Assembly: GCA_938002655.1 (NCBI GenBank)
Contig: CALLAC010000017.1
Span: forward strand, 62,001 to 126,000
Length of the DNA: 64,000 nt
Origin: an uncultured Cytophagales bacterium
GTDB taxonomy: Bacteria; Bacteroidota; Bacteroidia; Cytophagales; Thermonemataceae
Direction of reading: 5' to 3'
Shown: positions 1 through 64,000 of the stretch, piece after piece
How positions within the stretch are numbered: the stretch's first letter is position 1
Layout: every line of letters begins with the position of its first letter
Notes under the pieces: generated by a model
Database searches by the model: none
What the model was told of the DNA's origin: nothing
The model's input: only the letters and a program-made list of their open reading frames with translations
Made by a program: the position numbers and the translations under genes

Positions 1-511
1 CTTCTTTTATCCAGCCTTCGGGAATAGCGTTTTGTTCAAAATACGTTCCTACACCTACAATTCGCCCTTCTATTTTTTGAATATTTTTGCTTTGCAAAAT
101 TTTGTACCAACGCTCCCAAATTTGTTCTTTGGAAAGATTATTTTTGAAATCAGCACTTCCCAAAGTAATATCTCCACCACCTAGAATATACAAATTACCT
201 TTAAGTGCTTTATTTTCTATTTTTCCGCTGTATGCCAGTTGCGTCTGAAAGCGAAAATCTTTGCCCAATACTTCCAAAGCCGTAGCGGTTGTCCACAATT
301 TATGGCAGGAGGCTACGTTCATTTTTTTGAGCATATTTTTTTCGGCAAGCACTTTGCCTGTTTGCAAGTCCATTAGGCAAAATGCCAAAAAGCCTTGTTT
401 CAATAGACTATCATTTTCAAGGGTATTCAGTGCCTCTGAAAGGCTTTGGGCTTGTAGGATTTGCCCATACAATAGCCCTATACAGATTTTCAGTAGAATA
501 GTTTTTTTCAT
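1..511 (-). CDS. dacB: D-alanyl-D-alanine carboxypeptidase / PBP4 (S13 family), C-terminus cut off by window edge
   Basis: The first 170 residues of a penicillin-binding protein 4-like peptidase, which trims or cross-cleaves peptidoglycan stem peptides in the periplasm. The ATG lies at 511 and the first 20 or so residues form a signal peptide ending near QILQAQS. The serine-acylase motif SxxK is seen as S68-C-H-K71 inside NVASCHKLWTTATALE, the usual position for this family, and it is followed by the LKGNLYILGGGDITLGS segment typical of S13 enzymes. The start codon overlaps the stop of the upstream lnt gene (ATGA, 4 bases), so the two are translationally coupled. The SxN and KTG motifs would lie beyond base 1. 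The family call is firm; activity is inferred. Confidence 0.85.
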   Translation of the reverse strand, partial: MKKTILLKICIGLLYGQILQAQSLSEALNTLENDSLLKQGFLAFCLMDLQTGKVLAEKNMLKKMNVASCHKLWTTATALEVLGKDFRFQTQLAYSGKIENKALKGNLYILGGGDITLGSADFKNNLSKEQIWERWYKILQSKNIQKIEGRIVGVGTYFEQNAIPEGWIKE

Positions 512-2127
512 AAAAGCCTATTGTTTGAATTTTTTTTGAACAAATTTGCCAAAGTCCAAAGAAAAAGTATTCCTACTATGCCCAGTGCTATTCGGGGCAT
601 AAAATCTCCATAACGCACATAAAAGGTTTTCTTTGAGTAGGTAAAAGCCATTGCTTTCATTGCAGTTCTTTGGTTGTAGGGAATTTCTTTTCTCACTCTA
701 CCCCATACATCAATAATTGCCGAAGCTCCCATATTAGAGCAGTGTAACATTTCTCGGCGGGTTTCTATGCAACGCAATGCCCCCAAATACAAATGATGTT
801 GTTCCCATTGGGTATTGCCAAGCCAGCCATCGTTGGTAATAGTACATAGCAAATCTGCCCCTTTTTTTACAAATTGGCTTACAAACTCGCCATACATAGA
901 TTCATAACAAATAATCGGAGCAACTTGTGTTTTTGGGGTAGGGAAATTGATAGTTTCTTTTCCCTTACCTAGCAAAAAAAACGACGCACCTATATTGCTG
1001 ATAAAATCTTTCAGAAAAATAGTATATTCAGGAAAAGGAATAGTTTCAACGCCGGGCACGAGTATCATCTTTTTGTACCAAAATACAGTATCTTTTTGCA
1101 AAAGCAATGCTGTGTTGAAATCTTCGTAATAAGAGTGAGAAAGGGGTGCATATTGGCTTGCAGGACTGCTTTTTTCTTTGGTAAAAATCCGAGTAGAGAC
1201 CCCCATTAGTATCGGTACATTTAATTTCTGCTGCAAGCTATCAATTTTGTGAAAAGTAGGGTATTTTTTTAAGAAGCGTTCATCAAAGTTTTCATCAAGA
1301 GCTGTTTCAGGAAAAACGACTAAATCGGTGGTTTTATCAAACTTTTGCAAAGTTAAATCTATTAAAATTTGTGCCTGCTTGGCAAAGGGTATGAAACGGG
1401 GACAGTCGCTAAATTTTTCAGTAAAGGGGTCGATATTGGGTTGAACAAGCACCACATTCAATTTTTGCAAAGCTGAGATTTTTTGTTGTCGCAAAAACCA
1501 CGAAAAGCCAAAAGGAACGACTAATGCAATAGCACAAGCCATTATTTTTTTTATAGAAAAATCTTCTTTCAAGTTCCAAAAAAGTACGTTCATCAACAAA
1601 ATCCAAAGAGAGCCGCCCCACACGCCTGTGTATTCGTACCATTGTACCCACTCGTTCTGATACAAAAAAGTATTTCCCAAAGTGAGCCATACCCAAGTCA
1701 GTTGCCAATGATGATGAGCAAACTCAAAACTTATCCAAATGAGAATAAATATCCATTTTTGGTATTTTTCTGAAAAAAATTTTCGTATCCACCACCAAAA
1801 AATAAGTGGCACAAGCATTACAAAGCTATTGGCAGTGCTTATGATCCATAAAGCCCCCGTAATACGCACCCACCAGGTAGCTACTACGTTCCAAACGAGC
1901 AGAAAGAGAAATGCTCCGAGCAATCGCCAAAGAAAAATTTTTTTTGTAAAAGTTGCTTCCAAAATTTTTTCGGCTTGCCACCAAAATACCCAGCCCACAA
2001 AACTCAAAAATACCCAACCTTTGCCCCAAAAACCAGCCTGCAAACAGATAGCCCCCGTTATGGCAAGCAGTAAAATAATCAAAATATTCAATATCTTGCT
2101 ACTATATTTGAATGACGTAAAGTTCAT
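508..2127 (-). CDS. lnt: apolipoprotein N-acyltransferase
   Basis: Inner-membrane enzyme that adds the third acyl chain to the N-terminal cysteine of lipoproteins. About eight hydrophobic segments occupy the first 215 residues, followed by a nitrilase-like domain. The nitrilase triad is visible: Glu274 in VVFPETALDENF, Lys353 in YKKMILVPGVE, and Cys407 in PIICYESMYGE. I chose the ATG at 2127 (MNFTSFKYSSKIL), giving 539 residues; the frame also opens five codons earlier with a TTG at 2142. Either start overlaps the end of bshC (stop at 2102), and the 3' end overlaps dacB by 4 bases, so bshC-lnt-dacB reads as one operon. The window encodes several lipoproteins that would be substrates. Confidence 0.92.
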   Translation of the reverse strand: MNFTSFKYSSKILNILIILLLAITGAICLQAGFWGKGWVFLSFVGWVFWWQAEKILEATFTKKIFLWRLLGAFLFLLVWNVVATWWVRITGALWIISTANSFVMLVPLIFWWWIRKFFSEKYQKWIFILIWISFEFAHHHWQLTWVWLTLGNTFLYQNEWVQWYEYTGVWGGSLWILLMNVLFWNLKEDFSIKKIMACAIALVVPFGFSWFLRQQKISALQKLNVVLVQPNIDPFTEKFSDCPRFIPFAKQAQILIDLTLQKFDKTTDLVVFPETALDENFDERFLKKYPTFHKIDSLQQKLNVPILMGVSTRIFTKEKSSPASQYAPLSHSYYEDFNTALLLQKDTVFWYKKMILVPGVETIPFPEYTIFLKDFISNIGASFFLLGKGKETINFPTPKTQVAPIICYESMYGEFVSQFVKKGADLLCTITNDGWLGNTQWEQHHLYLGALRCIETRREMLHCSNMGASAIIDVWGRVRKEIPYNQRTAMKAMAFTYSKKTFYVRYGDFMPRIALGIVGILFLWTLANLFKKNSNNRLL

Positions 2128-3676
2128 TGCTGAAAGGTTCAAAAATACGGTGCAAATCGTCTAAAAATGTCGGGTGATTGAGGTAAAAATTTAGGAAATT
2201 CTCTTTTCGTTCTTGTAAAACTCCCTCGGGGAAGAGTTTTTCTTTGAGTGAGAAGATTTGCTGAAGTTCTATTTCATATTTTTTTTCTTGTGCCTTTTGG
2301 AGACGTTTTTCTAAACGTTCGAGGTTTTTGAGTGTTTTTTGTTTTTCGGCATCAATTGTGGCAAGCAGGGATTTATCAATTTCCGTTGTTCTGCTTTTAA
2401 TTGTTTCAAAAATGAGCGAAATGTTTTTTTGTTCTTGCGAAAGCGAAAACTCATTTTGTATGTATTTAGATAAAAATTTCTTTTTGAGCAAGCTATCCTC
2501 TTGAAAAAAGTCTTGAACAGAGAGCTGTAATTTTTGCATCTTTTTGTACTGATTTTGCGTAAGCACCAAAGCAAAATTGCGAGTCAGGAGCATTGGCATT
2601 GAAAGCATAGGCTCTATCTGCTTGAAATACTCAAAAGTTTTTTTGAGTTGCAACCAATAGGCAATTTCGCTGGGTCCACCGATATAGGCAAGATTAGGCA
2701 AAACAAGCTCTTGATAAATAGGACGCAATAGGGCATTCGGGCTAAATTTTTCAGGATTTTTTTCTGCTAAATCTAAAATCTCCTTTTCTGAGAAACACAA
2801 ATCGGTGTGCAGTACCTCATAAAGATCTGCTTTGGGTTCAATTCTTTCTCGCAAATCTTTATCAAGGTAGAAAAAATTGATGGGTCGGGCTTGTGCCTGC
2901 ACATGATAGCCCAAGCGTGTGAGTTGCAAAGAGGTATCTTTAACCAAAACCTCTGTTTTTCGCTCTTGAAGTTCGCTTTTTATGATAGGAAACAAAGATT
3001 TTTTGAGTTTCTCATCATCTCCGTCAATTACCAGCAAGCCTTTTTCCCCGAAAAATTCGTGCAAGGCGTAGCGAGTGGCTTGGGCAAGAGTAGGCAATTG
3101 GGTATAAGCCTTTTCAAAAACAGGGATTTTTTCGGGCAAGACAGAAAGTATTTCTGCAAGTTCGTCTGTTTTCATTCTGCCTATCGCTCCTTTTTGCTTA
3201 CTATGCCACTGGTAATTTTTGCCAAAAAGCCTAAAATGTGAAATTTCTGCAAAATCGTGGTCTTCTGAACCAAGCCAAAAAATAGGCACAAAATGATATT
3301 CGGGCAGAAAATCTTGCAAAACTTCTGCCAAGCGAATAGTGCTAATTGTTTTATACACAAAATAAAGCTCTCCAAAAAAAATAGAAGGTTGATGAGCCGT
3401 AGTAATTGTAAAAGTGTTTTCAGAAAGCAAGAGCTCGATATTTCGTTTTTCTGCTTCTTTGAGAAAAATTTGTTCGTATTGTTTTTGTAGGCTTTGGTAC
3501 AAAAGTTCTCTTTTTTTGCTAGCGAATTGTTTTTGGGCAATGATTTGTCTGAAAGTTTCTTTTCGGGGCGAAAACTGAAAAAAAGGCTCTAAAATGGGGC
3601 TTTGATTTACGTAATCCAAAAAAATTTTTGAAAAAAAAGTGGTTTGATGTAAGGGAATTTTTTGAAGAATTGACAT
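2102..3676 (-). CDS. bshC: bacillithiol biosynthesis cysteine-adding enzyme
   Basis: Last enzyme of bacillithiol synthesis, adding cysteine to glucosaminyl malate. Recognised from its general pattern: an N-terminal segment of the type LHQTTFFSKIFLDYVN, the Rossmann-like block FTITTAHQPSIFFGELYFVYKT, the core FVPIFWLGSEDHDFAE, and PNLAYIGGPSEIAYWLQLK, followed by a long C-terminal coiled coil rich in Lys, Glu and Gln. I chose the ATG at 3676 (MSILQKIPLH), giving 524 residues, the usual size; the open frame extends 35 codons upstream into the preceding gene without family similarity. It precedes lnt. It implies that bacillithiol, not glutathione, is the main thiol here. Confidence 0.9.
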   Translation of the reverse strand: MSILQKIPLHQTTFFSKIFLDYVNQSPILEPFFQFSPRKETFRQIIAQKQFASKKRELLYQSLQKQYEQIFLKEAEKRNIELLLSENTFTITTAHQPSIFFGELYFVYKTISTIRLAEVLQDFLPEYHFVPIFWLGSEDHDFAEISHFRLFGKNYQWHSKQKGAIGRMKTDELAEILSVLPEKIPVFEKAYTQLPTLAQATRYALHEFFGEKGLLVIDGDDEKLKKSLFPIIKSELQERKTEVLVKDTSLQLTRLGYHVQAQARPINFFYLDKDLRERIEPKADLYEVLHTDLCFSEKEILDLAEKNPEKFSPNALLRPIYQELVLPNLAYIGGPSEIAYWLQLKKTFEYFKQIEPMLSMPMLLTRNFALVLTQNQYKKMQKLQLSVQDFFQEDSLLKKKFLSKYIQNEFSLSQEQKNISLIFETIKSRTTEIDKSLLATIDAEKQKTLKNLERLEKRLQKAQEKKYEIELQQIFSLKEKLFPEGVLQERKENFLNFYLNHPTFLDDLHRIFEPFSNELYVIQI

Positions 3677-3750
3677 ATAGGCGATGTTTTCAGGCAAATA
3701 TAGTGTTTCTGTTGCATAGTTCTTAAAAAGTAAGGTTTGTTTTGCAAAGA

Positions 3751-4914
3751 TTATGGCAATTTTGCCTGTGTACTTATCCACCTATCTGGAATCATTCCTC
3801 CCTCTACAGCCGAAAGATAATCCTGATAAGAACAAGCTATTATCACGGGCTCCATCTGAATGCTAGAATAGGGAACCTCCATCCACCAGTAGCCCGTAGA
3901 TAGTTGCTTGTAGAAAGTGAGGGTAGGGGCATTTAAGCTATTGGAAAGCGGTACGATAAATTTTTGAAACTCGCCCTCACTGTTGAAATCTAACTTTTTT
4001 TTGCGATGATAAAAGCCTTCAATAAAATACCAAACCAAGACAGCTAAAACTTGGGCATTATGTCCATGTGTGTCTAATTGCGGATTGTACTCGTAAAAGC
4101 CAATAGAGCTCACTTTCGGACTGATACCCGCATACCAACAGAATTGAGCGACTTCGTCAGAGCTGAGTCCGAAGGGTTGGGCATAAATACTCGCTCCTGC
4201 ATCGGCTTTGCGAATAGCAGAAATATCAATTGCTATCATATCGGCATCACGTATTACAGGCTCTACATTTAGGATATTTTCACGAATTTTACCAACGCCA
4301 TAGACATCAAAATACATTTTTTCAAAAATATCCAAAAAACTTGCTGAACATAAGTAGCCCTGATGACCTATCTGGCTGAAATTGAACAAATAATTGGGCT
4401 GATGCGTAAGAATTTGCAAAAGATGCTTTTTGTTGGGCTCATCTTCTAGTTCATCAACATCTACGCTACAATCGATATTTGCGATAGAAATGGGTTGCTC
4501 CAAACCTTGATATGCCCAAAATTGTCCTATCATCATATCGTTGGAGCTACCTATCAGAATGGGAATAGTATTTTCGGCAAGAAGCAACTCGCATACTACT
4601 TTAAGTCGCTGATACGTTTCTTGCAAACTAGGTGCAGACCGTAAATTTCCTAAATCAGCTACTTTGTAAGCTATGTTATTTTTGCGAAGTTTGTAAAAAC
4701 GTTTGCGAAAAGCATCGGCGGCACCTGCTACGCCTATGTTTTTTCGTGTTCCTCGCTCTTCTATCAATCCAATAATTGCTATATCAGCCTCTTGCCAATT
4801 TGGAAATTGATGAGCATGAATACTGATTTGATTGAAAATGCAAGTTACATCTTCTTTGCAGTCTTGCCAAAGTTCTTCATCAATGTTATCAAAAAAAATC
4901 ATCAAATCCATCAT
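3751..4914 (-). CDS. arginase/formimidoylglutamase-fold protein with degenerate metal site
   Basis: A 387-residue ureohydrolase-fold protein, the type often auto-annotated as formimidoylglutamase in this phylum. The order of family motifs is kept but the metal ligands are not. The usual GGxHD reads GSSND (122-126), so the histidine is gone; DAHxD reads DCSVD (148-152), so that histidine is also lost; and the SxDxDxxDP block reads AIDISAIRK (229-237), losing the second aspartate. The C-terminal FYEYNPQLD block survives. Hydrolase activity is therefore doubtful and no substrate can be named. It sits 74 bases upstream of bshC on the same strand. Alternative starts at Met2 or Met5 are possible. 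Confidence 0.75.
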   Translation of the reverse strand: MMDLMIFFDNIDEELWQDCKEDVTCIFNQISIHAHQFPNWQEADIAIIGLIEERGTRKNIGVAGAADAFRKRFYKLRKNNIAYKVADLGNLRSAPSLQETYQRLKVVCELLLAENTIPILIGSSNDMMIGQFWAYQGLEQPISIANIDCSVDVDELEDEPNKKHLLQILTHQPNYLFNFSQIGHQGYLCSASFLDIFEKMYFDVYGVGKIRENILNVEPVIRDADMIAIDISAIRKADAGASIYAQPFGLSSDEVAQFCWYAGISPKVSSIGFYEYNPQLDTHGHNAQVLAVLVWYFIEGFYHRKKKLDFNSEGEFQKFIVPLSNSLNAPTLTFYKQLSTGYWWMEVPYSSIQMEPVIIACSYQDYLSAVEGGMIPDRWISTQAKLP

Positions 4915-4957
4915 GCAGAGCGATTTTAAGGCTTGGCTTCAAATATTTGATTTTTTT

Positions 4958-4988
4958 TTGGTAATTCCAATTTTTATTGCTACATTTG
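4958..4988 (+). promoter_or_regulatory. Bacteroidota-type promoter of rpmE2
   Basis: TTG at 4958-4960, a 20-base spacer, then TACATTTG at 4981-4988. This matches the -33 TTG and -7 TAnnTTTG elements known for the primary sigma factor of this phylum. The predicted start of transcription is about 30 bases before the ATG at 5024. Confidence 0.7.
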
Positions 4989-5023
4989 CAACCTAATTTT
5001 TGGGAACATAAAAGCATTTGGTT

Positions 5024-5284
5024 ATGAAAAAAGGCATTCACCCCGAATATCATGAAGTTGTTTTTTGGGATTTGAGTAGCGATTTCAAATTTCTTACACG
5101 TTCTACAATGAAATCTAAAGAAACCATTAAGTGGGAAGATGGCAAAGAATATCCTGTGATTAAAGTAGAAATCAGCTCACATTCGCATCCTTTCTTTACA
5201 GGCAAAAAAGTATTTGTAGATACTGCGGGACGCGTAGACAAGTTCAATCAAAGACTCGCCAAAAAGCAATCTCCCAAGAAATAA
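5024..5284 (+). CDS. rpmE2: 50S ribosomal protein L31 type B
   Basis: An 86-residue ribosomal protein of the large subunit. The start [20 protein letters not shown] and the region [20 protein letters not shown], ending in FNQRLAKK, are diagnostic for L31. The zinc-binding cysteines of type A L31 are absent, which makes it the type B, zinc-independent form. The ATG at 5024 is chosen over an in-frame TTG two codons upstream because it gives the conserved N-terminus. It has its own promoter (4958-4988) and a hairpin after the stop, so it appears to be monocistronic. Confidence 0.95.
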
Positions 5285-5306
5285 ATTTTTTATTCATTCT
5301 GTAATG

Positions 5307-5332
5307 AAGGGCGGGCAAAATAGTTCGCCCTT
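5307..5332 (+). terminator. hairpin after rpmE2
   Basis: A 7-base stem AAGGGCG / CGCCCTT with a 12-base loop. It lies between rpmE2 and the permease gene. It lacks a proper T-run, so it may attenuate rather than fully stop transcription. Confidence 0.45.
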
Positions 5333-5343
5333 CCTTGTTATGT

Positions 5344-6381
5344 ATGATTAGCTACAAGAAACGTACTTTTTCGCTAATAGTTTGGCTATTTTTAGGCTTA
5401 TTATTGCTTACATTGTTTTTGCTGAATATTGGTATGGGTTCGGTAGCTATTCCTCCTTCCGAAATTCTGAAAACAGTTTTAGGCTTGCAAGAGAACGACG
5501 TTTGGGCCTATATTATACTTGCTCTTCGTTTACCAAAGGCTCTTACAGCTATTTTGGTAGGGGCGGCCTTATCGGTTGCGGGGCTTGTTATGCAAACTTT
5601 TTTTGCCAATCCGTTGGCAAGCCCTTCGGAGTTGGGTGTTTCGGCGGGAGCAAGTTTGGGGGTGGCTTCTATCACTTTGAGTTCGGGCATTTCTTGGTCG
5701 GCTTTGCAAAACATGGGTATTGTCGGAAGTAGCCTCATTGCAACGGTTGCCATTATAGGCTCAATGGCAATAACGATACTTATCCTGCTTATCAGTCGTT
5801 TTACAAACAACAATACGACTTTACTTATTGTTGGTTTGATGTTAGGCAGTTTGGCGATTTCCTTGATTGGCTTATGGCAGTTTTTGAGTAGCCCCGAGCA
5901 AATTAGAGATTTTCTGTGGTGGTCTTTTGGTAGTTTGGCAAGTACCAACTACGAGCAAATTTTTATTGTTGCCATATTTGTTGGTGTTGGTCTTATTTTG
6001 CTTATTTTTCAAACGCAAAAACTCAACGTTTTACTCTTAGGAGAAATGTATGCTCAAAGTATGGGAGTAAATCTTCGCAAACTTCGCTGGGTTCTTATTG
6101 TGTCGGTGAGCGTACTTTCGGGCGTAACTACCGCTTTCTGTGGACCGATTGGTTTTGTAGGATTGGCGGTACCTCATCTTTCAAGGAGCATTTTTCAAAC
6201 TGCCAACCATTGGGTTTTACTTCCTGCTTCGGCAATGCTCGGAGGAAGTGTTTTGCTTTTCTGCGATGTTTTAGCACAAAATCTCTTTTCGAATTCTTCA
6301 ATGCCTATCAATTTGATTACCTCTTTATTAGGCTCTCCTTTGGTGATTTGGATTGTAATGAAAAGAGGATTTAGCTTTTAA
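5344..6381 (+). CDS. FecCD-family ABC transporter permease (iron-siderophore or cobalamin type)
   Basis: A 345-residue inner-membrane permease of the BtuC/FecCD/FhuB family. About nine or ten hydrophobic segments are visible, with the family signatures ANPLASPSELGVSAGASLG and GPIGFVGLAVPHLSR, the latter forming the ATPase-coupling region. The ATG at 5344 (MISYKKRTFS) is chosen; the frame opens with a TTG three codons earlier. No ATPase or binding-protein gene is adjacent, and the next gene is convergent, so its partners must be encoded elsewhere. The substrate could be a siderophore, heme or cobalamin. The window carries a B12 locus 36 kb away, which makes BtuC a possibility but not a firm call. 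Confidence 0.88.
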   Translation: MISYKKRTFSLIVWLFLGLLLLTLFLLNIGMGSVAIPPSEILKTVLGLQENDVWAYIILALRLPKALTAILVGAALSVAGLVMQTFFANPLASPSELGVSAGASLGVASITLSSGISWSALQNMGIVGSSLIATVAIIGSMAITILILLISRFTNNNTTLLIVGLMLGSLAISLIGLWQFLSSPEQIRDFLWWSFGSLASTNYEQIFIVAIFVGVGLILLIFQTQKLNVLLLGEMYAQSMGVNLRKLRWVLIVSVSVLSGVTTAFCGPIGFVGLAVPHLSRSIFQTANHWVLLPASAMLGGSVLLFCDVLAQNLFSNSSMPINLITSLLGSPLVIWIVMKRGFSF

Positions 6382-7576
6382 CCTTTTTCACCAAAACTTT
6401 TGGTACAAACTTTGCCGCATACCAAAGTAAAACTGCTATGAGTGCGGCTAACCAATAGGGCAAACGAAAGTCTATATCATAAATGGCAAGCCCAATGGCA
6501 GGTCCTACGATACGAGCAATAGCTCCAAAAGACTGATTGATCCCTAATATGCGTCCCTGTTCTTGCTCTGAAACAGCTTGTGATAGTAAAGCATTGAGAG
6601 CGGGTGTAAAGCAACCACTAGATATTCCTGAAAAAGCAATGGCTATGAGTTCAAAAGGCACAAACCAACGTAAAGAAGCAAACAACGGAAAGCAAGTGCC
6701 AGCTACTACCAAAGCTATGCAGCCGAACATAAGCAAACGATATTCACCAAATCTTTTATTCAGTTTACCTACAAATATACCTTGCATCAACGCTGTAACT
6801 ATCCCCATAAATGCAAAAGCATAACCAATTTGCTTATCGCTCAAACTTGCTTGCTCTTTCCATAAGAGAGCAAGCGTCGGCTGAATCATCATAAATGCAG
6901 CAATGAATACAAAAGAAAGCCACAAAAGTCTTTTTATATCATCTCGGCGTAGAGCTAATCGGAGGTCTTTTAACGGATTGATTATCAAACTCTTACCAGT
7001 GCTCTTTTTAATAATGCTTTCAGGTAAAAAGAAAAAAGCAATCAAGAGATTGGCTATACAAAGCAAAACTATGAACCAACCAACAGCTACAATTCCGTAG
7101 ATGTCATTCAAAATGCCCCCAATGCTGGGCCCGATGATAAGTCCTAATCCAAAAGCCGCTCCAATGATGCCAAAGTTTTTAGTTCGCTTACTAGGTTCTG
7201 AAATATCAGCAATATAGGCTTGTGCGGCGGCAATATTCGCCGAACCTATCCCTGCAATGATGCGTGAAGCAAACAAAAGCCAAAGCGTATGGCTATATGC
7301 AAAAACAACATAGGCAACTCCTGTAAGAGTTACACTAATCAGAATGACAGGCTTTCTGCCGATTTTATCACTTAATGCCCCCCAGAATGGTGCAAAAAGA
7401 AAGTTCATCAACGAATACGATGCTACCAAAAAGCCTATTTGCCAAGAACTCGCCTGTAAAAAACGTGCAAAATTAGGCAGTATGGGAATAACAACTCCAA
7501 AGCCAAGTAGGTCTATAAAGATTGTCAGGAATAAAACAAAAAGTGCATTTTTTGTAGAGTAATTCTTTCTCTGCAT
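6371..7576 (-). CDS. MFS transporter, DHA1 (TetA-like) drug exporter
   Basis: A 401-residue major facilitator protein with about twelve membrane segments. The N-terminal IDLLGFGVVIPILPNFA and motif A APFWGALSDKIGRKPVI between segments 2 and 3 are characteristic of the TetA/Bcr branch, and GLGLIIGPSIGGIL is the motif C of proton-coupled antiporters. It probably exports small hydrophobic compounds, but the substrate cannot be read from sequence and resistance should not be assumed. Its last 11 bases overlap the end of the convergent permease gene. Confidence 0.88.
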   Translation of the reverse strand: MQRKNYSTKNALFVLFLTIFIDLLGFGVVIPILPNFARFLQASSWQIGFLVASYSLMNFLFAPFWGALSDKIGRKPVILISVTLTGVAYVVFAYSHTLWLLFASRIIAGIGSANIAAAQAYIADISEPSKRTKNFGIIGAAFGLGLIIGPSIGGILNDIYGIVAVGWFIVLLCIANLLIAFFFLPESIIKKSTGKSLIINPLKDLRLALRRDDIKRLLWLSFVFIAAFMMIQPTLALLWKEQASLSDKQIGYAFAFMGIVTALMQGIFVGKLNKRFGEYRLLMFGCIALVVAGTCFPLFASLRWFVPFELIAIAFSGISSGCFTPALNALLSQAVSEQEQGRILGINQSFGAIARIVGPAIGLAIYDIDFRLPYWLAALIAVLLWYAAKFVPKVLVKKVKS

Positions 7577-7620
7577 TTTAGTTTTCGATAAGTTTACTGC
7601 TTGGCATACTTTTGAAAAGT

Positions 7621-8490
7621 TTATTTAGGCTCATTTAAGTGATTTTGATAGTCTGTTTCAATGTTTAACGAGTTTTCTGAAACAGTTTTTGCTTGGGGGG
7701 GAGGGGGTAATTTTTGTATCCATTCGGCAAGTATGGTAGCAGGCTTTTCGTGCCGCATAAAACTTTCACCAATCAAAAAACCTTCATATCCAAATTCTCT
7801 GAGCATTACAATATCTTCCACTTTTTCAATGCCGCTCTCAGCGATTTTGAGAAAGTCCGAAGGAATTTTATCTGCCAATTTTTTAGCAATTTCCAAATTA
7901 GTTTGGAAAGTTCGCAAATCTCGGTTGTTTACACCAATAATATCTACCGTAGGAACAAGAGCTTTTTGTAATTCTTGTTCATTATGAACTTCACAAATTA
8001 CTTCCATACCCAATTTTTTCGCAAATTGTGAAAGCTCTCGGATTTGCCCTTCGGTAAGAATAGCGGCAATAAGTAAGATAACATCGGCTCCTGCTCCTTT
8101 GGCTTCGGTAATTTGATAAGTTGTGAGAATGAAATCTTTCTGTAAAATAGGTAGTTCTAACCCTGTTCGAGCAATTTGTAAATCTTGTACCGAACCTCCA
8201 AAAAACTTTTTATCGGTAAGAATAGATAGCCCGCTTGCTCCTGCTTGTGCATATCCGCGTGTAGTTTCTACTACGCTTGCCTTGTTGTTGATTATACCTT
8301 TGGAAGGAGACTGTCGTTTGAATTCTGCTATAATTTGAGAGGCATTTTCTTTGCGTAAAAATTCTTTCAAAGAAAAACATTTACGCACATATTCGGGTGT
8401 ATTTTCCCATTTGTTTTCCGAATAGTGTGTCATTCGTAGAGAAATTTCAGTACGTTTGAAAACGACGATTTGTTCTAAAATGTTGAGCAT
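7621..8490 (-). CDS. trpC: indole-3-glycerol phosphate synthase
   Basis: Fourth step of tryptophan synthesis: closes the indole ring of carboxyphenylaminodeoxyribulose phosphate. The TIM-barrel motifs are in order: IIAEFKRQSPSKG, SILTDKKFFGGS, LPILQKDFI, GADVILLIAAIL, IGVNNRDLRTF, IAESGI and GFLIGESFM. I chose the ATG at 8490 (MLNILEQIVVFKRTEI), giving 289 residues; the frame extends 17 codons upstream without family similarity. The last 30 or so residues, starting at a run of four prolines, extend past the barrel and are not typical. No other trp gene is adjacent, so trpC is separated from a trp operon here. Confidence 0.94.
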   Translation of the reverse strand: MLNILEQIVVFKRTEISLRMTHYSENKWENTPEYVRKCFSLKEFLRKENASQIIAEFKRQSPSKGIINNKASVVETTRGYAQAGASGLSILTDKKFFGGSVQDLQIARTGLELPILQKDFILTTYQITEAKGAGADVILLIAAILTEGQIRELSQFAKKLGMEVICEVHNEQELQKALVPTVDIIGVNNRDLRTFQTNLEIAKKLADKIPSDFLKIAESGIEKVEDIVMLREFGYEGFLIGESFMRHEKPATILAEWIQKLPPPPQAKTVSENSLNIETDYQNHLNEPK

Positions 8491-8586
8491 AATATCATTT
8501 TTAGAGCAAGTTGCAAATTTTATTCTGGAAAAACAAAACATTCGAGCTTTTTGAAACTAAATTTTTTCTATTCGCTTGAATGATTT

Positions 8587-8617
8587 TTGAAAGTTGTATT
8601 TTTTTTGAGTAGGTTTG
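8587..8617 (+). promoter_or_regulatory. Bacteroidota-type promoter of iscS
   Basis: TTG at 8587-8589, a 20-base spacer, then TAGGTTTG at 8610-8617, followed 18 bases later by the ATG at 8636. Spacing and elements match the rpmE2 promoter exactly, so the two sites support each other. Confidence 0.7.
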
Positions 8618-8635
8618 CACAAAAATAAGATTTTT

Positions 8636-9778
8636 ATGCGAGTATATTTAGACAACGCCGCTACTACTCCAATAGACAAAGCCGTTATTGAAGCTATGCT
8701 TCCTTTTCTGACAGAAAACTTTGGTAATCCTTCTTCTACACATTGGCACGGCAGGCAAGCAAGAGCTGAAATTGAAAAAGCTCGCAAAACTATTGCTGAG
8801 CTATTACATGCAAGTCCTTCGGAAATTTTTTTTACTTCGGGAGGTACAGAAGCTGATAATTGTATCTTGTGGGGAGCAGTAAAAGCAATGAACATAGAGC
8901 ATCTCATTTCCTCTCCGATTGAGCATCATGCGGTTTTACACACATTAGAAGAAATCAGTCGTAGTAAACATTTGCCTCTGCACTATGTAGATTTAGATGA
9001 AAAAGGAAATGTTCGTTTGGCTTCTTTGGAAAATTTATTACAAAAATATCCAAATGCTTTGGTTTCGCTGATGCACGGTAACAATGAAATTGGGAACCTT
9101 TTACCCTTACAAGAAGTAGCCGAAATGTGCAAGCATTATAAAGCCTACTTTCACTCCGATACTGTGCAAACAATGGGGCATTATGTGCACAATCTCAAAG
9201 AAACACCTTTAGACTATCTGGTAGGTGCCGCTCACAAATTTCATGGACCTAAAGGCGTAGGCTTTATGTTCGTTCGTCAAAAATCTAAAATTCATGCTTA
9301 TATCACGGGTGGTTCGCAAGAGAGAAATATGCGTGGTGGTACAGAAAATGTAGCAGGTATCATTGGGCTTGCCAAAGCTCTTGAACTTGCCTATCAGGAT
9401 ATGCCTGCCCATCGGGCTTACATAAAAGGTTTGAAGCAAAGAATGATAAAAGGCTTGCAAGAATCCGTAGAAGATATACAATTTAACGGAATGAGTGGCG
9501 ATATAGAAAGAAGCCTTTATACGGTTTTGAATGTTAGTTTTCCTGCGTCTGAAATAGGAGAGATGATGCTTTTTAATTTGGATATTTCAGGGGTTTCGGC
9601 ATCGGGAGGGAGTGCTTGCTCTTCGGGTTCAGAAAGTCGCTCGCATGTTTTACAATTCCTTAACTGCCCCTCCGAACGCCCATCGGTACGTTTTTCTTTT
9701 AGTCGTATGAATACGCAAGAAGATATTGATTTTGCTTTACAAAAGATTATTGAAATTTATCAAAATAAAAATGCTTGA
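8636..9778 (+). CDS. cysteine desulfurase, NifS/IscS type
   Basis: A 380-residue PLP enzyme that releases sulfur from cysteine for iron-sulfur cluster and tRNA thiolation pathways. It starts MRVYLDNAATTPID, carries HWHGRQARAEIEKAR, the PLP-binding lysine in GAAHKFHGPKGVG, the GGTENVAGIIGLAKA block, and the catalytic cysteine loop GGSACSSGSESRSHVL of class I desulfurases. The ATG at 8636 is used; the frame extends to a TTG at 8615 inside the promoter. No iscU or sufE is adjacent. Its stop codon lies inside the left arm of the paired parS repeat. Confidence 0.93.
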   Translation: MRVYLDNAATTPIDKAVIEAMLPFLTENFGNPSSTHWHGRQARAEIEKARKTIAELLHASPSEIFFTSGGTEADNCILWGAVKAMNIEHLISSPIEHHAVLHTLEEISRSKHLPLHYVDLDEKGNVRLASLENLLQKYPNALVSLMHGNNEIGNLLPLQEVAEMCKHYKAYFHSDTVQTMGHYVHNLKETPLDYLVGAAHKFHGPKGVGFMFVRQKSKIHAYITGGSQERNMRGGTENVAGIIGLAKALELAYQDMPAHRAYIKGLKQRMIKGLQESVEDIQFNGMSGDIERSLYTVLNVSFPASEIGEMMLFNLDISGVSASGGSACSSGSESRSHVLQFLNCPSERPSVRFSFSRMNTQEDIDFALQKIIEIYQNKNA

Positions 9779-9836
9779 TGTTTCACGTGGAACATCTCGG
9801 GTATAAAAACAACAAATGTTCCACGTGAAACATCAA
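9775..9836. promoter_or_regulatory. parS: paired parS (ParB-binding) sites in a perfect inverted repeat
   Basis: Two 21-base arms (9775-9795 and 9816-9836) are exact reverse complements, separated by 20 bases. Each arm contains a perfect match to the bacterial parS consensus TGTTNCACGTGAAACA: TGTTCCACGTGAAACA is read on the plus strand at 9817-9832, and its complement at 9779-9794. ParB (Spo0J) spreads from such sites to segregate newly replicated origins. The same palindrome lies between convergent genes and could also form a strong hairpin in RNA, so a terminator role is not excluded. No other copy was noticed in the window, and parA/parB are not present. Confidence 0.85.
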
Positions 9837-9867
9837 AGAAGCAATCTTTGTAAAGTTTCTCTTGCTT

Positions 9868-10974
9868 TTATACTTTTTCTGCTAATCTGTTCATTACTTG
9901 TGTTTGCTTACGAATAGATTCTACATGAATGAGCTTATAAATTTCTTGGATGAGTTCTTTATTGAGCTTCATTTTTTCTGCCCATTGAGGGCGAGTACGG
10001 AATATTTCATCCCAACGCTCTATCTGAAAAATACTGATATTGTTTTCTCTTTTGTATTCTCCGATTTGCTCTACCAAATACATACGAGTAGCTAAAATTT
10101 CAATAAGCTCTCTATCTAATTCATCTATTTGTTTGCGTAGTTCGTCAAGTCGATTGTTAAAGTCGATATCATCGGTTTTTTGCTTTCTAAAGTTGAAAGA
10201 GCGGATCATTTCTTCTAATTCGCTGGGGGTTACTTGTTGTTTAGCATCACTCCAAGCCTTGTCGGGGGTGATGTGCGTTTCTATCATTAAGCCATCATAG
10301 TTCAAGTCGAGGGCTTTTTGGGCTACTTTTGCTACCATTTTTCTATCCCCTGTGATATGGCTAGGGTCACAGAGCAGAGGCAAATGAGGGAATATTCTTT
10401 TGAGTTCGAATGGAATTTGCCAGTTGGGCGGGTTGCGATATTTGCTTTCTTGCAAAGAAGAAAAGCCTCTATGAATTGCCGCTATTTTGCGAACACCTGC
10501 TTTATGAATACGCTCAATTGCTCCAATCCATAGAGCCAAATCAGGATTGACAGGGTTTTTTATCATTACGGGAACATCTATACCCTGCAAGGCATCTGCC
10601 AAATCTTGTACATTAAAGGGATTGACCGTAGTTCTTGCCCCAATCCAAAGAATATCTACGCCATATTTCAAGGCAAGCTCTATGTGTTGGGGGCTTGCCA
10701 CTTCGATAGCAAAAGGTAAATCTATAAGTTTCTTGACAGTTTGCACCCAAGGCAAAGCTATTTCGCCGTGTCCTTCAAAATTACCAGGTCTTGTACGAGG
10801 TTTCCAAATACCTGCACGAAAGGCACTCACACCCAAATCTTTTAACTGCAAGCAAGTTGCTACAAGTTGCTCTTCGGTTTCAGCACTGCAAGGTCCTGCA
10901 ATGATAGCGGCTTCTTTGTGTGGAAGCCATACGGAAAGGGGCAATATATCTAGTTCGAATTCCATAACATCCAT
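9868..10974 (-). CDS. 3-deoxy-7-phosphoheptulonate synthase fused to chorismate mutase (type II)
   Basis: A 368-residue bifunctional enzyme of the shikimate pathway. Residues 1 to about 260 form a KDO8P-synthase-like DAHP synthase: AIIAGPCSAE, FRAGIWKPRTRPGNFEGHG, WIGARTTVNPFNVQDLADAL, MIKNPVNPD and the metal-binding LLCDPSHITGDR. Residues from about 275 form an AroQ-type helical chorismate mutase with LDELRKQIDELDRELIEILATRM and a conserved second helix. This order is the common arrangement in the phylum and allows feedback through the mutase domain. It starts 24 bases after gatC. Met4 (10965) is an alternative start. Confidence 0.93.
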   Translation of the reverse strand: MDVMEFELDILPLSVWLPHKEAAIIAGPCSAETEEQLVATCLQLKDLGVSAFRAGIWKPRTRPGNFEGHGEIALPWVQTVKKLIDLPFAIEVASPQHIELALKYGVDILWIGARTTVNPFNVQDLADALQGIDVPVMIKNPVNPDLALWIGAIERIHKAGVRKIAAIHRGFSSLQESKYRNPPNWQIPFELKRIFPHLPLLCDPSHITGDRKMVAKVAQKALDLNYDGLMIETHITPDKAWSDAKQQVTPSELEEMIRSFNFRKQKTDDIDFNNRLDELRKQIDELDRELIEILATRMYLVEQIGEYKRENNISIFQIERWDEIFRTRPQWAEKMKLNKELIQEIYKLIHVESIRKQTQVMNRLAEKV

Positions 10975-10998
10975 GGTCCAGATTTTACAAAAAATATT

Positions 10999-11286
10999 TT
11001 ACTCTATAACTTTTGGAACACGGAAATAGTTTGCATCATGTTTGGGAGCATTGAGCAGTGCTTTCTCATGGTTTAGCGAGGGCATGGGCTCATCTTCTCT
11101 GAAAATATTGATTTCAGTAGAAATGTGCGTTAAAGGTTCTACTTGCTCGGTATCAATTTCATCGAGTTTTTCCATCCAAGTCAGAATTTTACTCAATTCA
11201 TTCATCATAGTTTCTTCGCAATTAGGCTCAATTTCTAAGCGAGCCAAGTGTGCAATATTGGATAAGATTTCTTGATTTATCTTCAT
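10999..11286 (-). CDS. gatC: Asp-tRNA(Asn)/Glu-tRNA(Gln) amidotransferase subunit C
   Basis: A 95-residue linker subunit that holds GatA and GatB together for making Gln-tRNA or Asn-tRNA by transamidation. MKINQEILSNIAHLARLEIE and the ILTWMEKLDEIDTEQVEPL segment are typical, as is the aspartate- and proline-rich C-terminus ending in YFRVPKVIE. The ATG at 11286 is chosen over an upstream in-frame start that adds ten unrelated residues. gatA and gatB are not adjacent. A hisS gene at 32536 is the only aminoacyl-tRNA synthetase in the window. Confidence 0.92.
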   Translation of the reverse strand: MKINQEILSNIAHLARLEIEPNCEETMMNELSKILTWMEKLDEIDTEQVEPLTHISTEINIFREDEPMPSLNHEKALLNAPKHDANYFRVPKVIE

Positions 11287-11376
11287 GTTTTTGCATTTAA
11301 AGAACAAACATAACAATCTTTTTTTACAAATCCAAAGAGTGCATAATCAGAAAAGTAGTATGGTAGAGATTGCTTA

Positions 11377-12174
11377 TTATGCTTTTATTTTTTTTCTCAG
11401 AGCATTAGCAATAATTTTAGCTTGCCAATTTTTAGGGAAAAACCAACGCAAATAGCTGTAAAATTTCACCTGCCATTTAGGAACAAGCAACCTTCTTTTG
11501 TTCATCATTGCTTTTACAGCCGCTTTGGCAATAAATTCGGGACTTGCAGTTAATGCTCTGCCTAATTTACCCATTTGTTTTATTCTTTCCAATACTTCGG
11601 AATTTGTAGTTATACCTCCCGGACATACTACTGTTACGCTGATATTTTTATCTTTTAACTCTTCACGTAAGGCAAAAGATAACTCTACGACGTAATGCTT
11701 TGAAGCTGAATAAGCGGCCTTGTAAGGCATTGTGAAAAGCCCTGCCATACTAGCAACATTTAGAATATAAGCAGGGCTGTTTTCGGCGAGTATAGGAATA
11801 AACAATCTCGTAAGTTGTGTGACAACAAGCGTGTTAATTTTTAATAATTTATCCAAGAAATCTGTAGAAAGTCGTTCAAACTTATCTGTATAACCTATAC
11901 CTGCATTGTTGATGAGATATTTTACTCTAAAATGATTTGCCTGTACAAATTCTAAAATCTTTTCGGAAGCATTGGGTTTGGTAAGGTCAATTCCTAGAGT
12001 TACGGCTTCTACTTGGTAGGTATTTTTTAAATATTGAGCTGTTTCTGTTAATTTTTTTTCGGGAAGAGCTACTAAAATAGTAGAAATCTTTCTTTGAGCA
12101 AAATTTTCAGCAATAGCTTTTCCCAATCCTTGGCTGCCGCCGGTAATAAGAGCAAATTCTATATTAGAACTCAT
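11377..12174 (-). CDS. short-chain dehydrogenase/reductase
   Basis: A 265-residue SDR with the classical motifs: the NAD(P) loop TGGSQGLGKAIAE near residue 11, LINNAGIG, the catalytic serine before MAGLFTMPYKAAYSASKHYV, whose Tyr and Lys complete the triad, and VCPGGITTN. The C-terminal 30 residues (VPKWQVKFYSYLRWFFP...) are hydrophobic and basic, resembling membrane-attached acyl-CoA or ketosteroid type reductases such as DltE-like proteins. The ATG at 12174 is preferred because it places the Rossmann loop near the N-terminus; the frame runs 22 codons upstream. The substrate is unknown. Confidence 0.88.
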   Translation of the reverse strand: MSSNIEFALITGGSQGLGKAIAENFAQRKISTILVALPEKKLTETAQYLKNTYQVEAVTLGIDLTKPNASEKILEFVQANHFRVKYLINNAGIGYTDKFERLSTDFLDKLLKINTLVVTQLTRLFIPILAENSPAYILNVASMAGLFTMPYKAAYSASKHYVVELSFALREELKDKNISVTVVCPGGITTNSEVLERIKQMGKLGRALTASPEFIAKAAVKAMMNKRRLLVPKWQVKFYSYLRWFFPKNWQAKIIANALRKKIKA

Positions 12175-12223
12175 AGTAGCAAAGTTTTTCGCAAATAAAC
12201 GAAAATTTATTTGCGAAAAAAAA

Positions 12224-12257
12224 GACCTATAAGATTTCACTGCTATTCTTATAGGTC
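12224..12257 (-). terminator. intrinsic terminator of the 12280-12621 membrane-protein gene
   Basis: A perfect 11-base stem GACCTATAAGA / TCTTATAGGTC with a 12-base loop, followed on the minus strand by eight T residues (the A-run at 12216-12223). It lies 22 bases past the stop codon. It is a textbook Rho-independent terminator and the best member of a set of similar hairpins in this window. Confidence 0.85.
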
Positions 12258-12279
12258 TTCGTAATATTTGTTAGTTTTT

Positions 12280-12621
12280 CTAAAATCTATTTACAATCAT
12301 CTGACTTATCAAAAATCCGTATAAGATAACTAATACGAGCCAATAAGAGTTCTTGACATATTTGAACGGAGCAAATAACCCACTTATGCCTATAATACCT
12401 CCTACAATTACACTAATCCATAAAGGTTGTTGCATTTGTAAAAACACGAAGGCAATCATCAAGCCTAATACAGGACCTACCATAAAACGCTTTGCCCAAC
12501 GAATAAATAGCTTTTGGCGTTTATAGAACCTTTTAAGGCTTTCAGCATTTGCCAAGCTATTTTCGGGAGCCACTAGCCACACACCATTTACCAAAAAGAG
12601 CTTTTTTTCTGTGTTTTTCAT
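12280..12621 (-). CDS. small membrane protein, unknown function
   Basis: A 113-residue protein I do not recognise. The first 45 residues are polar and basic (KRFYKRQKLFIRWAKRF), followed by three hydrophobic stretches at about 48-66, 69-87 and 93-110, so a small integral membrane protein is likely. It has its own strong terminator downstream and no obvious partner. lpxK is divergent 135 bases away, and the two could share a control region, but nothing links them functionally. Confidence 0.7.
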   Translation of the reverse strand: MKNTEKKLFLVNGVWLVAPENSLANAESLKRFYKRQKLFIRWAKRFMVGPVLGLMIAFVFLQMQQPLWISVIVGGIIGISGLFAPFKYVKNSYWLVLVILYGFLISQMIVNRF

Positions 12622-12756
12622 CTCGCATAAAGTTAGTTAGTTGGTGAAACCATCATTTTTAAAGTATAATACAAAAATATTTAACATTTATTTAACATGC
12701 AAATTCCTTGCCAAAAAATTTTTGGAAAAACGTAATTTTGTCAAAATTTTTTTGTG

Positions 12757-13806
12757 ATGAAATCTTTACTTTTCCCTTTGGCGGTGCTATATGGCTGGGT
12801 TACAGATGTACGAAATTGGCTTTATGATACAGGCAAGCTCAAATCCGTAAGATTTGATTTGTTTACTATTGGTGTAGGAAATTTGAGAGTGGGTGGTACG
12901 GGTAAAACGCCTTTTATTGAGTATTTGATACGATTATTTGCATCAGAATATAAAATTGCTACCTTGAGCAGAGGTTATGGCAGAAAAAGCAGAGGGTTTC
13001 GTATAGCAACACCTGAAAGTTCTGCTCAGGAAATAGGAGACGAACCTTTGCAATTGTATGCTAAATTTGGTGATAAAATCAGAGTTTGTGTAGGTGAAGA
13101 GAGAATTTTGGCAATTCCTGAACTCTTGGCTTGTCATCCCGAAATACAAATGATTTTGCTTGATGATGTTTTTCAGCACCGAAGCATAAAGCCTCATGTT
13201 CAAATTCTACTTACCGACTATAAAAATTTATTCTATCAAGACTATCTTCTTCCTGTGGGTAGGCTTCGCGAAGCTCGAAAACAAGCTCGCCGAGCCGATT
13301 TAATTGTCGTAACCAAATGCCCTTCGCAAATTCCTGAAATAGAAAAAGAAAACATAAGGCACAATATACAAAAATACGCCCCTACTTGCAAAGTACTTTT
13401 TACGTATGTCAGATATGGGAAACCTCGCAATATTTTTAACCAAAGCGAAGAGCCTCTTTTACAAAAAGTAGCATTGGTTTCAGGGATAGCTCAGCCTCAT
13501 TATTTTGAAAGAGATATGCAAGAGCGATTCTATGTGCAAAAACACTTCATTTTCCCCGATCATTGTTTTTTTAGTAGAGAAGATATAGCCGCTTTCAGTG
13601 AGTTTTTAGAGCAAAATCCTGAATGTTTTCTGCTTTGTACCGAAAAAGATGCTGTAAAATTGCGAAAGATGGATTTTACAGAAAAGTATAAAAATCGTGT
13701 TTTTTCTATTGGTTTGAAAGTTGATTTTTTGGACGAAGATGAGAGTTATTTTTTCAAAAATTATATGCAAGAACGCTTAAAACATTTCGAGGAAAAAGAA
13801 TACTAA
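12757..13806 (+). CDS. lpxK: tetraacyldisaccharide 4'-kinase
   Basis: Phosphorylates the 4' position of the lipid A precursor at the inner-membrane surface. The protein has an N-terminal membrane-associated helix (LLFPLAVLYGWVTDVRNWLY), the P-loop GNLRVGGTGKTPFIEYLI, the LSRGYGRK block, GDEPLQL, and LLDDVFQHRSIK, and ends with the VTKCP and CTEKDAVKL segments typical of the family. It is 349 residues from the ATG at 12757; a GTG directly before it is also in frame. A TAATTTTG element at 12733-12740 could be its -7 promoter box. It shows that the organism makes lipid A. Confidence 0.93.
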   Translation: MKSLLFPLAVLYGWVTDVRNWLYDTGKLKSVRFDLFTIGVGNLRVGGTGKTPFIEYLIRLFASEYKIATLSRGYGRKSRGFRIATPESSAQEIGDEPLQLYAKFGDKIRVCVGEERILAIPELLACHPEIQMILLDDVFQHRSIKPHVQILLTDYKNLFYQDYLLPVGRLREARKQARRADLIVVTKCPSQIPEIEKENIRHNIQKYAPTCKVLFTYVRYGKPRNIFNQSEEPLLQKVALVSGIAQPHYFERDMQERFYVQKHFIFPDHCFFSREDIAAFSEFLEQNPECFLLCTEKDAVKLRKMDFTEKYKNRVFSIGLKVDFLDEDESYFFKNYMQERLKHFEEKEY

Positions 13807-13852
13807 AAATCTTGGAAATCAAAAATTTTTGCTAAATTGGGTATCAAATTTG

Positions 13853-14677
13853 ATGCATATCTCTTTAAAATTACATCTGTTTATGCTAAAAATCTTACTA
13901 ATGACTTCGTTTTTTGGGTGGGTGTTCTGCTGTTTTGGGCAGTTTTCCTCTATTACTGTGCAAAGTATTGAAGATGAGCCGTTTATAATGTATGTCAATG
14001 GCAATCTTATAAGTACCACGCCTTCTTTGTATGCTCGTGCCGATAATCTTTGGGACGGCTTTTACTGGATAAAGATAATTATCAATTCTCAGACCGAGCC
14101 TGTGGTTTTAGAGAAAAAAATTCCTGTGATAGGCTTAAGTAATCTTTCTTTTGTACTTCGCAAAAAACGAGGTAGGTACAGGTTAAGCCTGCAAAGCTTG
14201 AATGATTTTACAGGAATTTTTCGTTTTTCCGCTCCTATTTTTCGCAATCCTTTTCCGAGCTTTCCCAATTCAGCACAAGAGGAAGAAGAGCCTGAATATC
14301 CTATTCAGAAGCCTAATTCTGAACCACAAACCCGGCCCGAAGCTAATAAATCTGAGCAACCTATGCCCACTGACCGCTACGCTATGCGTGTTTTAGATAG
14401 CGAGTTTGAGGAAATCAAACGCAATATGAAAGAAGAAACAAATGATGAGGAAAAATTACGAATTGCTAAATTTTCGATGAAAAACACGGGTTATTTCTCT
14501 TCCGAGCAGGTGGCAGAAATAATAAGCCTTATCGGTTTTGAAAAAGAACGCCTTGAACTTGCTAAATTTGCTTATGATTACGTTTATGACCGCTATCAAT
14601 ATTACACTAAAGTTTCTCGCAGTCTGAAAACAAACGAAGCACGCAAAGAACTCTTTGATTTTTTAGAAAAAAAGTAA
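13853..14677 (+). CDS. secreted DUF4476 domain protein
   Basis: A 274-residue exported protein. A hydrophobic segment near residues 7-30 (LHLFMLKILLMTSFFGWVFCCF) serves as a signal peptide. The N-terminal half looks beta-rich, the middle (about 140-180) is rich in Pro, Glu and Gln, and the last 90 residues form the helical DUF4476 domain (LDSEFEEIKRNMKEE ... SSEQVAEIISLIGFEKERLELAKFAYDYV). DUF4476 is common in Bacteroidota envelopes and has no agreed function. The ATG at 13853 is used; Met11 would also give a signal peptide. The frame extends to a TTG at 13829. Confidence 0.8.
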   Translation: MHISLKLHLFMLKILLMTSFFGWVFCCFGQFSSITVQSIEDEPFIMYVNGNLISTTPSLYARADNLWDGFYWIKIIINSQTEPVVLEKKIPVIGLSNLSFVLRKKRGRYRLSLQSLNDFTGIFRFSAPIFRNPFPSFPNSAQEEEEPEYPIQKPNSEPQTRPEANKSEQPMPTDRYAMRVLDSEFEEIKRNMKEETNDEEKLRIAKFSMKNTGYFSSEQVAEIISLIGFEKERLELAKFAYDYVYDRYQYYTKVSRSLKTNEARKELFDFLEKK

Positions 14678-14701
14678 CAAAAAAATAACTCAATTACTGA
14701 A

Positions 14702-14730
14702 AACCTCGTAAGTTTGTTGCTTATGAGGTT
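14702..14730 (+). terminator. intrinsic terminator after the DUF4476 gene
   Basis: An 11-base stem AACCTCGTAAG / CTTATGAGGTT (one G-U pair) with a 7-base loop, followed by TTATTTTCTTCTTTT. It is 24 bases past the stop codon. Confidence 0.75.
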
Positions 14731-14762
14731 TTATTTTCTTCTTTTACATAACAAAGATTGCT

Positions 14763-15956
14763 ATGAATGTCAATCCCGAAGTTGTACAAAATTTAGCGAA
14801 AATATATTTTACCGAAATTCAGGGGCATCGTAGACACTTACACGCCCATCCCGAACTTTCTTTTCAGGAGTACAAAACGGCCGAATATATTGCACAATAT
14901 TTAAAGCTTTATGGTATAGAGTTCAAGGCAGGGATAGCGGGTACAGGTATTGTAGCTACTATCCGAGGGCAAAATCCTGAAAGCAAAACCATAGCTTTGC
15001 GTGCTGATATAGACGCTTTACCTATTGTAGAGCAGAATAATGTTCCTTACAAATCTCAAAACGAAGGGATAATGCATGCCTGCGGACACGATGTTCATAC
15101 GGCTTCACTTTTAGGCTGTGCTAAAATTTTGCAGGAATTAAAAAGCTATTTTGAGGGTACTGTACGGCTGATTTTCCAGCCCGGTGAGGAAAAAATACCT
15201 GGTGGTGCTTCGCTAATGATACGAGAAGGAGTACTTGAGAATCCGCAACCGCAGGCAATATTTGGGCAACATGTAATGCCACTTTTGCCTGTGGGCAAAG
15301 TGGGGTTTCGTGAGGGTATGTATATGGCAAGTGCTGATGAACTTTATGTAAAAGTAATAGGGAAAGGTGGGCATGCCGCTATGCCTGAAAATTGTATAGA
15401 TTCCGTACTGATTGCCTCGCATATTGTAGTAGCTCTGCAACAGATTGTCAGTCGGAATGCACCTCCTAAAATTCCTTCGGTGCTTTCTTTTGGGAAAGTT
15501 ATTGCCAACGGAGCAACGAATATTTTGCCTAATGAAGTTTACTTGGAAGGTACTTTCCGAACTTTTGATGAAACTTGGCGAAATACAGCTCACGAAAAGA
15601 TGGTGAAAATGGCTTATAGCATTGCAGAAGCAATGGGTGGCAAGTGCGAATTTGAGGTGAGACGAGGCTATCCTTTTCTGAAAAATAATCCTTTGCTTAC
15701 GCAAAAAGCAAAATCTTGGGCAGAAATGTATTTAGGCAAAGAAAATGTAGTAGATTTAGATATTTGGCTTGCGGCAGAAGATTTTGCTTACTATTCACAA
15801 GTAGCAGATGCCTGCTTCTATCGTCTAGGCACTCGCAACGAAACCAAAGGTATCATTTCAGGAGTACATACATCCACTTTTGATATTGATGAACAAGCTC
15901 TTGAGATTGGTGCAGGGCTTATGGCTTGGATTGCCTTACAGAGCTTAATGAGCTGA
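14763..15956 (+). CDS. M20 family amidohydrolase (N-acyl amino acid or IAA-conjugate hydrolase type)
   Basis: A 397-residue zinc or manganese peptidase/amidohydrolase of the M20D branch. Visible features are RHLHAHPELSFQEYKTAEY, the metal motif MHACGHDVHTASLLGCAK, the GEE ligand block FQPGEEKIPGG, the dimerisation domain with GKGGHAAMPENCIDS, and the C-terminal LAAEDFAYYSQ and GVHTSTFDIDE. Such enzymes cleave the N-acyl group from amino acids or hippurate-like conjugates; the exact substrate is not predictable. There is no signal peptide, so it acts in the cytoplasm. Confidence 0.9.
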   Translation: MNVNPEVVQNLAKIYFTEIQGHRRHLHAHPELSFQEYKTAEYIAQYLKLYGIEFKAGIAGTGIVATIRGQNPESKTIALRADIDALPIVEQNNVPYKSQNEGIMHACGHDVHTASLLGCAKILQELKSYFEGTVRLIFQPGEEKIPGGASLMIREGVLENPQPQAIFGQHVMPLLPVGKVGFREGMYMASADELYVKVIGKGGHAAMPENCIDSVLIASHIVVALQQIVSRNAPPKIPSVLSFGKVIANGATNILPNEVYLEGTFRTFDETWRNTAHEKMVKMAYSIAEAMGGKCEFEVRRGYPFLKNNPLLTQKAKSWAEMYLGKENVVDLDIWLAAEDFAYYSQVADACFYRLGTRNETKGIISGVHTSTFDIDEQALEIGAGLMAWIALQSLMS

Positions 15957-15957
15957 A

Positions 15958-15989
15958 AACCTGTAAGAATTTGGTTTTCCTTACAGGTT
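15958..15989. terminator. bidirectional terminator between the M20 hydrolase and ftsZ
   Basis: A perfect 10-base stem AACCTGTAAG / CTTACAGGTT with a 12-base loop, lying between the stops of two convergent genes (15956 and 16001). T-runs are weak on both sides. Confidence 0.65.
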
Positions 15990-16000
15990 CTTGTGAGCTT

Positions 16001-17545
16001 TTAGTCAGGTTTATCGGTAAAAAACTTGTTATTACTTGTAATTTGATTGTCGCCATCCAAACTATACCGAGAAATTTCTTTATCTGAAAATTTGATCTCT
16101 TCTAATTCAATTCCTCTGCGTTTGAAAGCAGGTACATCGCTTTTGTATTTGATATCTTCGGAAGAGGTTTCGTAGTTATTGCTTAAAGATTTGAGGATTT
16201 CTAATCGTTTTTTGGCAGATTCTTCTTCTTTGCGTTTTAGCTCTTGTTTGGCGATTTCTTCCTCTAATTTTCTCAGGTCTTTGGTTGTTTTTTCAGGAGT
16301 TTTTTCTTCCAAATTGTAAACAATCTTACCAGGCATGCTTTCTGCATTGGGTTTTTCTGTGCTTATGCTTTCTATCTGAGTGCTAATTTCGAATACTACT
16401 TCTTTTTCTTTTTTCTCTACTTTTTCTTCGTCTTGTATTTTTTTAGGCTGAATGGTAGAAGTAGTGAGTATTTTTTCATCGGGCTGACTTAACTCTTGTA
16501 CCTTTTTAGAGCCTGTTTCTAAATCATGTATGATTTTGGTATCATTTGTTTTTTTTTCGTAGGGATTATCGGTATCTGCGATAAAACCTGTGGCTATCAC
16601 CGTTACACGAACAGCCTCTCCGAGGGTAGGGTCTATACCTTGCCCCCAAATTACGTTATCGGCTTCTCCACCTATTTTTTCGGTGATATAGTCCATTACG
16701 GTTGTAAATTCGTCTAATCGCAACTCTGCTTTGTCAGAAGACATTATAGAAACGAGCATTTTTTTGGCTCCACGTATATCACGATTGTTGAGCAGAGGTG
16801 AATTGAGAGCTTCTTCTACGGCTTTGTAGGCTCTGTCTTCTCCTTCGGCTTTAGCAGAACCCATGACAGCTGTACCTGAGTTAGTCATAATAGTTTTTAC
16901 ATCTTCAAAGTCTACATTTACATAACCGGGAACTGTGATAAGTTCGGCGATACTTTTGGCGGCAGTAAGTAAAATATTATCTGCTTGGGCAAAAGCGTTG
17001 GACATAGACAAGTTACCGTAGACTTCTCTGAGTTTATCGTTTGAAATAATGATAAGTGTATCGCAATATTTACGCAATTCTTCTATTCCTTGCTTGGCTT
17101 GTTCAATTTTCTTTCTGCCTTCGAAACTAAAAGGGGCAGTAACAATTCCTACGGTAAGAATACCTAAATCACGTGCAATTTGAGCAATAACAGGTGCGGC
17201 ACCTGTACCTGTACCACCGCCCATACCAGCGGTTACAAATACCATTTTTGTATGATTGGAAAGTAACTCTCTGATATCTTCTCTGCTTTCCAGAGCCGCT
17301 TCTCTACCTTTTTCAGGGTTGGCTCCTGCTCCTAAACCTTCAGTAAGATTGATACCTATTTGCAGTTTTGTAGGTACGGGGCTGGCATTCAGAGCCTGAG
17401 CGTCGGTATTGCATACTACAAACTCTACATCTTTTATGCCTCTGTTAAACATATGATTAACGGCGTTGCTGCCACCACCGCCCACACCAATTACTTTGAT
17501 AATAGACTTGCTCTGAAAGTTTTGTTTGACAAATGTATAAGACAT
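16001..17545 (-). CDS. ftsZ: cell division protein FtsZ
   Basis: Tubulin-like GTPase that forms the division ring. The GTP-binding domain includes IGVGGGGSNAVNHM, CNTDAQAL, the tubulin signature GGGTGTG (109-115), and NVDFEDVKTIM. After about residue 330 comes a 140-residue linker rich in Lys and Glu (coiled-coil-like), then a conserved C-terminal peptide DVPAFKRRG (about 470-478), which binds FtsA or other anchors, and an extra 36-residue tail. The ATG at 17545 (MSYTFVKQNF) gives 514 residues; the frame continues 48 codons upstream without similarity. Neither ftsA, ftsQ nor mur genes lie nearby. Confidence 0.94.
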   Translation of the reverse strand: MSYTFVKQNFQSKSIIKVIGVGGGGSNAVNHMFNRGIKDVEFVVCNTDAQALNASPVPTKLQIGINLTEGLGAGANPEKGREAALESREDIRELLSNHTKMVFVTAGMGGGTGTGAAPVIAQIARDLGILTVGIVTAPFSFEGRKKIEQAKQGIEELRKYCDTLIIISNDKLREVYGNLSMSNAFAQADNILLTAAKSIAELITVPGYVNVDFEDVKTIMTNSGTAVMGSAKAEGEDRAYKAVEEALNSPLLNNRDIRGAKKMLVSIMSSDKAELRLDEFTTVMDYITEKIGGEADNVIWGQGIDPTLGEAVRVTVIATGFIADTDNPYEKKTNDTKIIHDLETGSKKVQELSQPDEKILTTSTIQPKKIQDEEKVEKKEKEVVFEISTQIESISTEKPNAESMPGKIVYNLEEKTPEKTTKDLRKLEEEIAKQELKRKEEESAKKRLEILKSLSNNYETSSEDIKYKSDVPAFKRRGIELEEIKFSDKEISRYSLDGDNQITSNNKFFTDKPD

Positions 17546-18102
17546 ATAAGGTAAGTATTTCAGTTTAAGAGTTTTTACTTGCCTTGAGAGAAACAAGTCC
17601 CTCCCAAACTCAAAGTAAAAGAAATGTTTTGAGAAAACAAAATTTTTTGAGGCTTTTATTTTTCGTGCAAGATATTGCGTCTGATACAAAACTTTTCATA
17701 CAAAAACCAAATTGATTTTCCATGCAAATTGAAATACAAAAAATTGATAAACAATTTTTTACATAAAAAATAGCATGTTTTTTTACGAGAATTTTTTTCT
17801 GCTACCATTACAGAAGAATTTGGGTAAAAATGAATAAGTAAAGCAAACTATGAAAAATCGAGTAAAAATAATCGTAAATGCGATATTCCATAGCTTTTAT
17901 GAATTTGTAAGGTGCGAAAGGTTGAATTTTACAATTTATTTTGGAAATATTACGGTTTTTTACTCTAAAAAAATGTAAATCAAGTTTTACCACTAAATTT
18001 GCATTGTGCTTTCGATCAATTTAAAGTCGTAAGCAAGAAAATGATTGAAAACTTTTTTCATCTAACAAAATTTTTATAACTTTGATAAAAAAGTATTTGA
18101 GT
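17546..18102. other. 557-base AT-rich intergenic control region between ftsZ and the PorP/SprF gene
   Basis: No convincing coding sequence is seen on either strand. It must hold the divergent promoters. On the plus strand TAAATTTG (17994-18001) and TAACTTTG (18077-18084) match the -7 TAnnTTTG element; neither has a TTG at the preferred spacing. An AT-only hairpin (17738-17760, stem AAAAAATTG) is present but of unclear meaning. Confidence 0.5.
18077..18084 (+). promoter_or_regulatory. candidate -7 element of the PorP/SprF gene
   Basis: TAACTTTG matches TAnnTTTG. It would place the transcript start near 18091, just before the likely GTG start at 18103, leaving almost no leader. No -33 TTG is found 20 bases upstream, so this is a partial match. 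Confidence 0.4.
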
Positions 18103-19101
18103 GTGAAGTATTTTTTCAGGCTTTGTTTTTGTTTTTTTTATTGGGCGGTGCAAGCTCAGCAAGACCCACTCTATACGCAGTATGTTTTCAATACTGCCGC
18201 TATCAATCCTGCTTATGTAGGAAGCCATAATTTGCTCAATGCTGGAGTTTTATATCGCAAGCAATGGGCAGGTATTGCCGCTTCGCCTACTACTGCCATT
18301 TTAGGCATGGATGCTTCTTTGTGGCAAAATCGCTTGGGAGCAGGACTACTTTTGAACCTTGATAAGATTGGCAAAACCCAAAGTTTTGAGTTTGCTACTC
18401 AATACGCCTATCGTATTCCTACGGCAAATAATGGAAACCTTTCTTTAGGTTTGCAGGCAGGTTTTACACAATATAGTTTTCGAGGCTCAGAACTTATCTA
18501 CAACTCTTCGCAAATCAGTGGTAATAGCTTTAATAACGACCCTACTTTGGAAGAAAACATCGTCCGTACACTTTTTAATGTTGGTACTGGACTTTGGTTT
18601 AATAATGAGCGGCTTTTTATGAGTTTTTCTGTGCCTCGTATTATCACGCATCGATTTTCACAAGATACGCAAGGGCTTCTGCAAAGCCAAGCAAGACAAT
18701 ACAGACATTATTTTCTGATGGCAGGATACATATTTGACTTGGGAGAAACTTTCCAACTCAAACCATCAGCTCTTTTGCGAGCTGTAGAAGCGGCACCTTT
18801 AAATTTTGATGTTACTTTGCAGTCGTGGTACAAGCAAAAGTTTGGTACAGGTATAGCGTATCGGTACCGAGCCAACATAAGCGTTCTGTTTGAATTTAAT
18901 ACACTTCAAGGCTTACGTATCAGCTATGCTTATGATTTTCCTACTACTGCTCTCAATCGCCATACTTTGGGTAGCCATGAAATTATGTTACGCTATCAAA
19001 AGCCTTTGAAAAATACGCCTACGGAACGCAAAAAGAAAAAACAAGATATCCTTGAAGAAGATGAGGAAGAGGAAATTATTATTTCACCTCGTTTGTTTTA
19101 G
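18103..19101 (+). CDS. PorP/SprF family type IX secretion system outer-membrane protein
   Basis: A predicted outer-membrane beta-barrel of the PorP/SprF family, which helps type IX secretion or anchors gliding adhesins. The mature start QQDPLYTQYVFNTAAINPAY and RKQWAGIAASPTTAILGMD are the family's strongest signatures; the rest alternates in short beta strands. No ATG precedes the signal peptide: the frame opens with TTG (18082), and another TTG (18097) and a GTG (18103) follow. I chose the GTG because it gives MKYFFRLCFCFFYWAVQA, a good signal peptide. The acidic C-terminus (EEDEEEEII) overlaps the downstream histidine kinase start by 41 bases. Confidence 0.88.
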   Translation: MKYFFRLCFCFFYWAVQAQQDPLYTQYVFNTAAINPAYVGSHNLLNAGVLYRKQWAGIAASPTTAILGMDASLWQNRLGAGLLLNLDKIGKTQSFEFATQYAYRIPTANNGNLSLGLQAGFTQYSFRGSELIYNSSQISGNSFNNDPTLEENIVRTLFNVGTGLWFNNERLFMSFSVPRIITHRFSQDTQGLLQSQARQYRHYFLMAGYIFDLGETFQLKPSALLRAVEAAPLNFDVTLQSWYKQKFGTGIAYRYRANISVLFEFNTLQGLRISYAYDFPTTALNRHTLGSHEIMLRYQKPLKNTPTERKKKKQDILEEDEEEEIIISPRLF

Positions 19102-21511
19102 TTACTTTTCATTATGCTTTACCTCATTTGCCCAAAAGCCTGTTTTCAAGCATTATACTCGTGCCAGCGGCTTGAAAAGTGAGTATGTCAATTTTGTGTA
19201 TCAAGACAAAAGGGGGTTTTTGTGGATTGCTTCGGATAAAGGGCTAAGTCGTTTTGATGGTAAAGATTTCTTGCATTTCGATGCCGATAATGGCTTGCCT
19301 GGTAATATGGTACAAGCTATTTCAGAAGATAGCTCACAAAATATTATTCTGCAAGTCTATGAAAAAGGCTTGTATCAAATAACGCCTAATCTCAAAATTT
19401 TACCCTATACTGCTCAAAAGGTTTTATTTTCTCACCAAAAGATTTATTTTAAGTACTTTTCCTCGCCCAATGCTTCGCTTATTCAAAACATTCTTTCTGA
19501 TACAGAAAACGAAGGTATTGTGGAAGTTTTAGAGCTACAAGACTATGAAAAAAATCTATGGTTGGGTGTTTTCGGAAAAGGTTTATTTCGTTATATCTCT
19601 TACCTTGAAAATTATGATATTGACGATGAAATCGTGAATTGTTATACGAATGATTGGCAGACATTTTTTTTGGGCAAAAAAGGCATTCACATTTTCAATA
19701 ACTATACAAATGAGAGAAAATTTTTAGCTTTATCCGATAGCCGTGCTATGCAATTTTGGAATGATAAAATTTTCATAGGCTCTTTGTATAATTGGTATGT
19801 ACAAAAAGATTTACGAACTCTTTCCAAAGGTACACACTGCACAGGCATTGCCGATATTGTAAGCAAAAATGGAAAAATGTGGATTGCAACTTTTGGTAAA
19901 GGCTTGGTTGTAATGCGAAACGATTCACAGATAGATACTCTCAATTTTCAGAAAGGATTGATAAGTGATAATTTAGAAAAAATTCATCTTTCTCCTTCGT
20001 ATGTATGGGTAAGTACTTATGGCGATGGCATCAGCCGTATCAATCCAGAAACTTTGGAAATCAAAAATTTTACTCAAAAAGAAGGATTACTTTCAGGTAC
20101 AGTGTACGATATATTCAAAGAAAACCCCAATATTTTCTGGATAGCCACTGAAAAAGGTATCAGTGTCTTTGAAAACGATAAACTTTTATTTCAGGTAAAG
20201 TCGCAAGAAAGAATTTTAAGCATATTTCGTTATCGGAGTCTTATCTGGGCTGTTTCTGATAAGTATTTGTATCAAGTAGATGCCCAAAATGGTTTAAGTA
20301 AGCGATTAGGGATTTATTTGGTTCCTCCTGATTGGAATGTAGCTATCAATCGGGTTGTTTCACAAGGCAATTATATCTTTGTATTGAGCAACAAGGGAGC
20401 TTTTCGGCTTAATATGGATAAAATTTTAGCACTGCCTCACTCAAAACCTCGTTTAGAGTTACTTTCAATGCATAATTTGCAAGAAAGCGTTGCTTGGCAG
20501 AAAGATAAACCGCTTGCGTTATCTTGGAAAAACAAAGATTTAACTTTGCGATGTGCTCTGCTAAGCTATTTGAATGAAGATGAAAACTCACTGTTTTATA
20601 GACTTAAAGAAAAAGATAGCTCTTGGATAAACCTTCCCAGCAAGCACCAACTCAATTTACGTAATTTAGATTACGGATATTTTACTCTACAAGTACAAAT
20701 GAAAAATGCTTTGGGCATACATTCCGATATTTTAAGCATTCCTCTGATAGTAGAAAAGCCCTTTTGGCGAGAGTGGTGGTTTGTTGTAGGTTTTGTGAGC
20801 ATCATTTTTACGCTGTTTGCTTTTTTGATACGCTTTATCTCCCAAAAAAGATTGAAGAAGCGTTTGAAAGAGCTGGAACTAACACAAAAACTACAAAAAG
20901 AAAAAGAACACATAGCACGTGAATTACACGATAACATAGGCTCACAACTCACCTATATCATTACGAGTTTGGAACAAATTGATAAAACAACCGATCTGAC
21001 CAAACAAAATAAACGTATTCAAGAACTTTCTCAATTTACCAAGGGAACTATTAACGAACTTCGTGAAACCATTTGGGCTATCAATCAGCAGGCTATTAGT
21101 CTTGAGAATTTGCTTTCTCGTATTCAGGAAATTATCTGGCGGCTAAATGAAAATTTGCAAGGAGTAAAAATTATCTTGCAAGATGATTTGCAAAACGATT
21201 TTCTGCTTCATTCTTTGAAAGCACTCAATATTTTTCGCATTTTCCAAGAAAGTCTCAATAATGCACTCAAACATAGCCAAGCTACTGAAATCAAAGTTTT
21301 TTTGCAAAGTAATCAAGAAAATCTTACGCTGATAGTTCAGGATAATGGCGTAGGCATCAACTTGAGTAAAAAAAATTTAGAACACCACTACGGACTAAAA
21401 AATATGCAAAAAAGAGCATCTGAAATCAATTCCAAATTTACCATTGAAGCCCTGCCTCAAGGAACAAGCGTATTTTTGCAATGTTTTTTGGGCGAGAATA
21501 CACACGATTAG
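19061..21511 (+). CDS. propeller-sensor histidine kinase (Y_Y_Y / HisKA_3 type)
   Basis: An 816-residue membrane sensor. After a signal peptide (MRKRKLLFHLVCFSYFSLC) the periplasmic region contains repeated two-component propeller blades (SEYVNFVYQDKRGFLWIASD, NLEKIHLSPSYVWVSTYGDG, GTVYDIFKENPNIFWIATE), then a Y_Y_Y-like domain. One membrane segment (about 573-597) leads to a coiled coil, the HisKA_3 box ARELHDNIGSQLTYI with the phospho-accepting His near 624, and a HATPase domain with FRIFQESLNNALKHS and DNGVGIN. Kinases of this type pair with LuxR/NarL response regulators, none of which is adjacent. It overlaps the PorP/SprF gene by 41 bases (ATG 19061; a TTG at 19052 is also in frame). Confidence 0.88.
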   Translation: MRKRKLLFHLVCFSYFSLCFTSFAQKPVFKHYTRASGLKSEYVNFVYQDKRGFLWIASDKGLSRFDGKDFLHFDADNGLPGNMVQAISEDSSQNIILQVYEKGLYQITPNLKILPYTAQKVLFSHQKIYFKYFSSPNASLIQNILSDTENEGIVEVLELQDYEKNLWLGVFGKGLFRYISYLENYDIDDEIVNCYTNDWQTFFLGKKGIHIFNNYTNERKFLALSDSRAMQFWNDKIFIGSLYNWYVQKDLRTLSKGTHCTGIADIVSKNGKMWIATFGKGLVVMRNDSQIDTLNFQKGLISDNLEKIHLSPSYVWVSTYGDGISRINPETLEIKNFTQKEGLLSGTVYDIFKENPNIFWIATEKGISVFENDKLLFQVKSQERILSIFRYRSLIWAVSDKYLYQVDAQNGLSKRLGIYLVPPDWNVAINRVVSQGNYIFVLSNKGAFRLNMDKILALPHSKPRLELLSMHNLQESVAWQKDKPLALSWKNKDLTLRCALLSYLNEDENSLFYRLKEKDSSWINLPSKHQLNLRNLDYGYFTLQVQMKNALGIHSDILSIPLIVEKPFWREWWFVVGFVSIIFTLFAFLIRFISQKRLKKRLKELELTQKLQKEKEHIARELHDNIGSQLTYIITSLEQIDKTTDLTKQNKRIQELSQFTKGTINELRETIWAINQQAISLENLLSRIQEIIWRLNENLQGVKIILQDDLQNDFLLHSLKALNIFRIFQESLNNALKHSQATEIKVFLQSNQENLTLIVQDNGVGINLSKKNLEHHYGLKNMQKRASEINSKFTIEALPQGTSVFLQCFLGENTHD

Positions 21512-21599
21512 TAAACGTTTTCTCTAAAAAAATGTTTAATTGGTAGAAAGTGGTTCAAAATTTGCAATGCAAATAAATGCGAATAAAAAAGAAATAAAC

Positions 21600-22862
21600 A
21601 TGAAAAGATTGGTTTTGATAGGCTTTTTTTGGGTTTCTGTTTGGGCAGTAAAAGCTAATTATATCCTAATTCCAATGGATAAAACCCAAAAAAATCATTT
21701 GAAGGCTTACGGCATTGCCTATTGGGTATTGCAGAAAATCGGACAGGAGGTAGATTGGCTCTTGAATTATAGAGGCGGAAGTTTTGGAACAAAGTTTGAC
21801 CCTCGCATTCAAAATGAACTAACCATTCGTGGAATAAGTTTTCAGGTAATTTCTTCGGCTCAATACAACCAAGTGCTTGCCGAAATTGCTAGCCCTTCGG
21901 CAAATATGGATGTAGTGAAACTAGAAAAAGCCCCCAAAATAGCCGTTTATTCCCCAAAAACCAAACAACCTTGGGACGATGCCGTTACGTTGGTGCTAAC
22001 TTATGCCGAAATTCCTTATGACCTCATTTATGATGATGAAATTATGCAAGGCAAACTCATAGAGTATGATTGGTTGCACTTGCATCACGAAGATTTCACG
22101 GGGCAACAAGGAAAATTCTATGCAATGGCTCGCAATCAGGCTTGGTATGTGCAGGAAAAAAAGGAATTGGAAACTCTTGCCAAAAGATGGGGCTTTTCCA
22201 AAGTTTCTCAACTCAAATTAGCGGTAGTAAAACGCATACGCGAGTATGTGATTGGAGGTGGATTTATGTTTGCAATGTGTTCGGCTACCGATACCTTTGA
22301 TATTGCCCTTGCCGCCGAAGGCGTGGATATTTGCGAAAGTATGTATGATGGCGATGGAGCCGACCCACAAGCCCAAGAAAAACTCAATTTCCAAAATACT
22401 TTTGCTTTCAAAAATTTTCGTTTAGAAAAAAATCCTTACGTATATGAATATTCTGATATCGATAACCAACAACACGAAAGAGGTGTAAATGAAAAAACTG
22501 ATTTTTTTCAGCTATTTACTTTTTCAGCTAAATGGGACCCTGTACCAACGATGCTTACTCAAAATCATGAAACTCTTATCAAAGGATTTATGGGACAAAC
22601 AACGGCTTTCAAAAATCGCGTTATCAAATCTGATGTTGTAGTAATGGCTGAAAATAAAGTTTGTAACGAGGCTCGCTATATTCACGGCATACAAGGCAAA
22701 GGAACTTGGACATTCTACGGCGGACACGACCCCGAAGATTATCAGCATTTTGTAGGTGAAGAACCTACCGACCTCAATCTACACCCCAATTCACCAGGCT
22801 ATCGGCTCATCTTGAACAACGTGCTTTTCCCTGCCGCCAAGAAAAAGAAACAAAAAACCTGA
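21600..22862 (+). CDS. secreted protein of the family often mis-named asparagine synthetase B
   Basis: A 420-residue exported protein with signal peptide MKRLVLIGFFWVSVWAVKA. The mature region starts NYILIPMDKTQKNHLKAYGIAYWVL, which I associate with a Bacteroidota family carried in databases as asparagine synthetase B. Nothing here supports that name: there is no Cys2 glutaminase nucleophile and no SGGxDS synthetase loop, both of which the true AsnB at 59307 has. A central region with GGGFMFAMCSATDT and a late GTWTFYGGHDPEDY recalls a class I amidotransferase-like or ThuA-like flavodoxin fold, with LHLHHEDFTG as a possible metal site. Function unknown. ATG 21600 is chosen for the signal peptide. 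Confidence 0.75.
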   Translation: MKRLVLIGFFWVSVWAVKANYILIPMDKTQKNHLKAYGIAYWVLQKIGQEVDWLLNYRGGSFGTKFDPRIQNELTIRGISFQVISSAQYNQVLAEIASPSANMDVVKLEKAPKIAVYSPKTKQPWDDAVTLVLTYAEIPYDLIYDDEIMQGKLIEYDWLHLHHEDFTGQQGKFYAMARNQAWYVQEKKELETLAKRWGFSKVSQLKLAVVKRIREYVIGGGFMFAMCSATDTFDIALAAEGVDICESMYDGDGADPQAQEKLNFQNTFAFKNFRLEKNPYVYEYSDIDNQQHERGVNEKTDFFQLFTFSAKWDPVPTMLTQNHETLIKGFMGQTTAFKNRVIKSDVVVMAENKVCNEARYIHGIQGKGTWTFYGGHDPEDYQHFVGEEPTDLNLHPNSPGYRLILNNVLFPAAKKKKQKT

Positions 22863-22875
22863 TTGTATTAAATAG

Positions 22876-22906
22876 CAAAGCCCCCTTTTCCATTAAGAGG
22901 GCTTTG
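22876..22906 (+). terminator. hairpin after the secreted protein gene
   Basis: A stem CAAAGCCC / GGGCTTTG (8 bases, extendable with one mismatch) begins 14 bases after the stop at 22862. The loop is about 15 bases and the T-run is weak. Confidence 0.55.
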
Positions 22907-22993
22907 AATTTGAGATACAGGTATTAACTTTTCAGTTTCTTGGTTGCTGAGTGTCTATTGCCTTTATACACATGCAAAACTCACCACATTTCA

Positions 22994-23576
22994 TTATAGA
23001 TTTACTTGGGCAGAAATAGGCTCTTCTTTTCCGTCAGCAGTTTTGTAAAATAAATAGTTGCTCTTCGGCAGTACCTTCTTGCGAATATTCAGCGATAGTG
23101 TTGCTTTGTTTGCTTTTTTTTCAAATTTGTTATTCCAATAAATTTTTCTCACGAGACTTGCTACGCCATATTTTGCTTCATCAGTGGTAGTTTTGTTATT
23201 TGCCTCTCCAAAGTCTTTTTATCTTGAAGATGAACTCATAGTTCGCATACTGCCTTTACCTCCAACTATTTTAGCCTCTACAAATTTCTGAGAACCTTGG
23301 GGAGCATACATCATTTTAGAGGTTTTTCCTTCTTTCCATTCAATTGTTATCATTTCTTTACTTTGTGGGCAGTAGTAAGCCCTTGCAAACTAATATCAGG
23401 GAGTTGGTCATTCGCTTTCAGCGAAGCATTTTCAGCTTCTGTCTTTTTTTAGTAGCGTTGTTAGTGCTTTCAACTTTTTCGGTGGTATCTTTTTTCTGCT
23501 CATTTGTGTTTTGAACTGATTGCTTGCAGGCTAACAACAGGGTAAGCAATGCAATGGTAAGCGTTAGTTTTTGCAT
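22994..23576 (-). pseudogene. broken lipoprotein gene, two frameshifts and one internal stop
   Basis: Read on the minus strand from the ATG at 23576, a lipoprotein signal peptide with lipobox LLLAC is followed by a Thr/Glu/Lys-rich stretch. The frame then breaks at a run of seven A residues (T-run at 23444-23450), again near 23367-23369 (a run of three C in the coding sense), and has an in-frame TAA at 23219-23221 after MSSSSR. Restoring one base at each of the two shifts gives 585 bases, exactly 195 codons, ending at the TAA at 22994. The restored C-terminal parts read MITIEWKEGKTSKMMYAPQG and LFYKTADGKEEPISAQVNL, which look like real protein. Either a decaying gene or homopolymer sequencing errors. 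The family is not recognised. Confidence 0.7.
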
Positions 23577-23650
23577 ATTTTTTTCAAGATTAGGCTTTTT
23601 TATGAGCCGAACTGAGCTTTTTTACGAAATCAATACTTTTTTTCATCAAG

Positions 23651-24817
23651 TCAAGTTCTGAGTATAATTCTGAACTTGGTGCCTTTATCAATTTCGGAAT
23701 ATTTTACAAAAATTTTACCTTTATGATATTCTTCAATAATTCTTTTGGCGAGGGTAAGCCCAAGTCCCCAGCCTCTTTTTTTGGTAGTATAGCCGGGGTC
23801 AAATACTCGCTTAATTTTACGAGAAGGTATACCTTTACCGTTGTCGCTGATGTCAATATAAAGTAGTTTATCTTTGCTAGAAAGGCGAGTTTCTACTACT
23901 ATTCTTCCTTCTGCGTGAATGGCATCTACTGAATTTTTGATAAGATTTTCCATCACCCATTCAAACAGGTATTTGTTAAGCCTTACAGAAAAGTTTTGTG
24001 GTAGAAAATTATGATATTCGAGCTGAATTTTAGTTGAAATGCGTGGACGTAGATAATCGAGCATTTCTTTGATAATTTTGGCAATATCTTCTCGCAGAAG
24101 AGCTGTTTGTGAGCCAATGTTTGAAAAACGAGCCGCTACTATTTCCAGACGTCTTACATCTTTATTGATTTCTTCTAATATTTCTTCTGTCATATCATTA
24201 TTTTTCAGATATTCTACCCAAGCTAGTAGCGAAGAAATAGGAGTGCCAAGCTGATGGGCAGTTTCTTTGGCAAGCCCGACCCATACTTGGTTTTGCTCGG
24301 CTCGGCGAGAGTAGCTAAATGCTAAATAGGTAAGTAAGCCAAAAATAGCTATTACGGTAAGCTGTATGTAGGGGTAATATTTGAGTTGGTAAATTAAATC
24401 GGAGCTACGGTAATAAATGAAGTGATATCGGTCTTTACCGATACTGATTTTAATAGGTGGGAATTCTTCTTTCATTCGGGCAAGCTCTTTTTCCAGGTAA
24501 AGTTGTTTTGCTTCTTCATCCATTCCTTGGGTATTGAGGTTGCGTTCAGTGATAATATTTTCATTTTCGTCGGTGGCAATGGTAGGTACAGAGGTATTGG
24601 CTTTGATAATTTCCTCCAAGATAAATTTCATAGACTCCTCATTTTCTTTATCCCACAAATATCGCAGAGCTTTACTAAAAAGCTTAATTTGAGCTTTTTC
24701 TCGCTGTATAAGTTGGTTGACCAAAGTATGAGTGTAATACAACGAAACAAAGCCTATCAGAAATGCCACTATGATAATAGCTACTTTGAAACGAAACCTG
24801 TTATGATATAAGTTCAT
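23651..24817 (-). CDS. membrane sensor histidine kinase
   Basis: A 388-residue kinase with two membrane segments (about 12-30 and 146-163) flanking a 115-residue periplasmic sensor of unknown ligand. The phospho-accepting His is about residue 188 in [14 protein letters not shown], a variant of the H-box in which Glu-Ala-Ala replaces the usual SHELRTPL. The ATPase domain has [11 protein letters not shown] (N-box), [10 protein letters not shown] (G1), [17 protein letters not shown] (F and G2 boxes). No response regulator is adjacent. The NtrB-like H-box and ATPase make the HTH-less NtrC-like regulator at 34596 a speculative partner. Confidence 0.88.
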
Positions 24818-24949
24818 TTGTCTATCGACTTGCTCACAATAATAGTAGTTTTTTCCTATCTTCCCAAATCAAGGAAAATCAATGAAAGCATTTTATACCT
24901 CAACATAACTTTGTATATTTGCTCGAAAATTCACCAAACCCTTGAAATT

Positions 24950-26011
24950 ATGCTAAATTACGACAAAATTGTAGAAATTCTTGGCTCTAATGCCGAAAAA
25001 TTGCTCAATCATGAGTGTAAGACTATTGATAAGAAACTTTTACAAAAGCCTTCCAAAAACTTTGTAGATGAGGTGTATGCCAAATCTAACCGCAATCCGC
25101 AAGTTTTGCGTAGTTTGCAAGCGATGTTCAATCACGGAAGGCTCAAAGGCACGGGGTATCTTTCTATTTTGCCCGTAGACCAAGGCATAGAACACTCTGC
25201 GGGGGCTTCGTTTGCACCTAATCCTATTTATTTTGACCCTGAAAATATCATTAAACTTGCTGTGGAGGGCGGTTGCAGTGCTGTAGCAACAACTTTTGGA
25301 AATTTAGCTTTGATGTCTCGCAAATATGCTCATAAAATACCTTTTTTGGTGAAAATCAATCACAACGAATTACTTACCTATCCTAATAAATACGACCAAA
25401 TTATGTTTGGTTCGGTGCGTGAGGCTTGGAATTTGGGAGCTGTAGCCGTAGGAGCTACTATTTATTTTGGTTCGCAGGAGTCTTCTCGCCAAATTGTAGA
25501 AGTAGCTGAAGCCTTTGAAATGGCTCACGAGCTTGGTATGGCTACAGTGCTTTGGTGCTATGCTCGCAATAGTGCTTTCAAGAAAGACGGCGTAGATTAT
25601 CACGTAGCGGCTGATATTACAGGGCAAGCCAATCATTTAGGCGTAACTATTCAGGCAGATATTATTAAGCAAAAACTTCCTGAAAATAATGGGGGCTTTA
25701 CTGCTCTCAACTTCGGTAAATCGCACAAAAAAATGTATGAAGAGCTAACCACTTCGCACCCCATAGATTTGTGCCGCTATCAAGTTGCCAACTGCTATAT
25801 GGGTAAAATCGGGCTTATCAACTCAGGAGGCGAATCCAAGGGAGCATCGGATATGGCAGAAGCCATAACTACTGCGGTTATCAACAAACGTGCAGGAGGC
25901 ATGGGCTTAATTATGGGACGCAAAGCCTTCCAAAGACCTATGAAAGAAGGCATAGAATTGCTCAATGCTGTACAAGATGTGTATCTGACACGGAAAATTG
26001 ATTTAGCATAA
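24950..26011 (+). CDS. fbaB: class I fructose-bisphosphate aldolase (DhnA/FbaB type)
   Basis: Glycolytic or gluconeogenic aldolase of the archaeal-type class I family. [15 protein letters not shown]-like text ([20 protein letters not shown]), [28 protein letters not shown] and the C-terminal [15 protein letters not shown] phosphate site are characteristic; the Schiff-base lysine lies in the second half of the barrel. The ATG at 24950 ([12 protein letters not shown]) gives 353 residues; the frame opens 44 codons earlier without similarity. TATATTTG at 24914-24921 could be its -7 element. It is divergent from the histidine kinase. Confidence 0.92.
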
Positions 26012-26033
26012 AAGTTTTTCAAAATTAAAAATA

Positions 26034-26065
26034 AAGCCTCATAGACACACTTGCCTATGAGGTTT
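26034..26065. terminator. bidirectional terminator between fbaB and the GT117 gene
   Basis: A core stem CCTCATAG (26037-26044) / CTATGAGG (26055-26062) with a 10-base loop, extendable outwards by a G-U and two A-T pairs, followed by TTTTT on the plus strand. It sits between convergent genes. Confidence 0.75.
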
Positions 26066-26069
26066 TTGG

Positions 26070-29000
26070 CTATTCTACCTCTAATTCCGAACTTGAGCTC
26101 AATTTACGAGCATATTTTTCATAAAACTCTTTACATTTTGCCGCCTCTTCGGGTTTTATTTTTTGCAAATCTTTGGCATATTGGTAGAAAATAATTATTT
26201 GTTGCCTCATCTTTAAATCGTTGCGAGAGCTGTAATTTTCCATTGCGTAATCAATGATAATTTTTGCTTGCTGGGTGATGTGTTGGTAGAGGCTATCAGC
26301 AAGACTATTTTCGCCAACTTCATAGAGTAAAGGGACTAATTGAGCTACGTAAATATCGTAGGGTATGCTTTCTATGGGTATTTTTTTCAATGAAAATAAC
26401 ATCAATTCTTTGGCTTTTTCTTTTTTTCCTTCCTCAATGAGTGTTTTGGCTACTTCATAGATATGTTCGCGTGCTTGCGAAATAAAGCCTAAATAATCTT
26501 CATTATGGTATACTTTGGGATTATCCAAACTTCGCCAATACATTTTTCTTACAATTTCTTTGCCCTTGAAATTGTGTTTTTTCTCTTTCATTATTAGCTC
26601 GTAGCTCAAATCGGCATTTACGAAAATCTCTTTATTGGGGGCAAGCAAGCCGACAGGCACAGGTAGCAGGCGGTAAGCCAATCCTTCAATTTGCATATAA
26701 TCTTTCAGACCTACATAATCTTCCTCGCTGAGCTTGGGAGCAAAGTAAATAGGTCTTCGCCAATGATTGTTGGCAATAATATTGAGAATGACAAACTCAT
26801 CTTTATCTATTCGGTTTTTATTTTTAGGCAGTTCCCAATACATTCCATATTTGAGCAAGGTATCAGTACCTTTGGGCAAAAAACCTGCACTTTTGATGTA
26901 ATCAACATCTTTGGAAATATCCAGAATCAATTTTCGAGAGGGCAAAAAGTTCTCAACATCTTCATCGGAGGTGAGAATTTGTGTATATTTATTGTTTTGT
27001 ACAACCAAATTCATATATTGCTGAAGTTCTATGCCTTGTTCAAAGATTTGTTGAGCATCTTTTTCGGGCATAAAAGGATGTTTAGTAATAAAGACCACAT
27101 CATTAGTTCCCATCCGATAGTGTTCTTCTTTCAAAGAAATAGGCAATGGGTCAGAGTCATATGTAGCTTGTTTCATTTGGGTGATGTACCAGTCTGTACC
27201 TAATAAGCTCGTATTACAAACTCTCACATCGGTGCGAAATCCTTCTACTTCTTGCACATACCAAAGCGGGAAGGTATCGTTATCACCACCTGTGAAAAGA
27301 ATAGCATTAGGCTCACAAGAACTCAGTAGGTTTCGTGCCGAATCTACGGAGTAATAGCGATTAGAGCGGTTGTGGTCGTCCCAACCTTGCCAAGCCATAA
27401 GCCCTACACAAAGTATGCCCAAAATACTTGCTATACCCCAAGCGAGAGGTTTTTGATAAGAGAGCGAAGTTGTATGAGTTTGCTTATTAAGTTGTGCTTC
27501 AATAAGTTCTATGAGTGCGAGCACGCCAAAACCAATCCATATTGCAAAAACGTAAAAAGAACCTACGTAAATGTAATCACGCTCACGAGGTTCTACGGGA
27601 GGAGAGTTCAGGTAAATAATTAGAGCGATGCCTGTCATGAAAAAGAGTAATCCGAGCATTCCGGCAGTTTGCTTATTACGAATAATGTTGAAAGCAAATC
27701 CCAACATTCCTAAAAGAAACGGAATAGCAAAAAATCGGTTGCGAGCTTTGTTGTTTTTGATGTAGTCGGGAGCGTCTGTATCATTGCCAAAAAGCAAAAC
27801 ACCTGCATCTTTAATATCACTTTCTCTGCCTATAAAATTCCATCCGAAATAACGCCAATACATATGCCCCAATTGATACGTAAAAAAGAAGCGGAAATTA
27901 TCGAAAAAACTTGGCTCTTCTCCCCTTTTTAGCCCCAAATATTTTTCGTAGAGTAAAATATGATAAGGGTCTGAGCTGTATAAGCGAGGAAAGAAAATCA
28001 TTTTTGCATTTTCGTCGTATTCAGGTTCGCGGTTGTAGCGATATATCACGTATTTTCCTTTTTCCTTATCTTTGGTGTAGATGGGGGTAGTATTGATGTA
28101 ATTCACAGGTTTTTCGGTATAGATAGGACCAAAAAACAAAGGTCGGCTACCATATTGCTCTCTATTCAGATAAGAAATCAGCGAAACCAAATCTTCGGGG
28201 TTGTTTTCATCAATAGGTGGATTGTAAGCAGAGCGTATTAAAATAATTCCATAAGAAGCATAACCAATCAGCACTAATGAAATAGCTAATAAAACTGTGT
28301 TGAGGAGAGGTTTTTGTTTTTTTATAGTGAACAAAATTCCGCGAGTAAGTCCTACTGTGATAAGTACAAGCAAAAATACAACACCCGAGTTGAAAGGTAA
28401 GCCCAATACATTTACGAAAAATACTTCAATATTTTTGGCAAACGTAGGAAGTCCAGGAATCAGCCAAATCAAAAAAAGTAGAATACCTGAACCTATTAAA
28501 ATTGCATAAATAGAACCTTTCAGAGTAATTTCTTGAGATTTTTTGAAATAATAAATCATTGATAAGGCTGGAATAGTGAGCAAATTGAGGGGGTGGACAC
28601 CTATGGAAAGTCCTATCAGATAGGCAATGAGTAAAAGCCAACGATATTCGCTTTGCGTGTCTTGGAGTGTATCCCATTTGAGCATTGCCCAAAAAATAAA
28701 GGCTGTCAAGAAAGATGACATGGCATATACTTCGGCCTCTACTGCAGAAAACCAAAATGAGTCTGAAAAAGTATAGGCGAGTGCTCCGACACTGCTGGCA
28801 AGCATTATGCTATGCGTTTGGGCTTTGCTTGGCTCAAAATCTTTTTTCTCTTGGTTGAAAAACTTGAGAGCCAACAAGCTGATAGACCAAAACAAGAAAA
28901 GTATTGTAAAGCCACTGCAAATTGCTGAGGAAACATTCACCATAAAAGCAATTTGCGTAGGCTCTGAGGCAAGCATTGCAAACATTCTGTTTACAAGCAA

Positions 29001-29171
29001 GAAAAACGGTGTACCTGGTGGGTGAGGTACTTGCAATTTTGCCGAACAGGCGATAAATTCGCCACAATCCCAAAAACTTGCGGTAGGTTCAAGTGTGAGT
29101 AAATAGACAGAGGTAGCAATCAGAAAGATAATCCAACCAAGTAAATTATTGAGTTTCTTGAAATACTGCAT
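26070..29171 (-). CDS. GT117-family (DUF2723) membrane glycosyltransferase, probable protein O-mannosyltransferase
   Basis: A 1033-residue integral membrane protein. The N-terminus carries about a dozen hydrophobic segments with the loop TASFWDCGEFIACSAKLQ (acidic pair Asp-Glu in the position of a GT-C catalytic site) and VPHPPGTPFFLLVNRMFA, both hallmarks of DUF2723. A second hydrophobic block (about 470-600) is followed by a soluble domain with a FTGGDNDTFPLWYVQEVEG motif and a helical, TPR-like C-terminus. The human DUF2723 protein TMEM260 is a protein O-mannosyltransferase, and Bacteroidota glycosylate many exported proteins on Ser/Thr. The link to such glycosylation here is inference. 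Confidence 0.85.
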   Translation of the reverse strand: MQYFKKLNNLLGWIIFLIATSVYLLTLEPTASFWDCGEFIACSAKLQVPHPPGTPFFLLVNRMFAMLASEPTQIAFMVNVSSAICSGFTILFLFWSISLLALKFFNQEKKDFEPSKAQTHSIMLASSVGALAYTFSDSFWFSAVEAEVYAMSSFLTAFIFWAMLKWDTLQDTQSEYRWLLLIAYLIGLSIGVHPLNLLTIPALSMIYYFKKSQEITLKGSIYAILIGSGILLFLIWLIPGLPTFAKNIEVFFVNVLGLPFNSGVVFLLVLITVGLTRGILFTIKKQKPLLNTVLLAISLVLIGYASYGIILIRSAYNPPIDENNPEDLVSLISYLNREQYGSRPLFFGPIYTEKPVNYINTTPIYTKDKEKGKYVIYRYNREPEYDENAKMIFFPRLYSSDPYHILLYEKYLGLKRGEEPSFFDNFRFFFTYQLGHMYWRYFGWNFIGRESDIKDAGVLLFGNDTDAPDYIKNNKARNRFFAIPFLLGMLGFAFNIIRNKQTAGMLGLLFFMTGIALIIYLNSPPVEPRERDYIYVGSFYVFAIWIGFGVLALIELIEAQLNKQTHTTSLSYQKPLAWGIASILGILCVGLMAWQGWDDHNRSNRYYSVDSARNLLSSCEPNAILFTGGDNDTFPLWYVQEVEGFRTDVRVCNTSLLGTDWYITQMKQATYDSDPLPISLKEEHYRMGTNDVVFITKHPFMPEKDAQQIFEQGIELQQYMNLVVQNNKYTQILTSDEDVENFLPSRKLILDISKDVDYIKSAGFLPKGTDTLLKYGMYWELPKNKNRIDKDEFVILNIIANNHWRRPIYFAPKLSEEDYVGLKDYMQIEGLAYRLLPVPVGLLAPNKEIFVNADLSYELIMKEKKHNFKGKEIVRKMYWRSLDNPKVYHNEDYLGFISQAREHIYEVAKTLIEEGKKEKAKELMLFSLKKIPIESIPYDIYVAQLVPLLYEVGENSLADSLYQHITQQAKIIIDYAMENYSSRNDLKMRQQIIIFYQYAKDLQKIKPEEAAKCKEFYEKYARKLSSSSELEVE

Positions 29172-29241
29172 TTTTATAGATTTTAAATAAGAAATTTAGA
29201 CAAAAGATATTGAATCGGGATAGTAAGAGTTTCAGAAAAAG

Positions 29242-29916
29242 TTAGACACTGTTGGCAATAGCATCTAAAATGGTTTGGTAATCAATTTCGCTTAATCCTT
29301 CACCTGCTTTGGAAGGGTACTGAATAGTATTTTCCCAATGGTTGGCGATATCTGTCCAAGCGTAAGCATCGGGAGAGTATAAAATGAGGCGTTTGGCGGC
29401 ACGGTTCATTGTTTGTCCATCCCAAAGGTCAGTGAGGTCATCAAAGTTTTTAGGAATTTGGGTTGTTGGGTAGTTTTGCGGCTTGCTATCCTCTTTAAAC
29501 TCCAAAGGGTGGGTGCTGGCATCTGTCCATAATACAATAATCTGTCTGCGTTTATCACCTTCTTTGCTCCAATCAGATTGAATAGCCAAAGCAAGAGCCT
29601 CCAAGCCATTTTCGGGTTCATCTCCACCGCCATCGGCTTGAATACTACTTACAAATGTCTGAAAATCTGCTTTTTCTTCGGGTAAATTAAAGAAAGGAGA
29701 AATCTGCATAGCCATATGCCCATCTACATAATAATCGCGAAAAGCAATAACCTTTACACGCAACTTATCAATATGTTTAGATTTTTGCTTCATTTGCATC
29801 GAGAGGTCGTCATAAAATTTGAGAGCATTTTCTTTTACTTTGTCAATAATTGGGGACATAGAGCCTGTGGCATCAATACAAAGCACAATATCTACGTGAT
29901 AGCTTAATCCTTGCAT
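29242..29916 (-). CDS. von Willebrand factor A domain protein
   Basis: A 224-residue cytoplasmic vWA domain. The MIDAS metal site is DATGSMS (residues 15-21), with the conserved Thr/Gly segment GGGDEPENGLEALALAI and the later Asp in VLWTDAST. There is no signal peptide or membrane segment. The form with DATGSM resembles TerY-like and eukaryotic-like vWA proteins that often work with a kinase-phosphatase pair, but no such genes are adjacent: its neighbours are the GT117 enzyme and a MORN-repeat protein, both on the same strand. Function unknown. Confidence 0.82.
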   Translation of the reverse strand: MQGLSYHVDIVLCIDATGSMSPIIDKVKENALKFYDDLSMQMKQKSKHIDKLRVKVIAFRDYYVDGHMAMQISPFFNLPEEKADFQTFVSSIQADGGGDEPENGLEALALAIQSDWSKEGDKRRQIIVLWTDASTHPLEFKEDSKPQNYPTTQIPKNFDDLTDLWDGQTMNRAAKRLILYSPDAYAWTDIANHWENTIQYPSKAGEGLSEIDYQTILDAIANSV

Positions 29917-30023
29917 AAGAAAGCCTTTAAAATTTTTGCGTAAAAATAGGAAAAAATATTTGAAAACCGAACCTGTGAAAATTTTTTGAAAAGATTACAG
30001 GGTTATGGTTGATTTATGGCTGA

Positions 30024-30830
30024 TTAGTCTTGTTTTATTCTGCCATTTTCATCGTATTCACGAATTTTCACTTCTGTTTCTTCATCATACCATACTTTGG
30101 GGTAGAAGGTTTCTTTTTTACGCTTGCCATTGGGGTAGTATTCTATCCATAAGCCTATTTTAACATCATTCTGAAATACTCCTTTTTCAGCAAGGTTTCC
30201 GTTGGGATGAAAGCGAAGATAAGTGCCTTCTTTTTTAGCATTTTTGATAGGAATAACTTCTTTGAGTTTTTTCTGCATTTCATCGTAATACGAAATTTTA
30301 GATTCTTTCAAGAAACCTCGATAATATTTAGTTTTTTCTATTAGCACAAAATCTCTGTCGAGAGCATCTTTTCCGTATTTTTCCCATCTGCCGTGTTTTA
30401 CACCAAAATAAAAAAATCCTTCTTCTACAACTCGATTATTTTCTATTTTTTTGTAGGGGCCGTGTAAGATTTTCACTTCATCCCAAGGCATTTTTTCATA
30501 AGTGCTGACTATAATTCTTTTTTTCTTCGGGTGATAAGCGTATATTTCTTCGATGTATTTATTCACTAGCCCACGGTCTTGTACTTTGAGATAATGAAAA
30601 ATCTCAATAGTTACATTAGAGCTTGTTTTTTTGATAAACCTTTTGCAAACTTTTTTGCCATAATAGACATTTTTGGGTTCTTTTTTCTCTTTTTGCTCTT
30701 TTTTTTCTTTGGGCAATTTAATTCGCAAATCAGGGATAGTATCTGTTTCTAAAATACTGCCCTCTTTTTCCTGAGCAAAAGCAACGAGAAAAAAGCTCCA
30801 AGCTATTAAAATTAGAAACGAAACTTTCAT
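30024..30830 (-). CDS. secreted MORN-repeat (YwqK-like) protein
   Basis: A 268-residue exported protein with signal peptide MKVSFLILIAWSFFLVAFA and a low-complexity Lys/Glu stretch (KLPKEKKEQKEKKEPK) after it. The body consists of MORN-like repeats, for example GPYKKIENNRVVEEGFFYFG, GTYLRFHPNGNLAEKGVF and GLWIEYYPNGKRKKETFY. Databases call related proteins YwqK family antitoxins, but no toxin gene is adjacent and the signal peptide argues against an antitoxin role. Probably an envelope protein of unknown function. Confidence 0.8.
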   Translation of the reverse strand: MKVSFLILIAWSFFLVAFAQEKEGSILETDTIPDLRIKLPKEKKEQKEKKEPKNVYYGKKVCKRFIKKTSSNVTIEIFHYLKVQDRGLVNKYIEEIYAYHPKKKRIIVSTYEKMPWDEVKILHGPYKKIENNRVVEEGFFYFGVKHGRWEKYGKDALDRDFVLIEKTKYYRGFLKESKISYYDEMQKKLKEVIPIKNAKKEGTYLRFHPNGNLAEKGVFQNDVKIGLWIEYYPNGKRKKETFYPKVWYDEETEVKIREYDENGRIKQD

Positions 30831-30865
30831 TTTTTCTTTTTCTGATTAGCCCCACAAAAATTGTG

Positions 30866-32425
30866 CTATGCTTGTTTTCCTTTCATTCTGAGCTTTATAT
30901 CAATGTACTCGTACACATAAGCCACAATAGAAAAGAGCAAGAAAATAAATGCAAGTGTTTCGGAAAAGAATATACAACTTGTAATGAGAATGAAAATGAA
31001 AGTGATTACCCCCAAATTTCTAAACAAACTCATATACACAAGTATAGGACGAGCCTTTTCCATGAGTTCATTGGCTCTATCAACGTATTGTTTTATTTTC
31101 TGACTCAAACTTTGCAAACGTCGACGCAAGTTGCCTTGAATATTCTCATCACCCAAACCTTGCAATATGAGGTTGTGTACTTCTTCTTCTTTTTCGTTGA
31201 AATTACGAGCCAGGCGTACTAAATTATCAATCTCTTCGGTCATTTTTGTGTAACGCAGACGAGAGGCTATCACAGAAAGGAAAAACAAAGCACAAAAAAG
31301 TGTTTCTATAGAGATAAGCATAATTAGGTTGGAGGGCTGAAGTAATCTGTTCCAACTTCGGCGAGTATCTACATTGAACTTAAATAGAAGAACATTTTTC
31401 AGCAAGCTCATTGCCTCTGACCAGAATATACGCATTTCAGTATTTTTTACGATAGGCACTACTTTTTTGGGATTTTTAATATCAAGAAGTGGCTCTACTT
31501 TTTTGTAACGATAATCCGCCTCTTCGGCAATGGGTACTGTTTTATCATAGCTTTTGATAATTTCTGTACCATCAGATTTTTTTTGAGCTTCTTTCACATT
31601 CTGAATAATATGAACATTCGTATCGGCTAAATAAATCCTTTCTTGCAGGGTAAGGTTGAACCTTTCAGAGGCAATAATAGAAAGAAAACCTGAAAATGCC
31701 AATGCCCCAAACATTACGCTTTCCAAGATGTAAGCTTCTACACGCGAATGTTCGTTGCGTAATCTGCCTTCTACTTTGATGATTTCAAGATCGTTTTGGT
31801 CTATTTGGTAATCAAAATTATCAATAAAAAGGCTTTTGTCTTCTATTTCAGGAGGTAACAGAAAATTTTTATCGTCTTTTTTGCTAAGTCTTTTTATCCA
31901 TTTTCCCAAAGGAAAGGGCTCAACAATAGGAGAAGTAGCAATGAACTCGTTTTCGTGTTCTTTGGGAATGCTAATACTGCTAAAAGAAAGATATACCATT
32001 ATACCTGCATATATCAAAAAAACAATGATATACACGGCTATTTCCGACTCGGGACGTACTCCTACAAAGGAGCGATAAAACCTCTGCTCTTGAATAGCTC
32101 CCGAAAGAATATAAGTTACCGAAAGCACATTAAATATTCGGAAAGCAATAGAAAATAATGAAATTTTTTCTTCGTAATATCCTGCTCGCAGAAATTCATA
32201 ATTTCTCTTTAGGTTATTAAATCTTACAAAAATCCAAGTAGCAGTAATTAGCGTAATGATGAGTTGAATGATAGCAAAAACGACAAATTCTGATGTATTG
32301 TGCTGGTCGCCATCTTCCATACTGCGATATACCCCCATAGAAAGCCAACGCAAGAGCATATCTGCTAAAAAAGGTGGATAATAAAAGTATACAGTACGGA
32401 TTTGCTGTTGAGTAGTAGTACCCAT
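30866..32425 (-). CDS. multi-pass membrane protein, unknown function
   Basis: A 519-residue protein I do not recognise. About eight hydrophobic segments: one near 45-65, several between 90 and 180, one near 260, one near 395 and two close to the C-terminus (VITFIFILITSCIFFS and LAFIFLLFSIVAYVYEYI). A 90-residue helical, charged stretch (RLARNFNEKEEEVHNLI ... YVDRANELMEKARP) precedes the last pair and may form a coiled coil. The ATG at 32425 (MGTTTQQQIRTVY) is used; the frame extends 40 codons upstream past the divergent hisS start and is not coding there. No neighbour suggests a role. Confidence 0.7.
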   Translation of the reverse strand: MGTTTQQQIRTVYFYYPPFLADMLLRWLSMGVYRSMEDGDQHNTSEFVVFAIIQLIITLITATWIFVRFNNLKRNYEFLRAGYYEEKISLFSIAFRIFNVLSVTYILSGAIQEQRFYRSFVGVRPESEIAVYIIVFLIYAGIMVYLSFSSISIPKEHENEFIATSPIVEPFPLGKWIKRLSKKDDKNFLLPPEIEDKSLFIDNFDYQIDQNDLEIIKVEGRLRNEHSRVEAYILESVMFGALAFSGFLSIIASERFNLTLQERIYLADTNVHIIQNVKEAQKKSDGTEIIKSYDKTVPIAEEADYRYKKVEPLLDIKNPKKVVPIVKNTEMRIFWSEAMSLLKNVLLFKFNVDTRRSWNRLLQPSNLIMLISIETLFCALFFLSVIASRLRYTKMTEEIDNLVRLARNFNEKEEEVHNLILQGLGDENIQGNLRRRLQSLSQKIKQYVDRANELMEKARPILVYMSLFRNLGVITFIFILITSCIFFSETLAFIFLLFSIVAYVYEYIDIKLRMKGKQA

Positions 32426-32535
32426 AGCTATTTTTTTTTGAGGCTTTATGCAAAAATAAGTAGAAACTTTCGGAATGTAAAAAATTTCTTCAAAAAGTTT
32501 TTGTAATTTTGCAAGCTCAAATTTACTACCAAACA

Positions 32536-33915
32536 ATGAAACCAAAGCCTACTTTGCCGCGTGGTACTCGCGATTACACGCCTGCTATGATGCTACGCAG
32601 AAACTTTATTATTGCACATATCAAAGAAGTTTTTGAGAAATTTGGCTTTCTGCCTCTCGAAACTCCTGCTATGGAAAATCTTTCGGTGCTAATGGGCAAG
32701 TACGGTGAAGAAGGTGACCAACTTCTCTATAAAATACTCAATCAAGGCGATTTTCTCAAAGGTATTCAGCCCGAAGATTTGCAGAAAGGCTCTAAATTTT
32801 TTGCTCTGCAAATTGCTGAAAAAGGTTTACGTTACGATTTGACAGTGCCTTTGGCTCGCTTTGTCGTAATGAACCAAAACGAATTAGCTTTTCCTTTCAA
32901 AAGATATCAAATTCAGCCTGTATGGCGAGGCGATGCCCCCCAAAAAGGACGCTATCGCGAGTTCTACCAATGTGATGCAGACGTGGTAGGTACAAATTCG
33001 CTTATCTGCGAAGCAGAAATTATTTTAATGATGCACGAAGTTTTAGGCAAACGTCTGGGTATGCAGAACTTTGAAATCAAAATCAATCATCGAAAAATTC
33101 TTGCAGGCATTGCTGAAAGCATCGGAGCAGAAGGGAAAGAAGCAGATTTATGCGTAGCTATTGATAAGCTGGATAAAATTGGTAAGGAAAAAGTTGAGCA
33201 AGAACTTTCGCAAAGAGGCTTTTCGGTGCAAAATATCCAAGATTTACAACCCATTTTTAGCGTGCCTGAAAAGAATGAAGAAAAAATAGCTTTTTTAGAA
33301 AACTTCTTGCAAAAGTCTTCTATTGGTTTAGAAGGTGTAGCTGATTTGAAGCAAATTTTTGAATATGTAAAGCATTTTGATAGCCAAACCGAATTTCCTA
33401 TTTCTGTGGATATTACCCTTGCAAGAGGACTTTCGTATTATACAGGGGCAATTTTTGAGGTAAAAGTTAGAAATTCAGCAGTGGGAAGTATCAGTGGCGG
33501 TGGGCGTTATGATAACCTCACAGGAGCTTTCGGCTTACAAGGAATGGCAGGCGTTGGCTTTTCTTTTGGTTTGGATAGAATTTATGATGTTTTGGAAGAG
33601 CAAAATCTGTTTCCTGCTCAAACTCAAAGCACTACGCAAATTCTTTTTGCTAATTTTGATAAAGATAGCGAAAAATTTGTTTTACCTTTACTCAAAAAAC
33701 TACGTGATAAAGGCTACAAAGCTGAAATTTATCCACAAAGTGCAAAACTAGACAAGCAGTTCAAATATGCCGATAAAAAGCAAATTCCTTTTGTGATTGC
33801 AATAGGTTCGGAAGAAATGAAAAACAGTGAAATAAGCATCAAAAATATGCGTACAGGTGAGCAAAAACGCATGAGTACCGATAATTTGGTAAATTTTTTG
33901 CAAAAAGCTCTGTAA
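32536..33915 (+). CDS. hisS: histidyl-tRNA synthetase
   Basis: Class II synthetase, 459 residues. It starts MKPKPTLPRGTRDYTPA, has motif 2 (RYQIQPVWRGDAPQKGRYREFYQCDAD), the histidine-specific LARGLSYYTGAIFEVK, GGGRYDNL, motif 3 (GVGFSFGLDRI), and a C-terminal anticodon-binding domain (YKAEIYPQSAKLDKQFKYADKK). The ATG at 32536 is used; nine codons upstream are also open. TAATTTTG at 32504-32511 is a likely -7 promoter element. deoC follows after 15 bases, so the two are probably co-transcribed. Confidence 0.95.
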   Translation: MKPKPTLPRGTRDYTPAMMLRRNFIIAHIKEVFEKFGFLPLETPAMENLSVLMGKYGEEGDQLLYKILNQGDFLKGIQPEDLQKGSKFFALQIAEKGLRYDLTVPLARFVVMNQNELAFPFKRYQIQPVWRGDAPQKGRYREFYQCDADVVGTNSLICEAEIILMMHEVLGKRLGMQNFEIKINHRKILAGIAESIGAEGKEADLCVAIDKLDKIGKEKVEQELSQRGFSVQNIQDLQPIFSVPEKNEEKIAFLENFLQKSSIGLEGVADLKQIFEYVKHFDSQTEFPISVDITLARGLSYYTGAIFEVKVRNSAVGSISGGGRYDNLTGAFGLQGMAGVGFSFGLDRIYDVLEEQNLFPAQTQSTTQILFANFDKDSEKFVLPLLKKLRDKGYKAEIYPQSAKLDKQFKYADKKQIPFVIAIGSEEMKNSEISIKNMRTGEQKRMSTDNLVNFLQKAL

Positions 33916-33930
33916 AAATATCCAAGAACT

Positions 33931-34599
33931 ATGCTAGCTATCAATCAGTACATAGAACACACTTGCCTCAAGCCTCTTACTACTTACGCCGATATTGATA
34001 AACTCATTGCAGAAGCAAAAGAGTACAATTTTTGGGGAGTATGTGTGCCGCCTTATTGGGTAGAAAAGACTCACAGAGATTTAAGAGGCACCAATATTAA
34101 AGTGGTTACGGTGATAGGTTTCCCTTTCGGTTATGAAAGAACAGCTACCAAATGCAGAGAAATGGAAGTAGCTATCCAAGATGGAGCAGATGAGCTGGAT
34201 ATGGTGATGACACTTTCTGCCTTTGCTACAAAAGCCTACGATTGGGTAAAAACTGAAATTGCTCAACTTGCCAAACTTGCTCATGAAAACGGAAAAATTT
34301 TAAAGGTGATTTTAGAAACTGCTTATTGGACAGATGAACAAATTGTTTTGGCTTGTAAAATTGCCGCTGAAGCAGGAGCAGATTTTGTGAAAACTTCCAC
34401 AGGTTTTGCTTTTGCAGGGGCAAGCGTAGAGCATGTACGCTTGATGAGAAAAAGTTGCCCTAACACCATTGGTATCAAGGCTTCAGGGGGAATTAGGAAT
34501 TTGCAGACCGTTCTTGCAATGATTGAGGCAGGAGCAGAGCGTATTGGCACTTCATCTGGAGCTAGCATTATGCAAGAATGGCTCGCCCAACAAATCTAA
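33931..34599 (+). CDS. deoC: deoxyribose-phosphate aldolase
   Basis: A 222-residue TIM-barrel aldolase that cleaves 2-deoxyribose 5-phosphate in nucleoside catabolism. Characteristic parts: YIEHTCLKPLTTYADIDKL, the block VVTVIGFPFGYERTATKCRE, AIQDGADELDMVM, LKVILETAYWTDEQI, the Schiff-base lysine in DFVKTSTGFAFAGAS, and GIKASGGIRNLQ. The ATG at 33931 is 15 bases after hisS. Its last four bases overlap the convergent response regulator. Confidence 0.94.
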   Translation: MLAINQYIEHTCLKPLTTYADIDKLIAEAKEYNFWGVCVPPYWVEKTHRDLRGTNIKVVTVIGFPFGYERTATKCREMEVAIQDGADELDMVMTLSAFATKAYDWVKTEIAQLAKLAHENGKILKVILETAYWTDEQIVLACKIAAEAGADFVKTSTGFAFAGASVEHVRLMRKSCPNTIGIKASGGIRNLQTVLAMIEAGAERIGTSSGASIMQEWLAQQI

Positions 34600-35771
34600 A
34601 TTTTGAATACTGCATATTTTTGAGCATCTTGCAGGGTAATTTTTTCGCCACTCAAAATCACAAGTCTTTCTACTACGTTTCTGAGCTCTCGTACATTACC
34701 CGACCACGAAAGCTCCTGCAAGAAGGTTATGGCTTCGGGGGTAATGCTTTTAGGCTTGGTTTTGTGTTCTTGGGCAATATCATTCAAAAATTTATTCACA
34801 AGAAGCGGGATATCCTCTTTTCGTTCATCAAGCGAAGGAACTTTAAGAATAATTACTCCCAAACGATGAAATAAATCTTCTCGGAAGTTGCCCTTTCGAA
34901 TTTCTTCGCGTAAATCTTTGTTGGTTGCGGCAATTACTCGTACATCAACTTCTATATCTTTATCGCCGCCTACTTTGGTAATTTTTTTTTCTTGTAAAGC
35001 TCGCAATACTTTTGCTTGTGCTGAAAGGCTCATATCACCAACTTCGTCAAGAAAAAGTGTGCCATTGTGGGCAAGTTCAAATTTCCCTTTTTTATCTTTG
35101 ATAGCTCCTGTGAAAGAGCCTTTTTCGTGTCCGAAAAGTTCACTTTCAATGAGTTCGCTGGGAATAGCGGCACAATTTACTTCTACGAAAGGCCTATCTT
35201 TACGAGGACTTTGCTCATGCAGCTGACGAGCCACTAACTCTTTTCCTGCTCCGTTGGGTCCTAGAATCAAAACACGGGCATCGGCTTGTGCAATGCGAGT
35301 AATTTCAGCTTTCAGTTCTTTCATCACTACCGATTCGCCCACAATTTCATATTTTTGACTTACTACTCTGCTGATAGTTTTTTTGAGATTTTTGTTTTCT
35401 TGTACCAAATCTTTCTTATCCAAAGCATTTCGTAAGGTAACGAGCAACTGTTGCAAATTAGGTGGCTTTTCTAGGAAATGATACGCTCCGCATTTAGTAG
35501 CTTCTACGGCTACTTCTATGTTTCCATGAGCTGAAAGCATAATGATTTGCGTATTTTTGCCTGTATCACGGAATCTGCGAAGCAGTTCTATTCCGTCCAT
35601 TTTCGGCATTTTTATGTCGCAGAAAGCGGCATCAAAATCTTCATTGATAAGCATTGCAAGTCCTTCTTCGCCATTTTTAGCCTCTTTTACTTCGTGCTTT
35701 TCATCTTCTAAAATACCTCTCAAAGCATTTCGGATAGAGACTTCGTCATCAATTACTAAAATTTTTGCCAT
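34596..35771 (-). CDS. NtrC-like sigma-54 response regulator without DNA-binding domain
   Basis: A 391-residue regulator. Receiver domain at 1-120 with phospho-accepting Asp52 (CDIKMPKMDG); AAA+ sigma-54 activator domain at about 145-380 with P-loop GPNGAGKELVARQL, the sigma-54-contacting loop GSFTGA (the family form is GAFTGA), Walker B GTLFLDEVGD and the sensor region GNVRELRNVVERL. The protein stops about 10 residues after the AAA+ lid, whereas NtrC relatives carry a further Fis-type helix-turn-helix. There is no nearby continuation in another frame that I can see. It may activate sigma-54 promoters from solution or through a partner. No kinase is adjacent. Confidence 0.88.
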   Translation of the reverse strand: MAKILVIDDEVSIRNALRGILEDEKHEVKEAKNGEEGLAMLINEDFDAAFCDIKMPKMDGIELLRRFRDTGKNTQIIMLSAHGNIEVAVEATKCGAYHFLEKPPNLQQLLVTLRNALDKKDLVQENKNLKKTISRVVSQKYEIVGESVVMKELKAEITRIAQADARVLILGPNGAGKELVARQLHEQSPRKDRPFVEVNCAAIPSELIESELFGHEKGSFTGAIKDKKGKFELAHNGTLFLDEVGDMSLSAQAKVLRALQEKKITKVGGDKDIEVDVRVIAATNKDLREEIRKGNFREDLFHRLGVIILKVPSLDERKEDIPLLVNKFLNDIAQEHKTKPKSITPEAITFLQELSWSGNVRELRNVVERLVILSGEKITLQDAQKYAVFKI

Positions 35772-35945
35772 AATAAAGATGTTTTGCGGACGAAAATAAA
35801 AACTTTACCCAAAAACGTCAAACAATTTTTTTCAAAGAAGGTTTGAATTTACGAAATCAAATCGTAATTTGCGAATGCAAAAAAGAAGCAAGGAAAGTCC
35901 TATGGGCAGATAGGCATTGTGTTTACCTTTTAATTCTTTTTTGCT

Positions 35946-37205
35946 ATGAATCCTAAAAAATTGAAAATTGGTTTGTTTGGCTTTGGCTGTGTAGGTCAAG
36001 GCTTGTACGACATTTTGAACAAAAACGAAAATTTCCCTGCCGAAGTAGTTCGGATTTGCATTAAACATCCCGAAAAGCCTCGCCCCATTGATTTGAGCTA
36101 TTTTACTACGCAAGCTCAGGAAATTTTGGAAAATCCTGAAATTAACTTGGTAGTAGAACTGATTGACAATGCTGATGAGGCTTTTGTAATAGTTTCCGAA
36201 GCCTTGAAACGTCGGAAACCTGTAGTGACTGCCAACAAAAAAATGCTTGCCGAGCATTTATCCGAACTTTTAGAATTACAAAAGCAGTATCAAACGCCTT
36301 TGCTCTACGAAGCCTCGGCTTGTGGTAGCATTCCTATTATTCGCACTTTGGAAGAATACTACGACAACGAGCATTTGTACGCTATTAGTGGTATTTTTAA
36401 TGGTTCTACCAACTACATTCTCACAAAAATTGCCCAAGAAAATTTGAGTTATGAAGTAGCCTTGCGAAAAGCTCAGGAATTGGGCTTTGCCGAGTCTAAC
36501 CCTATTTTAGATGTAGGTGGCTTTGATGCCAAGTACAAGCTCTGTATTTTGGTACTTCATGCTTTTGGCTTGGTGGTTAGTCCTGATGAGGTTTTCAATT
36601 ATGGAATAGAGCAATTTTCTCTACAAGATTTACAGTATGCCAAAGAAAAAGGTCTGAAAATCAAGCTTATCAATCATGCTGAAAAAGTGAGCAAAAACGA
36701 AGTGGTTGTTTTTCTGATGCCTCAACTCATCAATAGCAATCATCCGCTATTTCACGTAGAAAACGAAACCAATGGTGTAATTGTAGAAGCGGCATTTTCG
36801 CAAAAACAAATTTTTATAGGTAAAGGTGCAGGCGGACATCCCACGGGCTCGGCTGTACTTTCAGATATTTCGGCTTCGCTCTACAATTATCGCTACGAAT
36901 ATAAAAAAAGTTATAGGAATAGTCACTTGCAATTTACTGAAAAAGTGCTTTTAGAAATTTACTTGCGTTACAACCAAGAAACAGAACTCAGAAATATTCC
37001 TTTCGAACATATCTCCGAATTGTATTGTTCAGAAAGTTTCAAATATGCCGTAGGAATAATTTCTTTGCAGAAACTGCATCAGATAAAGCCTTATTTGCAA
37101 GAAAGAGGCATTTTTATAGCTTATACAGGCAAAAAAATCCAGTCTGTTGGTGTAAACCATACAGGAGAAAGCCAAGAGCGGCAGGTTTTGCTAGAAACTG
37201 TCTGA
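35946..37205 (+). CDS. hom: homoserine dehydrogenase
   Basis: A 419-residue monofunctional enzyme converting aspartate semialdehyde to homoserine for threonine and methionine. It has the N-terminal Rossmann loop IGLFGFGCVGQGLYDIL, VTANKKMLAEH, the substrate domain SACGSIPIIRTL, the signature GIFNGSTNYILTKIAQE, and the late GKGAGGHPTGSAVLSD. There is no aspartokinase domain and no full ACT domain. No other threonine-pathway gene is adjacent, although threonine dehydrogenase is encoded at 61180. Confidence 0.93.
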   Translation: MNPKKLKIGLFGFGCVGQGLYDILNKNENFPAEVVRICIKHPEKPRPIDLSYFTTQAQEILENPEINLVVELIDNADEAFVIVSEALKRRKPVVTANKKMLAEHLSELLELQKQYQTPLLYEASACGSIPIIRTLEEYYDNEHLYAISGIFNGSTNYILTKIAQENLSYEVALRKAQELGFAESNPILDVGGFDAKYKLCILVLHAFGLVVSPDEVFNYGIEQFSLQDLQYAKEKGLKIKLINHAEKVSKNEVVVFLMPQLINSNHPLFHVENETNGVIVEAAFSQKQIFIGKGAGGHPTGSAVLSDISASLYNYRYEYKKSYRNSHLQFTEKVLLEIYLRYNQETELRNIPFEHISELYCSESFKYAVGIISLQKLHQIKPYLQERGIFIAYTGKKIQSVGVNHTGESQERQVLLETV

Positions 37206-37214
37206 TTGAAAAGT

Positions 37215-37248
37215 AAAAGAGCTTCGCTTCATTGTTTGAAGCTCTTTT
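37215..37248. terminator. bidirectional terminator between hom and the efflux adaptor
   Basis: A perfect 11-base stem AAAAGAGCTTC / GAAGCTCTTTT with a 12-base loop, giving T-runs on the plus strand and, by symmetry, on the minus strand. It lies between convergent genes. Confidence 0.8.
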
Positions 37249-37255
37249 TCATAGC

Positions 37256-38296
37256 TTACTCTTTCAATTTTCGGATTTGTAGAGTGCTGTTGGGTTTTAC
37301 AAACAGTAAGCCTGTAGTGATAATGGTATCGCCTGCTTGCAAGCCATTCAAAACTTGGACTTCGCTTTCTTTGCGTAAGCCTGTTTCTACGTTCACAAAT
37401 TGAGCTTTACCATTGCGTATTACCACTACTTTCTTGCCCGTAGTTTCAGGAATAACGGCTGCGGTAGGAATCAGGAGGGCATTTTGTTTCTCATTTCCTC
37501 CTAATAGCACCCGAGCAAACATTCCTGCCATTAGGTTTTTATCTGTGTTTTCAATTCTGGCTCTTACTTTCAAATTGCGAGTGCTAGTATTTACTTGCTG
37601 TTCGGTAGCTACGATACGAGCCCGATACTTCATACTGCTTCCTTTTACAAGTATTTCTACGCTGTTTCCTATTTGTATTTTAGCAAGATACTGCTCGGGT
37701 ACGTTGAAATCTACCAAAAGTTGAGAGCTTTGTAGGGTTGTAATAATTTGATTGGGACTTACATAACTGCCCAAACTTACCTGCTTCAAACCAATTTTTC
37801 CTGCAAAAGGGGCAGAGATAATAGTTTTACGAATTTGAGCTTGTATGAATTCTGCTTCTGCTTCCAAGGTTTTTATTTGTGTTTGGGCTTGGTCGTAGTC
37901 TTGTTGGTTTACACCTCCTACTTCCAAGAGTTTTTTGAGGCGTTCCTCATTTTTTCGTGCCAGTTCCAACTGCACTTGCACCTTTTTGAGTTGTGCTTGC
38001 AAATCATCACTGTACAATTTGCCCAAAATAGTACCTTGTGCCACAAAGCTACCTTCGGGTATATACAAATAAGCCAATTTGCCTGCTACTTCTGCCCGAA
38101 TTTCAACTACATCTTGGGCTTGAAGCGTACCACTCACTTCCAAAGGAGTAGATAGCTCTCGACTTTTTACAATCATTGCTTCTACCGAAACAGGAGGTTC
38201 AGTTTGGGGTTTATTAGCAAATTCTATACCTTTGCTATTGTTACAAGCCTGTAAAAAAATAAAACCTATGACACAAATGAAGTAAGAAATATACAT
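37256..38296 (-). CDS. RND efflux periplasmic adaptor lipoprotein (HlyD/MFP family)
   Basis: A 346-residue membrane fusion protein. The N-terminus MYISYFICVIGFIFLQACNNS is a lipoprotein signal with the acylated Cys near 18. Then come the barrel-sandwich half (VVEIRAEVAGKLAYLYIPEGSFVAQG), an alpha-hairpin (about 85-130), the second half (ISAPFAGKIGLKQVSLGSYV) and a beta-barrel with a C-terminal domain (VQVLNGLQAGDTIITTGLLFV). The adaptor couples an inner-membrane RND pump to TolC, but neither is encoded next to it. Confidence 0.9.
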   Translation of the reverse strand: MYISYFICVIGFIFLQACNNSKGIEFANKPQTEPPVSVEAMIVKSRELSTPLEVSGTLQAQDVVEIRAEVAGKLAYLYIPEGSFVAQGTILGKLYSDDLQAQLKKVQVQLELARKNEERLKKLLEVGGVNQQDYDQAQTQIKTLEAEAEFIQAQIRKTIISAPFAGKIGLKQVSLGSYVSPNQIITTLQSSQLLVDFNVPEQYLAKIQIGNSVEILVKGSSMKYRARIVATEQQVNTSTRNLKVRARIENTDKNLMAGMFARVLLGGNEKQNALLIPTAAVIPETTGKKVVVIRNGKAQFVNVETGLRKESEVQVLNGLQAGDTIITTGLLFVKPNSTLQIRKLKE

Positions 38297-38368
38297 CGCT
38301 TCTTAGTTTAGTTTTCTTACTTAAAACGAAAAAACGTTGATTTTAGGTGTAAAAAATCGTTTTTTTTC

Positions 38369-38397
38369 TTGCCTTTTTGTTGAAATGCATAATTTTG
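38369..38397 (+). promoter_or_regulatory. candidate promoter of the Na+/H+ antiporter gene
   Basis: TTG at 38369-38371, 18-base spacer, TAATTTTG at 38390-38397 (fits TAnnTTTG). The spacer is two bases shorter than in the rpmE2 and iscS promoters. Confidence 0.45.
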
Positions 38398-38431
38398 TGG
38401 AAAGAGATTTGCATAAAACTATTTTAGACCT

Positions 38432-39679
38432 ATGGATTTAATTAATCTACTGACACTACTGACAGTGCTGATGGCTTCTTTTGCTTTTATCAATATTCGT
38501 TACTTGAAGCTACCCGAAACAATTGGATTGATGATAGTTTCTATTTTTGTTTCGTTCGTAGTGATTGTAGTAGGGCATTTTGAACAGAAAGTGTATGATT
38601 ACGTCAAGAATATTGTTGATGATATTGATTTCAGCAAAGTGCTGTTTGATTTTATGTTAAGTTTTTTACTTTTTGCAGGTTCTTCGCATACCGATTTTTC
38701 CATGCTCAAAGAAAACCGTTTTCAGATACTGATGCTCGCTACGGTGGGTATAGTAATTTCTACATTATTTATTGGTTCGCTGGCTTATCTTGTTTTTTCA
38801 CAAATGATGGGTTTGGGAATAGACTATATGTACTGCCTTATTTTTGGTGCTTTGATTTCTCCTACCGATCCTATTGCGGTGTTAGGTATTTTGGTAAAAG
38901 CGAATGTTCCCAAAAAAATTGAAGTTACTATTGTAGGTGAATCTCTTTTTAATGATGGCGTGGGCGTAGTAATTTTTGTACTTTTGCTCAATATTATTCA
39001 TGTAGGTATAGAAAAAATTGAAGCCTCTGATGTGGTTTGGCTTGTAATTCGAGAGGTAATAGGAGGGTTGGCTTTGGGCTTTCTTTTAGGTTGGATAACT
39101 TATGAACTGCTTCGCCGCATAGATCACTACCAAACCGAAGTAATGATAACCCTTGCTGTGGTGATGGGTGGCTATTTGCTGGCTCGGAAGTTACACGTTT
39201 CAGGACCTTTGGCAATGGTAGTAGCAGGGCTTTTTACGGGAAGTATTGTCAAGAAAAATGCAATGTCGCAAACTACACGCGATTACGTGCATAAATTTTG
39301 GGAAATGATAGATGTCTTGCTCAATGCTGTGCTTTTCTTGATTATGGGCTTTGAAATTATTATTATTCAATTTGATTGGGACTATCTGTACGCAAGTGTA
39401 ATGGTGGTACCTATAATGCTTCTGGGGCGTTATATTGCCATTACCCTGCCCAAGCCTTTTTTTCGACGCAGGTTCAATACTGATATTCTCACTGATTTTA
39501 TCCTGACTTGGGGTGGTTTGCGAGGTGGTATTTCCATTGCGATGGCTCTTTCATTGGCAGGTATTCCTAACTATCAGTTTATTGTTTTCGTAACATATGC
39601 TTTGGTAATGTTTTCTATTATTGGGCAGGGGCTTACCATCGAGCGTTTCGTAAGAAAGTATTTTGTTGAAAAGAAGTAA
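38432..39679 (+). CDS. cation:proton antiporter, CPA1 (NhaP/NHE) family
   Basis: A 415-residue inner-membrane antiporter with about twelve hydrophobic segments. The ion-binding region FGALISPTDPIAVLGIL and the GESLFNDGVGVVIFVLLL segment, with the conserved Asp pair, are diagnostic for CPA1 exchangers; WGGLRGGISIAMALSL forms the conserved C-terminal helix. It most likely exchanges Na+ or K+ for H+ in pH and salt balance. cobS begins 34 bases after the stop, so it may share a transcript with the cobalamin genes, although no role in B12 is implied. Confidence 0.92.
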   Translation: MDLINLLTLLTVLMASFAFINIRYLKLPETIGLMIVSIFVSFVVIVVGHFEQKVYDYVKNIVDDIDFSKVLFDFMLSFLLFAGSSHTDFSMLKENRFQILMLATVGIVISTLFIGSLAYLVFSQMMGLGIDYMYCLIFGALISPTDPIAVLGILVKANVPKKIEVTIVGESLFNDGVGVVIFVLLLNIIHVGIEKIEASDVVWLVIREVIGGLALGFLLGWITYELLRRIDHYQTEVMITLAVVMGGYLLARKLHVSGPLAMVVAGLFTGSIVKKNAMSQTTRDYVHKFWEMIDVLLNAVLFLIMGFEIIIIQFDWDYLYASVMVVPIMLLGRYIAITLPKPFFRRRFNTDILTDFILTWGGLRGGISIAMALSLAGIPNYQFIVFVTYALVMFSIIGQGLTIERFVRKYFVEKK

Positions 39680-39713
39680 GTTAGAATGCCAAATTGCTTG
39701 AAATTTGCAAAGA

Positions 39714-40499
39714 ATGAGAGAGCAAATCAAGATTTTTTGGGTGGCTTTGATGTTTTACACGCGTATTCCTTGCCCCAAAAGTACTTCACATGCCCCTGCG
39801 TATCTCAATAAAGCTACTCGTTTTTTTTCGTTGATTGGCTGGATAGTAGGCGGAATTTCATTTTTAACTTTCTGGGTAAGTAACTGGCTTTTTGAGCATA
39901 TCTCTATGGCGACCCTCATAGCTTTGGCAATGGGTATATGGGTTACGGGAGCATTTCATGAAGATGGCTTAGCCGATACTTTTGATGGTTTTGGTGGTGG
40001 TTGGAATAAGGAAAAAATTTTAGAAATTATGAAAGATAGCCGTATCGGGACTTTTGGTGTGCTTGCTCTTATTTTTCTGATGCTTTTCAAATGGGTGGCT
40101 TTACAAAATATTCTTATTCATACAGGCAATTCTGCTGAAATTTTACTCATTTTTCTTTCTTTCCATTCGCTTGCTCGCCTAAATGCGGCTAATATTATTT
40201 TCAGTTCCCGATATGCCCGCGAAGATGAACAAAGTAAAGCCAAGCCTATCGCTCAAAGTTATGGAAAAGCAGAAGTTGTAGGAGTGTATGTATTTGGACT
40301 GCTACCACTCGTTTTTTTGAGTTGTTGGAAGATAATGGCTCTGTGGACTGCTATTCCTTTGGGCTTGCTTTTTTTCTTTGCCAAAAGGTATTTTGAAAAA
40401 TGGATAGGCGGCTACACAGGCGACTGCTTGGGGGCAGTTGAGCAACTTTCTGAATGTTGTATTCTTTTGACTTTTGCGGCAATATGGAAGTATACGTAG
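39714..40499 (+). CDS. cobS: adenosylcobinamide-GDP ribazoletransferase (cobalamin synthase)
   Basis: A 261-residue integral membrane enzyme joining adenosylcobinamide-GDP to alpha-ribazole, the last assembly step of cobalamin. Seen are FWVALMFYTRIPCP at the N-terminus, the conserved active-site block GAFHEDGLADTFDGFGGGW with its acidic metal ligands, and IMKDSRIGTFGVLAL, followed by several membrane helices. The ATG at 39714 is chosen over a TTG three codons earlier. It overlaps cobC by 16 bases. cobU/cobT are not adjacent, so the pathway is completed elsewhere. Confidence 0.93.
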   Translation: MREQIKIFWVALMFYTRIPCPKSTSHAPAYLNKATRFFSLIGWIVGGISFLTFWVSNWLFEHISMATLIALAMGIWVTGAFHEDGLADTFDGFGGGWNKEKILEIMKDSRIGTFGVLALIFLMLFKWVALQNILIHTGNSAEILLIFLSFHSLARLNAANIIFSSRYAREDEQSKAKPIAQSYGKAEVVGVYVFGLLPLVFLSCWKIMALWTAIPLGLLFFFAKRYFEKWIGGYTGDCLGAVEQLSECCILLTFAAIWKYT

Positions 40500-41047
40500 T
40501 GCGTCATACGGCGGTAGAAGTAGAAAAAGACCTTTGCTATGGACAAATGGAAGTACCCTTAGCCGATACTTTTGCAGAGGAAGCCCGCTTTTTGCAAAGC
40601 AAGTTGCCCGACAACTTTGATGCCATTTATTGCAGTCCTTTGATGAGATGCCAAAGACTTGCTCAGCAACTATCTTACAAAAATATTTTTTACGAGACAG
40701 CCATTACAGAGATGAATTTTGGTAAATGGGAAGGTAAAAAATGGAATGATATCAATCAAGAGGAGCTACACAAATGGATGGAGAATTTTGTAGATATACC
40801 TACACCCAAAGGTGAAAGTTTATCAGGGCTTTATCAGCGAGTAAGCAATTTTATGAATGATTTACGAAAGAAAGAATATGGAAAAGTCTTGATTATCACA
40901 CATGCAGGTGTGATACGCTGTTTGTGGGCTTATCTTTTAGAAATTCCCTTGTACAATATTTTCAAAATTCCTGTGGCTTATGGGGAAATATTTGCCTTTT
41001 CTTTGGGAAAAATTTCTAAAAATGATCGAATTTTTATGAAAAGCTAA
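40484..41047 (+). CDS. cobC: alpha-ribazole phosphatase (histidine phosphatase family)
   Basis: A 187-residue phosphoglycerate-mutase-like phosphatase. The catalytic His is in YVVRHTAVEVEKDLCYGQ, where RHT replaces the usual RHG, a form common in CobC; the second active-site His is in VLIITHAGVIRCL, and AIYCSPLMRCQRLAQQL is the family's third block. It removes the 5'-phosphate from alpha-ribazole phosphate or cobalamin phosphate. The ATG at 40484 lies inside cobS (stop 40499), giving translational coupling that supports the assignment. Confidence 0.88.
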   Translation: MEVYVVRHTAVEVEKDLCYGQMEVPLADTFAEEARFLQSKLPDNFDAIYCSPLMRCQRLAQQLSYKNIFYETAITEMNFGKWEGKKWNDINQEELHKWMENFVDIPTPKGESLSGLYQRVSNFMNDLRKKEYGKVLIITHAGVIRCLWAYLLEIPLYNIFKIPVAYGEIFAFSLGKISKNDRIFMKS

Positions 41048-41057
41048 TTTTTTTTCC

Positions 41058-41065
41058 TATCTTTG
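41058..41065 (+). promoter_or_regulatory. -7 promoter element ahead of the cobalamin riboswitch
   Basis: TATCTTTG fits TAnnTTTG perfectly and sits just upstream of the riboswitch, which would put the transcript start near 41072. A -33 TTG is not found at the preferred spacing. Confidence 0.5.
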
Positions 41066-41067
41066 CG

Positions 41068-41242
41068 TTGCATTTGGTAGCCTACTTGCTATCGCAAGCA
41101 GGCTTTAATAGGGAATACGGTGCAAATCCGTAGCTGTCCCCGCAACTGTAAGTCGTAATAAAGGTTTTGTCAAATCCCCTGCCACTGCCCTTGTATAGGG
41201 TGGGAAGGCTGACAAAATACGACAAGCCAGGAGACCTGCCAA
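41068..41242 (+). ncRNA. cobalamin (B12) riboswitch
   Basis: The conserved core is clear: GGGAATACGGTGCAAATCCG and GCTGTCCCCGCAACTGTAA (41111-41151), and the 3' B12 box AAGCCAGGAGACCTGCC (41224-41240). A 5' closing stem is visible (GCCTACTTGC / GCAAGCAGGC, 41080-41104). The element lies 130 bases before the ATG of the BtuB-like receptor, where it would switch expression off when adenosylcobalamin is plentiful. A small UUCG-loop hairpin at 41255-41275 may belong to the expression platform. Confidence 0.95.
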
Positions 41243-41371
41243 ATGAACCGTCTTTTTCAGAGCCTTCGGGTGAAAGGTGCTGAAATGCAAAATTTTTAGC
41301 AAGTAAGCTCTTGCTCATTTTTTACATTTCACAGCTTTTACAAAAGGCTTTTTGCAAAAAAAGTCTTTAAG

Positions 41372-43213
41372 ATGCGTTTTGTATTTTGCTTGCTGAGCTA
41401 TCTTTTTTGGCAAATTATTTTTGCCCAAGATACTATTGCCCCCATTGAGGTAAAAGGCTATGCTTACAAACGCTATGCAGTAGGAGCAAAATCTTGGCAA
41501 GCTGATAGCCTGCTTTTAGCTCAAAATGCAGGAAATTTGGCTTCGGAGTGGCTTTTGCGTTATAGTGGCGTATATTTGAAAGAGTATGGCAACGCAATGT
41601 TAGGCACAACAGCTTTCAGAGGTACTTCGGCAGGGCATACGGCAGTAATTTGGAATGGAGTCAATATCAATTCGGCTACACTCGGAGAAAGTGATTTAGC
41701 TACTTTGCCCGTTTTTGCTAATTCTGAGATAACTTTGCAAATGGGTTCGGCATCGTCGCTTTTTGGTTCGGAAGCTATCGGAGGAGCTATCTTACTTTCA
41801 AACTTGCAGAACTTTACCGAAAATTTTTTGCAATTGAGGCAAGAAATAGGAAGTTTTGGCAGAAATTTTACAGGCTTACATTTTTCGCAAGCTAACTCAA
41901 ATTGGCAAATCCGAAGTAATTTTTATCGGTTTTCTATCCAAAATAACTACAAAATACCTGCTTTGCTTGGCGAAATTGAAAATAACACGCCCGTAAATTA
42001 TTTTGGTACAAATCAGGATTTTTTCTTACAACTTTCTAATAATCAGCGATTTTCTTTTCATAATTGGTTGCATTCCAATTTTAGGCGTTTGAAGAATGGA
42101 GCTATACTTTTAGAAAAAAATTGGCGTACTGCAATGGTTTGGCAAAAAAAATTTCTGAGAAATTGGCTCTTGGAAGGAAAAGCCGCTTATATCAACGATT
42201 TGATGCTCTACAATAGGCAAGATACTACGCAAACAAGGCGTTGGGTAGGAATTATGCAAATACAGAAAGAGCTGGGGAAAGTTAGTTGGCAAGCAGGTTG
42301 GCAAAGTCAATACTTTTTGATGAACGTTGATGCTTATGGTGAGCCCAAAACTGAACTGCGAAATGATGCCTTTCTGCTTACCCGTTTACAGATTTTACCT
42401 GCTTGGGTAGTAGCTTTCAATGCCCGACAAGTCTGGGTAAGTGGTTATCAAACACCTTTTACACCTGCTTTGGGTTGGGAGTGGTGTTTTTGGCAAAAAA
42501 ATAGTAATACTTTGCTTTGGAAATGGCAAATAAGCAGAGGCTATCGCTTGCCTACGCTCAATAGCCGATATTGGCAACCTGGCGGCAATCCGAATATTGC
42601 TCCCGAACATAGCTGGAATTACGAAACAGGTTTCGTCTTTGAGCGGAAAACTTTCAAAAGCCGTTTCTACACCGAAATCACTGCCTACCAAATGCAAGTA
42701 AAAGACTGGATTGTTTGGCAACCCACTGACCAAGGGTTTTGGTCGCCACAGAATTTGCAAGAGGTACGCTCGCAAGGTTTAGAACTATCTTCACATTTTT
42801 ACCAAAAAATCAATGACCATTGGAAGAGCCAATTCTGGTTCAATTATACTTATAATTTGGCTCGTATTGAGCAAATTCGGAATGATGTGAGCAATCGTTT
42901 TGCAGGCAAAATTTTACCTTATGCTCCCCAAAATCGTTGGAGTGCTACAACATATCTCAACTACAAGACACAAAGCCTGCTTTTTACGATATATCTCACT
43001 GATAAGCGTTTTACGGATTTAGATAACATTCAGTTTGTAAAACCTTTTTGGGTAAGCGATTTGCAATGGAGTAAGGTTTGGCAGAGTGAAAAAATAAGAT
43101 GCCAAATAGCTTTACAGATAAATAATTTATTTAACCGAAGCTATGAAAATATTTTAAATCAATTTATGCCCAAACGAAACTACCAGGTAAATATCAGTAT
43201 ACATCTGAAATAA
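41372..43213 (+). CDS. TonB-dependent vitamin B12 receptor (BtuB-like)
   Basis: A 613-residue outer-membrane receptor. A signal peptide (MRFVFCLLSYLFWQIIFA) is followed by a TonB-box-like DTIAPIEVKGYA, the plug domain (GTTAFRGTSAGHTAVIWNGV; MGSASSLFGSEAIGGAILL) and a beta-barrel with many alternating aromatic strands, ending YQVNISIHLK. It is smaller than the SusC-type receptors of the phylum and near the size of E. coli BtuB. The cobalamin riboswitch directly upstream makes cobalamin import the most likely job. Two further genes follow within 20 bases each. Confidence 0.88.
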   Translation: MRFVFCLLSYLFWQIIFAQDTIAPIEVKGYAYKRYAVGAKSWQADSLLLAQNAGNLASEWLLRYSGVYLKEYGNAMLGTTAFRGTSAGHTAVIWNGVNINSATLGESDLATLPVFANSEITLQMGSASSLFGSEAIGGAILLSNLQNFTENFLQLRQEIGSFGRNFTGLHFSQANSNWQIRSNFYRFSIQNNYKIPALLGEIENNTPVNYFGTNQDFFLQLSNNQRFSFHNWLHSNFRRLKNGAILLEKNWRTAMVWQKKFLRNWLLEGKAAYINDLMLYNRQDTTQTRRWVGIMQIQKELGKVSWQAGWQSQYFLMNVDAYGEPKTELRNDAFLLTRLQILPAWVVAFNARQVWVSGYQTPFTPALGWEWCFWQKNSNTLLWKWQISRGYRLPTLNSRYWQPGGNPNIAPEHSWNYETGFVFERKTFKSRFYTEITAYQMQVKDWIVWQPTDQGFWSPQNLQEVRSQGLELSSHFYQKINDHWKSQFWFNYTYNLARIEQIRNDVSNRFAGKILPYAPQNRWSATTYLNYKTQSLLFTIYLTDKRFTDLDNIQFVKPFWVSDLQWSKVWQSEKIRCQIALQINNLFNRSYENILNQFMPKRNYQVNISIHLK

Positions 43214-43221
43214 GCTAAACA

Positions 43222-43797
43222 ATGCCAAATCACGAAGACAAGGTTTGTCCAGCTTGTGGTAAGGTTTTTGAGTGTAAACTCGGAAGTATTACGATTTGTC
43301 ATTGTTTTTCAGTGCATTTAAGTAAAGAAGAAACATGCTATTTGCAAGAAAGATACGATGATTGTCTTTGTAATGAATGTTTGTGTAAAGTTCCTAAACA
43401 ATATCAAGCTATGCAAGAATACGCTGCACAAATTCAAGCTGCTGAAACACGCATCTTCAAAGTGGTATTTCCCAATACTACTAACCACTATGATACCCTT
43501 TTCGGGGGAACAGCCCTGCAAATTATGGATGAAGTAGCCTTTATTACTGCTACACGTTTTTGTAGAAAACGAGTTGTGACGGTTTCTTCCAGCAAAATTG
43601 ATTTCAAAAAGTCTATTCCTGCTGATACTATTATTGAAGTAGTTGGCAAAATTGTACGCTTGGGTAGAACAAGCCTTGATGTTGAAGTAGAAATCTTTAA
43701 GGAAGAAATGTACGAAGCTAAGCGTGAGCAAGCCATTAAAGGTGTTTTTACCTTTGTTGCAATAGATGAAAATAAAAAACCTGTTCCAATTATTTAA
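43222..43797 (+). CDS. cysteine-rich CWC domain fused to acyl-CoA thioesterase (hotdog)
   Basis: A 191-residue two-domain protein. Residues 1-57 have ten cysteines in the CWC pattern (CPACGKVFEC, ICHC, CLCNECLC), which probably bind zinc or another metal; the second-block CWC reads CHC. From about residue 70 the protein is a YciA-type hotdog thioesterase: FPNTTNHYDTLFGGTALQIMD, with catalytic Asp103, and TVSSSKIDFKKSIPAD. CWC-domain proteins are often short stand-alone genes in B12 loci of this phylum; finding one fused to a thioesterase is unusual. It starts 9 bases after the BtuB-like receptor and 19 bases before the propeller lipoprotein, so it is in the riboswitch operon. Confidence 0.82.
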   Translation: MPNHEDKVCPACGKVFECKLGSITICHCFSVHLSKEETCYLQERYDDCLCNECLCKVPKQYQAMQEYAAQIQAAETRIFKVVFPNTTNHYDTLFGGTALQIMDEVAFITATRFCRKRVVTVSSSKIDFKKSIPADTIIEVVGKIVRLGRTSLDVEVEIFKEEMYEAKREQAIKGVFTFVAIDENKKPVPII

Positions 43798-43815
43798 CCT
43801 AAAAATTCAAATCGT

Positions 43816-44910
43816 ATGAAAAAAGTTTTTCGCAACTTGTTTTATGGTTTGTTAGCCAGTAGTTGGCTAACAGCTTGTAGTACCTCAGACCCTCAACCCT
43901 CTTCGGGAAAGTATGGAAGGGGTACGCTTGTTATCAATGAAGGTAATTTTTCGCAAGGCAATGGCTCGTTGAGCTTCCTAAAAGAAGATGGTACAATAGA
44001 AAATAATGTGTTTGAAGCTGAAAACGGAGGAAATAGCGTAGGTGGTATCATACAATCTGTGCAAGGGTATTCATTAGGTTTTTTTGCAAATAATGTAGAT
44101 AAGCTTGCTATTGTTACGAATAACCAGGACAAAGTGATTATTTGCGATGCCGATACGCTCAAGGCAGTAGCTGTTATTCAAGGAAATAATGCTGTGGAAA
44201 ATCCACAGGCTTTCGCCGCAGTAGGAAACAGAGGATTTGTAACTAACTGGGGACCTATTGCCGATGCCTTCGGTCCTAATCCCAAAGGTTTTCTTACAGA
44301 AATCAATTTACTGACACGTACTTTTGTCAGGAAAATTCCACTTACTGGGGTTCGCCCACAAGGTATAGTTTCTGCCAACAATAAAATTTATGTAGCCGAT
44401 AACAATGCCGATAAGGTTTTAATTTTTGATGCCTCTGGCAACCAAATAGGTAATATTACTGTTGATAACCAACCTGATAAACTCGTAGTAGATGCTTTTG
44501 GCAAAATTTGGGTCATTTGTAATAGCAACCCCGATTTTGTGAATTTTATTGATAACAGAGGCGTGCTGATAAAAATTAATCCCTCTACCGACCAAATAGA
44601 GGCTACTATCAACAATGTGCCTTGTGGTGCTTTTAATTCTAAAATTGCTGTTTCCCCTGATAGAGTTTTTGTACTTTCAGGCAAGAAAGTATTTGCAATA
44701 AATACAGAAACTAATGCTGTGTTTGAGTTTGTCGATAATGCCGATTTTAGTTTGTATGGTTTAGGGGTAAATCGTATTACGCAAGAAGTATTTATCGGAG
44801 AAGCAACTTTCACCCAAGCCAGTCGTGTACGTCAACTTTCGCCCACAGGTAATTTGATACGTGAAGTAACTGCGGGTGTGGGTACAAATGGTTTTGTATT
44901 TTACAGATAG
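43816..44910 (+). CDS. beta-propeller lipoprotein (DUF5074/YncE-like), candidate BtuG-type B12-binding protein
   Basis: A 364-residue lipoprotein with lipobox LTAC (Cys21) followed by STSD. The mature part consists of six or seven propeller blades with recurring NxVGN-like and GNxxGxI turns, for example LAIVTNNQDKVIICDADTLK, GIVSANNKIYVADNNADKVL and VDAFGKIWVICNSNPD. In Bacteroides the surface lipoprotein BtuG is a propeller that hands B12 to BtuB; this gene is third in a riboswitch-led operon with a BtuB-like receptor, the same arrangement. Functional equivalence is inferred from context and fold, not from conserved binding residues. Confidence 0.75.
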   Translation: MKKVFRNLFYGLLASSWLTACSTSDPQPSSGKYGRGTLVINEGNFSQGNGSLSFLKEDGTIENNVFEAENGGNSVGGIIQSVQGYSLGFFANNVDKLAIVTNNQDKVIICDADTLKAVAVIQGNNAVENPQAFAAVGNRGFVTNWGPIADAFGPNPKGFLTEINLLTRTFVRKIPLTGVRPQGIVSANNKIYVADNNADKVLIFDASGNQIGNITVDNQPDKLVVDAFGKIWVICNSNPDFVNFIDNRGVLIKINPSTDQIEATINNVPCGAFNSKIAVSPDRVFVLSGKKVFAINTETNAVFEFVDNADFSLYGLGVNRITQEVFIGEATFTQASRVRQLSPTGNLIREVTAGVGTNGFVFYR

Positions 44911-44927
44911 ACTTTCTGAAAAAGACG

Positions 44928-44954
44928 AAGGGCTTTACTTTGAGTAAAGCCCTT
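44928..44954. terminator. strong bidirectional terminator between the B12 operon and nrdA
   Basis: A perfect 12-base stem AAGGGCTTTACT / AGTAAAGCCCTT with a 3-base loop, followed by TTTTT on the plus strand. It lies between the ends of the propeller lipoprotein gene (44910) and nrdA (44982). Confidence 0.85.
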
Positions 44955-44981
44955 TTTTCACTTGATAGATTTGATTATTTT

Positions 44982-47354
44982 TTATCCACTGCAAGATTGA
45001 CAAGCATCGGGGTTATCAAGAGAGCAAGCCATATCTTTGAGTTTTTGCTCGGAAGTTATTTCCTTTCCTTGCTGAACTTCCTGCAACACGTTGGTATCTG
45101 TGGTAAATTTTATGGCACTTGCGGCAGCTTGTGTACGCATATAATACATTCCTGTTTTCAAGCCCAATTTCCAAGCGTAAAAATGCATAGAAGTTAGTTT
45201 GCCAAAGTTAGGTTCTTTGACAAATACGTTTAGGCTTTGGCTCTGACAAATAAACGCTCCTCTATCTGCCGCCATTTCCAAGATAGATTTTTGCTTGATT
45301 TCCCAAGCCGTTTTGTAAATTTCTCGGATATTCTCGGGTATTTCTTTAATTTCTTGGATAGAACCATCATAAGCTTTGATTTTCTCACGCATTTTCTCAT
45401 TCCAAAGCCCAAGATCTATTAAATCTTTGAGTAAATGTTTGTTTACAACAATAAATTCGCCCGAAAGCACTCTACGATTATACATATTGCTGGTATAAGG
45501 CTCGAAGCATTCGTTATTTCCTAAAATTTGTGAAGTAGAAGCTGTGGGCATAGGAGCAAGGAGTAGAGAGTTTCTTACGCCGTGCTGTAAAATTTTTTGT
45601 CTCAAGCCTTCCCAATCCCAGCGGCCAGAGGTAGGCTTTACCCCCCACATATCAAATTGAAATATACCTTGTGAAATAGGAGAGCCTTCATATGTTTGGT
45701 AAGGTCCGTATTTTTGGGCAAGTTCCATAGAGGCTTCCAGAGCGGCGTAGTAGATGGTTTCGAAAATATCTTTATTCAAACCACGAGCCTCTTCACTATC
45801 GAAGGGCATGCGAAGCATAATAAAGACATCGGCTAAACCTTGCACACCAATTCCAATGGGGCGATGGCGTTTGTTGCTACGTTCTGCTTCGGGTACAGGA
45901 TAGTAGTTGATATCAATGATTTTATTCAGGTTACGCGTAACCACTTTGGTAACTTCGTAAAGTTTCTGATGGTCAAATCTGCCATTGAGAACATATTTGG
46001 GCAAAGCCAAAGATGCCAAATTGCAAACTGCTACCTCATCAGGCGAAGTATATTCAATGATTTCGGTACAGAGATTAGAGCTTTTGATAGTTCCTAAATT
46101 TTTCTGATTGGATTTGCGGTTGGCGGCATCCTTGAAAAGCATGTAGGGTGTACCTGTTTCAATCTGTGATTCTAATATATGAAACCACAAGTCCTGAGCT
46201 TTCACCACTTTTCTTGCTCTTCCTTCTAGTTCATATTTTTCGTACAAACGCTCAAACTCTTCGCCATAGCATTCGTGTAAGCCCGGAGCTTCGTTGGGGC
46301 AGAAAAGCGACCAAGTTTCGTTGGCTTCTACGCGTTTCATAAACAAATCGGGTATCCATAGAGCATAAAATAAATCTCTTGCACGCAATTCTTCTGCTCC
46401 TTGGTTGCGTTTCAGTTCTAAAAATTCAAAAATATCGGCATGCCAAGGTTCGAGATAAATAGCAAAAGCTCCTTTGCGTTTGCCACCTCCTTGGTCTATG
46501 TAACGTGCCGTATCATTGAAAACTTTCAGCATAGGAACGATACCATTCGAATAGCCATTAGTTCCTTTGATATAAGAACCTGTGGCTCTGATATTATGAA
46601 TAGAGAGCCCTATGCCTCCTGCCGATTGAGAGATTTTTGCACATTGTTTGAGCGTGTCGTAAATGCCATCTATGGAGTCTTCTTTCATTGTAAGCAAGAA
46701 GCAGCTAGATAGTTGTGGTTTGGGTGTACCTGCATTGAATAGGGTGGGGGTAGCGTGAATAAACCACTTTTCAGACATGAGATTGTAAGTTTCGATGGCG
46801 GCTTCGATATCATCTTTATGTATGCCTACTGCTACACGCATAAACATGTGTTGGGGGCGTTCTACGACTTTGCCATTCATTCGTAGCAAATAAGATTTCT
46901 CGAGTGTTTTGAAGCCGAAGTAATCAAAATGGTAGTCTCTATCGTAAATGATAGTAGAATCTAATAAAGCGGCATTTTTACGAATAACCTCATAGACATC
47001 TTTGGCGATAAGCCCTGCATTTTCGCCTGTTTTGGGGTCTATGTATTCGTAAAGCCTTTTCATAGTGTTAGAAAAAGACTTACTAGTTTCTTTGTGCAAA
47101 TTAGAAATTGCAATTCGAGCTGCTAAGATAGCATAGTCAGGATGTGTAGTAGCCATAGCGGCGGCAGTTTGTGCCGCAAGTTCATCAAGTACCGTAGTAG
47201 GGATTTTATCATAAATACCTGCAATCACCCTTTTTGCAATTTCCACAGGCTTTACAAAACGCATATCCAAGCCATAGCACAGCTTTTCAATACGTGCCGT
47301 GATTTTATCAAATTTCACGGACTCTAAACGACCATCTCTTTTTTGTACTAACAC
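44982..47354 (-). CDS. nrdA: ribonucleoside-diphosphate reductase, alpha subunit (class Ia)
   Basis: A 790-residue catalytic subunit converting ribonucleotides to deoxyribonucleotides. An N-terminal ATP-cone ([19 protein letters not shown]...) is followed by the barrel with active-site cysteines in [24 protein letters not shown] (Asn-Cys-Glu) and [25 protein letters not shown], the radical-path tyrosines in [10 protein letters not shown], and the C-terminal CxxC (ACQSCSG). The start is GTG at 47354; no ATG gives a full ATP-cone. nrdB is not in this window. This class does not need B12. Confidence 0.94.
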
Positions 47355-47522
47355 GCTTATTTAAATTTTTTAGGTTAATTGACCAAATGAGATTTTCAAA
47401 GAAAGCATTACAAGCAAATTCAAAATTACGTTTTTTCAAGCGAAAATTTTTTTTGATGTAAGTTTTTGTTTGTAAGTTGAAGATTTATTCAAATAAAACA
47501 TTGATAATGAAAGTTTTGTTTT

Positions 47523-49193
47523 TCAATCATCGCTCCAAAAAGATTTAAATATCAGCACCAACATCAAAAAAATTGCCAAAGAAAATCCGACAATGCTTAA
47601 CGTTGAAATTTTAGCGATTTCAGTGTTTGTTGTTAGTGAAGCACTCAGCAGCAAACCCACTATCAGGATACTGATAGCTAAGTAACGAATAGCTTTGGTA
47701 AGGCTATGAATGGCAGGTTCGTAGCCAGTAAGTTCGGTTTCTATGTGTAATCTGCCTTTGCGGAGTTTTCGTAAAATCTCTCGAACTTCGCGAGGAAAAT
47801 CATTCAAAAAACCTACAAAAGAGCGTGCTGTATTGAGTGCCTCTTCGCTCAAATTTTTAGGGGAATATTGGTCTAAAAAAATCTTGATACCATAAGGGCG
47901 GAAAAATTCGTAGGTTTGGAATGTTGGGTGAATGGTTTTGCCAATGCCTTCCAGAATAGTCAGTGCTCGTAAAATAATAAAAACGCCTCCGGGCACTTGC
48001 AAGCGGAAATCGCGAATAATTTCTTGCAAGCGAGCGGCCATATCGCTCATACTCGACTGATTGACGTCAAGGGTAACGAAATCGTCAATGAGTTCGGCGA
48101 GGGCATTTTCGAAGACTTTTTCGTCTTCAATTTCGGAATCTATGGCTAAACGCTTAAAATTTCGTGCCATTTCAGCAGGGTTTTTCTGAGCCATAGCAAT
48201 CAGGATACCTGCAAAGGCAAATCGGTCATTTTTAGAAAGTTTGCCCACCATTCCAAAGTCAATCAGGCATATTGTACCATCTTCTTTGATGAGAATATTG
48301 CCAGGGTGGGGGTCGGCGTGAAAGTAACCATGTTGAAAAATTTGTGTCAGGTAAATATCCATGCCAATTTCAGCTATGCGTGTAGGGTCATGTCCCCATT
48401 TACGCAACTGATTGACATCAGTAATTTTACAACCCTTCACAAATTCCAATACCATTACTTTGCGAGTAGTATATTCCAGAAAGGCTTTGGGAACGTAAAA
48501 ATTCTTGTAATCTTTGTAATAAGTGCGAAACTGGTCTATGTAGCGGGCTTCGTTGGTATAATCCAATTCTTTCTTGATACTTTTTTCAAAAGCTACTACA
48601 ATATCCATTATGTTGTAAAAGCCCTGAGCCTGAAAAAACTTATTGCCACGTTTTACGATATCTTTGATAATGGCAAGGTCTGTCATTACTTTTTGAGCTA
48701 CATCGGGGCGTTGCACTTTCACAACCACCTCTTGCCCATTAGCAAGTTTTGCCAAATGTACTTGCCCAATAGATGCCGAACCCAAGGGCTTTTCGGCAAA
48801 CTCCAAAAAAATTTCTTCAATAGGCTTTTTCAGTTCTCTTTCTATGATTTTTTTGGCTTCTTCTGTGGGAAAAGGAGCTACTTGGCTTTGAAGTTTTTCA
48901 AATTCATGTTGGTACTCTTCGGGAATAATATCAGGGCGATTGGCGAGAATTTGGGCAAGTTTCACAAAAGTAGGTCCCAGTTCTTCTGCTGCCATGCGAG
49001 CCAGTTCGGGGCGAGAATACCGATGAACAAACTTTTCGCCACGCAAACGAGCCAAACGCTTGCTAGCAGGAACTATGGCTTTCAGCGGGGTATTGGCAAC
49101 TAAATCTTCAAAACCATATTTAAGCAAAACATTGGTAATTTGGCGAATTCTTTTTAAGTTGCGAATAGTTTGCCCGAAAAGCATAATTTTCAT
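47523..49193 (-). CDS. AarF/ABC1/UbiB kinase-like protein
   Basis: A 556-residue atypical protein kinase-like membrane protein that supports isoprenoid quinone synthesis. Recognised from GPTFVKLAQILANRPD (KxGQ motif with Ala in place of Gly), the nucleotide loop LGSASIGQVHLAKLANGQEVVVKVQRP, the catalytic HADPHPGNIL and the metal site LIDFGMVGKL. Two hydrophobic segments lie at the C-terminus (YLAISILIVGLLLSASL and ISTLSIVGFSLAIFLMLVLIF). The ATG at 49193 is chosen; the frame extends 31 codons upstream without similarity. In a menaquinone-using phylum its target is presumably menaquinone or another lipid pathway. Confidence 0.9.
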   Translation of the reverse strand: MKIMLFGQTIRNLKRIRQITNVLLKYGFEDLVANTPLKAIVPASKRLARLRGEKFVHRYSRPELARMAAEELGPTFVKLAQILANRPDIIPEEYQHEFEKLQSQVAPFPTEEAKKIIERELKKPIEEIFLEFAEKPLGSASIGQVHLAKLANGQEVVVKVQRPDVAQKVMTDLAIIKDIVKRGNKFFQAQGFYNIMDIVVAFEKSIKKELDYTNEARYIDQFRTYYKDYKNFYVPKAFLEYTTRKVMVLEFVKGCKITDVNQLRKWGHDPTRIAEIGMDIYLTQIFQHGYFHADPHPGNILIKEDGTICLIDFGMVGKLSKNDRFAFAGILIAMAQKNPAEMARNFKRLAIDSEIEDEKVFENALAELIDDFVTLDVNQSSMSDMAARLQEIIRDFRLQVPGGVFIILRALTILEGIGKTIHPTFQTYEFFRPYGIKIFLDQYSPKNLSEEALNTARSFVGFLNDFPREVREILRKLRKGRLHIETELTGYEPAIHSLTKAIRYLAISILIVGLLLSASLTTNTEIAKISTLSIVGFSLAIFLMLVLIFKSFWSDD

Positions 49194-49331
49194 AAAGTTT
49201 GACTTTCGCAAAATACGTTTAATTTCAAAAAAAGCAAAATTTTGTAAAAAACCTTTTATTTTCTTGCTAAAAAAACCAACAAGCATAAAATGCTCTTGAA
49301 TTTATTTGCTTGTATCTAAATTTTTAACTTT

Positions 49332-50360
49332 ATGCCTGTACTGAAATTTGAAGATATTCGCAAAGATTTACAAAATCGTAAATTTGCTCCTGTTTACTTC
49401 TTACATGGCGAAGAAAGTTATTATATTGACTACATTACCGACTTTATTGAGCAAAATGCTTTACAAGAATTTGAAAAAGGATTCAACCAAGTAGTCATGT
49501 ATGGTAAAGACTCACAAATGGGGCAAATTATCAACTATGCTCGACGTTTTCCTATGATGGCAGAAAGACAAGTAGTGATAGTCAAAGAGTTTCAGGATTT
49601 GCCTGAATTGCGAACCGACGAAGGACAAAAAACTTTACAAAAGTATTTAGAAAACCCTGCTCCGAGTACTATTCTGGTGCTTGCTCACAAACATAAAACT
49701 TTTGATAAACGCAAAAGCCTCTACAAAACACTTGAAAAAAATTTTATTATTCTTGAAAGCAAAAAGCCTTATGATAATGAAATTCCTAAATGGATTGAGC
49801 AATTTGTAGCAGAAAAGAAATGCAAAATTTCTCCGGTGGCGGTGGCTTTGCTTGTAGACTTGGTTGGCAACGATTTGAGCCGACTTGCCAAAGAAATTGA
49901 AAAAATTACTATCAATTTTGCCGAAGGCGAAAATGAAATTTCTGAAACTCTTGTCAGAAACTATGTAGGTGAAAGCCGCAAATATACAGTATTCGACTTG
50001 CAAAAAGCCTTGCAAGAAAAAGATATTTTCAAGGCGAACAAAATTGTTCATTTTTTTGCTCAAAATCCCAAAGATAATCCACTTATTCCTATCGTACTGA
50101 TACTCTTTCAGTTTTTCGCTAAATTGCTGGTTTTGCATCAAAGTACCGATAAAAGCGAAGCTCACTTGGCAGAACTTTTAGATATCAATCGTTTTTTTGT
50201 AAAAGATTATCTCAAAGCCGCTCAAAATTATTCTCTACCGAAAGTGATTGCTTGCATTCATTACCTTTATGAAGCAGATTTGCAAAGTAAAGGTATTGAA
50301 GGAGGTAATATGCAAGAAAGTGATATTCTGAAAGAACTAATTTTCAAGATTTTACACTGA
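49332..50360 (+). CDS. holA: DNA polymerase III subunit delta
   Basis: A 342-residue clamp-loader subunit. Features of the family are visible: FAPVYFLHGEESYYIDYITDFIE, MVMYGKD-like text at 50-57, RRFPMMAERQVVIVKEFQDL, PSTILVLAHKHKTFDKRKSLYK, GNDLSRLAKEIEKI and FDLQKALQEKDIFKANKI. There is no Walker A motif, as expected for delta. It opens the sliding clamp during loading. It is flanked by a divergent UbiB-type gene and the convergent AAA+ gene. Confidence 0.9.
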   Translation: MPVLKFEDIRKDLQNRKFAPVYFLHGEESYYIDYITDFIEQNALQEFEKGFNQVVMYGKDSQMGQIINYARRFPMMAERQVVIVKEFQDLPELRTDEGQKTLQKYLENPAPSTILVLAHKHKTFDKRKSLYKTLEKNFIILESKKPYDNEIPKWIEQFVAEKKCKISPVAVALLVDLVGNDLSRLAKEIEKITINFAEGENEISETLVRNYVGESRKYTVFDLQKALQEKDIFKANKIVHFFAQNPKDNPLIPIVLILFQFFAKLLVLHQSTDKSEAHLAELLDINRFFVKDYLKAAQNYSLPKVIACIHYLYEADLQSKGIEGGNMQESDILKELIFKILH

Positions 50361-50390
50361 ACTTGCCCAGATATACAGGTTAGGCAAGTT
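50360..50390. terminator. hairpin between holA and the AAA+ gene
   Basis: An 8-base stem AACTTGCC / GGCAAGTT with a 15-base loop, beginning at the last base of the holA stop codon and lying between convergent genes. No clear T-run. Confidence 0.45.
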
Positions 50391-50412
50391 GATAGGTGAA
50401 GGATTGAGAGAC

Positions 50413-53061
50413 TTATTTTTTGTTGTCGGTAGCTGTAGAACTTCCTCCCAATTTAAAGCCTATGCCGCTTTGTCCGCTAGCTTCGAGGTTTTCGTTGAAT
50501 TCTTTCACGTCAAGTATATCTAATTGGTGAATTATTTCTTCGGTGCGTTGCTCTTTGGGCAAAGACGCCATACGCAAATGCTGATTTTTGACAGCTTGTT
50601 GTATTACTTTACGCACGGTGCGAGCATTGCCAAAGAATTTGTCTCTTTTTTGATAGAGATAATCAAAATATTTTCGCAAATGCTCCAAAGCCTCTTCGGT
50701 AGGGGTAAGATTTTCGGCTTTCAGCATATACAAAGCAATTTGCAAGAGTTCATCAACATTATAGTCCTCAAATTTGATAGTAATATCAAAGCGTGAGGCA
50801 AGTCCGGGATTAGCTTCCAAAAACTGCTTCATATTGTCGGGATAGCCTGCTACAATGACGGCAAATTGCCCGCGTTTATCTTCCATTTGTTTAAGAAGCG
50901 TTTCTACGGCTTCTTTGCCAAAATCGTTTTCGTGTCCTTGTGTAAGAGCATAAGCCTCATCAATGAAAAGTACACCTCCCATAGCCTGATTGATACGCTC
51001 CATAGTTTTGAGAGCAGTCTGCCCTACATAACCTGCTACCAGCCCTTGCCTATCGGTTTCTACACAATGCCCACGCTCCAATACCCCTAAAGCCTTATAA
51101 ATCTTGGCAATAATTCGGGCTACGGTTGTTTTCCCTGTACCAGGGTTTCCTGTGAATACAGTATGCAAAGAGAATTTGCCCAAGACATCTCTACCTGTTT
51201 CACGATAAAAACGTACCAGTTTTACAAGTTCTATAACTTCTTCTTTTACGTTATTCATTCCAATTAGGCCGTTGAGTTCATCGAGGGCTTCGCGAAGTAG
51301 TTCTTCATCTATGCTGATATCGGGTAAAACGGCTTTTTTTGTTTTGAAAATATTCTTAACATCTTCCAAGGTTACAGTTTTAAGTATTTCGGGACTGATG
51401 TTTTTTAGATCAGCATTTTTCATTATACGTAATCCTAAATTCATTTTAGCCTCTTCTACCAAAGATGCCACCAGACGAGCATTGCCGAAGGTGCGGTCGC
51501 GATTGCGGTAGGCTTCAGTTAATTGTTTCTTTATGTATTCACGAGCTTCGGGGTCAAATTCAATATTTTTCTTTTTAGCTTTGAGGTCAAGAATTTGCAT
51601 GAGTTCTTGGGGCAAATAATCGGGGAAATGGTAAATCATATTGAAACGAGAACGCAAGCCGGGGTTAGAGTCCAGAAAGATTTCCATTTCAGCAGGATAG
51701 CCAGCAACGATGATAGCTAAATCTCCTTTTCCATCCGACATTTCTTTGATGAGCACTTCTATTACTTCTTTACCGAAGTCTTGTCCGTCTTGGTCGCCTT
51801 TGCGAGCTAACGAATAGGCTTCATCTATGAATAAAATTCCTCCTCTTGCTTTTTCAATCATTTCTTGGACTTTCGGGGCAGTTTGTCCGATAAATTTACC
51901 TACCAGTTCGGGTCTTCCTACTTCTAAAACAGTACCTTTGGAAAGCAAGCCCAATTTATGATAGATCTTACCAAGCATTTTTGCTACGGTTGTTTTTCCT
52001 GTACCTGGGTTTCCCATGAATACAGAATGAAGACTGATTTGTGTGTTTTCTTCAAAACCTTGCTCTTGACGTAGCTTCAAGAAACGAAGATAATGCATGT
52101 AATCTTTGATTTTTTCTTTGACACTATCTAAGCCAATCATTTCTTGAAGTTCTTCCATAATTTCTTCCAAAGTCTGCTCTTGATTTTTGGCAGAGGTAGA
52201 AAATGCTGTAAATAGTGTTCCTGATTCGGGCTTGTGAATCACTGGTACGCCTTCTATAAAGCTATTAGCCACTTCAAACGGTACTACGGCGATGAGTTGG
52301 TCCATAAAAATCACTTCTAATCGGTACTTATCAGGAAACCAAGTACCTTTATTTGAAGAACCCCAACCCGAAGTGAGTGTAAAATTTTGTTCGTTAGGAC
52401 CTACATAGCGAAGTTCGGAAGTTTCTCCTTTAAGTTGCCCTGCATCATTGTAAAACTTAAAAAAGACTTCGGCGTACCAAGATTTTTCTTGTTTGTTTTT
52501 TACAGTAAATTCCACAAAAATATACTGCGTTTCTTGGCTATCAAATTGAGTGACATATACCCGCTTATCGACAGGCAAGCCCTCGTAAGGTCCATTAAAA
52601 AGTTTGATACTTATTATTTCAAAGTAAGGATTATTGCCTGGCTGTACCAGACCTCCCTCTTCGACATAAAACCTACGAGTACTTACTTTTTCATGACCGA
52701 TGTAGGCTTCCCATTCATAGTCGCCACGTGTCCAATACGAACCAGGTTCTTCGTTGCCCCAACTCTCACGAATATAGACGATGTTTTCGTCTTTCTTGAT
52801 AATACGTTTAGATGGCAGATTGCAAAGCTCTTTTCTACCTCCATCAGAGTTAAGTTTGAAGGCTTTGAGTGTGATGTTGGCTTCCCAATCTTCTTCATCG
52901 AAGAGCTTATTGTAAAATGAAAGTTCTACATATATATAAGTCGTTTCTTTGTTTTCAAATACACGGCGATACTTCTTTTTATTACCTTCAAAACTTTCAT
53001 TTGAAGCATACACCAACAAGTCTCTAAATTTATAGTTTTTATCTAAAATTTTCTCTGCCAT
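50413..53061 (-). CDS. double CbbX-like AAA+ ATPase with two N-terminal beta-sandwich repeats
   Basis: An 882-residue protein. Two related N-terminal modules (about 38-133 and 176-264) share the pattern ETTYIYVELSFYN / ETQYIFVEFTVKN and end in DYEWEAYIGHEKVSTRRFYV / KYRLEVIFMDQLIAVVPFEV. Two complete AAA+ domains of the CbbX/CfxQ type follow: Walker A GNPGTGKTT at 350-358 and 638-646, Walker B GGILFIDEA at 407-415 and GGVLFIDEA at 695-703, and pore or sensor regions VGRPELVGKFIGQTA and TDRQGLVAGYVGQTA. CbbX remodels Rubisco, but there is no Rubisco here; EccA of type VII secretion is another relative. Substrate unknown. It is monocistronic. Confidence 0.85.
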   Translation of the reverse strand: MAEKILDKNYKFRDLLVYASNESFEGNKKKYRRVFENKETTYIYVELSFYNKLFDEEDWEANITLKAFKLNSDGGRKELCNLPSKRIIKKDENIVYIRESWGNEEPGSYWTRGDYEWEAYIGHEKVSTRRFYVEEGGLVQPGNNPYFEIISIKLFNGPYEGLPVDKRVYVTQFDSQETQYIFVEFTVKNKQEKSWYAEVFFKFYNDAGQLKGETSELRYVGPNEQNFTLTSGWGSSNKGTWFPDKYRLEVIFMDQLIAVVPFEVANSFIEGVPVIHKPESGTLFTAFSTSAKNQEQTLEEIMEELQEMIGLDSVKEKIKDYMHYLRFLKLRQEQGFEENTQISLHSVFMGNPGTGKTTVAKMLGKIYHKLGLLSKGTVLEVGRPELVGKFIGQTAPKVQEMIEKARGGILFIDEAYSLARKGDQDGQDFGKEVIEVLIKEMSDGKGDLAIIVAGYPAEMEIFLDSNPGLRSRFNMIYHFPDYLPQELMQILDLKAKKKNIEFDPEAREYIKKQLTEAYRNRDRTFGNARLVASLVEEAKMNLGLRIMKNADLKNISPEILKTVTLEDVKNIFKTKKAVLPDISIDEELLREALDELNGLIGMNNVKEEVIELVKLVRFYRETGRDVLGKFSLHTVFTGNPGTGKTTVARIIAKIYKALGVLERGHCVETDRQGLVAGYVGQTALKTMERINQAMGGVLFIDEAYALTQGHENDFGKEAVETLLKQMEDKRGQFAVIVAGYPDNMKQFLEANPGLASRFDITIKFEDYNVDELLQIALYMLKAENLTPTEEALEHLRKYFDYLYQKRDKFFGNARTVRKVIQQAVKNQHLRMASLPKEQRTEEIIHQLDILDVKEFNENLEASGQSGIGFKLGGSSTATDNKK

Positions 53062-53334
53062 AGTTGTAGAGAGTTGGATAAATGAGGGTAAAATACATTT
53101 TGCGTTTCAAAGTAAAAAATTTTTCCTACTTTTTTTGCACAATTACTGTATTTTTCTTACAAAAACAACGTTTTTGCGTAAAAAAATGTTTCCTGTACTG
53201 AAAGTAAAAAGAGTGAATATAAGCGATGAAGCGTTTTTTTGCCTTTTTTGTATGTTTTTGCCAAATTTTATTTGGTTTTTACTGGAAAAAAAATTACCTT
53301 TCGAAAAATATTCAAATCTAAATTTTATATTTAT

Positions 53335-55608
53335 ATGAAAAAATTTTTACTATTGGTTTTGGTTTGTGTAGGCACATGGGGAATTCGTAGTACTGGCTTT
53401 TCCCAAGTTTTAGTAGCTGATTTCACGATGAGTTCTACAAGTATTTGTGTAGGGCAAAGCGTAACTTTTACAGATGCTTCTTCGGCGATTAGTACGGCAC
53501 CTATCAATTCTTGGAGTTGGAATTTTGATTTTACGGGTATTGGTGGGGCTTCTCCTGCTACGGCTTCCACGCAAGGTCCCCATACAGTAACTTTTAGTAC
53601 CGCAGGTACGTATGTTATCCGTTTAGAAGTGGGCAACGGCGGCTCTGCTCCTAACGCTTCTACCACAAAAATACTGAATGTATCAGTAGGTATTACCCCC
53701 CCTGTGATTGTTGACTTCGAGGGAACCTTTCCGCCAGCAGGTTTTAGTGTAAGCAACTCGGGTGGTACAGCCAATTGGGAGCAAAACAACAGCGTAGGTT
53801 ACGGAGGTGGAAAAAGTATGTGGAGAAATCTCTGCTCTTCAAATATAAGCAGTAATGCCCTGTACTTTAATACGCCTCGTGTCAATTTAGTAGGTTATCT
53901 TTCTGCTTTTGTAGAATTCAAATTAGCATATCAGGCTTGGAGTACGAGCAATTATGCAACTTTGGCACTAGAAGCTTCTACAAACTGTGGAGCAACTTAC
54001 ACAGAGGTATGGTCTAAATCAGGGGCGGCACTTGCCACTGTTACCCCTTGGTATTCAACGACTTGTTTTACTCCTACTTCTACTTCACAATGGCGTACAG
54101 AACTGATAGATGTATCTACGTACGTCGGTAATCCGTCTGTTCAGTTTAGGTTAAAGCTAACGGATATTTTTAGTAATCATATTTATATTGACGATTTCAA
54201 AATTCTCACAGTGAGTACACCACCTAATGCTCCTACCAGCCTTACAGCAACTGCCCCTCTGTTCAACCAAGTCAATCTTTCTTGGACTGATAACGCTACT
54301 GATGAATGGGGATATCGTGTGGAACGCTCTCTTGATGGTGTAACTTGGACACAACTCGGCGGAGATTTGCCCCCCAATACAACTAATTACACTGATAATA
54401 CCGTAGCACCAGTCACCACGTATTATTATCGGGTTTATGCTTACATTGCTTCCTTGAAGTCTTACAGTAATGTAGCCAATGTAACTACTCCTTCGGTTGT
54501 CTTAAATGCACCCACGGGTCTGGTAGCTACTGCTGTTTCAGCAACTCGCATCAATCTTACTTGGACAGATAACGAATCGAACGAAGCAGGTTACAAAGTA
54601 GAACGCTCTACCGATGGTATCAACTTTACTGAAATTGCTTCTTCACTTCCTGCCAATACTACTTCTTTTTCAGATAATGGGCTTTCTCCTGATACTGAAT
54701 ATTGGTACCGCGTCAGATGTTTTTTGGGTACATTCAATTCACCATACAGCAATATTGATAACGACCGAACCTTTGTAGTACTTGTAGCTCCGACAGGGCT
54801 TACAGCTTCGGCAGTCTCTGCCACACAAATCAATCTTACTTGGACTGATAACGCTACTAATGAAACAGGCTATAAAGTAGAACGTTCGACCGATGGTATT
54901 ACTTTTACAGAGATAGCCTCTTCGCTCCCTGCCAATACCACAACTTACGCCGATAATAGCGTTACATCAGGAACACTTTATTTTTATCGTGTTCGAGCTT
55001 TTAATGGTTCTATCAACTCGCCATATAGTAATATAGCCTCTGCGGCTCCTCTGTTTATTATCAATGCTCCTACGGATTTAGTTGCTACGGCTGTTTCGCC
55101 TACACAAATCAACCTTACGTGGGTAGATAATGCTACCAATGAGGCGGGTTATAAAGTAGAACGCTCTACCGATGGCACTACCTTCACAGAAATCAGCGGT
55201 ACAGGGCTATCGCCGAATACTACTACTTTTGTAGATGCTCCGGTAAGTAGCAATACTACTTATTACTATCGTGTACGAGCCTTCAACGGACCGAATATCT
55301 ACTCGGCTTATAGCAACGTTGCCCAAGTTACTACACCTCTGCCTACGGCTTTGGAAGAAGAGTGGCAAACTTACATTAAAGTCTATCCCAATCCTGCTGA
55401 AACTACTATTTGGATAGATTTTTCAAGACTTTCACAAAAACCCAAAAAACTTAGTTTGTACAACACAATAGGCATTTTGCAAGAAGTAAAAAGTATAAAT
55501 TATCAAGATAAAATAAGTTTTGAAGTAAGCAAACTACCAGGCGGAGTTTATCATCTACAAATTGAAGGAGAAAACGCAAGAATACATAAAAAGTTGATTA
55601 TTAAATAA
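53335..55608 (+). CDS. secreted PKD / fibronectin III protein with type IX sorting domain
   Basis: A 757-residue exported protein. Signal peptide MKKFLLLVLVCVGTWGI, a PKD domain at about 25-110 (SICVGQSVTFTDASS, FSTAGTYVIRLEV), a beta-rich ligand-binding-like region at about 120-295 (NSGGTANWEQNNSVGYGGG), four fibronectin III repeats starting at residues 299, 392, 485 and 578, and a type A C-terminal sorting domain (VYPNPAETTIWIDFS ... LPGGVYHLQIEG ... KKLIIK). The sorting domain directs export by the type IX system and attachment to the surface. The ATG at 53335 is selected for the signal peptide; the frame opens 32 codons earlier. Probably an adhesin or carbohydrate-binding surface protein. 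Confidence 0.88.
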   Translation: MKKFLLLVLVCVGTWGIRSTGFSQVLVADFTMSSTSICVGQSVTFTDASSAISTAPINSWSWNFDFTGIGGASPATASTQGPHTVTFSTAGTYVIRLEVGNGGSAPNASTTKILNVSVGITPPVIVDFEGTFPPAGFSVSNSGGTANWEQNNSVGYGGGKSMWRNLCSSNISSNALYFNTPRVNLVGYLSAFVEFKLAYQAWSTSNYATLALEASTNCGATYTEVWSKSGAALATVTPWYSTTCFTPTSTSQWRTELIDVSTYVGNPSVQFRLKLTDIFSNHIYIDDFKILTVSTPPNAPTSLTATAPLFNQVNLSWTDNATDEWGYRVERSLDGVTWTQLGGDLPPNTTNYTDNTVAPVTTYYYRVYAYIASLKSYSNVANVTTPSVVLNAPTGLVATAVSATRINLTWTDNESNEAGYKVERSTDGINFTEIASSLPANTTSFSDNGLSPDTEYWYRVRCFLGTFNSPYSNIDNDRTFVVLVAPTGLTASAVSATQINLTWTDNATNETGYKVERSTDGITFTEIASSLPANTTTYADNSVTSGTLYFYRVRAFNGSINSPYSNIASAAPLFIINAPTDLVATAVSPTQINLTWVDNATNEAGYKVERSTDGTTFTEISGTGLSPNTTTFVDAPVSSNTTYYYRVRAFNGPNIYSAYSNVAQVTTPLPTALEEEWQTYIKVYPNPAETTIWIDFSRLSQKPKKLSLYNTIGILQEVKSINYQDKISFEVSKLPGGVYHLQIEGENARIHKKLIIK
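54229..55344 (+). repeat. four in-frame fibronectin III coding repeats, 279-base period
   Basis: The repeats start at 54229, 54508, 54787 and 55066, spaced exactly 279 bases (93 codons). Units 2 to 4 are closest, sharing APT-L-A-AVS-TQINLTW, DNATNE-GYKVERSTDG and the SPYSN turns. They arise from domain duplication inside one gene. Confidence 0.85.
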
Positions 55609-55635
55609 AATTGTGCTATCTTGCAAGCTAGTTCG

Positions 55636-55658
55636 ACCTGTGAGTTTTTCTCATAGGT
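55636..55658 (+). terminator. intrinsic terminator after the fibronectin-repeat gene
   Basis: A 9-base stem ACCTGTGAG / CTCATAGGT (one G-U pair) with a TTTTT loop, followed by TTTTT. It is 27 bases past the stop and 19 bases before the next ATG. Confidence 0.75.
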
Positions 55659-55677
55659 TTTTTCAATTTAGGTAGGT

Positions 55678-56520
55678 ATGAAAATCATTATACACGGCGG
55701 TTTTTTTAGCGAGTTTTTGCAAACAAAAGCTATCAAACAAGCCAAGAAAGCGGCATTGCAAAAAATAGTTTTAGAAAGCTATGCATATTTAAAGAGCCAT
55801 TCGGCACTGGAAACCGTAGTTTTTGCTACAAAACTATTAGAAGACGAGCCTCTTTTCAATGCAGGGCTTGGTTCACAAATCCAAAGTGATGGAAAAATCC
55901 GAATGAGTGCTTCGCTTATGGACGGCGTGAGCAAGAAGTTTTCAGGTGTTATCAATATTGAGAATGTTCAAAATCCGATTTTAGTTGCAGAAAAATTGCT
56001 TTATTTCGAAGATAGAGTACTTGCTGGTGAAGGAGCAAATCTTTTTGCCCAAAAACAAGGATTTCCTTACTTCAACCCTGAAACCCCCGAACGCCGAGCT
56101 GATTATAAAGCCAAAAAAGCCGCTACAAACACAGGCACAGTAGGCTGTGTAGCATTAGATACTGAAGGCAGACTCGCCACTGCAACTTCTACCGGAGGCA
56201 AAGGTTTCGAAATGCCCGGACGAGTTTCAGACTCAGCTACTATTGCGGGAAATTATGCTAACGAACACTGTGCTGTCTCTTGTACAGGTGTAGGAGAAGA
56301 TATCGTCAGTGCTGGGATTGCAACAAAAATCGTTACACGTGTAACAGATGGACAAACGCTCGAACATGCCTTTCAAAAAACTTTTCAAGAATTAGCTACT
56401 TTTGACGGCTTTGCAGGAGCTATCGCCATCGACTACCATGGCAATATTTTTTACCAAGAATCACACCCTACGATGGTCTTCGCCGCCTTCGACGGGGAGA
56501 AAATCACACTCTTTTGCTGA
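55678..56520 (+). CDS. isoaspartyl peptidase / L-asparaginase (plant type, Ntn hydrolase)
   Basis: A 280-residue self-cleaving N-terminal nucleophile hydrolase that removes isoaspartyl residues or hydrolyses asparagine. The N-terminal IIIHGGFFS, DEPLFNAGLGSQIQSDGKI, and SASLMDGVSKKFSG precede the cleavage site NTGTVGCVALD, whose second Thr becomes the catalytic residue. Then follow ATSTGGKGFEMPGRVSDSAT, the substrate-binding block, and CTGVGEDIVSAGIA. No signal peptide, so it is cytoplasmic. It is preceded by a terminator and ends one base before the convergent lipoprotein gene. Confidence 0.9.
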   Translation: MKIIIHGGFFSEFLQTKAIKQAKKAALQKIVLESYAYLKSHSALETVVFATKLLEDEPLFNAGLGSQIQSDGKIRMSASLMDGVSKKFSGVINIENVQNPILVAEKLLYFEDRVLAGEGANLFAQKQGFPYFNPETPERRADYKAKKAATNTGTVGCVALDTEGRLATATSTGGKGFEMPGRVSDSATIAGNYANEHCAVSCTGVGEDIVSAGIATKIVTRVTDGQTLEHAFQKTFQELATFDGFAGAIAIDYHGNIFYQESHPTMVFAAFDGEKITLFC

Positions 56521-56521
56521 A

Positions 56522-57034
56522 TTATTTTGCAAAGCTAAACCTGTACCCTACTGCTATCGGTACAGGAAACGGAACATCTGGTACGGTAACATTTTGCTGA
56601 AAACTGCCTTTTAAGATTAGCTCATCGCGAGTGATTTTTTCGATGTCAATCGTATGAGGAATCTGCACTCCAGCGGCGGTAATAGCGGCTTGTAGGTTGG
56701 CAGGCAAGAGCGGTATAGGATTGGCAAACTCAATCTTTTTCTCATCATTGCTTAATGTGTAGCCTTGCCTTGAAATTTCTGTAAGTGAACCATTGGTAGG
56801 ATTTCGCTGATAAAATACAGCAGTGCCTTCACGCTTGAATTCCACAGCTAAAGAGTCAGTCTGCCGATTTTCGGCAAAGGCAGGTGTTCCTGCAACAGTT
56901 ACACTCAACTCTAATTGCTTACTTATCCACAGATGGGCTGTAAGTAAATCTAATGTAGTGGGTTCAGATTGCTTCTTTTTACAAGCAAAAATAAACAGCC
57001 CTATAAGGCAAAATGTAGGTAGATGTTTTTTCAT
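56522..57034 (-). CDS. lipoprotein, unknown function (lipocalin-like beta pattern)
   Basis: A 170-residue lipoprotein with signal peptide MKKHLPTFCLIGLFIFAC and the acylated Cys at 18, followed by lysines (KKKQSE), which favours an inner-leaflet or periplasmic position over surface export. The mature region alternates polar and hydrophobic residues (LAVEFKREGTAVFYQRN, GYTLSNDEKKIEF), as in small lipocalin-like lipoproteins common in this phylum. I recognise no specific family. It is divergent from the mutase gene. Confidence 0.75.
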   Translation of the reverse strand: MKKHLPTFCLIGLFIFACKKKQSEPTTLDLLTAHLWISKQLELSVTVAGTPAFAENRQTDSLAVEFKREGTAVFYQRNPTNGSLTEISRQGYTLSNDEKKIEFANPIPLLPANLQAAITAAGVQIPHTIDIEKITRDELILKGSFQQNVTVPDVPFPVPIAVGYRFSFAK

Positions 57035-57049
57035 AAGTCAAGAAATTTT

Positions 57050-57057
57050 TATCTTTG
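57050..57057 (+). promoter_or_regulatory. candidate -7 element of the methylmalonyl-CoA mutase gene
   Basis: TATCTTTG fits TAnnTTTG and would give a leader of about 90 bases. No clear -33 TTG and no B12 box are seen in the leader. Confidence 0.35.
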
Positions 57058-57153
57058 ACAAAATTATGAAATTTTTGCAAATAAATACTAGGTTGTGGAG
57101 AATTTTTACACAAACAAATACAAAATTTCGTTGAAGTATTCAAATGCGTACTT

Positions 57154-59310
57154 ATGGCAACAGATATAAAAAAGATTACTTTTGAGGCTTTGTGGCAGAA
57201 TGTAACAGAAATTTCTTTGCAAGCTGACAAAAGCTGGAAAACTCCTGAAAATATAACCGTAAAGAATGTTTATTCTTCTACCGATTTACAAGAGGTAGAA
57301 CATCTACACTTTGGAGCGGGTATTCCACCATTTTTGCGGGGTCCGTATAGTACAATGTATTTGCAACGCCCTTGGACTATCCGTCAGTATGCAGGATTTT
57401 CTACGGCAAAAGAGTCTAATGCTTTTTATCGCCGTAATCTTGCCGCAGGGCAAAAGGGGCTGTCTGTTGCCTTTGATTTGGCTACGCATCGTGGCTATGA
57501 CTCTGACCATCCACGCGTTGTAGGCGATGTAGGCAAGGCAGGGGTTGCTATCGATAGTGTGGAGGATATGAAAATCCTTTTTGAAGGCATACCACTCGGC
57601 GAAATGTCTGTTTCTATGACAATGAATGGAGCCGTTATTCCGATAATGGCTTTTTACATTGTGGCCGCCGAAGAACAAGGAGTGCCGCCTTCGGCTCTTT
57701 CAGGAACTATCCAAAATGATATTCTCAAAGAGTTTATGGTACGTAACACGTACATTTATCCGCCCGAACATAGTATGCGTATCATTGGGGATATTTTTGC
57801 TTATACGGCTCAAAATATGCCTAAATTCAATAGTATCAGTATTTCAGGCTATCATATGCAAGAAGCAGGTGCTACTGCCGATTTAGAGCTTGCCTATACC
57901 CTTGCCGATGGATTGGAGTACATTCGCACAGGATTGAAAGCAGGATTAGATATTGATGATTTTGCCCCTCGTCTCTCGTTTTTTTGGGCAATTGGTATGA
58001 ATTACTTTATGGAAATTGCAAAAATGCGAGCAGGTAGAATGCTTTGGGCTAAAATTGTTAAACAATTTAATCCGAAAAAAGCTATTTCTATGGCTCTTCG
58101 AACGCATTGTCAAACTTCTGGATATAGCCTGACAGCCCAAGCCCCTTTCAATAATGTAGCTCGTACTACCATCGAAGCCCTTGCAGCGGTACTAGGGCAC
58201 ACCCAATCTTTGCACACCAATTCGCTCGATGAAGCCATTGCCTTGCCCACAGATTTCTCGGCTCGTATTGCACGAAATACCCAACTTATCTTGCAAGAAG
58301 AAACCGCTGTTTCTCAAACCGTTGACCCCTGGGCTGGTTCGTACTATGTAGAAAAACTCACCCATGACCTAGCTCATAGAGCTTGGGAACTTATCCAAGA
58401 AATAGAAAGCTTGGGCGGAATGGCAAAAGCCATTGAAACAGGCTTACCTAAAATGCGTATCGAAGAAGCCGCCGCAAAAAAACAGGCTCGTATCGATGCA
58501 GGCAAAGAAATTGTGATAGGTGTAAATGATTTTCAGTGGGAGAAAGAAACAGAGATTGAAGTTTTAGAAATTGATAATACGGCTGTTCGTCATGAGCAAA
58601 TTGAAAGATTACAAAAAATTAAAGCAGAAAGAAACAACGAAGCAGTTCAACAAGCTCTGAATGCTATTACTGAGTGTGCTCAAACAGGCAACGGCAATTT
58701 ATTAGACTTAGCTGTAAAAGCGGCACGATTGCGAGCCACACTCGGCGAAATTTCCGATGCAATGGAAAAAGTTTTTGGCAGATACAAAGCTACTATTCGT
58801 GCTATTTCTGGCGTGTATGCTTCCGAAATTTCTGATGATGAGCATTTTAAAGAAGCACAAGCTATGGCTAACCAATTTGCCCAATTAGAAGGAAGACGCC
58901 CCCGTATTATGATTGCCAAAATGGGACAAGACGGACACGACCGTGGTGCCAAAGTCATTGCCACTAGTTTTGCCGATTTGGGCTTTGATGTAGATATGGG
59001 CTCGCTGTTTCAAACCCCCGAAGAAGTTGCTCGCCAAGCCGCCGAAAACGATGTTCACGTTATTGGAGTTAGTTCATTAGCGGCTGGGCACAAAACACTT
59101 GTACCTCAGCTTATAGAAGAGCTCAAAAAAATTGGCAGAGAGGATATTCTTGTAATTGTGGGTGGGGTTATTCCTCCACAAGATTATCAATTTTTGTATG
59201 ATGCAGGTGTAGCAGGTGTCTTCGGACCAGGTACTGTCATTGCTGTTGCCGCTCAACAAATCCTGAAAAAACTATTGACCGAAGACGAAAGTAAAGGATT
59301 GAAAGCCTAA
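57154..59310 (+). CDS. mutB: methylmalonyl-CoA mutase, large subunit
   Basis: A 718-residue adenosylcobalamin-dependent isomerase interconverting (R)-methylmalonyl-CoA and succinyl-CoA. The substrate barrel has [55 protein letters not shown] and [20 protein letters not shown]; the C-terminal B12 domain has the base-off motif [11 protein letters not shown] (His contacts cobalt) and [12 protein letters not shown]. Length and both domains match the catalytic subunit. The small subunit usually found just upstream is absent: the neighbour there is a divergent lipoprotein. Its last four bases overlap asnB. It gives a clear use for the B12 genes at 39714-44910. Confidence 0.94.
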
Positions 59311-61091
59311 TTATACTTTTTTAGCCACTCGGCTAGTATGTATAAAGCAAAAAGCTCGCTTGTATAATCGGCTCTACCATTTTGATGATTGTAAAGTAAA
59401 AATTTCATTCTTTCTTGCGATACAAACTCGAAAATAGGATTTTGGCTTTGCTCTGCAAAAGCCCACAGAAACGTATTTTCATTTTTTCTCAGCCAATTTC
59501 CAAAAGGTATTCCCAAACCTTCTTTTGAACGAGTAGTGAAGATTTTTCCTTTATTTTCTCGTAAAATCTCTTTCAAAATCCACTTCTTACCGTATTTCAA
59601 ACGAATTTCGGCGGGTATCTGGCAGGCAAAATCGCTTAAATTTTTATCTAAATACGGCACACGTATTTCAATTGTATTTCGCATTCCCCAAAAATCATTG
59701 ATTTTGAGCAAATCTGCTTGCAAATAGTATTTCATTTCCCAACTTAAAGCCTGCCCTAAATTTGTAATTTCTGCAAAATGCATGTGTTTTTTAGGCTGAA
59801 AAATATCCAAAGAGGCAAAATTCAGAAAAGTTTGAGTAGTAGAAGCATCAAGATTTTGAAAAAACTTTCTTTGCAGACGATTTTTAGGTAAAAAATCAAA
59901 GATTTTCTGGGCATTTAACCATTTTTTAGGCATCATCAGATACCAATAAAAAGCCCAATGCCTATGATAACCTACAAAGAGTTCGTCTGCCCCTGCTCCG
60001 CTCCAAAGCACCCGAAAACCTTGCTCGTGGGCTTTCCTGCTCAAAAGAAATGTTGCCAGAAAAGCACTATCTGCCACGGGGTAATCCATTTGGCAAACTA
60101 ATTCAGGCAATAATTCCGCATCTTTGTCGCCGATACAGATTTTTTCCGTTTTTACCTTGTAAATTTCTTGTGCTTTTTGAATGTAGAAAGCATCTTGGGT
60201 GAAATTTTTCTCATCGGTACAAAAGCTAAAAGCTGATAACTGATAACCTGATTTTTGAGCCAAAGCCAAAAGAAGCGTAGAATCTGTACCACCGCTCAGC
60301 AACAGAGCCGGCTTGTATGCCCCCTGAAATTGGCTATGTATAGCCTTTAACAAAAGGATTTCAGTTTGATGTGTAATGTATTCTTTACTCCAATTTGCAA
60401 GTGCGTAATTTTTCTTAAAGCAATATGGAATTTCAGTGTACTGTTTTTTTTCAGGCGAACAAATACGCAAGGCATTAGGGTGCGTGTAGATTTTTTCAAA
60501 AAACGTATATGGGGGTAAAGCAAACTTATAGAGCAAATATTCAGAAATAGCTTCTTTACGGATTTGTGCTGAAAGCAAGCCGCTTGCCCAAAAACTCTGC
60601 ATTTCGGAAGCAAAAAGCCACTTTTGGCTATCTTGGTAGATATAAAGAGGTTTTACGCCCCATGCATCACGAGCCGTAAGCAAGGTTTTCCTTTGGCTAT
60701 CGTAAAAAATAAATGCAAAAATTCCCTCTAATTCACCCCATAAAGAAGGATTTTCTGAAACTTTTTGCAAATAGTGCCACAAGGTTTCGGTATCGGAGTT
60801 ACTTTTATTTTCAAAGCAGAATTTTTTATCAATTTCCCTGAAATTGTAAATTTCGCCATTAAAGATAAGCCAACAAGATTGTTTTTCGTCTGAAAAAGGT
60901 TGGAAAGCAAGAGGGGTAATAGTGTTGATTTGCAAAAGATTGTGTCCTAAAAAAATTTGAAATTTATTTTCCCGTAAAGTTTGATATTGTACATTATCCG
61001 TACCTCTGTGCGTAGTAGATTGAAGCATTTTTTGAATGCTCTCTGCCGAAACTTGGCAGGTAAAATCAACTATACAATGTAGCCCACACAT
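59307..61091 (-). CDS. asnB: asparagine synthase (glutamine-hydrolysing)
   Basis: A 594-residue two-domain enzyme. The N-terminal glutaminase has the nucleophile Cys2 ([10 protein letters not shown]), [10 protein letters not shown] and [13 protein letters not shown]; the C-terminal synthetase has the pyrophosphate loop [16 protein letters not shown] and [19 protein letters not shown]. It makes asparagine from aspartate and glutamine, but relatives in polysaccharide clusters amidate sugars; no such cluster is present. The initiating ATG at 61091 is fixed by Cys2. It overlaps the end of mutB by four bases, converging. Confidence 0.92.
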
Positions 61092-61130
61092 TCAAAAAGC
61101 TGAATTTTTGCAACTTAAAAAAGAAATAAA

Positions 61131-61154
61131 TGCAAGGTTTTCTTTTACCTTGCA
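61131..61154 (-). terminator. intrinsic terminator of the threonine dehydrogenase gene
   Basis: A perfect 8-base stem TGCAAGGT / ACCTTGCA with an 8-base loop, followed on the minus strand by TTTATTTCTTTTTTAA. It is 25 bases past the stop at 61180. Confidence 0.75.
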
Positions 61155-61179
61155 CTTGTTTGGAATAAAATTTTGTAAC

Positions 61180-62151
61180 TTAAACAATAATTCCCTTTTC
61201 CAAGCCAATTTTAATGTTTTTGAGCATCACTTTGGTCATTTTATCAAGGTCGTATTTGGGTTTCCAGCCCCAGTCGTTGCGAGCGAAAGAATCATCTATA
61301 CTTTGAGGCCAGCTTTCGGCAATTGCCTGACGAAAATCGGGCTTGTAGCTAATTGTGAATTCGGGAATATGTTTTTGAATAGATTGAGCGATTTCTTTGG
61401 GTGAAAAACTCATTGCCGAAATGTTGTAAGAAGTTCGTATAGTAATTTTGTGACTATCGGCGTGCATAAGTTCCAGGGTTGCACGAATGGCATCGTCCAT
61501 GTACATCATTGGCAAATAAGTATTTTCGGCAAGAAAACACTCATAATGTTTTGCATATAAGGCTTTGTGATAAATATCCACGGCGTAATCGGTAGTGCCA
61601 CCACCAGGCATAGACTTGTAGCCAATCAGCCCTGGATAACGCAAACTACGCACATCTACACCATACCTACGGAAATAATAATTACACCAACCTTCGCCTG
61701 CTTGTTTGCTGATACCATACACCGTAGTGGGCTCCATAGAGCAAAATTGTGGCGTATTGATTTTAGGGGTAGTAGGTCCGAAAACTGCAATAGTACTTGG
61801 AAAGTAAATTTTGTGCAGTTTTTTTTCCACAGCCAAATCTAATACGTTCAAGAGCCCTTGCACATTTAAGTGCCAAGCGTGTTTTGGGTGCTTTTCGCCA
61901 GTGGCAGAAAGCATCGCCGCTAAGTGATAGATTTGCGTAATTTGATGCTTTGTAACCACTTCTGTGAGGCGAGAAACATTCAGAACGTCTAACTTTTCAA
62001 AAATGCCCAAATCTTCTTTACGAATTTGAGCAGGTTCGCGTACATCAGCAGAAACAACATTAGCTTCTCCGTGTATACCTTTCAAAGCTACTACAAGTTC
62101 AGTTCCTAGCTGACCCGCCGAACCAATTACTAAAATTTTATCTTGTTTCAT
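61180..62151 (-). CDS. L-threonine 3-dehydrogenase, GalE-like (extended SDR) type
   Basis: A 323-residue NAD-dependent enzyme converting threonine to 2-amino-3-ketobutyrate. The Rossmann loop IGSAGQLGTELVVALK, HLAAMLSATGEKHP, the Ser/Tyr/Lys set (FPSTIAVFG, TVYGISKQAGE) and especially RYPGLIGYKSMPGGGTTDYA and YLPMMYMDDAIRATLELM match the epimerase-like threonine dehydrogenases rather than sugar epimerases. The ATG at 62151 is used; the frame opens four codons earlier with TTG. It ends in its own terminator. Confidence 0.87.
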   Translation of the reverse strand: MKQDKILVIGSAGQLGTELVVALKGIHGEANVVSADVREPAQIRKEDLGIFEKLDVLNVSRLTEVVTKHQITQIYHLAAMLSATGEKHPKHAWHLNVQGLLNVLDLAVEKKLHKIYFPSTIAVFGPTTPKINTPQFCSMEPTTVYGISKQAGEGWCNYYFRRYGVDVRSLRYPGLIGYKSMPGGGTTDYAVDIYHKALYAKHYECFLAENTYLPMMYMDDAIRATLELMHADSHKITIRTSYNISAMSFSPKEIAQSIQKHIPEFTISYKPDFRQAIAESWPQSIDDSFARNDWGWKPKYDLDKMTKVMLKNIKIGLEKGIIV

Positions 62152-62291
62152 AAAAATAAACAACAGATTGCAAAAAATGAAAGAGTTTAGCTACAAAAAT
62201 AAAAATCTGACTTGTAAAAGGCAACTAAAAACCTAAGTTATGTATTTGATTTTTCGTAAATTTGTATGAAAAACCACTACAATTGCTTTCT

Positions 62292-62618
62292 ATGTTCAAA
62301 ATAGTTCTTTATGCTCCTTTTCTTAAAAATATTCAGGCTATCACCCTATATCCGTTTATTTTTGTCAAATGCAAATATTTACGTAAGGATAAGTTTCTGA
62401 TGAACCACGAGGAAATTCATTTGCAGCAGCAAAAAGAGCTTTTGATTTTTCCATTTTATATTTTATATTTAAGCAATTATGCATTCAATCTGTTTCGCTA
62501 TCGCAATCATTACAAAGCTTATTTAAACATCTGCTTTGAAAGAGAAGCTTATGCAAACGAGTGCAATCTCAATTATTTGAAAGAACGAAAAATTTGGGCT
62601 TTTTGGAAGTATTGGTGA
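62292..62618 (+). CDS. small protein with HExxH motif, putative metal-binding
   Basis: A 108-residue protein I do not recognise. It contains HEEIH (residues 37-41 of the chosen frame, within MNHEEIHLQQQKEL), which is the zinc-protease HExxH pattern, and a downstream Glu in CFEREAYANE about 30 residues later that could be the third ligand. Two short hydrophobic stretches (VLYAPFLKNIQAITLYPFIF and LLIFPFYILYLSNYAF) flank the motif. The ATG at 62292 is used; the frame opens with TTG at 62262. TAAATTTG at 62257-62264 could be the -7 element. Proteolysis is only a possibility at this size. Confidence 0.7.
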   Translation: MFKIVLYAPFLKNIQAITLYPFIFVKCKYLRKDKFLMNHEEIHLQQQKELLIFPFYILYLSNYAFNLFRYRNHYKAYLNICFEREAYANECNLNYLKERKIWAFWKYW

Positions 62619-62629
62619 AGCAACTCTTT

Positions 62630-62661
62630 CAAGTTGCCTTCGGCTACGCTCAGGCAACTTG
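62630..62661. repeat. REP-like GC-rich hairpin after the HExxH gene
   Basis: A 9-base stem CAAGTTGCC / GGCAACTTG enclosing TTCGGCTACGCTCA, much richer in GC than its surroundings. It starts 12 bases after the stop. It may act as a terminator or be a short palindromic repeat. Confidence 0.5.
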
Positions 62662-62724
62662 CAATGTAGCTCAATTTGGTAGCTTTATCAAGCCCAACCA
62701 AAGCAAGACAAAAACATTATCTAT

Positions 62725-64000
62725 ATGCAAATTTGTGATTTCAAGCAATTTGGAATAGCCCTGATGCTTTTCTTGTTTCATTTCCTTACTTTTGCACAAA
62801 CTTACCCTCGCAAAGAAATAGATATAAGGCAATTTGTAGAGGAGCTATTCCCCGTCCAAGACCAAGATAGCAACACCAACTACGAAGATCTCTACGAAGC
62901 CCTCTATCAGCTTTATCTTGAGCCTCTTGACCTCAATCGGGCTTCCCGTGAAGAACTTACCTCTCTTTTTATCCTGAATGAAGTACAGATTACTAACCTT
63001 TTGGAGCATATTCGAAGAAATGGCAAACTGCTCTCTATCTATGAACTGCAGTCGGTAGAAGGCTTTGATTTAGCCACTATCTACAAAATTTTACCTTTTG
63101 TAGAAGTTGATGTTGCCGAAAATGCTGATGTTCGCAGTATTTGGCGTAGAATTTTAGAGGAAGATAACAACTATCTGCTTTTGCGTTATGGCTTGCAACT
63201 GCAAAAAGAACGCGGCTTTACAGCCCCCGAAGGCAGCAGCGTACGCTATTTAGGAACAAGACCACGCCTGTATTCTCGTTTTCGTACTAGCCACACCAAA
63301 GATTTCAGTCTTGGCTTTACATTAGAAAAAGACGAGGGCGAGCCTATGATGTGGTCACCTGCACAACGTTATTATGGTGTAGATTTCATTTCTTACCACG
63401 CTTATTTTGAAAATAAAGGACGCTTCAAACAACTTGCATTCGGTGATTATCAACTACAAGTTGGGCAAAGCATACTACTGGCGGCGGGTTTTAATATCGG
63501 CAAAGGAGCAGAAACAGTGCTGGGTATTCGGAGAGCCAATATCGGGATACGTCCTTTCACTTCACTTTTGGAAGCAGGTTATTTTCGGGGCTTTGCGGCT
63601 ACTTACAACTTAATGAAAAATAAAAAAGGTGAAATTGATGTAATGCCTTTCGCATCTTTCACTCGCCGAAGTGGAAATATCGTAGCACGCGATACTTTGG
63701 ATAACGACGACACAGGTTCAGAGATTTTTGTAAGCAGTTTGCAAGAAACAGGCTTGCATCGCACGCAAAGAGAGTTTAATAATCGTGGGCAAATTGGTGA
63801 AAGGGTTTTGGGTGTGAATACTAGCTACAAAAATCTTTCGCAAACTTTGCAAGTAGGTACTACTTTCTTGCATACGCGTTTTAGCGTTCCTCTCCGACGC
63901 AATCCTACGACTTACAATCAGTTTGAGTTCAACGGACAAAGCAACTGGAACGCAGGGTTCAATTACAATTATGTTTTTGAAAATTTCAATTTCTTTGGTG
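62725..64000 (+). CDS. helix-hairpin-helix outer-membrane protein, C-terminus cut off by window edge
   Basis: The first 425 residues of a large exported protein. Signal peptide to about residue 25 (FGIALMLFLFHFLTFAQ), then a ComEA-like helix-hairpin-helix segment (LDLNRASREELTSLFILNE; LLSIYELQSVEGFDLATIYKIL), then a region rich in alternating beta strands (YLGTRPRLYSRFRTSHTKDF, GDYQLQVGQSILLAAGFNIG) that suggests an outer-membrane barrel. In this phylum such proteins are annotated only by the HhH domain. A role in DNA binding or uptake at the envelope is possible but not shown. The frame stays open to base 64000. Confidence 0.8.
   Translation, partial: MQICDFKQFGIALMLFLFHFLTFAQTYPRKEIDIRQFVEELFPVQDQDSNTNYEDLYEALYQLYLEPLDLNRASREELTSLFILNEVQITNLLEHIRRNGKLLSIYELQSVEGFDLATIYKILPFVEVDVAENADVRSIWRRILEEDNNYLLLRYGLQLQKERGFTAPEGSSVRYLGTRPRLYSRFRTSHTKDFSLGFTLEKDEGEPMMWSPAQRYYGVDFISYHAYFENKGRFKQLAFGDYQLQVGQSILLAAGFNIGKGAETVLGIRRANIGIRPFTSLLEAGYFRGFAATYNLMKNKKGEIDVMPFASFTRRSGNIVARDTLDNDDTGSEIFVSSLQETGLHRTQREFNNRGQIGERVLGVNTSYKNLSQTLQVGTTFLHTRFSVPLRRNPTTYNQFEFNGQSNWNAGFNYNYVFENFNFFG

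Follow-up and report, generated by a model that had tools for sequence, protein, structure and literature searches.

A cobalamin riboswitch operon of Raineya encoding a BtuB-BtuG-type pair and a CWC-thioesterase fusion

Behind a cobalamin riboswitch of Raineya, a Cytophagales genus that is apparently non-gut and only distantly related to gut Bacteroides, the gene for a predicted acyl-CoA thioesterase lies between two genes resembling those for B12 uptake. The analysis covered a 64-kb stretch of DNA (the window) and surveys of related genomes.

The riboswitch and its surrounding genes

The preliminary description had arranged cobS, cobC, a clear cobalamin riboswitch, a TonB receptor, a CWC-thioesterase fusion, a propeller lipoprotein and a strong terminator in this order, and every element was found where it had been placed, all on the forward strand. 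The cobS gene (adenosylcobinamide-GDP ribazoletransferase, 39705-40499; PF02654, 193.9 bits; NF001277, 278.3 bits against a cut-off of 273) begins with a TTG codon at 39705 rather than at 39714, the start given earlier, and overlaps cobC (alpha-ribazole phosphatase, 40454-41047; TIGR03162, 185.9 bits, cut-off 162.9) by 46 nt. The riboswitch aptamer (41058-41257) was as clear as claimed, covering the whole RF00174 model (1-189 of 189) at 124.3 bits against a curated cut-off of 31.5 (E = 9.3e-31). It was the sole match at curated cut-offs in the window, and no second match to the RF00174 family was found in the whole 2.64-Mb genome. Both cobS and cobC end upstream of the aptamer, which starts 10 nt after the cobC stop and can therefore govern only 41372-44910, so we rejected riboswitch control of these two genes.

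A scan for terminator-like sites detected a hairpin followed by a T run at 41298-41315, between the aptamer and the btuB start, which is a candidate expression platform; the leader (41058-41400) had a folding z of -3.3. The three genes that follow are tightly packed, with 8 nt between the receptor and the CWC-thioesterase fusion and 18 nt between the fusion and the propeller gene. Beyond them the operon is closed by an intrinsic terminator at 44927-44955, where the scan identified a stem of 13 pairs and a T run. This stem is longer than at any other of the 18 terminator-like sites, against 9.9 sites expected in shuffles.

The demand for the cofactor that had been proposed from mutB was upheld: this gene (57154-59310, forward strand), which lies outside the operon, encodes a B12-dependent methylmalonyl-CoA mutase (NF006944, 1336.7 bits; PF01642 and PF02310). 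The same genome carries a cobalamin-dependent methionine synthase domain (PF02965) in a 1327-aa frame, and its only match to CobU was below cut-off, at 21.5 bits in a 496-aa frame.

The CWC-thioesterase and its recurrence beside cobalamin riboswitches

The middle gene of the operon (43222-43797, forward strand) encodes a 191-aa fusion of a CWC domain (residues 9-54; PF14375, 39.9 bits, gathering threshold 24), whose central motif is CHC rather than CWC, and a 4HBT hotdog domain (about residues 71-191; PF03061, 67.3 bits). Its AlphaFold2 model (pLDDT 84.9) led Foldseek to acyl-CoA hydrolases, the best being 2eis. The hotdog fold is shared with the YciA/ACOT7 acyl-CoA hydrolases, such as Thermus thermophilus TTHB207 (PDB 2eis) and the Staphylococcus aureus enzyme 5egl, and the catalytic-type residues Asn88 and Asp103, invariant in 23 of 23 aligned rows, occupy the positions of Asn28 and Asp43 of 5egl. 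In contrast with these hydrolases, the Raineya protein has an N-terminal CWC domain and is linked to a cobalamin riboswitch, and it scored only 47.5 bits with the YciA equivalog model NF007970 (cut-off 162). Assignment of the hotdog domain as a 3-aminobutyryl-CoA ammonia lyase was not favoured (22.4 bits, cut-off 160). From its fold and catalytic Asn and Asp, the protein is a 4HBT acyl-CoA thioesterase by predicted activity.

Of 24 strong homologues of this thioesterase in Cytophagales, 10 lay no more than 5 kb downstream of a same-strand cobalamin riboswitch, compared with 0 of 88 weaker thioesterases taken from the same 59 genomes as a comparison set (Fisher 3e-8, with related genomes counted as independent). 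In a sample of Bacteroidota, 18 of 41 homologues, in 10 of 12 families, had a cobalamin riboswitch at most 5 kb upstream when about 0.04 would be expected (the Fisher and Poisson figures alike treat related genomes as independent), and seven of these 18 were within 205 nt. No above-cut-off riboswitch lay within 5 kb of the other 14 of 24 genes in the order or of the other 23 of 41 in the phylum; 12 of the 13 genes of family f26 are among them. CWC genes within 5 kb downstream of a riboswitch were likewise absent from families f37 (0 of 16), f23 (0 of 7), f43 (0 of 5) and f26 (0 of 2). Among the 106 genomes of the phylum sample with a CWC gene, 42 were scanned with RF00174, namely all 26 outside f37 and the order and 16 of the 77 in f37; three further CWC genomes (G000, G017 and G035) were covered by the order sample. 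Searches spanning more than 40 genomes used stricter filters.

Operons in which the thioesterase subfamily accompanies metE or class I ribonucleotide reductase were also found; in one genome (G325) a single run reads riboswitch-metE-nrdB-nrdA-thioesterase. From 62 thioesterase-bearing plasmid records we took 15 loci, which belong to Deinococcota and Pseudomonadota and were selected for variety rather than randomly. At all 15 the thioesterase was near genes for ribonucleotide reductase, methionine synthase or the methylcitrate cycle, and nine had an above-cut-off cobalamin riboswitch upstream; the riboswitch was not detected at three Deinococcus loci or in Allomeiothermus and Paracoccus. The CWC-thioesterase is a recurrent member of B12-riboswitch operons, a point that the preliminary description had left aside.

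The main text of a cobalamin regulon survey (PMC3766115) contains none of the words "thioesterase", "acyl-CoA" and "hydrolase". Our searches, which covered a library of open-access papers, returned nothing on DUF5522 or on the names of PF14375, and only unrelated listings for a cobalamin or B12 riboswitch together with a thioesterase. An acyl-CoA hydrolase (achX) may already be listed under cobalamin riboswitches in a regulon database, and for this reason we claim no priority for the link. In several genomes the thioesterase gene or CWC gene has a DUF71/COG2102 gene beside it; the B12-salvage genes of that group, a different protein family, were also inferred from their neighbourhood with B12 genes (PMC3541065).

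A proposed response to B12 starvation

We propose that 41058-44955 would act as a B12-starvation operon, repressed by B12, in which low cellular cobalamin would lead the riboswitch to permit expression of btuB, the CWC-thioesterase gene and btuG. BtuG would serve as a surface lipoprotein lid that captures corrinoid and delivers it to BtuB, through whose barrel it would be imported with the help of TonB, as in Bacteroides thetaiotaomicron. The middle gene product would be an acyl-CoA thioesterase and would take part, alongside metE and class I ribonucleotide reductase, in one starvation response. We consider it likely that the outer two proteins are such an uptake pair and that the thioesterase is a member of the regulon. 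The thioesterase resembles the B12-independent isozymes under cobalamin-riboswitch control (metE, class I nrd) in having the same riboswitch family and sometimes the same operon, but differs from them in that it is no isozyme of any B12 enzyme.

What the thioesterase would act on is a more tentative matter. It may cleave CoA esters stalled behind idle B12-dependent acyl-CoA mutases, with methylmalonyl-CoA, propionyl-CoA or relatives as candidates, and so free CoA until B12 returns; we regard this substrate as quite possible, falling a little short of an even chance. The main competing explanation, which we find possible though less likely than not, is that the enzyme is a true member of the B12-starvation regulon with a substrate unrelated to the mutases, serving for example to tune free CoA and acyl-CoA in general, or to help class I ribonucleotide reductase and MetE with their redox or metal requirements. 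Consistent with this explanation, ribonucleotide reductase genes were neighbours at 10 of the 15 plasmid loci compared with propionate genes at two, and the solved hotdog relatives include broad-specificity acyl-CoA hydrolases. However, two plasmid loci place the thioesterase with methylcitrate-cycle genes, and one riboswitch operon combines a CWC gene with genes for a biotin carboxylase, a carrier and an mmdA/PccB-like subunit. In addition, a PF01642 mutase-family gene was present in 23 of the 24 Cytophagales genomes having the thioesterase (the one without is G056) compared with 22 of the 35 others, although this association falls to p 0.04 among genomes of at least 2.5 Mb, with related genomes again counted as independent.

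If stalled mutase esters are indeed the substrate, bacteria of several phyla could have in common a little-recognised branch of their response to B12 starvation, in which a riboswitch-controlled thioesterase unloads CoA from methylmalonyl- and propionyl-type esters while the mutases are idle, complementing the replacement of MetH by MetE and of the B12-dependent ribonucleotide reductase by the class I enzyme. In Raineya this thioesterase is fused to CWC, a putative B12-linked module, and encoded between BtuB and BtuG. We offer this broader scheme tentatively. It would make regulon members of two uncharacterised proteins, one a CWC protein and the other a thioesterase whose Thermus homologue has a solved structure (2eis), and would give the latter a testable substrate in the CoA esters accumulating in the absence of B12. 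Metabolites build up in B12 deficiency, and the scheme, if true, would be a bacterial counterpart.

A probable BtuB-BtuG-type uptake pair

The receptor gene (41372-43213, forward strand) encodes a 613-aa TonB-dependent receptor (PF00593, PF07715) whose best solved relatives by phmmer were B. thetaiotaomicron BtuB3, BtuB2 and BtuB1 (8e-53, for BtuB3 in 8p98, to 7e-21), whereas E. coli BtuB matched only at 5e-9 and more weakly over the plug. The BtuB-like identity proposed for it therefore stands, with the B. thetaiotaomicron rather than the E. coli protein as the closest. The NCBIfam TonB-B12 equivalog model gave 77.5 bits, far under its cut-off of 599.7. Trp457 of the receptor aligns with index 538 of the BtuB3 chain, a Tyr in the B12-contacting loop EL8, and this position is aromatic in 22 of 23 aligned receptors.

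The last gene (43816-44910, forward strand) encodes a 364-aa beta-propeller lipoprotein (DUF5074; PF16819, 84.7 bits) that phmmer relates to BtuG2 at 5.5e-12. Lack of a structural match to BtuG had been named in advance as grounds for refutation, and the BtuG-like assignment withstood this test: with the AlphaFold2 model (pLDDT 90.1) as query, Foldseek ranks 1-19 were all Bacteroides BtuG/BtuK proteins (E 4e-22 to 5e-15), headed by 8bmy (4.1e-22, TM 0.74/0.80); rank 20, an archaeal YVTN protein, trailed rank 19 by about two orders of magnitude and rank 1 by nine. The lipobox LTAC contains Cys21, which is invariant in 30 of 30 aligned rows, and an acidic residue at +4 does no more than suggest an export signal. 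The aromatic residues with which BtuG2 contacts corrinoid were compared after mapping their numbers by an index offset of 31. Pocket residue Tyr316 is conserved here (Tyr314), Phe occupies the positions aligned with Trp272 (Phe273) and Tyr335 (Phe332), and Trp194 had no counterpart.

The absence of Trp194 and an identity to BtuG2 of only about 20% would fit a DUF5074/YVTN surface protein with another ligand, its operon position being a relic. The unbroken run of BtuG/BtuK structures at the top of the Foldseek ranking, together with the finding that such propellers are often paired, throughout an order, with both a receptor of the BtuB type and a B12 riboswitch or box, makes this very unlikely. 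The least probable alternative, that the CWC-thioesterase is a housekeeping passenger near riboswitches by chance or shared descent of one operon, could appeal to the more than half of strong homologues that do not lie within 5 kb of a riboswitch and to the occurrence of the BtuB-BtuG pair away from riboswitches (G035), but it is hardly credible given that one riboswitch family goes with partners that change between lineages (btuBG, metE, nrdAB or none), across no fewer than 10 families and three phyla, and that none of the 88 weaker thioesterases of the same genomes was near a riboswitch.

Returning to a BtuG-type function for the propeller, BtuG was encoded downstream in 76 of 80 named loci with this receptor type (within 300 nt in 71), and 68 of the 80 had both BtuG and a B12 box. 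In a survey covering 49 of 59 loci in full and L097-L106 in part, many Cytophagales, among them the environmental genera Rufibacter, Pontibacter and Algoriphagus, had the pair, in most cases accompanied by a riboswitch or B12 box. The idea that BtuG-like genes are rare outside Bacteroides was rejected. The suggestion that the capture mechanism extends beyond gut species is accordingly supported, although the step is a modest one because an earlier paper (PMC6143338) already presents BtuG as a Bacteroidetes family.

The Raineya uptake genes are a new member of the already known BtuB-BtuG pair. Like B. thetaiotaomicron loci 1-3, they form a putatively riboswitch-controlled operon of a BtuB-type receptor and a BtuG-type propeller lipoprotein, with the same predicted propeller fold and an aromatic residue at the B12-contacting receptor loop position. 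Unlike those loci, they belong to a Cytophagales host, encode a BtuG of low identity that does not keep Trp194, and have the CWC-thioesterase between the pair without another lipoprotein gene. Taken together, these data suggest that B12 uptake capped by a lipoprotein is widespread among Cytophagales and did not originate as a gut invention.

The riboswitch operon and its uptake pair

The gene order proposed in the preliminary description was recovered in full by annotation at 39705-44955. cobS (39705-40499) and cobC (40454-41047), both above their NCBIfam cut-offs, lie upstream of a full-length cobalamin riboswitch (41058-41257, 124.3 bits), the sole one found in this 2.64-Mb genome. It is followed by a hairpin and T run that may serve as the expression platform (41298-41315), then by genes for a TonB receptor (41372-43213), for a CWC-4HBT fusion (43222-43797) and for a DUF5074 propeller lipoprotein (43816-44910); a terminator follows at 44927-44955. 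Since the gaps between receptor, fusion and propeller are 8 and 18 nt, we read these genes as a single riboswitch-governed operon. Convergent to it, on the minus strand, is a class I-type ribonucleotide reductase large-subunit gene (TIGR02506, 44982-47354); in a relative (genome G312), a CWC gene lies directly 3' of the equivalent gene. In the window's own genome, CobU gave only a sub-cut-off match (contig C18, 25322-25678), despite the presence of cobS and cobC.

Structure prediction bore out the proposed likeness of the propeller to BtuG. The AlphaFold2 model, built from 30 sequences (pLDDT 90.1, pTM 0.86), retrieved BtuG1, BtuG2, BtuG3, their B. uniformis homologue and BtuK1 as ranks 1-19 in a Foldseek search of the PDB (E 4e-22 to 5e-15; best TM 0.74 and 0.80), followed by an archaeal YVTN protein (3.5e-13). 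By phmmer, BtuG2, BtuG3 and the B. uniformis protein matched at 5e-12 to 2e-9. When we compared the BtuG2 pocket residues named in the available text of PMC10404256, Tyr316 was kept as Tyr314 (Tyr in 24/30 rows), Tyr335 aligned to Phe332 (25 Phe and 4 Tyr of 30) and Trp272 to Phe273, while Trp194 had no counterpart in the window propeller.

The receptor is nearer to the B. thetaiotaomicron BtuB proteins than to E. coli BtuB: among solved structures it matches BtuB3, BtuB2 and BtuB1 best (8e-53 to 7e-21), whereas E. coli BtuB matches through the plug only, at 5e-9 or weaker. According to the available text of PMC10404256, Tyr538 in loop EL8 of BtuB3 is the sole receptor residue contacting B12 in the complex, and its aromatic character is retained in BtuB1 and BtuB2. 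Chain index 538 of 8p98 is the Tyr of GFYSP, which aligns with GFWSP (Trp457) in the window receptor, a column holding 18 Trp, 4 Tyr and 1 Ser among 23 aligned receptors; we mapped this residue by index and pattern because the published numbering for the rest of EL8 could not be reconciled. Against named species genomes, the receptor alignment scored best at loci of a Raineya MAG and of Raineya orbicola SPSPC-11, the latter at 81% identity. The genus comprises moderate thermophiles of hot springs.

As to the suggestion that the capture mechanism extends beyond gut species, the pair recurs in many Cytophagales. The propeller query matched 44 of the 59 genomes in our order sample, and riboswitch-BtuB-BtuG was the most frequent layout among the order-sample loci listed. 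Among the best 80 of 405 confirmed receptor loci from named species, whose hosts include Rufibacter, Pontibacter, Adhaeribacter, Fulvivirga, Algoriphagus and Bernardetiaceae, a BtuG-profile gene lay within 6 kb downstream in 76 (within 300 nt in 71), a B12 box within 700 nt upstream in 70, and both in 68. The box was defined as at most one mismatch to a degenerate consensus, a pattern with 84 matches in 2.73 Mb (both strands of the 80 loci). An Rfam riboswitch was present in all eight named loci scanned; at one of them (L154) it lies ~3.3 kb upstream of the receptor, and a Persicobacter psychrovividus plasmid carries in a row a riboswitch, one hypothetical gene, a TonB receptor and a DUF5074 gene. 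Because BtuG is already known in Bacteroidetes, to which the available text of PMC6143338 calls it exclusive, and that survey was limited to 313 human gut strains, the window pair is of a known kind, a new, apparently non-gut member of an established uptake pair. The available portions of PMC12578637, PMC13398666 and PMC8941943 make no mention of BtuG outside the gut.

Several variants were also seen. In family f2 (loci L056, L071, L081 and L088), a cobalamin riboswitch directly precedes btuG without an adjoining BtuB-profile receptor. Type IX secretion tails (PF18962) occur on DUF4465 or DUF5074 proteins of B12 operons (L063:10457-11839, L066:2671-4293, L122:8386-9705), so capture proteins may use another route to the surface. 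PF03781 (sulfatase-modifying-factor-like) proteins accompany BtuG in two B12 riboswitch operons (L060:12561-14099, L069:6000-7520).

Linkage of the thioesterase to cobalamin riboswitches

The thioesterase is linked to cobalamin riboswitches. In the order sample, 10 of 24 strong homologues (at least 103 bits) lay within 5 kb downstream of a same-strand riboswitch and 11 within 8 kb, compared with 0 of 88 weaker thioesterases (at most 73 bits) near one (Fisher 3.5e-8 and 4.8e-9, genomes treated as independent); in two genomes (G036 and G052) it is the gene right after the riboswitch. In a Bacteroidota sample of 395 genomes, homologues reaching E 1e-25 were present in 41, three genomes (the window's own, G035 and G036) being common to both samples. 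For 18 of the 41, an above-cut-off riboswitch lay no more than 5 kb away, and for seven of these no more than 205 nt; the 18 span 10 of 12 families, and random placement in an assumed 4.5-Mb genome would give about 0.04. Five further homologues had a below-cut-off riboswitch match.

The neighbours include metE, identified by phmmer, in riboswitch-metE-thioesterase order (G266, G414 and G304; loci L243-L245) and in riboswitch-metE-CWC-thioesterase order (G021). Class I ribonucleotide reductase accompanies the thioesterase in six genomes (G075, G088, G160, G301, G325 and G437, the last with a below-cut-off riboswitch), with small subunits Pfam-confirmed in all six. G325 combines these in a single run, riboswitch-metE-nrdB-nrdA-thioesterase, in which 6.2 kb separate the thioesterase from the riboswitch, so that it falls outside the 18 counted. 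Riboswitch control of isozymes replacing B12-dependent enzymes is already known (PMC3766115, available text).

Similar neighbourhoods occur on plasmids outside Bacteroidota. Homologues at E 1e-20 or better were found in 62 plasmid records, 15 of which were picked for variety, and all 15 loci had at least one of three gene groups. Ribonucleotide reductase genes were nearby in 10 (Deinococcus, Thermus, Allomeiothermus, Azospira and Shinella), with the beta subunit annotated in nine; methionine synthase in five (Sphingomonas, Novosphingobium, two Shinella and Sinorhizobium), with a DUF1852 gene in four, two of these divergent; and methylcitrate-cycle genes stood in line in two (Paracoccus prpD-prpC-prpB and Novosphingobium acnD-prpF). 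An above-cut-off cobalamin riboswitch lay upstream of the thioesterase gene or operon at nine loci and one just below cut-off at another, while none was found at the other five; the Thermus thermophilus HB8 match was weak (32.7 bits vs 31.5). A homologue with 62.5% identity also occurs in the 4-Mb plasmid records NZ_OL790811.1 and NZ_OL790812.1, labelled Proteus mirabilis, where it seems misplaced.

The middle-gene protein joins a PF14375 CWC domain to a hotdog thioesterase domain. Its AlphaFold2 model (pLDDT 84.9, from an alignment mixing CWC-only and thioesterase-only rows) resembles acyl-CoA hydrolases in a structure search, the best being 2eis from Thermus (48% identity). Asn88 and Asp103, invariant in 23/23 aligned homologues, align to Asn28 and Asp43 of the S. 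aureus hydrolase, the residues mutated in 5egj and 5egk according to the structure titles.

The CWC domain and its neighbourhoods

In the order sample, CWC and thioesterase are fused in five genomes (the window's own, G001, G002, G015 and G021) and encoded by adjoining genes in four (G010, G030, G035 and G045, the last with a CWC below the Pfam search threshold). Five CWC proteins, chosen by length, have a DUF5522 tail in place of the thioesterase. Of 17 CWC genes in the order sample, 8 had a riboswitch at most 5 kb upstream, as had 10 of 43 from 42 further genomes (0.09 expected); families f23, f26, f37 and f43 showed no such link.

Some CWC genes cluster with genes for cobalamin assembly. 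A riboswitch-linked CWC gene in G304 lies in the order riboswitch-DUF6580-BtuF-type protein-CWC-CobU-DUF71-CobT-CobS-CobC, and G139 has CWC-CobU-DUF71-CobT-CobS-CobC-riboswitch-BtuB; in G052, CWC adjoins CobT. In G398 the order is riboswitch-CWC-biotin carboxylase-carrier-mmdA/PccB-like subunit, with a sub-cut-off score for that subunit. The available text of PMC7755780 lists the CWC domain in a Sulfurospirillum cobamide gene cluster; that listing aside, neither thioesterase nor CWC was found as a B12-regulon member in the open-access literature searched, outside which the founding regulon papers lie.

DUF71/COG2102 genes, assigned by PF01902 or phmmer, are repeatedly found next to CobU, CobT, CWC or thioesterase (L114, L109, L234, L230, L231 and L250), in line with a 2012 prediction for B12 salvage (PMC3541065). 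In two B12 operons (L114:6403-6984, L234:9061-9618), the gene after the riboswitch or receptor encodes a DUF6580 protein, which we would guess to be a candidate transporter of B12 or a precursor. At the f37 CWC loci (L127-L140), the preceding gene encodes a 483-485-aa protein in 7/14, an FGGY-type kinase in the single one tested. In family f5 (L091 and L093), the CWC gene is flanked on one side by a TonB receptor and on the other by a P-type ATPase-like gene, which has an Mntp-like neighbour; this is a context of metal rather than B12.

A possible role in CoA relief

Starting from the observed genes, their order, the riboswitch, the predicted fold and the recurrence, we propose that the operon would be switched on when B12 is scarce, that BtuG would capture corrinoid for import by BtuB, and that the thioesterase would free CoA trapped behind idle mutases. 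That its substrates are CoA esters behind idle B12-dependent mutases is a hypothesis to which we give slightly less than an even chance. This relief step draws support from the mutases in the genome, the co-occurrence of PF01642 and two kinds of neighbour: methylcitrate-cycle genes near the thioesterase and carboxylase genes beside a CWC gene. Methylcitrate-cycle enzymes and carboxylases of the latter kind act on propionyl-CoA. A PF01642 gene was present in 23 of 24 thioesterase genomes vs 22 of 35 others in the order (p 0.003; p 0.04 among genomes of at least 2.5 Mb). Besides methylmalonyl-CoA mutase, the window's own genome has other PF01642 genes, among them a 1168-aa frame that, from its length, looks like IcmF.
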